From positions 1-33,871 of the forward strand of contig JAKADY010000034.1 of the NCBI GenBank assembly GCA_021826065.1: DNA of 33,871 nucleotides, in the 5' to 3' direction. Below are positions 1 to 33,871 of this stretch, in pieces (the first letter of the stretch is position 1; every line of letters starts with the position of its first letter). The position numbers and the translations under genes were made by a program. The stretch is from Pseudomonadota bacterium. Its GTDB lineage: Bacteria > Pseudomonadota > Gammaproteobacteria > Burkholderiales > Thiobacillaceae. The notes under the pieces were generated by a model. It was not told the DNA's origin and made no database searches. It worked only from the letters and a program-made list of their open reading frames with translations.

Positions 1-19
1 GATCTGTGCAGCAAAGCCC

Positions 20-1297
20 TCATGCCGATGTCTTTCGGATCGGCATCACTTTGCCGCCTTGGGCTATTTCGTCGAGGATGTCCGCCCATTGCTGCATCAT
101 GGCCCGCCGCTCCTCCAGATACTCGGCCCGGTTGTAGCTGGCCCTGACCTTGTTGCGCTCGGCGTGGGCTAGCTGGCGCTCGATCACGTCAGGCCGAAAG
201 CCAATTTCATTCAAAATGGTCGAAGCCGTCGCCCGGAAGCCGTGCGCCGAAAAGCCGATGCTGTCTTTGCCGTTGAAGCCCATGCGTTCCAGCGCCCGAT
301 TCAGTGTCGTTGCCGTCATGCAGGTTTTCGGGTTGCGGTAGTTGGGGAACAGGAAGCCGCTCCCGCCGGTGTAGGTATGTAGTTCGCGCAGCAATTCCAC
401 GGCTTGCCGGGACAGGGGGACAATATGCGGCTCGCGCATCTTCATCCGCTCGGCAGGGATGCGCCATTCCGCCCGGTCAAGGTTGATTTCATCCCACAGC
501 GCCCCGCGCAATTCCACGGTGCGAACGAAGGTCAGCAGCATCAGGCGCAAGGCGATGACCGTTGTCCGATACCCGGCATAACCATCAAGGGCATTCACGA
601 ATGCCTTTATCTGGTCGCGGGTCATGGGCTTGCGATGCACTATCTTGGGACGATGGATCGCGCCCCTTAGCGCAGCCGCCGGATCAATGTCCGCCCGCAG
701 GGTTGCAACAGCATAGCGGAAGATGGCCGATGCCCACTGCCGCACCAGCAAGGCGACAGTCTCCGCGCCGCGCCCTTCCACGCGCCGCACGATTTCCAAC
801 AGGTGCGCCGCCGTCACGTTGCGAATAGGCAGATTGCCGACGTAGGGGAAAACGTCCGCCTCCAGGAACCGCTCGACTTGCCGCAGGTAGTAAGGCGTCC
901 ATCCCGGCTTTTTCTTGGCGATCCATTCCCGCGCCACGGCTTCAAAGGTGTTGGCGTTTCTGGCGGATTGCTCCATCCGCGCCGCTTGCCGATAGTGCGC
1001 CGGGTGAATGCCTTGCTTTACCAGCGCCCGGCACTCTTCGCGCCTTGCCCGCGCTTCGGCAAGGGTGAGCATGCCCGCATTGCGCCGGGATTGGGCCTGC
1101 TCTTCGGTTTCGCCTCTTGGGGCTTGGACATACTCCCCGACGGCAAAGACGTTTTCCTTGCCAGCGATGCGGTAGCGGTAGCGCCACAGCTTCGCGCCGG
1201 TCGGTCGCACTTCCAGATAAAGCCCGCCGCCGTCGGTCAGCTTGATCGGCTTTTCGCCGGGCTTGGCGTTGCGAATTTGGCTATCGGTCAGGGGCAT
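20..1297 (-). CDS. P4-type tyrosine integrase of an integrated element
   Basis: This 425-residue site-specific recombinase should integrate and excise a genomic island or prophage. Residues 1-90 look like the DUF4102 arm-type DNA-binding domain (LTDGGGLYLEV, LWRYRYR). Residues about 115-205 form the core-binding domain and 225-400 the catalytic domain. The full catalytic set is visible: R259 in TFVRTVELRG, H352 and R355 in AHGFR, H378 in QLAH and the nucleophile Y388 in RASYNR. It is full length and looks intact. It is transcribed leftward, away from the edge of its element, which lies between this gene and trpE. The rest of the element must lie to the left, outside the window. The 190-base upstream gap carries repeats that look like recombinase arm sites. 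The family is certain from the motifs; the type of element it mobilises cannot be told. Confidence 0.93.
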   Translation of the reverse strand: MPLTDSQIRNAKPGEKPIKLTDGGGLYLEVRPTGAKLWRYRYRIAGKENVFAVGEYVQAPRGETEEQAQSRRNAGMLTLAEARARREECRALVKQGIHPAHYRQAARMEQSARNANTFEAVAREWIAKKKPGWTPYYLRQVERFLEADVFPYVGNLPIRNVTAAHLLEIVRRVEGRGAETVALLVRQWASAIFRYAVATLRADIDPAAALRGAIHRPKIVHRKPMTRDQIKAFVNALDGYAGYRTTVIALRLMLLTFVRTVELRGALWDEINLDRAEWRIPAERMKMREPHIVPLSRQAVELLRELHTYTGGSGFLFPNYRNPKTCMTATTLNRALERMGFNGKDSIGFSAHGFRATASTILNEIGFRPDVIERQLAHAERNKVRASYNRAEYLEERRAMMQQWADILDEIAQGGKVMPIRKTSA

Positions 1298-1301
1298 GGT
1301 A

Positions 1302-1338
1302 GCGGGTATCGGGACTTGATACCCGCCACGATACCCGC
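1302..1338. repeat. Three copies of GATACCCGC, one inverted, upstream of the integrase
   Basis: GCGGGTATC lies at 1302-1310, with its reverse complement GATACCCGC at 1318-1326 and again at 1330-1338. The first two form a perfect 9-base inverted repeat with a 7-base centre. The last two are direct repeats 12 bases apart. They begin five bases upstream of the integrase start codon, so they are candidate arm-type binding sites for the N-terminal DUF4102 domain, or an operator by which the integrase represses itself. The repeats are seen directly; the role is inferred from position. Confidence 0.6.
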
Positions 1339-1356
1339 ATTTTTCTCGGAAGGCAA

Positions 1357-1446
1357 TGGACTATGCTGGTTGTTGATGGACAATAACCAATTGATTTTTT
1401 GTTATTTTACGTCTGGTATTGGACATCGTCGGACGTCGCCGGAATG
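1357..1446. repeat. 10-base phased GGAC-type repeats at the element edge
   Basis: TGGAC or close variants recur on one DNA face. GGAC, GGTT and GGAC start at 1358, 1368 and 1378; after an AT-rich stretch, GGAC, GGAC and GGAA start at 1421, 1431 and 1441. The exact 10-base step suggests helically phased protein binding, most simply by the integrase or an excisionase next to the attachment site. The spacing is read directly from the sequence; the function is inferred. Confidence 0.5.
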
Positions 1447-1475
1447 CGATACTGCTTTTCGATCATTAGGAGCAT
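1407..1475 (-). pseudogene. trpG: trpG 5' end, cut off by the integrated element
   Basis: An AAGGAGG ribosome binding site (1482-1488) touches the trpE stop codon and is followed six bases later by ATG at 1473-1475. The first codons read MLLMI, the usual start of TrpG, the glutamine amidotransferase subunit of anthranilate synthase (typically MLLMIDNYDSFTYN). After codon five the frame becomes unrelated (EKQYRIPATSDDVQ) and stops at 1407-1409, giving 22 codons. The break falls at about 1460, where element sequence with phased repeats begins. The remainder of trpG probably lies at the other end of the element, outside the window. The short match, strong ribosome site and position after trpE support this together; five codons alone would not be conclusive. 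Confidence 0.72.
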
Positions 1476-1487
1476 GGCCAGCCTCCT

Positions 1488-2960
1488 TCAATCCGTCGAC
1501 AGGGCCAGTTCGGCCGCCCGTATGACCGCCTGCGCCTTGTTGCAGGTCTCCTGCCATTCGTTCTCCGGCACGCTGTCGGCGACGATGCCCGCGCCGGCCT
1601 GGACGTAGAGCATTCCATCCTTGACCACGGCGGTGCGGATGGCGATGGCGACGTCCATGTCGCCGTTGAAACCCAGATAGCCGACGGCACCGGCATAGAC
1701 CCCGCGCTTGCTGGGTTCCAGCTCATCGATGATCTCCATGGCACGGATCTTCGGCGCGCCCGACACGGTACCGGCCGGGAAGGTGGCGCGCAGCACGTCC
1801 ATGGCCGTGAGTCCGGGTCTTAACCGCCCTTCCACGTTGGAGACGATGTGCATGACGTGCGAGTAACGCTCCACCACCATGTTCTCCGTCACCCGCACGC
1901 TGCCCACCTGGGCGACGCGGCCGACGTCGTTGCGGCCGAGGTCCATGAGCTGCACGTGCTCGGCACGCTCCTTGGGGTCGGCCAAAAGCTCCGCCTCCAA
2001 GCGCAGGTCCTCCTCGCGGGTGGCGCCGCGCGGGCGCGTGCCGGCGATGGGACGGACGGTGACGATCTTGTCCTCACCCTGCCCCTCCAGGCGAACCAGG
2101 ATCTCGGGCGAAGCCCCCACCACGTGGAAGTTTCCGAGGTCGAAGTAGAACATGTAGGGCGACGGGTTGAGGCTCCTGAGCGCCCGGTAGAGGGCGAGCG
2201 GATGGGCGTGGAAGGGGCGCCGCATGCGCTGCGAGAGCACGACCTGCATGATGTCGCCGTCATAGATGTAACGCTTGGCGCGCTCGACCGCGGCCTTGAA
2301 GGCGGCCTCGCCGAACTCGGAGACCGGTTCAGTGGGATCCGTCTTCACCACCGCCGGGGCATGTACCGGTTTGCCCAACTCGCGGGCCAGTTCGGCAAGC
2401 CGCAATTGGGCGCCGGCATAGGCATCCGGCTGCAGCGGGTCGGCATAGACGATCAGGGTGAGCCGCCCGGTGAGATTGTCCACCACGGCCAGCTCGTCCG
2501 ACAGCATGAGCAGGATGTCGGGCGTGCCGATGGGGTCGGGTTTGACGGTGTGCGCCAGGCGGCGTTCGATGTAGCGCACGGTGTCGTAGCCGAAATAGCC
2601 GGCCAGGCCACCGGGAAAGCGCGGCAGCCCGGGCAGGGGCGCGGCCTTGTAGCGGCCGAGGAAGGCCTCGATGTAGGCGAGCGGATCGGCCTCGTCACCC
2701 TGCTCGACCGGCTCGCCGTCCACCTCTAGGCTTACGAAGTGGCCGTGCACCCGCAGCACGGTGCGCGCGGCCAGCCCGATGAAGGAATAGCGCCCGAAAC
2801 GCTCGCCGCCGACCACGGACTCGAGCAGATAGGTGTAGGGCCGGTTGGCGAGCTTGAGGTAGAGGGCCAGCGCGGTGTCCAGATCGGCCGGCAGTTGCCG
2901 GAACACCGGGATGCGGTTGTAGCCCTGGCGGGCCAAGGCGTGGAACTGGTCCTCGGTCAT
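1488..2960 (-). CDS. trpE: Anthranilate synthase component I
   Basis: TrpE makes anthranilate from chorismate with ammonia supplied by TrpG, the first step of tryptophan synthesis. The 490-residue protein has the normal family length. The N-terminal part carries the LLES feedback motif near residue 45 ([17 protein letters not shown]), expected to bind tryptophan. The C-terminal chorismate-binding domain shows [36 protein letters not shown] and the terminal [15 protein letters not shown]. Its ATG directly follows the gph stop codon (TAG then ATG), so the two are translationally coupled. The usual betaproteobacterial order is rpe-gph-trpE-trpG-trpD-trpC; here trpE is followed by a truncated trpG start and the integrase. 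A PabB assignment is less likely given the partners and the tryptophan-binding motif. Confidence 0.96.
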
Positions 2961-3644
2961 CTACGCCTTTGCCACCACGAGCCTGGCGGCCTCGGCCAGC
3001 GAGGGCACCATCGCGTCGAGGTCGAGCGTGTCGACCGGCTGGCCGCGGTTGTAGCCATAGGGCACGCAGAAGACCGGGCAGCCGGCGGCGCGCGCGGCCT
3101 GGGTGTCGTTGAGCGAATCCCCAATCAGCAGCAGCTCGGCCGGCGCGATCCCGAACACCTCACAGGCATGCCTGAGCGGCAGCGGCGAGGGCTTCTTCTC
3201 CGGCAGGCTGTCGCCGGCCAGGATCAGCTCGAAGTAGTCGTACAGCCCGGTGTCCTTGAGCAGGGGCTCAGTGAAGCGCATCGCCTTGTTGGTGATGCAG
3301 GCTAGGTGCAGCCCCTTGGCCTTGAAGGCGTCGAGCCCCTCGATCACACCGGGGAAGGGACGGCTCTTGCGCGAGACCCATTGCGCGTAATACTTCTCGA
3401 ACACCGGCAGCGCGCGCTCGAACAGTTCGCGCGGCGGCTCGGCCTCCATCTCGCCGGTGAGCACCCGTTTGACCAGGCGGGAGACGCCGTTGCCGATATA
3501 GGTCTTCAGCCGCGCCTCGTCCACCGCCGGCACCCCCAGCTCGGCGGCCATGGCGGCCGCCGCGTCGGCGAGGTCGCCGGCGGTGTCGAGCAGGGTGCCG
3601 TCCAGATCGATGACGACGGCCTTGACGGGCAGGGGGAAGTTCAT
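2961..3644 (-). CDS. gph: Phosphoglycolate phosphatase (HAD family)
   Basis: This is a 227-residue HAD phosphatase that removes phosphate from 2-phosphoglycolate, a product of DNA repair and of Rubisco oxygenation. Motif I is VIDLDGTLLDT, with the nucleophile and acid/base aspartates. Motif II is ITNK, the conserved lysine region is PEKKPSPLPL, and motif III is IGDSLNDTQAARAAG. The start is placed at the ATG of MNFPLPVKAV, which gives the usual Gph length. A start 15 codons further upstream (3689) is open but adds an atypical arginine-proline-rich leader. The gene sits 69 bases after rpe and directly abuts trpE, the standard order in betaproteobacteria. HAD substrate choice cannot be read from motifs; the Gph call rests mainly on this context. 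Confidence 0.9.
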   Translation of the reverse strand: MNFPLPVKAVVIDLDGTLLDTAGDLADAAAAMAAELGVPAVDEARLKTYIGNGVSRLVKRVLTGEMEAEPPRELFERALPVFEKYYAQWVSRKSRPFPGVIEGLDAFKAKGLHLACITNKAMRFTEPLLKDTGLYDYFELILAGDSLPEKKPSPLPLRHACEVFGIAPAELLLIGDSLNDTQAARAAGCPVFCVPYGYNRGQPVDTLDLDAMVPSLAEAARLVVAKA

Positions 3645-3713
3645 GTCGCTATCCGGTCTCGGGACGATCGGCCGCAAGGGCCTCGCCATCGCCGGCTTAC
3701 CTGTCCCGCCCCG

Positions 3714-4400
3714 TCAAACCTTGGCCAGTTCCGCCCGCATGGCGGCGATGACGCTGTCGTAGCGGTGCGGATCCGAGTCCTTGCCGGCGCCGAAGATGGC
3801 CGAGCCGGCGACGAAGGTGTCCACACCGGCACGCGCCACCTCGGCGATGTTGGCCGGCCCGACCCCGCCGTCGATCTCCAGGCTCACGTCCAGCCCCCGC
3901 TCGTCGATCATCTTGCGCACGCGGCGGGCCTTCTCCAGCACATAGGGGATGAACTTCTGGCCGCCGAAGCCGGGGTTCACGCTCATCAGCAGGACCATGT
4001 CGAGCTTGTCGAGCACCCACTCGAGCACATCCAGCGGCGTGGCCGGGTTGAATACCAGGCCGGGCTTGCAGCCGTTGTCGCGGATGAGTCCGATGGTGCG
4101 GTCGATGTGTTCAGAGGCCTCGGGATGAAAGGTAATGTAGGTGGCGCCGGCCTTGGCGAAGTCGGGGATGATGCGATCCACGGGCTTGACCATCAGGTGC
4201 ACGTCGATCGGCGCGGTCACGCCGTGTCTGCGCAGGGCCTCGCACACCAGGGGGCCGATGGTGAGATTCGGCACATAGTGGTTGTCCATCACGTCGAAAT
4301 GCACGATGTCGGCGCCGGCGGCAAGGACATTATCGACCTCCTCGCCCAGCTTGGCGAAATTGGCCGACAAGATGGAGGGGGCGATGCGGTATTGCGGCAT
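3714..4400 (-). CDS. rpe: Ribulose-phosphate 3-epimerase
   Basis: Rpe interconverts ribulose 5-phosphate and xylulose 5-phosphate in the pentose phosphate and Calvin cycles. The 228-residue TIM barrel starts with [14 protein letters not shown] and contains the metal-binding motifs [12 protein letters not shown] and [19 protein letters not shown] and the phosphate-binding end ([17 protein letters not shown]) follow. I start it at the ATG of [11 protein letters not shown]. The open frame runs 41 codons further upstream but would enter the apaG region and lacks family similarity. It heads the rpe-gph-trpE transcription unit and is divergent from apaG. Confidence 0.96.
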
Positions 4401-4428
4401 GATCTCGTACCTGGCTGGCAAAGCCTTG

Positions 4429-4434
4429 ATTCTA
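4429..4434 (-). promoter_or_regulatory. Possible -10 box (TAGAAT) for rpe-gph-trpE
   Basis: On the minus strand TAGAAT lies 28 bases upstream of the rpe start, in the 88-base divergent gap shared with apaG. The -35 region at a 17-base spacing (TGTCCA) matches the consensus poorly, so this is a tentative sigma-70 promoter. The same -10 word recurs upstream of several other genes in this window. Confidence 0.35.
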
Positions 4435-4488
4435 ACCGTTCGGCCGCAGTCTGGACAGGGCGGCGCTTTTGCGGTGCAATGAAAGGCT

Positions 4489-4872
4489 ATGCCCAGCAGC
4501 AACAAATACAGCATCCAGATCACGCCCCGGGTGGTCTTCGTGCCGGAACAATCGGACGAGGCGGCCGGCCGCTACGTGTTCGCCTACACCATCACCATCG
4601 TCAACACCGGCCAGCTGGCCGCCCAGCTCATCTCGCGCCACTGGATCATCACCGACGCCAACCGCGTGGTCCAGGAGGTGCGCGGGCTGGGGGTGGTGGG
4701 CGAGCAGCCCCTGCTCAAACCGGGCGAACGTTTCGAGTACACCAGCGGCACGGCTATCGCCACGCCGGTCGGCACCATGCGCGGCAGCTATCAGATGGTG
4801 GCCGAGGACGGCCACCAGTTCGACGCGGAGATCCCCGAGTTCGTGTTGTCCATGCCGCGCGTGCTGCACTGA
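4489..4872 (+). CDS. apaG: ApaG/CorD protein (DUF525)
   Basis: This 127-residue protein has the ApaG fold, a single fibronectin-III-like beta sandwich. Visible signatures are [13 protein letters not shown], the tract [16 protein letters not shown] and the glycine-rich [15 protein letters not shown], followed by FEYTSG. The length equals the family norm. ApaG has been linked to divalent-cation resistance and to diadenosine tetraphosphate metabolism in enterobacteria, but its biochemical role is unsettled. It is transcribed divergently from rpe and ends 15 bases from the P-type ATPase gene on the other strand. A functional link with the adjacent cation-transport genes is possible but unproven. 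Confidence 0.95.
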
Positions 4873-4887
4873 CGCACCCACGCGCCC

Positions 4888-7518
4888 TCAACGGGCCTCG
4901 GCCGGCAGACCGTAGAGCAGACCCCGGCGGATGAGCCACTTTTCCAGCTCGACGGCAAAGAAGACCACGCTCGACATCGCCAGACAGAAGGCGAGCTCAC
5001 CCAGGGTAAGGGGTTGGGTCTTGAACCAATCGTTGAACAGGGGGACGTAGAGCACCGCCATCTGCAGGGCGAAGGTCAGCAGCACCGCGGCCAGCAGCGA
5101 GGGGTTGGAGGCGAGCCCCAGCCGGTAGAGCGATTGCCGCTCCGAGCGGACCGCAAGGGCATGGCCCATCTGTGAGAGGGTGAGCACGGTGAAGACCATG
5201 CTCTGCCAGTGGCTGCTGCCCTGCCCCAGGGCCCAGGCCTGGGTGAGCAAGGACACCCCGCCCATCAGCAGACCGACCCAGACGATGTGCTGCCACATGC
5301 CGTGCGCGAAGAGGCTTTCGCGCGGGTGGCGCGGTGGCCGCTGCATGACGCCCTTTTCCGCCGGTTCCACCGCCAGGGCCAGCCCCGGCAGCCCATCGGT
5401 GACCAGGTTGATCCACAGGATGTGGATCGGCAGCAGCGGGATGGGCATGCCCAGGAAGGGGGCGAGGAAGATGGTCCAGATCTCCCCCGAGTTGCTGGTC
5501 ATGGTGTATTTCACGAACTTGCGGATGTTGTCGTAGATGCGCCTGCCCTCTTTGACGGCGCGCACGATGGTGGCGAAGTTGTCGTCGAGCAGCACCAGGC
5601 TGGCCGCCTCGCGCGCGACATCGGTGCCATGGCGGCCCATGGCCACGCCGATGTCGGCGCGCTTGAGCGCCGGTGCGTCGTTCACACCGTCGCCGGTCAT
5701 GGCGACGAATTCGCCCTTGCGCTGCAGGGCCTCGACGATGCGGATCTTCTGCGCCGGGTCGACGCGGGCATAGACCTGGGTGCGCTGCACCCGCGCCCCC
5801 AGCTCCTCGTCGGAGAGCCGTTCCAGATCCTTGCCGGTGAGCACGAGCCCGCCCGCATCCAGGATCCGCAGCTCGCGCGCGATGGCCGCCGCCGTGGCCG
5901 GGTGGTCGCCCGTGATCATCACCGGTGTGATGCCGGCCGCCCGGCACTCCTCCACGGCGCGCCGGGCCTCGGGTCGCGGCGGATCCATGAGGCCGGCCAG
6001 CCCCAGCAGGGCGAGGCCGTCCTCCAAAACGTCCGGATCCGGCCTTTTCGGCAGGCTGGCGAGCCGGCGCCAGGCAAAGGCCATCACCCGAAGCCCGGCC
6101 GCAGCCATGGCCTCGATCTCCTTGTGTACCGGCGCAGGGACGTTCTGGCAGCGCGGCAGGATGGTCTCGGGTGCGCCCTTGACCAGGACCAGCAGCGTCT
6201 CCTGCCCCGGCTGAGGCTCGCCGCCTAGGTCGGGCGAGGTCAGCCGATAGAGCCCGTGTATCGTGCTCATCCGCCTGCGCTCGGCGTCGAAGGGCAACTC
6301 GGCCAGGCGCGGGTATTCCGCCTCCAGACGGCGTCGGTCGTAGCCGGCCTCGGCGGCCGCCTGGGCCAATGCGACCTCGGTCGGATCGCCCTGGGGCAGG
6401 CCGCGTTCGTTGTAGCTACAGTCGTTGTTGAGCGCGAGCGCCCGCCAGAACGACGCCTCGTCCAGGTTGGCCGGCCACCACACCCGCGCCACCTTCATGC
6501 GGTTCTGGGTCAGCGTGCCGGTCTTGTCCGAGCAGATGAAGGTGACCGATCCCAGCGTCTCCATCGCCGGCAGTCGCCGGATGAGGGCGTGATGTCTGAC
6601 CATGCGACGCGCCCCCATGGCGAGCGCGATGGTCACCACCGCCGGCAGGGCCTCGGGGATGGCCGCCACGGCCAGGCTCACGGCGGTGAGGAACATCAGG
6701 GTGAGGTCCTCGCCGCGCAGCACGCCGGCGAGAAAGACGATGGCGCAGATCGCCAGTACGGCCCAGGCCAGCCGCTCGCCGAATTGCACCAGCCGCTTCT
6801 GCAAGGGGGTCTGCGTGAGGTCCTGCCCGGCGAGCAGGCCGGCGATGCGTCCCAACTCGGTGTCGGCGCCGGTACCCACCACGAGGCCCTGGCCACGGCC
6901 GTGCACCACCAGTGTACCACTGTAGGCCATGTTGAGCCGCTCCGCCAGGGTTGTGTCGCGGGGCAAGTTGAGCTCGGGACGCTTGTCCACCGGCTGTGAC
7001 TCCCCGGTGAGCGCGGCCTCGTCCAGGCGTAGCGCCACGGCCTCGATCAGGCGTAGATCGGCCGGCACCTTGTCGCCCGCCGTGACCGCCACCACATCGC
7101 CCGGCACCAGGTCCTGGGCCGGTAGCTCATGCCACTGGCCTTCCCGCAACACGCGGGCGCGCGGGCTGGACAGCTGCTTGAGCGCCGCCAGTGCCCGGTC
7201 GGCGCGATATTCCTGTACGAAGCCGATCACCGCATTGAGCAGGACGATGACCAGGATGACGATGCTGTCGGTGGCATCGCCGATCAGACCCGAAACGAAG
7301 GCCGCGGCGATCAGCACCAGGATCATGAAGTCCTTGAACTGGCCCAGGAACATGGCCCATGGACCGCGTCTGCGTCCCTCCGGGAGGCGGTTAGGGCCGT
7401 GCTGGCCAAGGCGCTGACTCGCCTCCTGTGCGCTCAGCCCCTGCCCGATCTCGACCCGCAGCTGCGCAGCGACCTGCGTGGCCGCGTCCTCATGCCAGCG
7501 AGCGGCTTCAGTGCGCAT
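4888..7518 (-). CDS. P2-type cation-transporting ATPase, probably Ca2+
   Basis: This 876-residue P-type ATPase has TGES (171-174) in the actuator domain, PEALP (288-292) in M4, DKTGTLT with phosphorylated D331, KGAPE in the nucleotide domain and [11 protein letters not shown] at the hinge. It lacks the CPC motif and metal-binding N terminus of heavy-metal pumps. The M4 glutamate (PEALP), M5 SNSGE and M6 NLVTDG keep most residues that bind Ca2+ in the SERCA family, so Ca2+ export is the best guess; Na+ or Mn2+ are alternatives. I start it at ATG 7516-7518, which overlaps the end of the antiporter gene by 11 bases. An ATG 26 codons upstream is open but gives a low-complexity leader. It is the last gene of the mutY unit. 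Confidence 0.9.
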
Positions 7519-8509
7519 GGAGGTAGAGGGCATAGCCGTTAAAGAGGTAGACGGCGAGCAGGAAGAGGCTCGCCCAGCCCACGGTGCGCAGGACACGGCC
7601 CCGCGCCCGGTAGAACAGGCCGATGATGGCGATCCCGCTCATGACCATGGCGGACAGGGCGGACACCGCGTGAGCGGGATCGACGGCGGCCAGCAGAGGC
7701 CCCGGCGTGTAGGCGATGTCGTCGAGCGCGAGGATGGCGATGTTGAAGAGATTGCTGCCAAACAAGTTGCCCAGGGCCATGTCCAGGGCCCCGAGGCGCA
7801 CCGCGGCGATCGACACCACGGCCTCGGGTAACGAGGTGACGGCAGCCACGAACAGGGTGCCAACGAAACCCTCGGCCCAGCCGTGCTGTACGGCCAACAT
7901 CTTGCCGACGAATGGCAGCCAGATGCCCACCGCCACCACCAGGGCAGCCAGGGCATAGCCGATCAGCGCACGTCGCAACGGCGTGGCCCGGTAGCGCTGA
8001 TTGCTCAGATCGGCGGTGGGCAGTTCTTGCATCTGCTCATAGAGGAAGATGATGCGCATGGCCAAGGCATAGATGAGCAGTATGAGCGGCGAGTAGAGTC
8101 CGACATGGAATACGTAGATGTGCATGCCGGCCTGGGTGAGCAGCAGATTCACGGCCACCAGACCGATCATGACCACGCCGAACCCCGCCGCGAGGGTGTG
8201 GCCGATATGGGCGCGGGTGTAGACCGATTCCTCGCGATGCAGGAAGTCCAACACAACGATCATCATGAGATTGATCAGGCAAGCGCCGAGGATATCGCCC
8301 AAGGCAATGTCTGGCGTTTGGGCCACCGTCACCGAACTCACGCCGGTGACCAGTTCGGGCAGTGAGGTGACCGAGGCGACCATCACCACCCCAACCCAAG
8401 TCCGCGTCAAGGCCAGCTTTTCGGCGATCATGTCGCCGTAGAGGGACAGCCGGTAGCCGGCGACGACGATCAGGAGCAGGCAGAGGGTGAATTCGAGCCA
8501 GACCAGCAT
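7508..8509 (-). CDS. CaCA-family sodium/calcium-type antiporter
   Basis: This is a membrane protein of about 333 residues with ten or so hydrophobic segments and the two inverted alpha repeats of the Ca2+/cation antiporter family. Repeat 1 is at residues 40-81 (SVTSLPELVTG, then GDILGACLIN). Repeat 2 is at 217-258 (AVTSLPEAVVS, then GNLFGSNLFN). The SLPE acidic residues needed for cation binding are present in both. In repeat 1 the usual GSN is GAC, a small departure. The length matches YrbG-like antiporters. ATG at 8509 lies just after the stop of the MgtE-like gene; an ATG six codons earlier would overlap it. With the neighbouring ATPase it suggests two routes for Ca2+ extrusion, one ion-gradient driven and one ATP driven. 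Confidence 0.9.
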   Translation of the reverse strand: MLVWLEFTLCLLLIVVAGYRLSLYGDMIAEKLALTRTWVGVVMVASVTSLPELVTGVSSVTVAQTPDIALGDILGACLINLMMIVVLDFLHREESVYTRAHIGHTLAAGFGVVMIGLVAVNLLLTQAGMHIYVFHVGLYSPLILLIYALAMRIIFLYEQMQELPTADLSNQRYRATPLRRALIGYALAALVVAVGIWLPFVGKMLAVQHGWAEGFVGTLFVAAVTSLPEAVVSIAAVRLGALDMALGNLFGSNLFNIAILALDDIAYTPGPLLAAVDPAHAVSALSAMVMSGIAIIGLFYRARGRVLRTVGWASLFLLAVYLFNGYALYLHAH

Positions 8510-8513
8510 GCTC

Positions 8514-9479
8514 TCAGTAAAGCACACTGACGAAGCCGAAATAGGTCAACAAGGTTAAAACGTCCTGAATCACCGTGGCGAGCGGGCCGCTGCCGAAGGC
8601 CGGGTCGCGCTTCATGCGTGAGAGCAGCCAGGGCAGCAGCAGCCCCACCGTGCTGGCGAGCCCGCCCGCCACCAGCAGGGCGCCGGCCACTGCCACCGCC
8701 AGGCGCAGTTCGCCAAAGGCGAGCCAGACCCCGGGCAGGGTGAGACCGGCCAAGACCAGCCCGATGATGAGCCCCGTTCGCAGCTCGCCGCCCAACAGCC
8801 GCCCCAGGCCCACATGGGCCAACGACAACCCACGCACCGCCACCGCCTCGGTCTGGGTGCCGATCGCGTCGGCCAGATAGACCAGACCCGGCACGAAGAA
8901 GGCCAGGGCAAGCTGCGTGTTGAGGGCCGCCTCGAAGCGGCTCATGACGAAGGTGGCCAGGGCACTGCCGGCGAGTCCCAGGATCAGCCAGGGCAGACGG
9001 TCGCGCGCGCGCCGCAGTGGCGGCGCATCCAACGCACGACGGGCCACGCTGGTCTCACGCCGGATACCGGCCAGGCGGTGCAGGTCCTCCACGTGCTCGT
9101 GGCGCAGGATGGTCATCAAGGCCCGCGCCGGCACCACACCCAGCAGCCGCCGACCGGCGTCCACCACCGGCACGCTGTTGAGGCCGTAGTGCAGGGCGAT
9201 GGAGGCCACCTTCTCCTGATCCTCGTGCGCCTGTACGGCCGGTGGGGCCCGGCGCATCACCGGTTCGATGGCCGCGTCCGCCGGCAGGCGCAGGAGATCG
9301 GCGAAGGTCACCAGACCCACCAGGCGCCCCTCCGGGTCGGTCACGCAGACGATCTCGGTGTCCTCCAGCTCGTGCTCGGACAGCCGCGCGCGCACCTCGC
9401 CCGCCAGCTCCTGCGGTTGTGCACGGGCGACGGCGGCGGTCAGGTGCTGCGCCGCGGTCTCAGGCAGATGGCGCTTCAC
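8514..9479 (-). CDS. MgtE-like divalent cation channel/transporter lacking the N domain
   Basis: The product is about 321 residues and starts at GTG, whose last two bases overlap the mutY TGA (GTGA). Residues 35-75 and 76-130 form a CBS pair (VCVTDPEGRLVGLVTFADLL, NSVPVVDAGRRLLGVV). Then comes the plug-helix region EDLHRLAGI and, from residue 160, five hydrophobic segments of the MgtE pore domain. The last segments include RDPAFGSGPLATVIQD, whose aspartate matches the Mg2+ selectivity position of MgtE. The superhelical MgtE N domain of about 130 residues is absent, so Mg2+ gating must rely on the CBS pair alone. The upstream frame overlaps mutY and is not family-like. Mg2+ is the usual substrate; Co2+ or another cation is possible. 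Confidence 0.88.
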   Translation of the reverse strand: MKRHLPETAAQHLTAAVARAQPQELAGEVRARLSEHELEDTEIVCVTDPEGRLVGLVTFADLLRLPADAAIEPVMRRAPPAVQAHEDQEKVASIALHYGLNSVPVVDAGRRLLGVVPARALMTILRHEHVEDLHRLAGIRRETSVARRALDAPPLRRARDRLPWLILGLAGSALATFVMSRFEAALNTQLALAFFVPGLVYLADAIGTQTEAVAVRGLSLAHVGLGRLLGGELRTGLIIGLVLAGLTLPGVWLAFGELRLAVAVAGALLVAGGLASTVGLLLPWLLSRMKRDPAFGSGPLATVIQDVLTLLTYFGFVSVLY

Positions 9480-10519
9480 GGCCGCCCTGCCTCCGGCGCC
9501 AGGGACGCGAGCAGCCTGCGCACAGGGGTCGGCAGGGCGGCGCCGAGCGCGGCCTCGACGGGCAGCCACAGCCGCCCATCCGCCTCGGCGACCCGCGTCG
9601 GACGGCCCACGTGCACGAGCCAGGGCTGCATGACCAGCCGGAAATGCGTGAAGCCATGGGTCAGGCGCGGTAGACCCTCGACGCGCTCGGCCCGGCAGCC
9701 CAGCGCCAGCGCGGCCTCGACCGGGTCCGCGCCGACTTCGCACTCCGGCAGGCTCCACAGCCCGCCCCAGACCCCCGTGGGGGCACGCCGCTCGAGCAGG
9801 ATCTCGCCGGCATGCAGCAGCAGCACCGCCTTATGGCGCTCGGGCAGGTTCCTGCGCGGGCGCGGCGTGGGTAACTCGTTCTGCCGCCCGGTGTTGTGTG
9901 CGACGCACTCGGTCATGGGGCAGAGATCGCAGCGCGGCCGGGCGCGCGTGCAAATCAGCGCGCCCAAGTCCATCAGCCCCTGCGTGTAGGCCGGCAGGTC
10001 CTGCTGTGGCAACAGCGACTCCGCCAGCCGCCACAGGCGGGCCGTCACGGCCGGCTCGCCGGGCCAGCCCTCGATACCGAAGACACGGCATAGCACGCGC
10101 CGGACGTTGCCGTCGAGGATGGCCTGGCGCTCGCCGAAGGCGAAGACGGCAATGGCGGCGGCGGTGGAGCGTCCGACCCCGGGCAGGGCGGCGATGGCCG
10201 CGAAATCCCGGGGAAAGCGCCCCCCATGTTCGTTCACGATGCGGCGGGCGGCCGCATGCAGGTGACGGGCGCGGGCGTAGTAGCCCAACCCGCTCCACAA
10301 GGCCAGCACCTCGTCGAGGGGCGCCGCGGCCAGGGCAGCGACATCGGGTAAGCGTGCGAGAAAGCGCCGGTAGTAGGGGATCACCGTGTCCACCTGGGTC
10401 TGCTGCAGCATCACCTCGGAGATCCAGATGCGATAGGGGTCACGGTCCTGCTGCCAGGGCAGGTCGTGGCGGCCGTGCCGGCGCTGCCAGGCGATCAGGC
10501 GCTGGGCGAAGTCCTCCAT
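9476..10519 (-). CDS. mutY: Adenine DNA glycosylase
   Basis: MutY removes adenine mispaired with 8-oxoguanine. The 347-residue protein has catalytic E35 in SEVMLQQTQV, the helix-hairpin-helix ALPGVGRSTAAAIAVFAFG and catalytic D136 in ILDGNVRRVL. The C-terminal 8-oxoG-recognition domain is NUDIX-like (ERRAPTGVWGGLWSLPE). The iron-sulfur ligands are C190, C197, C200 and C205, spaced X6, X2 and X4; the last interval is one residue shorter than the common X5. It is the first gene of a minus-strand unit with three cation transporters, overlapping the MgtE-like gene by four bases. ATG at 10517-10519 agrees with the usual N terminus. Confidence 0.96.
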   Translation of the reverse strand: MEDFAQRLIAWQRRHGRHDLPWQQDRDPYRIWISEVMLQQTQVDTVIPYYRRFLARLPDVAALAAAPLDEVLALWSGLGYYARARHLHAAARRIVNEHGGRFPRDFAAIAALPGVGRSTAAAIAVFAFGERQAILDGNVRRVLCRVFGIEGWPGEPAVTARLWRLAESLLPQQDLPAYTQGLMDLGALICTRARPRCDLCPMTECVAHNTGRQNELPTPRPRRNLPERHKAVLLLHAGEILLERRAPTGVWGGLWSLPECEVGADPVEAALALGCRAERVEGLPRLTHGFTHFRLVMQPWLVHVGRPTRVAEADGRLWLPVEAALGAALPTPVRRLLASLAPEAGRP

Positions 10520-10542
10520 GGTCTACGCGGGCGATAGGGCGA

Positions 10543-10594
10543 TGTCAGTACGCGCCGGGCCGCCCCAAGCGTACTGACAGCCCCCTCGGGGGGC
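10543..10594. repeat. Two adjacent hairpins between mutY and the radical SAM gene
   Basis: TGTCAGTACGC (10543-10553) and GCGTACTGACA (10569-10579) form a perfect 11-base inverted repeat around a 15-base GC-rich centre. Immediately next to it, 10580-10594 reads as a compact GCCCCC/GGGGGC hairpin. They lie in a divergent intergenic region, so a simple terminator is unlikely. They would be in the 5' leader of a mutY transcript started near 10623. A leader regulatory structure or a dispersed repeat are both possible. Confidence 0.55.
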
Positions 10595-10621
10595 GACGAA
10601 CACAGTGGGTCGGGGGCATTT

Positions 10622-10633
10622 CATTCTAGAATG
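10622..10633. promoter_or_regulatory. Palindromic CATTCTAGAATG with TAGAAT -10 boxes on both strands
   Basis: This perfect 12-base palindrome contains TAGAAT on each strand. On the plus strand it ends seven bases before the GTG start of the radical SAM gene. On the minus strand it is about 100 bases upstream of mutY. No good -35 box is visible on either side. It may be a bidirectional promoter core or an operator. Confidence 0.4.
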
Positions 10634-10638
10634 CACGG

Positions 10639-11487
10639 GTGACGCAGCTTAGCATCAACGACCACGCGCGCGATGTCACCGGCATGACCTATGTCTATCC
10701 GGTGGTGTCGCGCCGCAGCCAGGGCGTTTCGGTCGGGGTCAATCTCAACCCCAACAACGCCTGCAACTGGCGCTGTATCTACTGCCAGGTCCCCGATCTG
10801 AAACGCGGGGGGCCGCCGCCGATCGCGCTCGACGTGCTGGAGCGGGAGTTGCGGCAGATGCTCGCGGACATCGTCCAGGGCGATTATCTGGCGCGGCACG
10901 TGCCGGAAGGCATGCGGCGGCTCAACGACGTGGCCCTGTCCGGCAATGGCGAGCCCACCACGGCGCCCGAATTCCCCGCCGTGGTGGCCCTCATTGGCCG
11001 CGTCCTCGCGGACTTCGGGCTCGCCGGCCGGGTCAAGCTGGTCCTGATCACCAACGGCAGCCAGCTCGACCGCCCGCGCGTCCAGGCGGGTGTGCGGGCT
11101 ATGGCCGGGCTCAACGGCGAGGTTTGGTTCAAGCTGGACCGCGCCACCCGCGCCGGTCTGCGGCAGGTCAACGACACCCGCACCGACCCCGAGCATCACT
11201 ACCGGCGGCTCAAGACCTGCGCCGGGCTGTGCCCCACCTGGGTGCAGACCTGCGTCTTCGGCCTGGACGGCGCGGCGCCCGAGGCGCGCGAGGTGCAGGC
11301 CTATCTGGACCTGCTCGCGCGGGCCATGGCCGAGGGTGTGCCGCTCAAGGGGGTGTTGCTCTACGGGCTCGCCCGGCCCTCACTACAGCCCGAGGCGTCG
11401 CGCCTGAGTCGGCTGTCAGATTCCTGGCTGACGTCACTCGCCGCCCGCATCGAGGCCCTGGGGTTGGCCGTCCGGGTTCATCCCTAG
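10639..11487 (+). CDS. Radical SAM protein, TYW1-like (COG0731 type)
   Basis: This 282-residue radical SAM enzyme carries the 4Fe-4S motif C42-X3-C46-X2-C49 (CNWRCIYC), preceded by SQGVSVGVNLNPNNA. SAM-contacting GNGEPTT and LVLITNGSQL strands follow. The N-terminal pattern matches the COG0731 group related to wyosine synthetase, but bacteria do not make wyosine, so the substrate is unknown. The start is GTG, only six bases after a TAGAAT box and without a clear ribosome binding site, suggesting a leaderless mRNA. An internal ATG (MTYVYPVVS) is an alternative. It is divergent from mutY. Confidence 0.85.
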   Translation: MTQLSINDHARDVTGMTYVYPVVSRRSQGVSVGVNLNPNNACNWRCIYCQVPDLKRGGPPPIALDVLERELRQMLADIVQGDYLARHVPEGMRRLNDVALSGNGEPTTAPEFPAVVALIGRVLADFGLAGRVKLVLITNGSQLDRPRVQAGVRAMAGLNGEVWFKLDRATRAGLRQVNDTRTDPEHHYRRLKTCAGLCPTWVQTCVFGLDGAAPEAREVQAYLDLLARAMAEGVPLKGVLLYGLARPSLQPEASRLSRLSDSWLTSLAARIEALGLAVRVHP

Positions 11488-11535
11488 GCCGCCTCCCCTA
11501 AAGTTCCGTGCCTGCCGGCCGATATCGACAGCAGG

Positions 11536-11565
11536 TTCACAAAAAATTGTTTTGTCTGATACTAT
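11536..11565 (+). promoter_or_regulatory. Likely sigma-70 promoter of the M23 peptidase gene
   Basis: TTCACA (11536-11541) and TACTAT (11560-11565) are separated by 18 bases, much of it AT-rich in an otherwise GC-rich region. They lie 29 bases upstream of the chosen start codon. This is a reasonable promoter by sequence, not proven. Confidence 0.45.
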
Positions 11566-11594
11566 CCCGCGCTGATCCGCCACAGGGAGAGCCT

Positions 11595-12902
11595 ATGAAA
11601 CGCATGCAACCGGTCTACCGCCCCCCCGTGCGTCACCGCCGCTGGCTGCCCTTGCTCGCCGCCCTGCCCCTGTTCGGTGTCATGGCCGCCTTTGGTATCG
11701 CCCCCGACACGATCACCGACCCGGTGCCAACCCAGGTCGTGGTGGAGCCCGTTACCCTGCCCGAGCCGCAGACCACCGACGTCGCCGATGCCGACAGCTT
11801 CGATTTCTGGACCGAGGAGCGCATACTGCGCGGCGACACCCTCGCCACGCTCCTCGACCGGATCGGCGTGTCGGCCGAGGAAAAGGCCCGCATCGTCGCC
11901 GCCGGCCGGCAATCCGCCGCCCTGCAGCGGCTCGCCTCCGGGCGCACGGTGCTCGCCCGCGTAACGGCCTCGGGCCGCCTCCTGCTCCTGCGTTATCTCG
12001 CCGGCGAGGACCGGCTGGTGACGCTCAACCGCGTCGAGGAGCGGTTCGAGGTCGAGGAAGCCCAGGTCACGCTGGAGGCCCGCCCCATCATGCGCTCCGG
12101 CGAGATTCGCTCCTCCCTCTTCGGCGCCACTGACGCCGCCGACATCCCGGATTCCATCGCCTCGCAGATGGCCGAGATCTTCTCGGGCGAGATCGACTTC
12201 CACCGCGACCTGCGCCGCGGCGATCGCTTCTCCGTAGTCTATGAGGCCTTTTACCACAACGGCAATCTCGTCAAGACCGGGCGTCTGCTCTCCGCCGAAT
12301 TCGTCAACCAGGGCAAGACCCACCGCGCGGTCTATTTCCGCGACAGCAACGGCCGCGACGGCTACTTCACGCCGCAGGGCCAGAGCCTCAAGCGCGCCTT
12401 CCTCAAGTCGCCGATCCCCTTCTCGCGGATCTCCTCAGGCTTCACCAGTGCTCGCTTCCACCCCGTGCTGCAGCAGTGGCGGGCGCATCGCGGCATCGAC
12501 TACGCCGCCCCCACCGGCACCCCGGTGCGTGCGGTGGCCGATGCGGTCGTCTCTTTCGCCGGTTGGCAAAACGGCTACGGCAACATCGTCATCCTCGAAC
12601 ACCACAAGCCCTACAGCAGCGCCTATGCCCACCTGTCGCGCTTCGCCGCAGGCATCAAGAAAGGCCGGCGGGTCAGCCAGGGGGACATCATCGGCTACGT
12701 CGGTGCCACGGGGCTCGCCACCGGCCCGCACCTGCACTACGAATTCCGCGTAGCCGGCGTGCAGCGGGATCCCCAGTCGCTCAACCTCCCCATCGCCTTC
12801 ACCCTGGATGGGCGCGAGCGCAGCCGCTTCCTGGCCGAGAGCCGGCCGCTGGTCAAGCGGCTGGACCTACTCGCCGGGACCAATCTGGCCTCATTCGACT
12901 GA
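11595..12902 (+). CDS. M23 (LytM) peptidoglycan endopeptidase, membrane anchored
   Basis: This 435-residue cell-wall metallopeptidase is expected to cut peptide cross-links in the periplasm. A hydrophobic segment at residues 17-35 is a signal anchor. Residues about 65-270 hold an OapA/LysM-like region (ERILRGDTLATLLDRIG) and a mixed domain that includes FSVVYEAFYHNG. The C-terminal LytM domain has Zn2+ ligands H298 and D302 (HRGIDY) and H381 in GPHLHYEFR, plus catalytic H346 and H379; all are present, so it is likely active rather than a NlpD-type activator. The ATG at 11595 follows a GGGAGAG ribosome site; the frame is open 29 codons further up but that part includes the promoter. The closest functional analogues are MepM-type enzymes. 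Confidence 0.92.
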   Translation: MKRMQPVYRPPVRHRRWLPLLAALPLFGVMAAFGIAPDTITDPVPTQVVVEPVTLPEPQTTDVADADSFDFWTEERILRGDTLATLLDRIGVSAEEKARIVAAGRQSAALQRLASGRTVLARVTASGRLLLLRYLAGEDRLVTLNRVEERFEVEEAQVTLEARPIMRSGEIRSSLFGATDAADIPDSIASQMAEIFSGEIDFHRDLRRGDRFSVVYEAFYHNGNLVKTGRLLSAEFVNQGKTHRAVYFRDSNGRDGYFTPQGQSLKRAFLKSPIPFSRISSGFTSARFHPVLQQWRAHRGIDYAAPTGTPVRAVADAVVSFAGWQNGYGNIVILEHHKPYSSAYAHLSRFAAGIKKGRRVSQGDIIGYVGATGLATGPHLHYEFRVAGVQRDPQSLNLPIAFTLDGRERSRFLAESRPLVKRLDLLAGTNLASFD

Positions 12903-12963
12903 CCGTTAATGGCCGGTAGGCCACATCCAACGATGCAAACGTGCCTGCCGGCCATGAACGGTC
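12901..12963. repeat. 21-base imperfect inverted repeat after the M23 gene
   Basis: Bases 12901-12921 and 12943-12963 are complementary over 21 positions with two mismatches, around a 21-base loop. The left arm begins inside the stop codon of the peptidase gene. There is no U-run, so it is not a standard terminator; it may be an mRNA 3' stem or a small mobile repeat. Confidence 0.5.
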
Positions 12964-13024
12964 CCTCACCCCCAGCCCCTCTCCCATAGGTAGAGGAGGG
13001 GTTCGCGAGTCGCTGGCGCGACTC
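12964..13024. terminator. C-rich repeat and hairpin between convergent genes
   Basis: A CCTCACCCCCAGCCCCTCTC stretch at 12964-12983, followed by its rough complement GAGGAGGGG (12993-13001), resembles a dispersed repeat seen in many proteobacterial genomes. It is followed by a perfect hairpin GAGTCGC-TGGC-GCGACTC at 13007-13024, six bases from the mog stop codon. The hairpin could end transcription from both sides, although neither side has a strong T-run. Confidence 0.4.
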
Positions 13025-13029
13025 TCACA

Positions 13030-13584
13030 CTAACCGGCGGGCGGCCGCTGCGCCGACTTGGGACGGAAGGCCTGCACGACCTCCGGGTGGGTCTCGATAT
13101 AGGGTCCGCCGATCAGCTCCACGCAATAGGGCACGGCGGCGAACACCCCGTCCAGGGTCTCGCGGATCGCCTTGGGCTGGCCGGGCAGGTTGAGGATCAG
13201 ACAGGCACCGCGCACCACACCCACCTGGCGCGAGAGGATGGCGGTGGGGACATATTTCAGGCTCACCGCCCGCATCGCCTCGCCAAAACCGGGCAGGACC
13301 TTGTCAGCCACCGCCAGGGTCGCCTCCGGGGTGACGTCGCGCCGGGCGGGACCGGTGCCGCCCGTGGTGAGCACCAGGCTGCAACCCTCGTCATCGGCCA
13401 GGGTCTTGAGGGTCGCCTCGATCAGCCCCTGCTCGTCCGGGATCAGCCGCTCGACATAGCGTATGGGGTTGATCAGGGCGGCATCGAGCCAGGCCTTGAG
13501 GGCCGGTATGCCTTGGTCCTCGTAGACACCGCTCGAGGCGCGGTCGCTGATCGAGACCAGTCCAATCGTCACGGGTTGGGCCAT
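13030..13584 (-). CDS. mog: Molybdopterin adenylyltransferase (Mog/MoaB family)
   Basis: Mog activates molybdopterin by adenylation before molybdate insertion. The 184-residue protein begins MAQPVTIGLVSISDRASSGV and has the molybdopterin-binding TTGGTGPARRDVTPEAT near residues 73-89. The aspartates in PDEQ (D50) and RRD (D83) match the two essential aspartates of E. coli Mog by position. The start is fixed by a strong GGAGGAGAG site just upstream of ATG 13582-13584; the longer open frame would run into recO. It lies 28 bases after recO, where many betaproteobacteria have pdxJ-acpS instead. It implies molybdoenzymes elsewhere in the genome. Confidence 0.92.
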   Translation of the reverse strand: MAQPVTIGLVSISDRASSGVYEDQGIPALKAWLDAALINPIRYVERLIPDEQGLIEATLKTLADDEGCSLVLTTGGTGPARRDVTPEATLAVADKVLPGFGEAMRAVSLKYVPTAILSRQVGVVRGACLILNLPGQPKAIRETLDGVFAAVPYCVELIGGPYIETHPEVVQAFRPKSAQRPPAG

Positions 13585-13612
13585 CTTCTCTCCTCCTTCG
13601 AGACGCCACAAG

Positions 13613-14314
13613 TCACAAAGCCTGCAGATCCAGCAGCAGCTGGCGGGTGTAGAGGGGCTTGTCACCCAGGTAATGGTTGATCAGGGTACGCATGAGCAGC
13701 TTGCTCTCCGCCAGGGTGCGCGGGTCGCTGTAGTCTCCGGCCGCCATGTCGAGCAGGGCCTTGCCGCTGAAGCTCGTCTCGTGGCCGTTGGCGTGCACCA
13801 GGCCCAGACCGAAGGCATAGCCGTAGCGCCCGCCTGGAAGCACCGCCTCGCCCTCGGCGGTGCGGTCCAGGGTCTGGGCATAGCCGAGCTCGGACAGCAG
13901 CGCCAGCTCGAAGCGGCGCAATATCGGTTGTGGATCGCCAGCGCCGGACAGCGCCTGCAGCGCCTCCTCGTAGCGGACGAAGAGGGCCTCGTGCGGGTCC
14001 TCCGGTGCGAGCAACTTGAGGATCAGCTCATTCAAATAGAAGCCGCAGATGAGCGCCCGCCCGCTCAGGTCCAGGCGTCCGCCCAGCCATTCGGCGGCAT
14101 GCAGGGTCTTGAGCCCGCCCTTGCCGAACCAGGACAGGGCCAGCGGTTGGAAGGCGAGCAGGCGCGAGCGCAGGGTGCTGTGCACGCGCCGCGCGCCCCG
14201 CGCCACCAGCCCGATACGTCCATGCCCGCGCGTGAAGGCCTCGACGACGAGGCTGGACTCCTTCCAGGGATGGCTGTGCAGGACATAGGCCGGCTCGTTG
14301 TTGATGCCCCTCAC
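13613..14314 (-). CDS. recO: DNA repair protein RecO
   Basis: RecO loads RecA onto SSB-coated single strands in the RecFOR pathway. The 233-residue protein shows the N-terminal OB-fold (EPAYVLHSHPWKESSLVVEAFTR cut into EPAYVLHSHPWKESS and LVVEAFTR), GRIGLVARGARR and the helical C-terminal part (CGFYLNELILKLL, RRFELALLSELGY). The zinc-finger cysteines found in some RecO proteins are absent, as in many proteobacteria. The start is GTG at 14312-14314, placed by N-terminal similarity. It is ten bases after the era stop and lies inside a short tandem repeat. It follows rnc-era in the standard order. Confidence 0.93.
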   Translation of the reverse strand: MRGINNEPAYVLHSHPWKESSLVVEAFTRGHGRIGLVARGARRVHSTLRSRLLAFQPLALSWFGKGGLKTLHAAEWLGGRLDLSGRALICGFYLNELILKLLAPEDPHEALFVRYEEALQALSGAGDPQPILRRFELALLSELGYAQTLDRTAEGEAVLPGGRYGYAFGLGLVHANGHETSFSGKALLDMAAGDYSDPRTLAESKLLMRTLINHYLGDKPLYTRQLLLDLQAL

Positions 14315-14334
14315 CCTTCACGCCTCACCCTTCA
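14309..14334. repeat. Tandem 12-base repeat at the era/recO junction
   Basis: CCTCACCCTTCA occurs at 14309-14320 and 14323-14334, two bases apart. On the coding strand one copy holds the era stop codon and the other the recO GTG start. A related TGAGGCGTGAG string forms the rnc/era junction at 15234-15242. Confidence 0.5.
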
Positions 14335-15236
14335 TACCCCAGCGAGCGCAGCAGGGCCGCGTTGTCCGCCCAACCGTGTTTGACCTTGACCCAGCATTGC
14401 AGAAAGACACGGGCATCGAACAGCCGTTCCATCTCCAGCCGCGCCTCGGTGGCGATGCGCTTCATGCGCTCGCCGCCGTGGCCGAGCAGGATGGGCCGGT
14501 GCGATTCGCGATCGACCCAGATGACGACCTCGATGCGCCTGAGCCCACTGTCTTCCTCGACGAAGCGCTCCACAGCGACGTTGACCCCATAGGGGATCTC
14601 GTCGCCCGTCAAGCGGAAGATCTTCTCGCGCACGATCTCGGCGGCGAGGAAGCGTTCGCTCTTGTCGGTGAACTGATCGGCCTCGAACAGGGGCGGCGAG
14701 GCCGGCAGATGGGGCTTGAGGATGGCCAGCAGCCGCGGGGGATCCTTGCTGTTCAAGGCGGAGAGCGGCACGATCTCGGCGAACTCGCGCAAGCCGGCCA
14801 TCTCCTTGAGCCAGGGCAGCAGGCCCGCCTTGTCCTTCACGCGGTCGACCTTGTTGGCCACCAGGATGACGGGTTTGTCCGCCGGGAGCAGGTCGAGCAC
14901 GCGTCGGTCCGCCTCGGAGAAGCGGCCGGCCTCGACGACGAAGAGGATGACGTCCACATCGGCCAGGACCGCCTGTACCGTCCGGTTCATCGCCTGGTTG
15001 AGCGCATTGCGGTGGCGGGTCTGGAAACCCGGCGTATCGACGAAGATGAACTGCGCGTCCGCCTCGGTGTGGATGCCGTGGATGCGGTGGCGTGTGGTCT
15101 GCGGCTTGTCCGAGACGATGCTCACCTTGGCCCCGACCAGGGCATTGACCAGGGTGGACTTGCCCACGTTCGGCCGCCCCACCACGGCGATGTAGCCGCA
15201 GCGGAAAGCGCCAGTCGGTGCCGCCTCTCCGCTCAC
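14325..15236 (-). CDS. era: GTPase Era, ribosome assembly factor
   Basis: Era binds the 3' end of 16S rRNA and helps 30S maturation. The 303-residue protein has G1 GRPNVGKST (20-28), G3 DTPGFQ, G4 NKVD and G5 SAL, then a C-terminal KH RNA-binding domain near residues 205-285 (VERFVEED, GHGGERMKRIATEAR). The start is GTG at 15234-15236, three bases after the rnc stop, the common close arrangement for rnc-era. Length and motifs fit the family. Confidence 0.96.
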   Translation of the reverse strand: MSGEAAPTGAFRCGYIAVVGRPNVGKSTLVNALVGAKVSIVSDKPQTTRHRIHGIHTEADAQFIFVDTPGFQTRHRNALNQAMNRTVQAVLADVDVILFVVEAGRFSEADRRVLDLLPADKPVILVANKVDRVKDKAGLLPWLKEMAGLREFAEIVPLSALNSKDPPRLLAILKPHLPASPPLFEADQFTDKSERFLAAEIVREKIFRLTGDEIPYGVNVAVERFVEEDSGLRRIEVVIWVDRESHRPILLGHGGERMKRIATEARLEMERLFDARVFLQCWVKVKHGWADNAALLRSLGYEG

Positions 15237-15239
15237 GCC

Positions 15240-15935
15240 TCACCCCTCGCCCAGCAACCGCTCCAGGGCCGCCTGCGCCGCCGCCTGCTCGGCGGCCTTG
15301 CGGCTGTTGCCGCTGCCCTCCGTGGCGAGCCCCAGCGCATCGATGCGGCACTCGACGGTGAAGGTCTGGGCATGGGCCTGCCCGCTCACACCCAGCAATT
15401 GGTAGCTCGGCAGCCCGTGCCGGCGCGACTGCAGCCATTCCTGCAGGCGCGTCTTGGCGTCCTTGCCCTGCACACTGGGGTCTATGCCGGCGATCTTGTC
15501 GGCGAAAAGCCCCGCGATCACATGCTCGGCCGCCGCGTAGCCGCCGTCCAGGAAGGCCGCGCCGAACAGCGCCTCCAGGGCATCGGCCAGGATGGAGGGG
15601 CGCTCGCGCCCGCCGCTCTTCACCTCGCCCTCGCCCAGGCGCAGATGCTCACCCAGGCCGATGGCCAGCGCGATCTCGTGCAGGGACTGCTGATTGACCA
15701 GGTTGGCGCGCAGCCTGGAGAGCCGACCCTCCGGCAGCTGTGGGAAACGCGTGTAGAGCAGGTGCCCCACCACGCAGTTGAGCACCCCATCGCCGAGGAA
15801 CTCCAGGCGCTCGTTGTGCTGGGCGGAGTAGCTGCGGTGGGTCAGTGCCTGTTGCAGCAGCTCGGGCCGGGCGTAGCGGTAGCCCAGCCGCGCCTGGAGA
15901 CGCTGCAGCCCCGGAGCTGCGGTCTCCAGGGTCAT
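15240..15935 (-). CDS. rnc: Ribonuclease III
   Basis: RNase III cleaves double-stranded RNA in rRNA and mRNA processing. The 231-residue protein carries the signature NERLEFLGDGVLN with metal-binding acidic residues, the second catalytic site ILADALEALFGAAFLDGGY, and a C-terminal dsRNA-binding domain (TRLQEWLQSRRHGLPSYQLL, GNSRKAAEQAAAQAAL). The start is ATG 15933-15935, which overlaps the DUF4845 stop as ATGA; the longer open frame upstream is out-of-frame DUF4845 sequence. It lies in the lepB-DUF4845-rnc-era-recO block. Confidence 0.96.
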   Translation of the reverse strand: MTLETAAPGLQRLQARLGYRYARPELLQQALTHRSYSAQHNERLEFLGDGVLNCVVGHLLYTRFPQLPEGRLSRLRANLVNQQSLHEIALAIGLGEHLRLGEGEVKSGGRERPSILADALEALFGAAFLDGGYAAAEHVIAGLFADKIAGIDPSVQGKDAKTRLQEWLQSRRHGLPSYQLLGVSGQAHAQTFTVECRIDALGLATEGSGNSRKAAEQAAAQAALERLLGEG

Positions 15936-16297
15936 CGTCTCGGCGCTTCGCTGTCGGCCTTGAAGTCCAGACATAGGTTCACCGGGCCGATGAACGGCTT
16001 GCGCACGGTCCAGGCGGCCCTCAGCACGACGCCGTCCTTGACCTTCACCATCTCCAGGTCCTTGCGCTCGACGTCGGTGATGCTGCTGACGTAGAGGCGC
16101 TTGGCAAAGGCATCCCGATAGGCGGACAGTCCGCCGCCCTCCAGTTGTGGATCGTTGGCCATGTCCACCAGGGCCTTCCTCACCGCCCAGTAGTCCAGAT
16201 AGGCCGGCAGCAGGCGCGAGGCAGTGTAGACCACGAAACCCAGCAGGAACAAAAAGAACAAGAGCCCGCCGAAAGTCAGCCCCAGTTGTTGTTTCAT
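15932..16297 (-). CDS. DUF4845 single-pass membrane protein
   Basis: This 121-residue protein has one N-terminal membrane segment (residues 6-26, LGLTFGGLLFFLFLLGFVVY) and a soluble domain with YWAVRKALVDMANDP and KRLYVSSITDVERKDLE. It belongs to the DUF4845 family, often found between lepB and rnc in betaproteobacteria; its function is unknown. A GGAGG site nine bases upstream of ATG 16295-16297 fixes the start. It overlaps rnc by four bases. Upstream, where lepB would be expected directly, there is a restriction-modification pair. Confidence 0.88.
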   Translation of the reverse strand: MKQQLGLTFGGLLFFLFLLGFVVYTASRLLPAYLDYWAVRKALVDMANDPQLEGGGLSAYRDAFAKRLYVSSITDVERKDLEMVKVKDGVVLRAAWTVRKPFIGPVNLCLDFKADSEAPRR

Positions 16298-16428
16298 CCC
16301 ACATCCTCCATCGCTAGGAATACGCTGATCAAATCGCTGTTGAAATCGATGCACCCCACAGCTCATGAAATTTTCTGGATTCCGAACTTCGCTGGATGGT
16401 GATCTTGGGTTTACCGAGCCATGAACCA

Positions 16429-17118
16429 TCATTCTTTTGCGGCGTAGCCACGAGGGATTTCGAGCAAACGTAATTGAGGATCGATATGACCTTTACGACG
16501 GGCGACCCCATAAATAGAATTTTCTTCGACATCTTCATTGCCCCATTGCGTCCAGCCTTGGCGGCGGAAACGTGCGAAAAGCTCGAGATACGGGCCAGGG
16601 GAGCACGCCTCGATGATGTCATATATCTCGTCGGGTTTGCGCGAATGTTCACGCTTGCGCGTGGCAATGATATTTACCTGCCTGCGTCCCGCCGGCAGAG
16701 TTCGCATGTTGCCACGCACACCGAACAGAATCAACTCGGTCACGTTACGAAAATAGAAACCTACACCTCGCCCGTCCGGTCCGCCATCCCTGCGGATTTT
16801 GTACCAGACCAGATTGGATTTGTAGGTGAATCCCCACGCCTCCATGACGCTCAGTCCTTCCTTGAGCAAAGCGTTTGGAACCCACAGATAGAGATGGGAT
16901 TGCGCCGCCGCCAACTTGGAAACCGGAAGCTCCATGATCTCCCGGAGCTGCATCGTTGGATATCGCAAAAGACGTCGGTGCTCGGGTGCTACCTTTCCAG
17001 TCCGATTTTGGAACTGCCAGGGCGGGTCTGCCAATATCGTCGAGAATTGTCCACACAACTTAGACAACAAATCCTCCGACGGATTGGGCCCAGCTATATT
17101 ATACACTCTGGCCGTCAT
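16429..17118 (-). CDS. MT-A70 family adenine DNA methyltransferase of a type II R-M system
   Basis: This 229-residue enzyme has the catalytic DPPW motif at 31-34 (TILADPPWQFQNRTG) and the MT-A70 pattern YPTMQLREIMELPV, LYLWVPNALL and ELFARFRRQGWTQWGNE. It should methylate adenine N6 and protect DNA from the neighbouring nuclease. The start is ATG 17116-17118, preceded by a strong GGGAGG ribosome site. An ATG eight codons upstream (17142), overlapping the nuclease stop as ATGA, is possible. Base composition is visibly less GC-rich than in the flanking lepB and rnc genes, a sign of transfer. An RNA methyltransferase is less likely given the nuclease partner. Confidence 0.87.
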   Translation of the reverse strand: MTARVYNIAGPNPSEDLLSKLCGQFSTILADPPWQFQNRTGKVAPEHRRLLRYPTMQLREIMELPVSKLAAAQSHLYLWVPNALLKEGLSVMEAWGFTYKSNLVWYKIRRDGGPDGRGVGFYFRNVTELILFGVRGNMRTLPAGRRQVNIIATRKREHSRKPDEIYDIIEACSPGPYLELFARFRRQGWTQWGNEDVEENSIYGVARRKGHIDPQLRLLEIPRGYAAKE

Positions 17119-17138
17119 AGAACCTCCCGGCGTATGGA

Positions 17139-17879
17139 TCATATCGACACGACATCACGGGGAATTCCAATCAATAACAGAGGACAGGGATTGCCAACGC
17201 CTCGTCGCACTCGTTCGGCCAATTTTCGCCAATGCGTCGTGGCCTCCCCGAACTTATCAGACACGAATGCGTGAGCCCAGCCTACTTCGAAAGAACCTTT
17301 CGCTTTCACGGATCTTTCGATCAATTCGATCTGGCGGGCGGTCGGCGCGTAGTACTTTCCAAGATCCTCCTTTTTGCTGATACCGTGTTTCCTGGCGAAT
17401 TGGGCGATGATGTCGCGGAGTGAACTTTGCAGCGACTCACCGCGAGTGATGATCGAGCCTATCGATATAACCCCCTCGGCATGCAGTCTTTTGAAATTTT
17501 CTAAATCCCTATCAAAAAAAGGATCCTTGTTATTCCACTCGATTTCAAGTGCAAAAGTTCCAGTCTTGAATCGCTTGACATGATCGACCTCGTGCGAAAT
17601 CGACTCTCTTTCCTGGCCATCCACTATTTTTTTAATCTCAAAGCTGTGTTTTCTCCAACCATAGATCTCCGTCAGGGTTTTCCTGAGTCGCTGTGTCAAC
17701 TCCCCTTCACCACCTCCGCCGTGAACCAGCTCCTCAGCCTTGATTTCTATTCCAAGTAGCACCTGCTCGAGCTCGACGACCGCCTCGGGCATATCGTGCC
17801 TCAAAATCGCCTCTGCATGGTGCAGGGTGAGGATTTCGAACCCTCTGGCCTTGAGTCTTGCGAACATCTGTTGATGCAT
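17139..17879 (-). CDS. Type II restriction endonuclease, BglII/BstYI-like
   Basis: The 246-residue protein is predicted to be the nuclease of a type II system. The centre carries a PD-(D/E)XK-type site, D99 then E112-I-E114 (ALEIEWNNKDPFFDRDLENF), followed by SIGSIITRGESLQSSL. This layout resembles the BglII/BstYI family, whose members cut within GATC-containing sites; the exact target cannot be read here. EXE rather than EXK or EXQ recalls BamHI. The start may be ATG 17879 or ATG 17867 (MFARLKARG); no strong ribosome site is seen. It lies 26 bases after lepB, is AT-rich for the region, and its stop precedes the methyltransferase. There is no controller gene. Confidence 0.78.
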   Translation of the reverse strand: MHQQMFARLKARGFEILTLHHAEAILRHDMPEAVVELEQVLLGIEIKAEELVHGGGGEGELTQRLRKTLTEIYGWRKHSFEIKKIVDGQERESISHEVDHVKRFKTGTFALEIEWNNKDPFFDRDLENFKRLHAEGVISIGSIITRGESLQSSLRDIIAQFARKHGISKKEDLGKYYAPTARQIELIERSVKAKGSFEVGWAHAFVSDKFGEATTHWRKLAERVRRGVGNPCPLLLIGIPRDVVSI

Positions 17880-17905
17880 TCGAGCGTTACACGCCTCTAC
17901 GCCGG

Positions 17906-18781
17906 CTACTCGATGGACCGCCCGATGCGCGACAGGTCGCCGAAGTTCATCCAGATGAGGAAGGCCCGGCCGACGATGTTGCGGTCCGGCACGAACCCCC
18001 AGTAGCGCGAGTCGTTGCTGGCATCGCGGTTGTCACCCAGCATGAAATAGTGTCCTTCCGGCACCCGGCAGCGGAATCCGCGCTCGTTGTAGGTGCAGTT
18101 CTCCCGGTGCGGGAAGGCGCCCTCGACCTGATAGAGGATCACCGGCGGCAGGTCGGGGATCACCATGGCCGTGTACCGATGGCCGTCGATACGCTCCCAG
18201 TAGGTCTGCGCACGCACGAAGTTGAGGCCGTCGGCGACGTATTCATAACTGCCGGCCGGCTCCATCGCCACCGGCTGGCCGTTGATGATGAGCCGCTTGT
18301 CGATGTACTCCACCGTGTCACCGGGCAGTCCGATCACCCGCTTGATGTAATCGAGCGCCGGGTCCTTGGGGTAGCGGAACACCATGACATCGCCCCGCTT
18401 GGGCTCGCCGACCTCGAACACCTTGACGTTGAGGATGGGCAGCCGGATGCCATAGTCGAACTTGTTGACCAGGATGAAGTCGCCGATCTCCAGCGTGGGC
18501 AACATGGAACCGGAGGGGATCTTGAAGGGCTCGACCAGGAAGGAGCGCAACAGGAAGACCACCAGGATCACCGGAAAGAAGCTGCGCGCGTAGTCCACCA
18601 CCACCGGCTCCGGCTCGCCCTCGGCGCGCCGCTTGCGCAGCCAGACGACGTCCGCCAGCCAGATGACACCGGTGAGCACCAGCAGCAGGAAGAGGAAGAG
18701 GGCGAAGCTCATGGCGCTCTGGTAGACGAGCACCAAGCCCACAAGGATGAGGCCCCAGAAGACGAACTTCATCGCCTGCAT
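17906..18781 (-). CDS. lepB: Signal peptidase I
   Basis: LepB removes signal peptides from exported proteins at the outer face of the inner membrane. The 291-residue protein has N-terminal membrane segments (residues 5-20, 25-47 and 67-82), the Ser nucleophile S92 in KIPSGSMLPTL and the general base K147 in DYIKRVIGLPGD. The conserved GDNRDASNDSRYWGFVP box follows. ATG at 18779-18781 shares its A with the lepA stop (TGATG) and follows a GGGAGAG site; a GTG one codon earlier is also open. It is co-transcribed with lepA. Confidence 0.96.
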   Translation of the reverse strand: MQAMKFVFWGLILVGLVLVYQSAMSFALFLFLLLVLTGVIWLADVVWLRKRRAEGEPEPVVVDYARSFFPVILVVFLLRSFLVEPFKIPSGSMLPTLEIGDFILVNKFDYGIRLPILNVKVFEVGEPKRGDVMVFRYPKDPALDYIKRVIGLPGDTVEYIDKRLIINGQPVAMEPAGSYEYVADGLNFVRAQTYWERIDGHRYTAMVIPDLPPVILYQVEGAFPHRENCTYNERGFRCRVPEGHYFMLGDNRDASNDSRYWGFVPDRNIVGRAFLIWMNFGDLSRIGRSIE

Positions 18782-20574
18782 CACTTCTCTCCCACCTGGA
18801 GGATGGCCAGAAAGGCCTCCTGCGGGATCTCGACGTTGCCCACCTGTTTCATGCGTTTCTTGCCTTCCTTTTGTTTTTCGAGCAGTTTGCGCTTACGCGT
18901 GATGTCGCCGCCGTAGCACTTGGCCAGCACATTCTTGCGCAGGGCCTTGACCGTCTCGCGGGCGATAATGTGGCTGCCGATGGCCGCCTGCACCGCCACG
19001 TCGAACATCTGCCGCGGGATCAGCTCGCGCATCTTGGCGACCAGCTCGCGCCCGCGGTACTGGGCGGTGGAGCGGTGGACGATGAGCGAGAGGGCATCCA
19101 CCCGCTCGCCGTTGACCAGGACATCGAGCTTGACCAGATCGTCGGCGCGGAACTCCTTGAACTCATAGTCGAGGGAGGCATAGCCGCGCGAGGTGGACTT
19201 GAGCTTATCGAAGAAGTCCATCACCACCTCGTTGAGCGGCAGGTCGTACTTGAGCATGACCTGGTGGCCCATGTATTTCATGTCCACCTGGGTGCCGCGC
19301 TTCTGGTTGCACAGGGTCATCACGTTGCCCAGATGGGCCTCCGGCACCAGGATGGTGGCGGTGATGATGGGCTCGCGGATCTCGGCGATCTTGCCCGGAT
19401 CGGGCAGCCGCGAGGGGTTCTCGATCAACTGCACGCTGCCGTCGCGCAGCACCACCTCGTACTCGACGGTGGGCGCTGTGGTGATCAGGTTCTGGCCGTA
19501 TTCGCGCTCCAAGCGCTCCTGCACGATGTCCATGTGCAAAAGCCCGAGAAAGCCGCAGCGGAAGCCGAATCCCAGGGCCTGCGAGGTCTCCGGCTCGAAC
19601 TGCAGGCTGGCGTCGTTGAGCTTCAACTTCTCCAGCGCATCGCGCAGGCTGTCGTATTCGTGTGCATCCACCGGATAGAGCCCGGCGAAGACCTGCGGCT
19701 TGATCTCCTTGAAGCCGGGCAGCGGCGCCTCGGCCGGGCGTGTGGCCGAGGTGATGGTGTCGCCGACGCGGGCATGCTTGAGCTCCTTGATGCCGGCGAT
19801 GACGAAACCCACCTGCCCGGCGCTCAGCACCTCGCGCGTAACCGACTTGGGCGTGAACACCCCCACCTGCTCGCATAGATACTCCGCCCCGGTGGCCATC
19901 AGGCGGATCCGGTCCTTGGGCCTGAGCTCCCCATCCACCACCCGCACCAGCATCACCACGCCGACGTAGTTGTCGAACCAGGAATCGGTGATCAGCGCCT
20001 TGAGCGGCGCCTGCGGGTCGCCCTTGGGCGGCGGGATGCGCGTGACCACCGCCTCCAGCACCTCGTCTATGCCCTCGCCGGTCTTGGCCGAGCAGCGGAT
20101 GGCATCCTGCGCCGGGATGCCGATGATGTCCTCGATCTCCTGGATCACCCGCTGCGGGTCGGCCGCTGGCAGGTCGATCTTGTTGAGCACCGGCACCACC
20201 TCCACCCCCAGCTCGATTGCCGTATAGCAGTTGGCGACGGTCTGCGCCTCCACCCCCTGTGAGGCATCGACCACCAGCAACGCCCCCTCGCAGGCGGCGA
20301 GCGAGCGGCTCACCTCATAGGAGAAATCGACGTGCCCCGGCGTGTCGATGAGGTTGAGAGAATAGGTCTGCCCATCACGCGCCGTGTAGTTCAGGGCTGC
20401 CGTCTGCGCCTTGATGGTGATGCCGCGCTCACGCTCCAGCTCCATGGAGTCGAGCACCTGCTCGGCCATCTCGCGCTCGGTGAGCCCCCCGCAGCGCTGG
20501 ATGAGCCGGTCGGCGAGCGTGCTCTTGCCGTGGTCGATGTGGGCGATGATGGAGAAGTTGCGGATGTGGCGCAT
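18781..20574 (-). CDS. lepA: Elongation factor 4 (LepA)
   Basis: LepA is a ribosome-bound GTPase involved in 30S biogenesis and translation under stress. The 597-residue protein has G1 AHIDHGKST (11-19), G3 DTPGHVDF, G4 NKID and G5 CSAK. It also has the EF-G-like domains and the LepA-specific C terminus ([39 protein letters not shown]). Length is normal for the family. It begins the lepA-lepB unit, 242 bases from the small coiled-coil gene upstream. Confidence 0.97.
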
Positions 20575-20816
20575 GGGTGAGGCTCTGCAGGCCGCGGACG
20601 CAGGGTTGATACCGCGGCTAATTTGGAGATTTTATCGCAGATTTCCGCGCGGGCCGGGCCGCACCCCTTCCACACACAGCCCTGGCCAGAGGCAACGGCA
20701 GCTGCAAAGCTGCGACAGAAAAGGTACGGCTTTTACAATACGGGGCACGTCCTTTCCGCGCCCGACCAGCCGATCACATCTCGAAAGGAGGCCCGTGGAC
20801 GGGCTGCACCAGCCCT
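20575..20816. other. 242-base intergenic region upstream of lepA
   Basis: No convincing gene lies here. A minus-strand TAAAAT (20629-20634) could be a -10 box for lepA but has no good -35. GGGCTG-CAC-CAGCCC at 20801-20815 is a short perfect hairpin two bases after the stop of the coiled-coil gene and may terminate it. A plus-strand AAAGGAGG-CCC-GTG near 20785 looks like a start site, but its frame shows no family features. Confidence 0.4.
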
Positions 20817-21068
20817 CTAGGCGGGCGACAAGGGCTCCAAGTCCAGCCGGCGCTCTATGCGCTCGATCCGTTCGACCAAACGGTCGATGCGCACGCTCTG
20901 TTCGGCGGCAGTTTCGTCATGGTAGGCCGCTTCACGACGCAAGGCAGCGATACCCAGCTCTAGACGCCCCAGGCGCACGGTATTTTCGCGAAGCTCGCTG
21001 CGTAGACTGGCCACCTCGGATCGTAAGGCCTTGAGATGCTCAAGAATCAGGTGCTCGACGTTCTCCAT
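20817..21068 (-). CDS. Small coiled-coil protein
   Basis: This 83-residue protein is almost wholly heptad-patterned and charged: [19 protein letters not shown], then [20 protein letters not shown] and [15 protein letters not shown]. It has no signal peptide, membrane segment or catalytic motif. Similar short proteins beginning [11 protein letters not shown] occur in many proteobacteria, but their function is not known to me. A TAGAAT box ends only six bases before the ATG, so the mRNA may be leaderless. It lies between mucD and lepA on the same strand. The regular heptads and family-like start support a real gene. Confidence 0.68.
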
Positions 21069-21168
21069 GTCACCATTCTAGCCCAGCCGACCGCATTGCA
21101 CCGCGTGGCTGTATTTTTGCGGCTCCCCCTACCGACCAGCAGCCGGGAGGGGGCATGCTTAGGCCAAG

Positions 21169-22530
21169 TCAATCCAACCGCAGCGGGATATAGATCGAGC
21201 TCTCACCGCGCTTGACGAGCAAGGCCACGCTCTTGCGCTGGGTCTCGCTCAGGAGTTTGGACAGCTCCTCGGCGGTGAAGACCTCGCGGTTGTTCACCGC
21301 CAGAATCACATCACCCGGGCGCACCCCGGCGCGGGCGGCGGCACCGGAGACGTCCTCCACCAAGACGCCGGACTGGATGTTCAGTTGCCGACGCTGCTCG
21401 GGCGAGAGATCGCTCGTCACCAGGCCAGCCCGATCTGGCTGCGCCGTCTCGCGCGCCGCGGCCGCGGTCCTCTCCGCCGGCATCTCGCCCACCACCACGG
21501 TCAGGTCGCGCATCGCGCCCTTGCGCCAGACCGTGAGGGTGGCGCGGGTGCCGGGCCGGGTGGCGCCCACCATACGCGGCAGGTCGATGGAGCGCTCCAC
21601 CGTGCGGCCGTTGAACTTCAGGATGATGTCGGAAACCTGCACGCCCGCCTTGTCAGCCGGGCTATCCTTCTCGACATCGCTCACCAGAGCACCCTGCGGT
21701 TTGGCGAGCCCGAAGGACTCAGCAAGATCGGCGGTGACCTCCTGGATCACGACGCCGATGCGCCCGCGCGCGACGCGGCCCGTGCCCTTGAGCTGTTCGG
21801 CCACGTCCATCGCCACGTCGATGGGGATGGCGAAGGACAGACCCATGTAGCCGCCGGAGCGGGAGATGATCTGCGAGTTGATGCCCACCACCTCGCCGCG
21901 CATGTTGAACAGAGGCCCGCCCGAGTTGCCGGGGTTCACCGCCACGTCGGTCTGGATGAAGGGCACGTAGTTCTCCTGCGGCAGACTCCTTCCCTTGGCC
22001 GAGACGATGCCGGCGGTGACCGAGTTCTCGAAGCCGAAGGGCGCGCCGATGGCCAACACCCACTCGCCGACTTTGAGCTTGTCGGGGTCACCGATGGTGA
22101 CCTTGGGTAGCCCCCGCGCCTCGATCTTGATCAGGGCCACGTCGGTGCGGTCGTCCTTGCCGACGACCTTGGCGCGGAACTCACGCCGGTCGTGCAGGCG
22201 GACGACGACCTCGTCGGCCTCGTCCACCACATGGGTATTGGTCAGGATGTAGCCGTCCTCGCTGATGATGAAACCGGAGCCCTGGCCGCGGCGCGGCGGG
22301 GTGAAGCGCTCATTGCCCTCGGGCGGCATGAAGCGGCGGAAGAAATCGAACATCTCGTCGGGTTGCGGCATGCGCCCCCGTCGAGGTTTGCGCGCGTCCT
22401 GCGTGGTGGTGATGTTCACCACCGAGGGGCTCTGTTTCTCGGCCAGTTCGGTGAAGTCTGGCAATTGACCGGCCGGCATTGCCGAAACCGAGACGAAGGC
22501 GAACAAAAGACCCAGGATCCAAACTCTCAT
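21169..22530 (-). CDS. mucD: Periplasmic serine protease DegP/MucD (HtrA family)
   Basis: This 453-residue HtrA protease and chaperone degrades misfolded periplasmic proteins. It has a signal peptide (residues 1-20, cleavage after AMPA) and a trypsin-like domain with H100 (TNTHVV), D130 (DDRTDVAL) and S203 (GNSGGPL). Two PDZ domains follow, near 260-345 and 365-450, the second with VRPGDVILAVNNREV. It is the last gene of the rpoE-rseA-rseB-rseC-mucD block, as in pseudomonads and many betaproteobacteria. Its product likely lowers the envelope-stress signal that frees sigma-E. Confidence 0.96.
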   Translation of the reverse strand: MRVWILGLLFAFVSVSAMPAGQLPDFTELAEKQSPSVVNITTTQDARKPRRGRMPQPDEMFDFFRRFMPPEGNERFTPPRRGQGSGFIISEDGYILTNTHVVDEADEVVVRLHDRREFRAKVVGKDDRTDVALIKIEARGLPKVTIGDPDKLKVGEWVLAIGAPFGFENSVTAGIVSAKGRSLPQENYVPFIQTDVAVNPGNSGGPLFNMRGEVVGINSQIISRSGGYMGLSFAIPIDVAMDVAEQLKGTGRVARGRIGVVIQEVTADLAESFGLAKPQGALVSDVEKDSPADKAGVQVSDIILKFNGRTVERSIDLPRMVGATRPGTRATLTVWRKGAMRDLTVVVGEMPAERTAAAARETAQPDRAGLVTSDLSPEQRRQLNIQSGVLVEDVSGAAARAGVRPGDVILAVNNREVFTAEELSKLLSETQRKSVALLVKRGESSIYIPLRLD

Positions 22531-22566
22531 AACCTCACCTCATGCAATGCGTTGTCGATCGTATCT

Positions 22567-22989
22567 CTAGACCTGCCCACAACCGGATGCCGTCTGGCGC
22601 AGGATCACCGGCATGGCGGCGCGATGTCCGCGGCGCAGGCGCACCCAGGCAAGCATCAGACCCAAGATCGCCCCCACGACCGCGGCACCCTCGCCCCATT
22701 GCGATCCAAACACGGCACCAAGCACCACCAGGCCGAGGGGGAGGAGGTAGCCACGCGCGGCGGCCTTGAGGATGGCCCCGTCCTCGATGCCGATGACCAC
22801 CCAATCGCCGGGCTGCGCAGCGATGGGATTGTCGACGGGATACTCGGGTTCCCTGGGGTGGAGCAGACGGGCGTAGAGGGCGGAGCCACAGCCCTTGCCC
22901 CCACAGGCGCCACAGGAGGCGGGGGCCTCCACCTTCACCCAGGCCGTCTCCCCCTGCAGGCGCGTCACACGGGCGGTGGTTTCGATCAT
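22567..22989 (-). CDS. rseC: SoxR-reducing/RseC family protein
   Basis: This 140-residue inner-membrane protein has N-terminal MIETTARVTRLQGETAWVKV and a cysteine cluster C26-X2-C29-X4-C34 (CGACGGKGCG) typical of RseC. Two membrane segments follow (about 78-95 and 97-115). RseC modulates RseA/RseB in E. coli and is related to RsxC-linked SoxR reduction. ATG 22987-22989 is chosen by family similarity; the open frame upstream of it runs into rseB. It lies between rseB and mucD. Confidence 0.9.
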   Translation of the reverse strand: MIETTARVTRLQGETAWVKVEAPASCGACGGKGCGSALYARLLHPREPEYPVDNPIAAQPGDWVVIGIEDGAILKAAARGYLLPLGLVVLGAVFGSQWGEGAAVVGAILGLMLAWVRLRRGHRAAMPVILRQTASGCGQV

Positions 22990-23012
22990 CGCTACAGGCG
23001 ACTCCGCCGGGG

Positions 23013-23960
23013 TCAGCGTTCGGCCAGGTTGGTGGCGATGGTCTCGATCGCCGGCCAGGGCGCATCCCCTAACACGGTCACCTGCCAGCTGCCCACCTGG
23101 CGCGTGAGCAGATTGAGCATGCCGCGCGGGCTCTCGCCCTTGACCGTCTCGACCGGACGCACGGCCGGCTCGATGAATAGCGAGATGTGCGTGAGCCCGT
23201 CGCTGAACACCCACTGGTCGACCTCGTTCGGTCGGTTGGGCAGGCGACGCTTGACGGCGGCCACGCGGGTGTAGCCGGGCGGCAATTGTCGCACCGTGAT
23301 GACCTCGGTGGCTTGTGCCCGCGCCGTCGGCTCTGCAGATGCCTGCGCCCGCGCGTTGCTGGCGGGTCGGGTGTTGCCGCCGATACGGATCTCGGTGAAG
23401 GCGTATTGCTGCAGGGGCCTGCCGGCATCGTTGACCATCATCGCCTTGAGCGGGAGCGCGCTGTCCTTTTCCACGCAGAGGTGATAGCCCCAGCGGAAGG
23501 CATCGCGTGGGACGAGGACCAGCCAACGGCATTCGAGACCGGCCACGCGATCCATCTCACCCATGCGCACGCTGTACCAGTTCACCAGGACATTGGCATT
23601 GACCGGCAACAGGTCGGGGAAGTGACGGGTGCTCGGGCGCCGCTCGGTGCGCACCACCCCGCCCTCGGTGGTGAGAATCAGGGACTCCCCGCCTCGACAG
23701 ACGACCTCGCGTGGCGTGCCGTCCAGGGCGAAGAGCTGGGTCTCTTTCTGTGGGCCGACGGCACGACTGACGATGCGCATCGTCTGCATGCTGTCGCCCT
23801 GCTGGAAGACGAACTTGCCTTCGTAATTGAGCCGCCGCGCGCTGTCGGCCACCCGCTGCAACCACGCGCCGGCCTCCTGCGCGGGCAGGTCCGAGGCCAG
23901 GGCGGTTTCGATGAGGAGTGCCGGCAGCGCGAGCCCAATCATCCAGGGCTTGAGCTTCAC
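23013..23960 (-). CDS. rseB: Periplasmic sigma-E regulator RseB/MucB
   Basis: RseB binds the periplasmic part of RseA and protects it from DegS until lipoprotein or LPS signals release it. The 315-residue protein has a signal peptide (residues 1-22, ending ETALAS), the MucB N-terminal lipid-sensing domain (LNYEGKFVFQQGDSMQTMRI, LVNWYSVRMGEMDRVAGLEC) and a C-terminal domain (LPPGYTRVAAVKRRL). Its ATG overlaps the rseA stop (ATGA). Confidence 0.94.
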   Translation of the reverse strand: MKLKPWMIGLALPALLIETALASDLPAQEAGAWLQRVADSARRLNYEGKFVFQQGDSMQTMRIVSRAVGPQKETQLFALDGTPREVVCRGGESLILTTEGGVVRTERRPSTRHFPDLLPVNANVLVNWYSVRMGEMDRVAGLECRWLVLVPRDAFRWGYHLCVEKDSALPLKAMMVNDAGRPLQQYAFTEIRIGGNTRPASNARAQASAEPTARAQATEVITVRQLPPGYTRVAAVKRRLPNRPNEVDQWVFSDGLTHISLFIEPAVRPVETVKGESPRGMLNLLTRQVGSWQVTVLGDAPWPAIETIATNLAER

Positions 23961-24481
23961 CGGCCGTCCTCCATGCCGACCAGGGTGACCCGGGTAAACG
24001 CCATGTCAGGCGGTGCGACCACGCCTTGCGAGAAGTCCTGATGCGCGTCGAGGTAGGGCATGACGTGGCTGGCCTGGATCATGACCGCCTCGGGTTTGGC
24101 CGCCATCTGCACCGGGCCCGTCTGCGGCGGCAGCGCCGTCCACACCGTCCAGGTCACGGCGGCGACCGCCGCGGCGGCGGCCGTCCAGGCGAGCGGACGC
24201 GTGATGCGTGCCGTGTGTCTCTTGCGCATCGGGGCGAGCACGGTCGGCTCCGCCGCCAGCGCGGCGTGCATGCGCTGCATGAAGCCGGGCTGGGTGACGA
24301 CCTCGCCGCGCAAGGCATCTCCGATCAGGCAGTATTCGGACCAGCAGCGCATCCGGCCGGTGTCCTGAACGAGCTGACGCGCGGCGCGCTCAGCATCGCT
24401 GTTTTCCAACTCACCATCCAACAGTGCGGACAGCCATTCCTGCTCGGCCGCACTCACATGGCGTTGTTCCTGCTGCATCAT
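23957..24481 (-). CDS. rseA: Anti-sigma-E factor RseA/MucA
   Basis: RseA holds sigma-E at the inner membrane. The 174-residue protein has an N-terminal sigma-binding domain (EWLSALLDGELE), one membrane segment near residues 97-116 ([20 protein letters not shown]) and a short periplasmic tail. ATG 24479-24481 follows AGGTGG and lies just after the rpoE stop; a GTG three codons upstream is also open. Its place between rpoE and rseB supports the call more than the weakly conserved sequence does. Confidence 0.9.
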   Translation of the reverse strand: MMQQEQRHVSAAEQEWLSALLDGELENSDAERAARQLVQDTGRMRCWSEYCLIGDALRGEVVTQPGFMQRMHAALAAEPTVLAPMRKRHTARITRPLAWTAAAAAVAAVTWTVWTALPPQTGPVQMAAKPEAVMIQASHVMPYLDAHQDFSQGVVAPPDMAFTRVTLVGMEDGR

Positions 24482-24483
24482 CG

Positions 24484-25083
24484 TTACCACCTCTGATCTT
24501 CCGAGGTCCCCAGGATGGGACGCAGCTTGGCGGCGATCGCCTCACGCGCCCGGAAGATCCGGGACCTCACCGTGCCGATGGGACAACCCATGAAATTCGC
24601 AATGTCCTCGTAACTCATACCCTCGATCTCCCGCAGGGTGATGGCCGTGCGCAGCTCTTCCGGCAGGGCCTCCACCGCCTCGTTGACCGCGTAGGCGATC
24701 TGTTTCGACAGCAGCTGGGCATCGGGCGTGTCGATGTCCGGCGCTGCGTAACGCTCCTCGCCCCCCTCCTCCTCTTCCCCCGCCACATCGCTCACCGTGA
24801 GCATGTTGCGGTTGCGGGCCGCTAGGTAGTTTTTGGCGGTATTCACGGCGATCCGATACAGCCAGGTGTAAAAGGCCGCATCGCCGCGAAACTGGGGCAG
24901 CGCCCGGTAGGCCTTGATGAAGGTCTCCTGGGCGATGTCCTCGACCTCTTCCGGGTCCCGGACCATGCGTGACAGCAAGCGCCCGATCTTGCGCCGGTAT
25001 TTCTCCACCAGCAGTTCGAAAGCGCGTTTGTCACCGTTCCGTACCCGTTCCACCAGGATCAGGTCGGCATCCCTTTCAGTCAT
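24484..25083 (-). CDS. rpoE: ECF sigma factor RpoE (sigma-E/AlgU)
   Basis: This 199-residue ECF sigma factor drives the envelope-stress response. Region 2 reads FIKAYRALPQFRGDAAFYTWLYRIAVNTAKN, quoted here as FIKAYRALPQFRG and WLYRIAVNTAKN. Region 4 is EELRTAITLREIEGMSYEDI and CPIGTVRSRIFRAREAI. It heads a minus-strand operon with rseA, rseB, rseC and mucD, its usual partners, and is divergent from nadB. An acidic insert (EEEEGGEE) lies between the two regions. Confidence 0.96.
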   Translation of the reverse strand: MTERDADLILVERVRNGDKRAFELLVEKYRRKIGRLLSRMVRDPEEVEDIAQETFIKAYRALPQFRGDAAFYTWLYRIAVNTAKNYLAARNRNMLTVSDVAGEEEEGGEERYAAPDIDTPDAQLLSKQIAYAVNEAVEALPEELRTAITLREIEGMSYEDIANFMGCPIGTVRSRIFRAREAIAAKLRPILGTSEDQRW

Positions 25084-25144
25084 CCCTGAGCATCCTCACG
25101 TTGTCCACCCTGTGTGGCAGGGCTTCCAAATCGGTTTCGGGGCT

Positions 25145-25205
25145 AGTATAACCGGCCTGACCCACCTGGCTGCCGGAATGACCGCCGGACGCGGGCCTTA
25201 GTTCC
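25145..25205 (-). promoter_or_regulatory. Possible rpoE promoters in the rpoE/nadB gap
   Basis: On the minus strand TATACT (25145-25150) could be a sigma-70 -10 box. GGAACT (25200-25205), followed after 18 bases by TCATT, weakly resembles a sigma-E promoter, which would give autoregulation. The spacing is about a base or two longer than consensus, so this is tentative. Confidence 0.28.
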
Positions 25206-25217
25206 CACACCTCTTCG

Positions 25218-26801
25218 ATGGATTTCATGCTGCGCTGCGACGTGCTCATCATCGGCTCCGGCCTGGCCGCCACCACCCTGGCCCTGTCGCTCCCCGAGCG
25301 CCTGAAGGTGCTGATGGTCACCAAGAAGGAACCGACCGAGAGCTCCAGCCACTGGGCCCAGGGCGGGATCGCCGCGGTGCACGCGCGCGACGACGACCTC
25401 GAATCGCATGTGCAGGACACGCTGACCGCCGGGGCCGGCCTCTGCCACGAGGACACCGTGCGCCGCGTCGTGAGCGAGGCGCCGCAGGCGATCGGCTGGC
25501 TGATCTGGCAGGGCGTGCCCTTCGACCGCGAAGGCAACGACTACCATCTGGGCCGCGAGGGCGGCCACAGCCACCGCCGCATCTTCCACGTCGCCGACGC
25601 CACCGGGGCGGCGGTGCAGGACACCCTGCTCAAGCGGCTCGCCGCCGCCCCCAACGTGCAGATCCTGCCCTGGCACATCGCCATCGACCTCATCACCGGG
25701 CGCAAGCTCGGGCTCGCCGACCAGGCCGTGTACGGCGCCTATGTGCTCGACACCCGCCGCGGCCGGGTGGAGACCATCGCCGCCGGCCATACGGTGCTCG
25801 CCACCGGCGGCGCCGGCAAGGCCTTCCTCTACACCACCAACCCCGACACCGCCACCGGTGACGGCATCGCCATGGCCTGGCGCGCCGGCTGCCGGGTGGC
25901 CAACCTGGAATTCATCCAGTTCCACCCGACCTGTCTTTACCACCCCAAGGCCAAGAGCTTCCTCATCACCGAGGCCATGCGCGGCGAGGGGGCGGTGCTG
26001 CGGCTACCCGACGGCACCCGCTTCATGCCCGAACACGACGAGCGCGCCGAGCTCGCCCCGCGCGACATCGTCGCCCGCGCCATCGACTTCGAGATGAAGA
26101 AGCGGGGTTTGGACTGCGTCTATCTCGACATCACCCACCTGCCCGCCAAACAGATCATCAGCCACTTCCCCACCATCCACGCCCGTTGCAAGGCGCTCGG
26201 GATCGACATCACCACCGAGTGGATCCCGGTGGCCCCCGCCGCCCACTACACCTGCGGCGGCGTGGTGGTGGACGCGCACGGCCGCACCGAGCTCGACCAC
26301 CTCTACGCCATCGGCGAGGTGAGCTTCACCGGGCTACACGGCGCCAACCGCCTGGCCAGCAATTCTTTGTTGGAATGCCTGGTCTACGGGCGCGCCGCCG
26401 CCGCCCACATCGCCCAAGCCGCGCCCGCGCCCACACGCGATCTACCGCCGTGGGACGAGAGCCGGGTGACCGACGCCGACGAGGAGATCGTCATCGCCCA
26501 CAACTGGCACGAGCTGCGCCGCTTCATGTGGGACTACGTCGGCATCGTGCGCACCAGCAAGCGGCTGGAGCGCGCCGCCCACCGCATCCGGCTGCTGACC
26601 GAGGAGATCCACGAGTACTACAGCAACTTCCGCGTGACCAACGACCTCTTGGAGCTGCGCAACCTCGTGCTGACCGCCGATCTCATCGTGCGCTGTGCGC
26701 AGGCGCGGCACGAAAGCCGGGGGCTACACTATTCGCGTGACTATCCCGGGCTGCTACCCCATGCGGCCGATACGATCTTGGAGCCCCAGCGAGGCGGATG
26801 A
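25218..26801 (+). CDS. nadB: L-aspartate oxidase
   Basis: NadB oxidises L-aspartate to iminoaspartate with FAD, the first step of de novo NAD synthesis. The 527-residue protein has the dinucleotide-binding [17 protein letters not shown], the [13 protein letters not shown] substrate region, [32 protein letters not shown] and the FAD-binding [20 protein letters not shown] box. A helical C-terminal domain follows. The ATG at 25218 gives the normal N terminus [13 protein letters not shown]. It is divergent from rpoE and ends 33 bases before the end of pepA. Confidence 0.96.
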
Positions 26802-26806
26802 CCTGC

Positions 26807-26823
26807 GCCCCGGTCATCGGGGC
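26807..26823. terminator. Hairpin between convergent nadB and pepA
   Basis: GCCCCG-GTCAT-CGGGGC forms a perfect 6-base stem with a 5-base loop, filling half of the 33-base gap between the two stop codons. There is no T-run on either side. Its placement suggests a shared terminator or 3' stem. Confidence 0.45.
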
Positions 26824-26834
26824 CGCGCCAACCG

Positions 26835-28334
26835 TCAGGTACCCTTCTCCGCCCGCGCGGTGAGGAAGTGCACCAGTAGCGGCACCGGCCGCCCGGTGCT
26901 ACCCTTCTCCTTGCCGCTCTTCCAGGCCGTGCCGGCGATGTCCAGGTGGGCCCAGTCGTACTTCTTGGCGAAGCGCGAGAGGAAACATGCAGCGGTGATG
27001 GTGCCGGCCGGGCGGCCGCCGATGTTGGCCATGTCGGCAAAGTTGCTCTTGAGCTGCTCCTGGTAATCGTCCCACAGCGGCAGCTGCCAGCAGCGGTCAT
27101 AGGCGGTCTCGCCGGCGTGGATCAACTCGCGCGCAAGCGCGTCGTTGTTGGCCATGACCCCGGTGGCGACATGGCCCAGGGCGATCACGCAGGCGCCGGT
27201 CAGCGTGGCGATGTCCACCACCGCCGCCGGCTCATAGCGCTCGGCATAGGTCAGCGCGTCGCACAGGATCAGCCGCCCCTCGGCGTCGGTGTTGAGGATC
27301 TCGATGGTCTGCCCGGACATCGAGGTGACGATGTCGCCCGGCTTGTTGGCGCGGCCGCTGGGGAGGTTCTCGCAGGTGGGGATCAAACCGACGACGTTGA
27401 GCGGCAGATTGAGCATGGCCGCCGCCTTAAGCGCCCCCAGCACGGCCGCCGCACCGCTCATGTCGTACTTCATCTCGTCCATGTCGGCGCCGGGCTTCAA
27501 GGAGATGCCGCCGGAATCGAAGGTGATGCCCTTGCCCACCAGCACCACCGGCTTGTCCTTCTTGCCGCCCCCCTTGTGCTGCAGGATGATGAACTTGGGC
27601 GGCTCGTCCGAGCCCTTGGCCACGGACAGGAAGGCCCCCATGCCGAGCTTTTCGATCTCGGGGCGGTCCAGCACCTGGACCGTGAGGCCATGCTCCTTGG
27701 CCAGGGCGCGGGCCTGATCGGCCAGATAGCTCGGCGTGCAGACGTTACCGGGGAGGTTGCCGAGGTCCTTGGCGAGCTTCATGCCGGCGGCGATCGCCTG
27801 CCCGCGCGCCGCAGCGGCCTCGCCGGCGGCCAGCAAACCGCGTTTGGACACCGCCAGGATCAGCTTGCGCAGGGGCCGGCGCGGCTCGTACTCATGCCGG
27901 GTCTTCAACTGCTCGAAACGGTACTGCGCTTCCATCGCCACCAAGACGGCCTGCTCCACACACCAAGCCTCATCGTGACGGCGTACCCCCGCCTCGGTGA
28001 GGTAGAGCGCGGCATCGGTGGCGCCGGTCTTGTCCAGGGTCTTGACCGCCGCGCGCACCGCGTCGCGGTATTGTTTTTCGCGGAACTCACGCTCCTTGCC
28101 CAGCCCCACAAGCAATACACGCTCGCCGAGGACCTGGGGGACATGGTGCAGCAGCAGGGTCGAACCCAAGCGGCCATCCATGTCACCACGGCGGAGGATC
28201 TCGCTCAGATAGCCGCCCGAGGCCTGGTCGATGACCTGGGCCGCCGCGGTCAGGCGCCTCGGCTCGTAGACACCGACCACGACACAGGCCACGCGCTGTT
28301 TCTCGGGGCTACCGCTTTTTATGCTAAATTCCAT
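26835..28334 (-). CDS. pepA: Leucyl aminopeptidase (M17)
   Basis: PepA is a two-metal cytosolic aminopeptidase; in E. coli it also binds DNA. The 499-residue protein shows [16 protein letters not shown] with the metal-binding lysine and aspartate, [14 protein letters not shown], and the family signature [13 protein letters not shown] 28332-28334 follows an AAAGGAG site with a six-base spacer; the frame is open eight codons further but has no better site. It is divergent from lptF-lptG, a common arrangement in proteobacteria. Confidence 0.96.
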
Positions 28335-28440
28335 GCAAGGCTCCTTTCGATTGGGCATTACCAGCGATTGATCAAACCTGACCGTCTGGTCGGGCCGAAA
28401 TTCCCAAGCTGCATCCCGCGCCGCCGGGTCTACCTTTTCT

Positions 28441-28446
28441 ATTCTA
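28441..28446 (-). promoter_or_regulatory. Possible -10 box (TAGAAT) for pepA
   Basis: Minus-strand TAGAAT lies 107 bases upstream of the pepA start and 14 bases from the lptF start on the other strand. On the plus strand the overlapping TATTCT could serve lptF. No clear -35 boxes are seen, so both are tentative. Confidence 0.3.
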
Positions 28447-28459
28447 AGCCAATCACCCA

Positions 28460-29536
28460 GTGCGTCTCTTCAACTCTGCCCTGATCCGCGAGATGAGCAG
28501 CATGGGCGGGGTTGCCCTGCTCGCACTCACCGGCATCGTGCTCGTCACCCTGCTGGTGCGCATCCTCGGCCGCGCCGCCGTTGGGCGCATCGACGATGCG
28601 GCGGTGTTCCCCTTCATCGGCTTTGGCATGTTGCACGTCTTGCCAATGCTGTTGTCGATGGCCCTGTTCCTCGCGATCTTCCTCACCCTCTCGCGGCTTT
28701 GGCAGGACAACGAGATGGTGATCTGGCAGGGCGCCGGTGTCGGCCCCTTGGGCTGGCTCGGCCCGGTGCTGCGCTTCGCGCTGCCCGTTACCGTGCTGGT
28801 CGCCTTCCTGAGCCTGGTGGTGATCCCCTGGGCCGCGCAGAAGCGCAGCGAGTTCGAGCGCTTGCTGTCCAGCCGGGACGAGACCTCGGCCATCACCCCC
28901 GGGGTGTTCGTCGAGTCCTCCAACGGCAGGCGGGTGTTCTTCGTGGAGGCGATCGACAGCGCGAGCGGACGTGTGCGCAACATCTTCATCCAGTCGCTGC
29001 AGCACGGGCGCTATGGGGTGATCGTCGCCCGCGAGGGCGAGGTTCGGGTGACGGACGAAGGCGACCGTTATCTGGTGCTGAGCCAGGGCCGGCGCTATGA
29101 GGGCACACCGGGCGCGGCCGATTACCGCATGATGGAGTTCGAGCGCTACGCCGTCCGGCTGGACACCGCCGTGGCCGAGCAACAGGCGAGCACCCCGCGC
29201 AGCACCCCCACGGCCGAGCTGCTGGCCGACCCCACCCCCCCCAATCTCGCCGAATGGGTCATGCGCGTGAGCTTTCCGGTCAGCGCCCTGCTGCTGGCGC
29301 TCTTCGCCGTACCGGCCAGCCACCTCACGCCCCGCGCCGGGCGGTCGCACAACGTGATATTCGCCCTGCTGGTCTATGCGCTCTACAGCAACCTCATCGG
29401 CCTGTCCGAGGCCTGGGTGGCGCAGCAGAAGCTCTCCGCCAACGCCAGCCTGCTGCTCACGCATGGCGTGATGCTGGCCCTGGTCGTGGGCATGTATTGG
29501 CGCCTCAACCGCTCCGCCCCCAGGGCCTGGCGATGA
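28460..29536 (+). CDS. lptF: LPS export permease LptF
   Basis: LptF and LptG form the membrane part of the LptB2FG transporter that lifts LPS from the inner membrane. The 358-residue protein has membrane segments near residues 13-35, 52-75 and 98-120, a large periplasmic beta-jellyroll domain, then three more near residues 270-350. The start is GTG at 28460, matching the family N terminus [13 protein letters not shown]. Its stop overlaps the lptG start (ATGA). Confidence 0.95.
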
Positions 29537-30603
29537 GCATACTGGCCCGCTATCTGGCACGCGAGATCCTCGCCTCGGTCGGGCTTGCCCTGCTCGCCCT
29601 GCTCACGCTGTTCGTGCTGCTCGACGTGATCAACGAGGTCACGGCCGTGGGCCCCCGTTACACGGTCAGCCTGGCCCTGCTCTATGTCCTGCTGATGCTG
29701 CCCTCGCGCGTGTTGGAGGTCCTGCCCGCGGCGACCATCGCCGGCGCCCTCTTTGCCTTCGCGCGGCTTGCCAGCCGCTCCGAGTTCACCGTCATGCGTG
29801 CATCGGGGCTGTCAGTGGCCCGGCTCGCCGGCTACATGCTGGTGCTGGGTCTGGCCCTGGCGGCATTCGCCCACGTCTTGGGCGATTACGTCGTCCCGCA
29901 CAGCGAACGTGCGGCGCACCAGCTCAAGACCCGCGCCACCACGGGGGTGGTGGCCCAGCAGTTTCAGACCGGGCTTTGGGCCAAGGACGGGGCGAGCTTC
30001 ATCAACATCCAGGAGATGAGCACCGACGCGAGCCTGAGAAACATGCGCGTCTACGTCTTCGACGCCGATTTCCGCCTCACCACCATCCGCCAGAGCGAGA
30101 AGGCGCTGTGGGACGCCGACGGTGCCTGGCGCCTGCTCAACACCGTGGAGACCCGGATCAGCGCCGAGGGCACCGAGGTCAGGCATGTACCGGAGATGCG
30201 CTGGCGCTCCGACCTGAACCCGGATCTGCTGGCGGTGCTCATGATCCCGCCGGAGCGCATGTCCATCCAGGCGCTGCGCACCTACATCGAGCACCTGCGC
30301 GAGAACAAGCAGCGTACGGCGCGCTACGAGCTGGCGCTTTGGAACAAGCTCTCCTTCACGCTCGCCGCGCCGGTGATGCTGCTGCTGGCGCTGCCTTTCG
30401 CCTACAGCCCGCCGCGGACCAGCCACTGGGGCGGGCGGGTGCTGATCGGGCTGCTGATCGGCCTGGCCTTCCACCTCCTCAACCGGCTGTCCGGGCACAT
30501 CGGCCTGCTGAACGACTGGCCGCCCATGCTCAGCGCGCTATCCGCCCTGGTGCTGTTCGGGCTGGGGGCCACCGTGGCGCTTTGGCGCGTCGAACGCGGT
30601 TGA
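29533..30603 (+). CDS. lptG: LPS export permease LptG
   Basis: This 356-residue partner of LptF has the same topology: N-terminal [40 protein letters not shown], the FTVMRASGLSV coupling region, a periplasmic jellyroll domain and three C-terminal membrane segments ending ALWRVERG. ATG 29533-29535 overlaps the lptF stop; the longer upstream frame is out-of-frame lptF. The last 66 bases overlap the 3' end of the RDD gene on the opposite strand. Confidence 0.95.
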   Translation: MSILARYLAREILASVGLALLALLTLFVLLDVINEVTAVGPRYTVSLALLYVLLMLPSRVLEVLPAATIAGALFAFARLASRSEFTVMRASGLSVARLAGYMLVLGLALAAFAHVLGDYVVPHSERAAHQLKTRATTGVVAQQFQTGLWAKDGASFINIQEMSTDASLRNMRVYVFDADFRLTTIRQSEKALWDADGAWRLLNTVETRISAEGTEVRHVPEMRWRSDLNPDLLAVLMIPPERMSIQALRTYIEHLRENKQRTARYELALWNKLSFTLAAPVMLLLALPFAYSPPRTSHWGGRVLIGLLIGLAFHLLNRLSGHIGLLNDWPPMLSALSALVLFGLGATVALWRVERG

Positions 30604-31059
30604 TTCCACGAGACGCGTCCCTGCCAGTCGGTCGTGCAGGAACTGGCGCTCGCGGTCCCACAGCGCCCACACGAACCCCAGGCCGCAGGCGGCCAGCCCC
30701 AGCAGGGCCAGGCCGTAGCGCAGCCAGGCCTGACGGCTGCCCACCGTATCGCCCGAAGCGCTGACCAGGCGGATGCGCCAGGTCTTCATGGCGAGGGTCT
30801 GGCCGCCGTGCGTCCAGAACCAGACCAGATAGCCCCCCGCCACCACGAGCAGGTAGAGCTGCTGGAAGTGCCTGCCCCAAGGCGCAGGCATGGCCTGTAC
30901 CAGGGGCGCGACGGGGAAACTCGCGATCACCAGCACGGCCAGGAGCAGCAGGACCTCGTAGACGAGGCTCAAGAGCCGCCGGCGAAGGCCGGCCGGCCTG
31001 GCTGTCGGGCCCGACCCAGCCGCAACCGCGTCAGGGGTTAGAGTTGGGCTTGGGCTCAC
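30538..31059 (-). CDS. RDD family membrane protein
   Basis: This 173-residue protein has the RDD pattern: GLRRRLLSLVYEVLLLLAVL with the arginine before the first membrane segment, a second segment LYLLVVAGGYLVWFW, the motif GGQTLAMKTWRIRLV, and a third segment LLGLAACGLGFVWALW followed by FLHDRLAGTRLV. RDD proteins are membrane proteins of mostly unknown role; some act as Na+/H+ antiporters. The start is GTG at 31057-31059 after AGGGGG. It overlaps the DUF3106 gene by 29 bases and runs 66 bases into lptG. Confidence 0.86.
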   Translation of the reverse strand: MSPSPTLTPDAVAAGSGPTARPAGLRRRLLSLVYEVLLLLAVLVIASFPVAPLVQAMPAPWGRHFQQLYLLVVAGGYLVWFWTHGGQTLAMKTWRIRLVSASGDTVGSRQAWLRYGLALLGLAACGLGFVWALWDRERQFLHDRLAGTRLVESTAFDAPKRHGGPQPEQHQGG

Positions 31060-31414
31060 AAGCCCCCTGCCAGCGCTGCAGGATCCGCGCGCGTTCCTGC
31101 TCCGGCAGCGCGCTCAGACGGTGGTAGTTCTGCCGTGCCACGGCGCGCTGCTCTGGCGTGAGCACGGCCCAGTACGGCAGTCGCTCGTGGAACAAACGTC
31201 GCTGGCGTTGGTTCAGGCGCGGGTATCCCGCGCTCAGGCGGATGAGGCTCGCGCGTTGGTCGGCCGGCAACTGCGCCCACACGTCGGCCAGCGGCGCCAG
31301 GGCCTCGCGCTGGGCCGGTGTGAGCGTCCGCCAATCGGCCCCCTCGTCGGCCGGCACCGCCAGCGGCAGCACGGCCAGCATCAGGAGCGGCACAAGCCGG
31401 GCCGGTTTGGCCAT
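31031..31414 (-). CDS. DUF3106 exported protein
   Basis: This 127-residue protein has a signal peptide (residues 1-22, LVPLLMLAVLPLAVPA) and repeated short helices of the type LTPAQREALAPLADVW, LPADQRASLIRLSAGY and LTPEQRAVARQNYHRL. The repeats recall periplasmic Spy/CpxP-like or heavy-metal sensing proteins, though this is not an identification. Its function is unknown. It overlaps the DUF3619 gene by 34 bases and the RDD gene by 29, so the cluster is tightly coupled. Confidence 0.82.
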   Translation of the reverse strand: MAKPARLVPLLMLAVLPLAVPADEGADWRTLTPAQREALAPLADVWAQLPADQRASLIRLSAGYPRLNQRQRRLFHERLPYWAVLTPEQRAVARQNYHRLSALPEQERARILQRWQGACEPKPNSNP

Positions 31415-31746
31415 GCCGGGAAGTCCTGGTCGAGATAGGCGTTGGGCGGCAGCTCGCCGGTGAGCAGCAGGAGGTCCATCTCCGCCGGCTCGCCGCCGAG
31501 CGGGCGGGGATTGGGCGACAACCAGACCAGACTCGTACCCACCAGCAACAGGACGGCAGCCGCCGCATAGGGCAACGGCCAGGCCTTGACACGCAAACTG
31601 GTCGAGCGATGGCAGTCGGCCGCGCTCAGCGCCCGTTGCCGTGCCGCGGCCAATGCCTCGGCGATCCGCGGGTCGACATCCGACCGCCCCGCCCGCAGAT
31701 GTTGAACCAGGCGCCGGGCATAGGCCTCTTCCGCCTCCGTATTCAT
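31381..31746 (-). CDS. DUF3619 single-pass membrane protein, candidate anti-sigma factor
   Basis: This 121-residue protein has a 55-residue N-terminal helical part (AYARRLVQHLRAG, DPRIAEALAAARQRAL), one membrane segment at 57-77 (LPYAAAAVLLLVGTSLVWLS) and a short periplasmic tail (YLDQDFPAWPNRPGL). DUF3619 has no assigned function. The topology and its start overlapping the sigma gene stop (ATGA) are what one expects of an anti-sigma factor. No zinc-binding HXXXCXXC motif is seen. Overlap with DUF3106 supports co-expression. Confidence 0.8.
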   Translation of the reverse strand: MNTEAEEAYARRLVQHLRAGRSDVDPRIAEALAAARQRALSAADCHRSTSLRVKAWPLPYAAAAVLLLVGTSLVWLSPNPRPLGGEPAEMDLLLLTGELPPNAYLDQDFPAWPNRPGLCRS

Positions 31747-32309
31747 AACGCGATCCCCTTTGCCTTGAGTTTCTTCGCCAGGGCGTGGATGGCACGATGA
31801 CAGTGGGTCTTGACACTCCCTGCCGAACAGCCCATCACCCGGGCGACCGCTTCCACGTCCATGTCCTCCCAATAACGTAACAGAAAGGCTTGACGTTGAC
31901 GCAAGGGCAGCTCGGCGATGGCGGCCTCGATGGCCGCCATGGTCTGCCGGCCATCGGCGAGCGCCAGGGGGTCCTGGCCCTGGGCCGAGGTGTCGGCGGC
32001 ATCCAGCTCCTCCAGGCTCTCGCCGGGGGAGGACTCCTCCTGATCGCGCATGGGGGCCATCAGCCGGAGCCAGAAGTTGCGCACACGTGCGCGCCGGTGG
32101 TGGTCGGTGATGGCATTCTGCAGGATGCGCTGGAAGAGCATGGGCCATTCCTCCGGCGGCCGGTCGCGATAGCGCTCACACAGCTTGAGCATGGCGTTTT
32201 GCACGATGTCCAGCGCGCTGTGATGGTCCTGCACGGTGAACAGCACGCTCCGGTAGGCGCGGCGTTCGACCTCGGCCAGAAAGCGGTCCAGGGCGTCTTT
32301 GTCGGTCAA
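31743..32309 (-). CDS. ECF-like sigma-70 family RNA polymerase sigma factor
   Basis: This sigma factor of about 188 residues has region 2 (HSALDIVQNAMLKLCERYRD, WPMLFQRILQNAITDHHRR) and region 4 (LPLRQRQAFLLRYWEDMDVE, MGCSAGSVKTHCHRAIHAL). The start is uncertain: TTG 32307-32309 (LTDKDALDRF) is chosen by similarity, and a GTG further upstream is open. A minus-strand TATAGT at 32338-32343 may be its -10 box. It heads a minus-strand cluster with DUF3619, DUF3106 and RDD, an arrangement common in betaproteobacteria, and is divergent from rplU. Its regulon is unknown. Confidence 0.85.
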   Translation of the reverse strand: MTDKDALDRFLAEVERRAYRSVLFTVQDHHSALDIVQNAMLKLCERYRDRPPEEWPMLFQRILQNAITDHHRRARVRNFWLRLMAPMRDQEESSPGESLEELDAADTSAQGQDPLALADGRQTMAAIEAAIAELPLRQRQAFLLRYWEDMDVEAVARVMGCSAGSVKTHCHRAIHALAKKLKAKGIAL

Positions 32310-32378
32310 GTTCCGTCTCGATCCAGGGGATGGCTGCACTATACCCAACCGCCCTGCCAAAGGACGTGAAGGCGGTGA

Positions 32379-32407
32379 TTGCAATGACCATGCGGGGCCG
32401 GTAGAAT
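32379..32407 (+). promoter_or_regulatory. sigma-70 promoter of rplU-rpmA
   Basis: TTGCAA (32379-32384) and TAGAAT (32402-32407) are 17 bases apart, the optimal spacing, and lie 38 bases upstream of rplU. This is the best promoter match in the window and shows the genome's TAGAAT -10 preference. Confidence 0.7.
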
Positions 32408-32444
32408 TCTCGGTTTGCTGAACTGATACTGCCTGGAGTCCAAC

Positions 32445-32759
32445 ATGTATGCGGTCATCAAGACCGGCGGCAAGCAATACAAGGTCGCCGCCGGCGGTAA
32501 GCTCAAGGTCGAGAGCCTGCCCGTCGAGGCGGGCGGTACGGTCGAGATCAAGGACGTGCTGCTGGTCGCGGACGGCGACAACGTCACCGTCGGCACCCCG
32601 CTCGTCGCCGGCGCCACCGTGCGGGCCACAGTGCTCGGGCACGGCCGCGGTGAGAAGGTCCGCATCTTCAAGATGCGGCGGCGCAAGCATTACCGCAAGA
32701 CCCAGGGCCATCGCCAGAACTACACCGAGATCCGCATCGACGGCATCTCCCTGGCCTGA
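32445..32759 (+). CDS. rplU: 50S ribosomal protein L21
   Basis: This 104-residue protein shows the L21 start [17 protein letters not shown], the [14 protein letters not shown] segment and the C-terminal [20 protein letters not shown] rRNA-binding region. GGAG lies eight bases before the ATG. It is followed by rpmA and obg, the near-universal order. Confidence 0.98.
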
Positions 32760-32777
32760 TCGAGGAGTCACGAAACC

Positions 32778-33041
32778 ATGGCACACAAGAAAGCAGGCGG
32801 CAGCTCACGCAACGGGCGCGATTCCAAGCCCAAGATGCTGGGTGTGAAGCGCTACGGCGGCCAGTTCGTGCCGGCGGGCAACATCCTGGTGCGCCAGCGC
32901 GGCACCCAGTTCCATCCCGGCCGTAACGTCGGCATGGGCAAGGACTACACCCTCTATGCCCTGGTCGACGGCGTGGTGGAATACAGCGTCAGGGGCCCGT
33001 TCAAGCGCCGTACGGTCAGCGTCCTGCCGGTGCAGTCCTGA
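32778..33041 (+). CDS. rpmA: 50S ribosomal protein L27
   Basis: This 87-residue protein begins [19 protein letters not shown], directly with the mature-type N terminus that reaches the peptidyl-transferase centre (no cleavable extension as in Firmicutes). It continues [20 protein letters not shown] and [26 protein letters not shown] lies upstream of the ATG. It is 18 bases after rplU. Confidence 0.98.
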
Positions 33042-33085
33042 CCCGCACGCCACCCTGCCCGGCCCCGGTCGTCTTCGATGTCTGA

Positions 33086-33871
<786 letters not shown>

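Follow-up and report, generated by a model that had tools for sequence, protein, structure and literature searches.

A type II restriction-modification (R-M) pair lies between lepB and a DUF4845 gene, and comparison with relatives supports the view that it is a segment of foreign composition inside the lepB-rnc-era cluster that related genomes lack. Taking the reading as a whole, we consider it very probable that the pair was acquired and inserted in the lepB-DUF4845 interval, that it is a type II pair, probably active and probably read from the operon transcript, and that it is edged by a MITE relic. All positions refer to the window, that is, the entire stretch of 33,871 nucleotides that was analysed, and the features concerned are as follows.

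18781 to 20574, minus strand: lepA, upstream in the same cluster; an open reading frame named from its translation alone
17906 to 18784, minus strand: lepB, signal peptidase I (PF10502), upstream neighbour of the pair
17905 to 17908, unstranded: candidate target duplication, copy 2, GCTA, overlapping the lepB stop codon; 4 bases, weak
17139 to 17867, minus strand: R, BstYI/BglII-like type II restriction endonuclease, 242 aa
16429 to 17118, minus strand: M, MT-A70 family DNA methyltransferase, 229 aa, DPPW motif intact
16317 to 16428, unstranded: decayed copy of a 110-bp MITE; the DUF4845-side terminal repeat is recognisable, the M-side one is not
16313 to 16316, unstranded: candidate target duplication, copy 1, GCTA as read on the plus strand; 4 bases, weak
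15932 to 16297, minus strand: DUF4845 gene (PF16137), downstream neighbour; start taken from comparison with relatives
15240 to 15953 (5' end approximate), minus strand: rnc, RNase III (Ribonucleas_3_3 and dsrm), downstream in the same cluster
14325 to 15236, minus strand: era, GTPase (MMR_HSR1 and KH_2), downstream in the same cluster

The first-pass annotation had placed a same-strand type II pair between lepB and DUF4845, and the pair does lie there, with both reading frames present and matching PF09195 and PF05063. Alignment with homologues put the start codons at ATG 17867 for R and ATG 17118 for M, which gives a lepB-R gap of 38 nt and an R-M spacing of 20 nt. Of the two outer gaps claimed earlier, the 131 bases to DUF4845 (ATG 16297) stood, whereas the 26 bases to lepB became 38 nt with the homologue-based R start. 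An in-frame ATG at 17879, upstream of the R start, would add 4 residues, and the M frame is open from ATG 17142, upstream of its conserved start at 17118. The lepB stop codon (17906-17908) forms one edge of the insertion, and the other, right-hand edge carries the GGAGG ribosome site of DUF4845. Among the window neighbours, the family of recO was also confirmed by Pfam scan. The region had been described as AT-richer than its surroundings, and GC content indeed drops to 0.49-0.54 over the pair (R 0.506, M 0.536) against 0.66 for the whole window. GC3 was 0.57 in R and 0.585 in M, compared with 0.894 in era, 0.91 in lepA and 0.925 in lepB; the value for DUF4845 plus rnc was left out of this comparison because it mixes two frames.

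R matches the Pfam family Endonuc-BglII (PF09195) with an E-value of 2.9e-23 and 82.8 bits against a cut-off of 26. Searched against the sequences of solved structures, R alone gave zero matches and its profile one irrelevant match (E 0.17); neither R nor M matched an NCBIfam model. The fold of R was predicted with a mean pLDDT of 88, and the best match of this model among solved structures was BstYI (Z 19.1, rmsd 2.9, 166 residues aligned; Foldseek E 2.9e-6), followed by BglII (Z 17.2) and BamHI (Z 16.3), while the first structure outside the BstYI/BglII/BamHI/OkrAI group reached Z 6.3. The resemblance to these enzymes (PDB 2p0j, 1sdo, 1d2i, 3bam) lies in the predicted fold, at Z 16-19 over 151-168 residues; sequence identity is 16-20%, and the partner of R is an MT-A70 methyltransferase. 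According to the model, R is an enzyme of the BstYI/BglII/BamHI fold, and we predict it to be active.

A scan of bacterial genomes yielded 558 nuclease homologues, and the best 80 of these, 52-78% identical to R, were taken as the homologue set. A stop codon falls within the matched stretch in three of the 80 nucleases (L044, L069, L075) and in one of 78 methyltransferases (L055). These were set aside, together with nucleases L076, L077 and L079 (coverage at most 0.9), and 28 nucleases and 24 methyltransferases (of 78; L044 included) were hand-picked from the remainder for alignment. R retains all 65 columns that are invariant among the 28 homologues. Three acidic residues, D95, E108 and E110, are invariant across the 29 aligned sequences, and by analogy with BamHI the catalytic acidic residues are presumably to be sought among them.

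M was identified by Pfam MT-A70 (PF05063, E 6.3e-32, 111.3 bits against a cut-off of 23.9) and by the PADLOC model MTase_II (E 1.9e-95). It carries the DPPW motif at residues 31-34, its start is preceded by a GGGAGG ribosome site, and it retains 84 of the 85 columns invariant among the 24 homologues, the exception being K110R. Both R and M look intact as far as their sequences tell.

Whether the pair is native to this place was judged from the lepB junctions of relatives. The lepB gene was detected in all 61 genomes, the own genome included, and the 30 loci best by lepB match, one of them the window itself, were taken for junction reading. The first-pass annotation had suggested a comparison with close relatives and had named presence of the pair at this site across the lineage as the outcome that would speak against its reading; what was found is that none of the 29 related loci carries the pair. 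DUF4845, recognised from its translation, directly follows lepB in 26 of them, with a gap of at most 16 nt. In the other three (L024, L025, L028) lepB runs straight into an rnc-like gene, and DUF4845 is seemingly absent. Nuclease matches occurred in 14 of 117 genomes of the family, including the own genome, with the other 13 at no more than 44% identity; no close copy was found in the other 116 family genomes. No nuclease match came from the genus's other three species, whose genomes are 84-92% complete and whose lepB junctions are among the 29 read. A phylum-wide draw gave matches in 10 of 398 genomes, again including the own, with the others at 40% identity or below. On these comparisons the pair is a species-specific insertion, with the lepB stop codon on one side and the ribosome site of DUF4845 on the other. 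It would have been acquired horizontally, in the order R then M, and inserted in one species. With empty sites in sister species, this makes a clean case of a potentially self-addicting pair among lepB, rnc and era.

We then considered how the inserted genes might be expressed. No terminator-like site was found between 16200 and 18100, a count that lies below the 1.7 of shuffled sequence and carries little weight for that reason. The same interval holds 2 promoter-like sites against 1.4 expected, and neither stands ahead of R or M. With no terminator and no promoter of the pair's own found, the simplest reading is that transcription runs through into DUF4845-rnc-era. It is plausible that the pair is co-transcribed from the promoter of the upstream genes, probably on the lepA-lepB transcript. 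The pairing energy of the ribosome site is -10.9 kcal/mol for M and +0.1 for R at 17867, whereas the medians of homologues are -6.3 (n = 33) for M and -5.3 (n = 35) for R and random genome stretches have a median of -2.7; a weaker site than that of R occurs in 3 of the 35 homologues. Such a strong M site next to a poor R site would favour M over R. R would probably be weakly translated, perhaps by re-initiation 38 nt past the lepB stop codon, so that M is kept above R. Weak translation of R is less than certain, since the alternative ATG at 17879 has an energy of -5.8 at a spacing of about 14 nt.

We infer that M protects the site of R, probably by methylating adenine within a hexamer centred on GATC, RGATCY for example, and the pair would defend against unmethylated DNA. 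Methylation of RGATCY to m6A has been published for other bacteria (PMC4706337 and PMC3526280). Sites were counted for 64 six-base palindromes in 802,548 bases of the own genome, 197,613 of G003 and 303,232 of G002. The observed/expected ratio of RGATCY was 0.88 in the own genome and 0.88 and 0.84 in two sister species lacking the pair; that of AGATCT was 0.56, compared with 0.59 and 0.46. Site avoidance was accordingly dropped as proof of activity, because neither RGATCY nor its members showed a species-specific shortage. In the same genomes the tetramer CTAG is under-represented, at 0.29 in the own genome (G000), 0.18 in G002 and 0.54 in G003, though the MITE described below uses CTAG- or TTAG-like targets.

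The earlier claim that target or mobile-element repeats are missing did not survive inspection of the edges, where a MITE relic fills the 3' gap and a 4-base match flanks the insert. Most of the 131 bases between M and DUF4845 derive from a 110-bp MITE of the own genome, here in decayed form; the family has inverted ends GGAAACGCTGAT... The M stop codon abuts this relic, and the outer end of the relic is the edge of the insertion. Against an intact copy, the relic shows 80 identities, 28 mismatches and 6 gap positions. Local alignment of 16317-16419 to the MITE scored 104.5; among 2000 stretches drawn at random from the genome, the top five scores were 48, 48, 48, 49 and 220, the last presumably a draw that hit the MITE element itself. 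At its ends, the relic scored 38 of 50 on the DUF4845 side and 14 on the M side, the latter being the 95% level of random stretches. Between relic and DUF4845 remain 15-19 bases with the DUF4845 ribosome site, close to the 8-16-base leader of most relatives. Folding of the M-DUF4845 gap as a hairpin was no better than in shuffles (z +1.5), and a search of 149 genomes, the own included, with the relic returned, besides itself, matches of only 19-46 bases.

Three intact copies of the MITE, alike at 102-107 of 110 bases and with both terminal inverted repeats present, have the target duplications TTAG, CTAG and ATAA adjoining GGAA. Such 4-base duplications resemble, we take it, those of IS5-type elements; the own genome has 7 DDE_Tnp_1 matches. 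One intact copy (L330:2906-3217, contig C25) interrupts an open reading frame that by eye resembles a VapC-type toxin (Pfam: none) and lies downstream of a DUF433/DUF5615 pair. Elsewhere in the own genome, on contig C4 (L135:12478-15548), a second R-M pair, consisting of an N6_N4_Mtase and an XhoI-family nuclease, is bracketed by two MITE copies. It adjoins a short gene of the phage-integrase family and, by eye, an attC-like site. A 91% identical copy is present in G032 and loses its similarity at the base preceding the right-hand MITE, where, by eye, the sequence is like an integron attC site.

Since the right edge of the insert is a MITE relic, the MITE was either already in place when the pair arrived or came along with it. 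On the second alternative, pair and MITE family would have travelled as one unit, the pair lying between or beside MITE copies that a transposase mobilised in trans, and the lepB-side MITE would since have been lost or decayed. The way the M stop codon meets the relic, whose far end is the insertion edge, fits this course of events, as do the exact 4-base GCTA match at both outer edges and the second pair on C4, which likewise has a copy of this family on either side. However, no MITE remnant above chance was found on the lepB side (score 14, the 95% level of random stretches), and longer repeats between the flanks were insignificant, whether direct (p 0.75), inverted (p 0.62) or within the short leader (p 0.78). 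GCTA also departs from the pattern of the intact copies, which have TTAG, CTAG or ATAA next to GGAA. On C4, the right-hand MITE has its own TTAG pair and was probably inserted singly, and the R-M pair itself may be an integron cassette, in which case its position would be explained without the MITE. Furthermore, 98 loci with homologous or distant nucleases gave only 15-29-base matches to the MITE. The association rests on one relic in the window and one other locus. We therefore rate movement as a MITE unit as unlikely. The MITE edge offers a concrete starting point for learning how bare R-M pairs travel in the absence of a recombinase.

An artefact, in which misjoined or wrongly binned sequence placed the pair in the operon, is highly improbable. 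The genome is a draft of 74 contigs and the pair differs in base composition, as such an artefact would have it, but the flanks are continuous on a single 33.9-kb contig of an assembly with completeness 100 and contamination 0.12. Besides itself, 16305-18000 has one match in the assembly, over a 46-base, 83% piece inside the MITE relic, which puts both junctions outside any exact repeat. A dead or orphaned pair, decaying as a relic with its nuclease unmade, would account for the poor ribosome site at the conserved R start, for the absence of site avoidance and for the decay of the adjacent MITE copy. It agrees badly with two open frames that retain 65 of 65 (R) and 84 of 85 (M) homologue-invariant columns, and we regard it as improbable. 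An acquired and probably active pair remains the reading that we prefer.

The wider family was examined in the best 80 of the 558 loci. By record titles, among which are many draft bins, some perhaps misassigned, these come from Proteobacteria, Nitrospirae, Planctomycetes, Bacteroidetes, Actinomycetes, Spirochaetes and others, and to judge from this spread the R-M family is widely exchanged. An MT-A70 gene lies alongside the nuclease in 78 of the 80 loci, which is beyond chance. R precedes M in 38 loci and M precedes R in 9; 28 are convergent and 3 divergent. R-then-M accounts for 36 of the 37 loci with a nuclease identity of at least 63%. The 38 R-then-M loci have 69 nearest neighbours, of which 20, all co-directional and chosen mostly for short gaps, were scanned with Pfam. 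None of these 20 matched a transposase or integrase; they include the housekeeping genes pgi, hisG, gyrB/parE-like, ribonucleotide reductase, gatA and gatB, and one is another DNA methylase. An upstream co-directional gene was seen at 25 of 35 tandem loci compared with 24 of 53 convergent loci (p 0.018; rough gene calls). A general rule that pairs stand behind co-directional genes was rejected, since control genes, with 221 of 375, give no significant contrast to the tandem figure of 25/35 (p 0.21; rough gene calls). Carriage of the close lineage by plasmids or phages was likewise rejected, with best identities of 53% in 10 plasmid records, 56% in 5 phage records and 56% in 30 loci of viral contigs.

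One of these loci resembles the window closely. In the bin Rhodocyclaceae bacterium STA_53 (L052:3509-7942), a pair of the same family, also R then M on one strand, sits between gatA (Amidase) and gatB, about 32 nt after the former and 57 nt before the latter by match ends. The gene cluster and host are different, and the nucleases are 72% identical. In a phylum-wide draw, own genome included, gatB lies within about 51 nt after gatA in 19 of 25 loci read, and the L052 pair is likely a second core-cluster insertion. A more sweeping proposal is that the MITE family, a non-autonomous transposable element, acts as carrier or landing edge of R-M pairs in the own genome, where two unrelated pairs, the BstYI-like one of the window and the XhoI-like one of C4, end at its copies, and that the BstYI-like lineage repeatedly enters core clusters (lepB-DUF4845, gatA-gatB) without a recombinase of its own; we hold this to be doubtful.

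Furuta et al. (2010) is reportedly the source cited for the insertion of R-M systems into operons. Such insertion, and the suggestion that it enforces maintenance of the operon through post-segregational killing, are stated in PMC4615327 and PMC10273834, so that the main idea of the first-pass annotation, a pair that would be difficult to shed without consequences for rnc and era, is already in print for other R-M pairs. According to that published idea, a cell that lost the pair could be killed by the nuclease remaining in it, and the cluster would be tied to the pair. The lepB-R-M-rnc layout is a possible test bed for the published claim that R-M systems protect the operons they have entered. 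PabI-family pairs sit in glutamate synthase and histidine operons (PMC4615327, section 8; PMC10273834, section 4.3). As these sections describe them, they share with the window pair the same-strand position inside a functional operon; the window pair differs in its BstYI/BglII-fold nuclease and MT-A70 partner, in a cluster with lepB, rnc and era, and in the MITE relic at one edge. Among the titles and abstract openings listed, none dealt with this R-M family at lepB-DUF4845, and none of the matches listed (titles and abstract openings) tied R-M pairs to MITEs. As far as these literature listings show, what is added here is this family at this site, the comparison with empty sites, the likely gatA-gatB case and the MITE edge. 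In the EcoRI and Eco29kI operons (PMC3874152, section 21), R precedes M and M has an internal promoter. The window pair shares this gene order, but has no promoter-like site within R ahead of M and sits in a host gene cluster.
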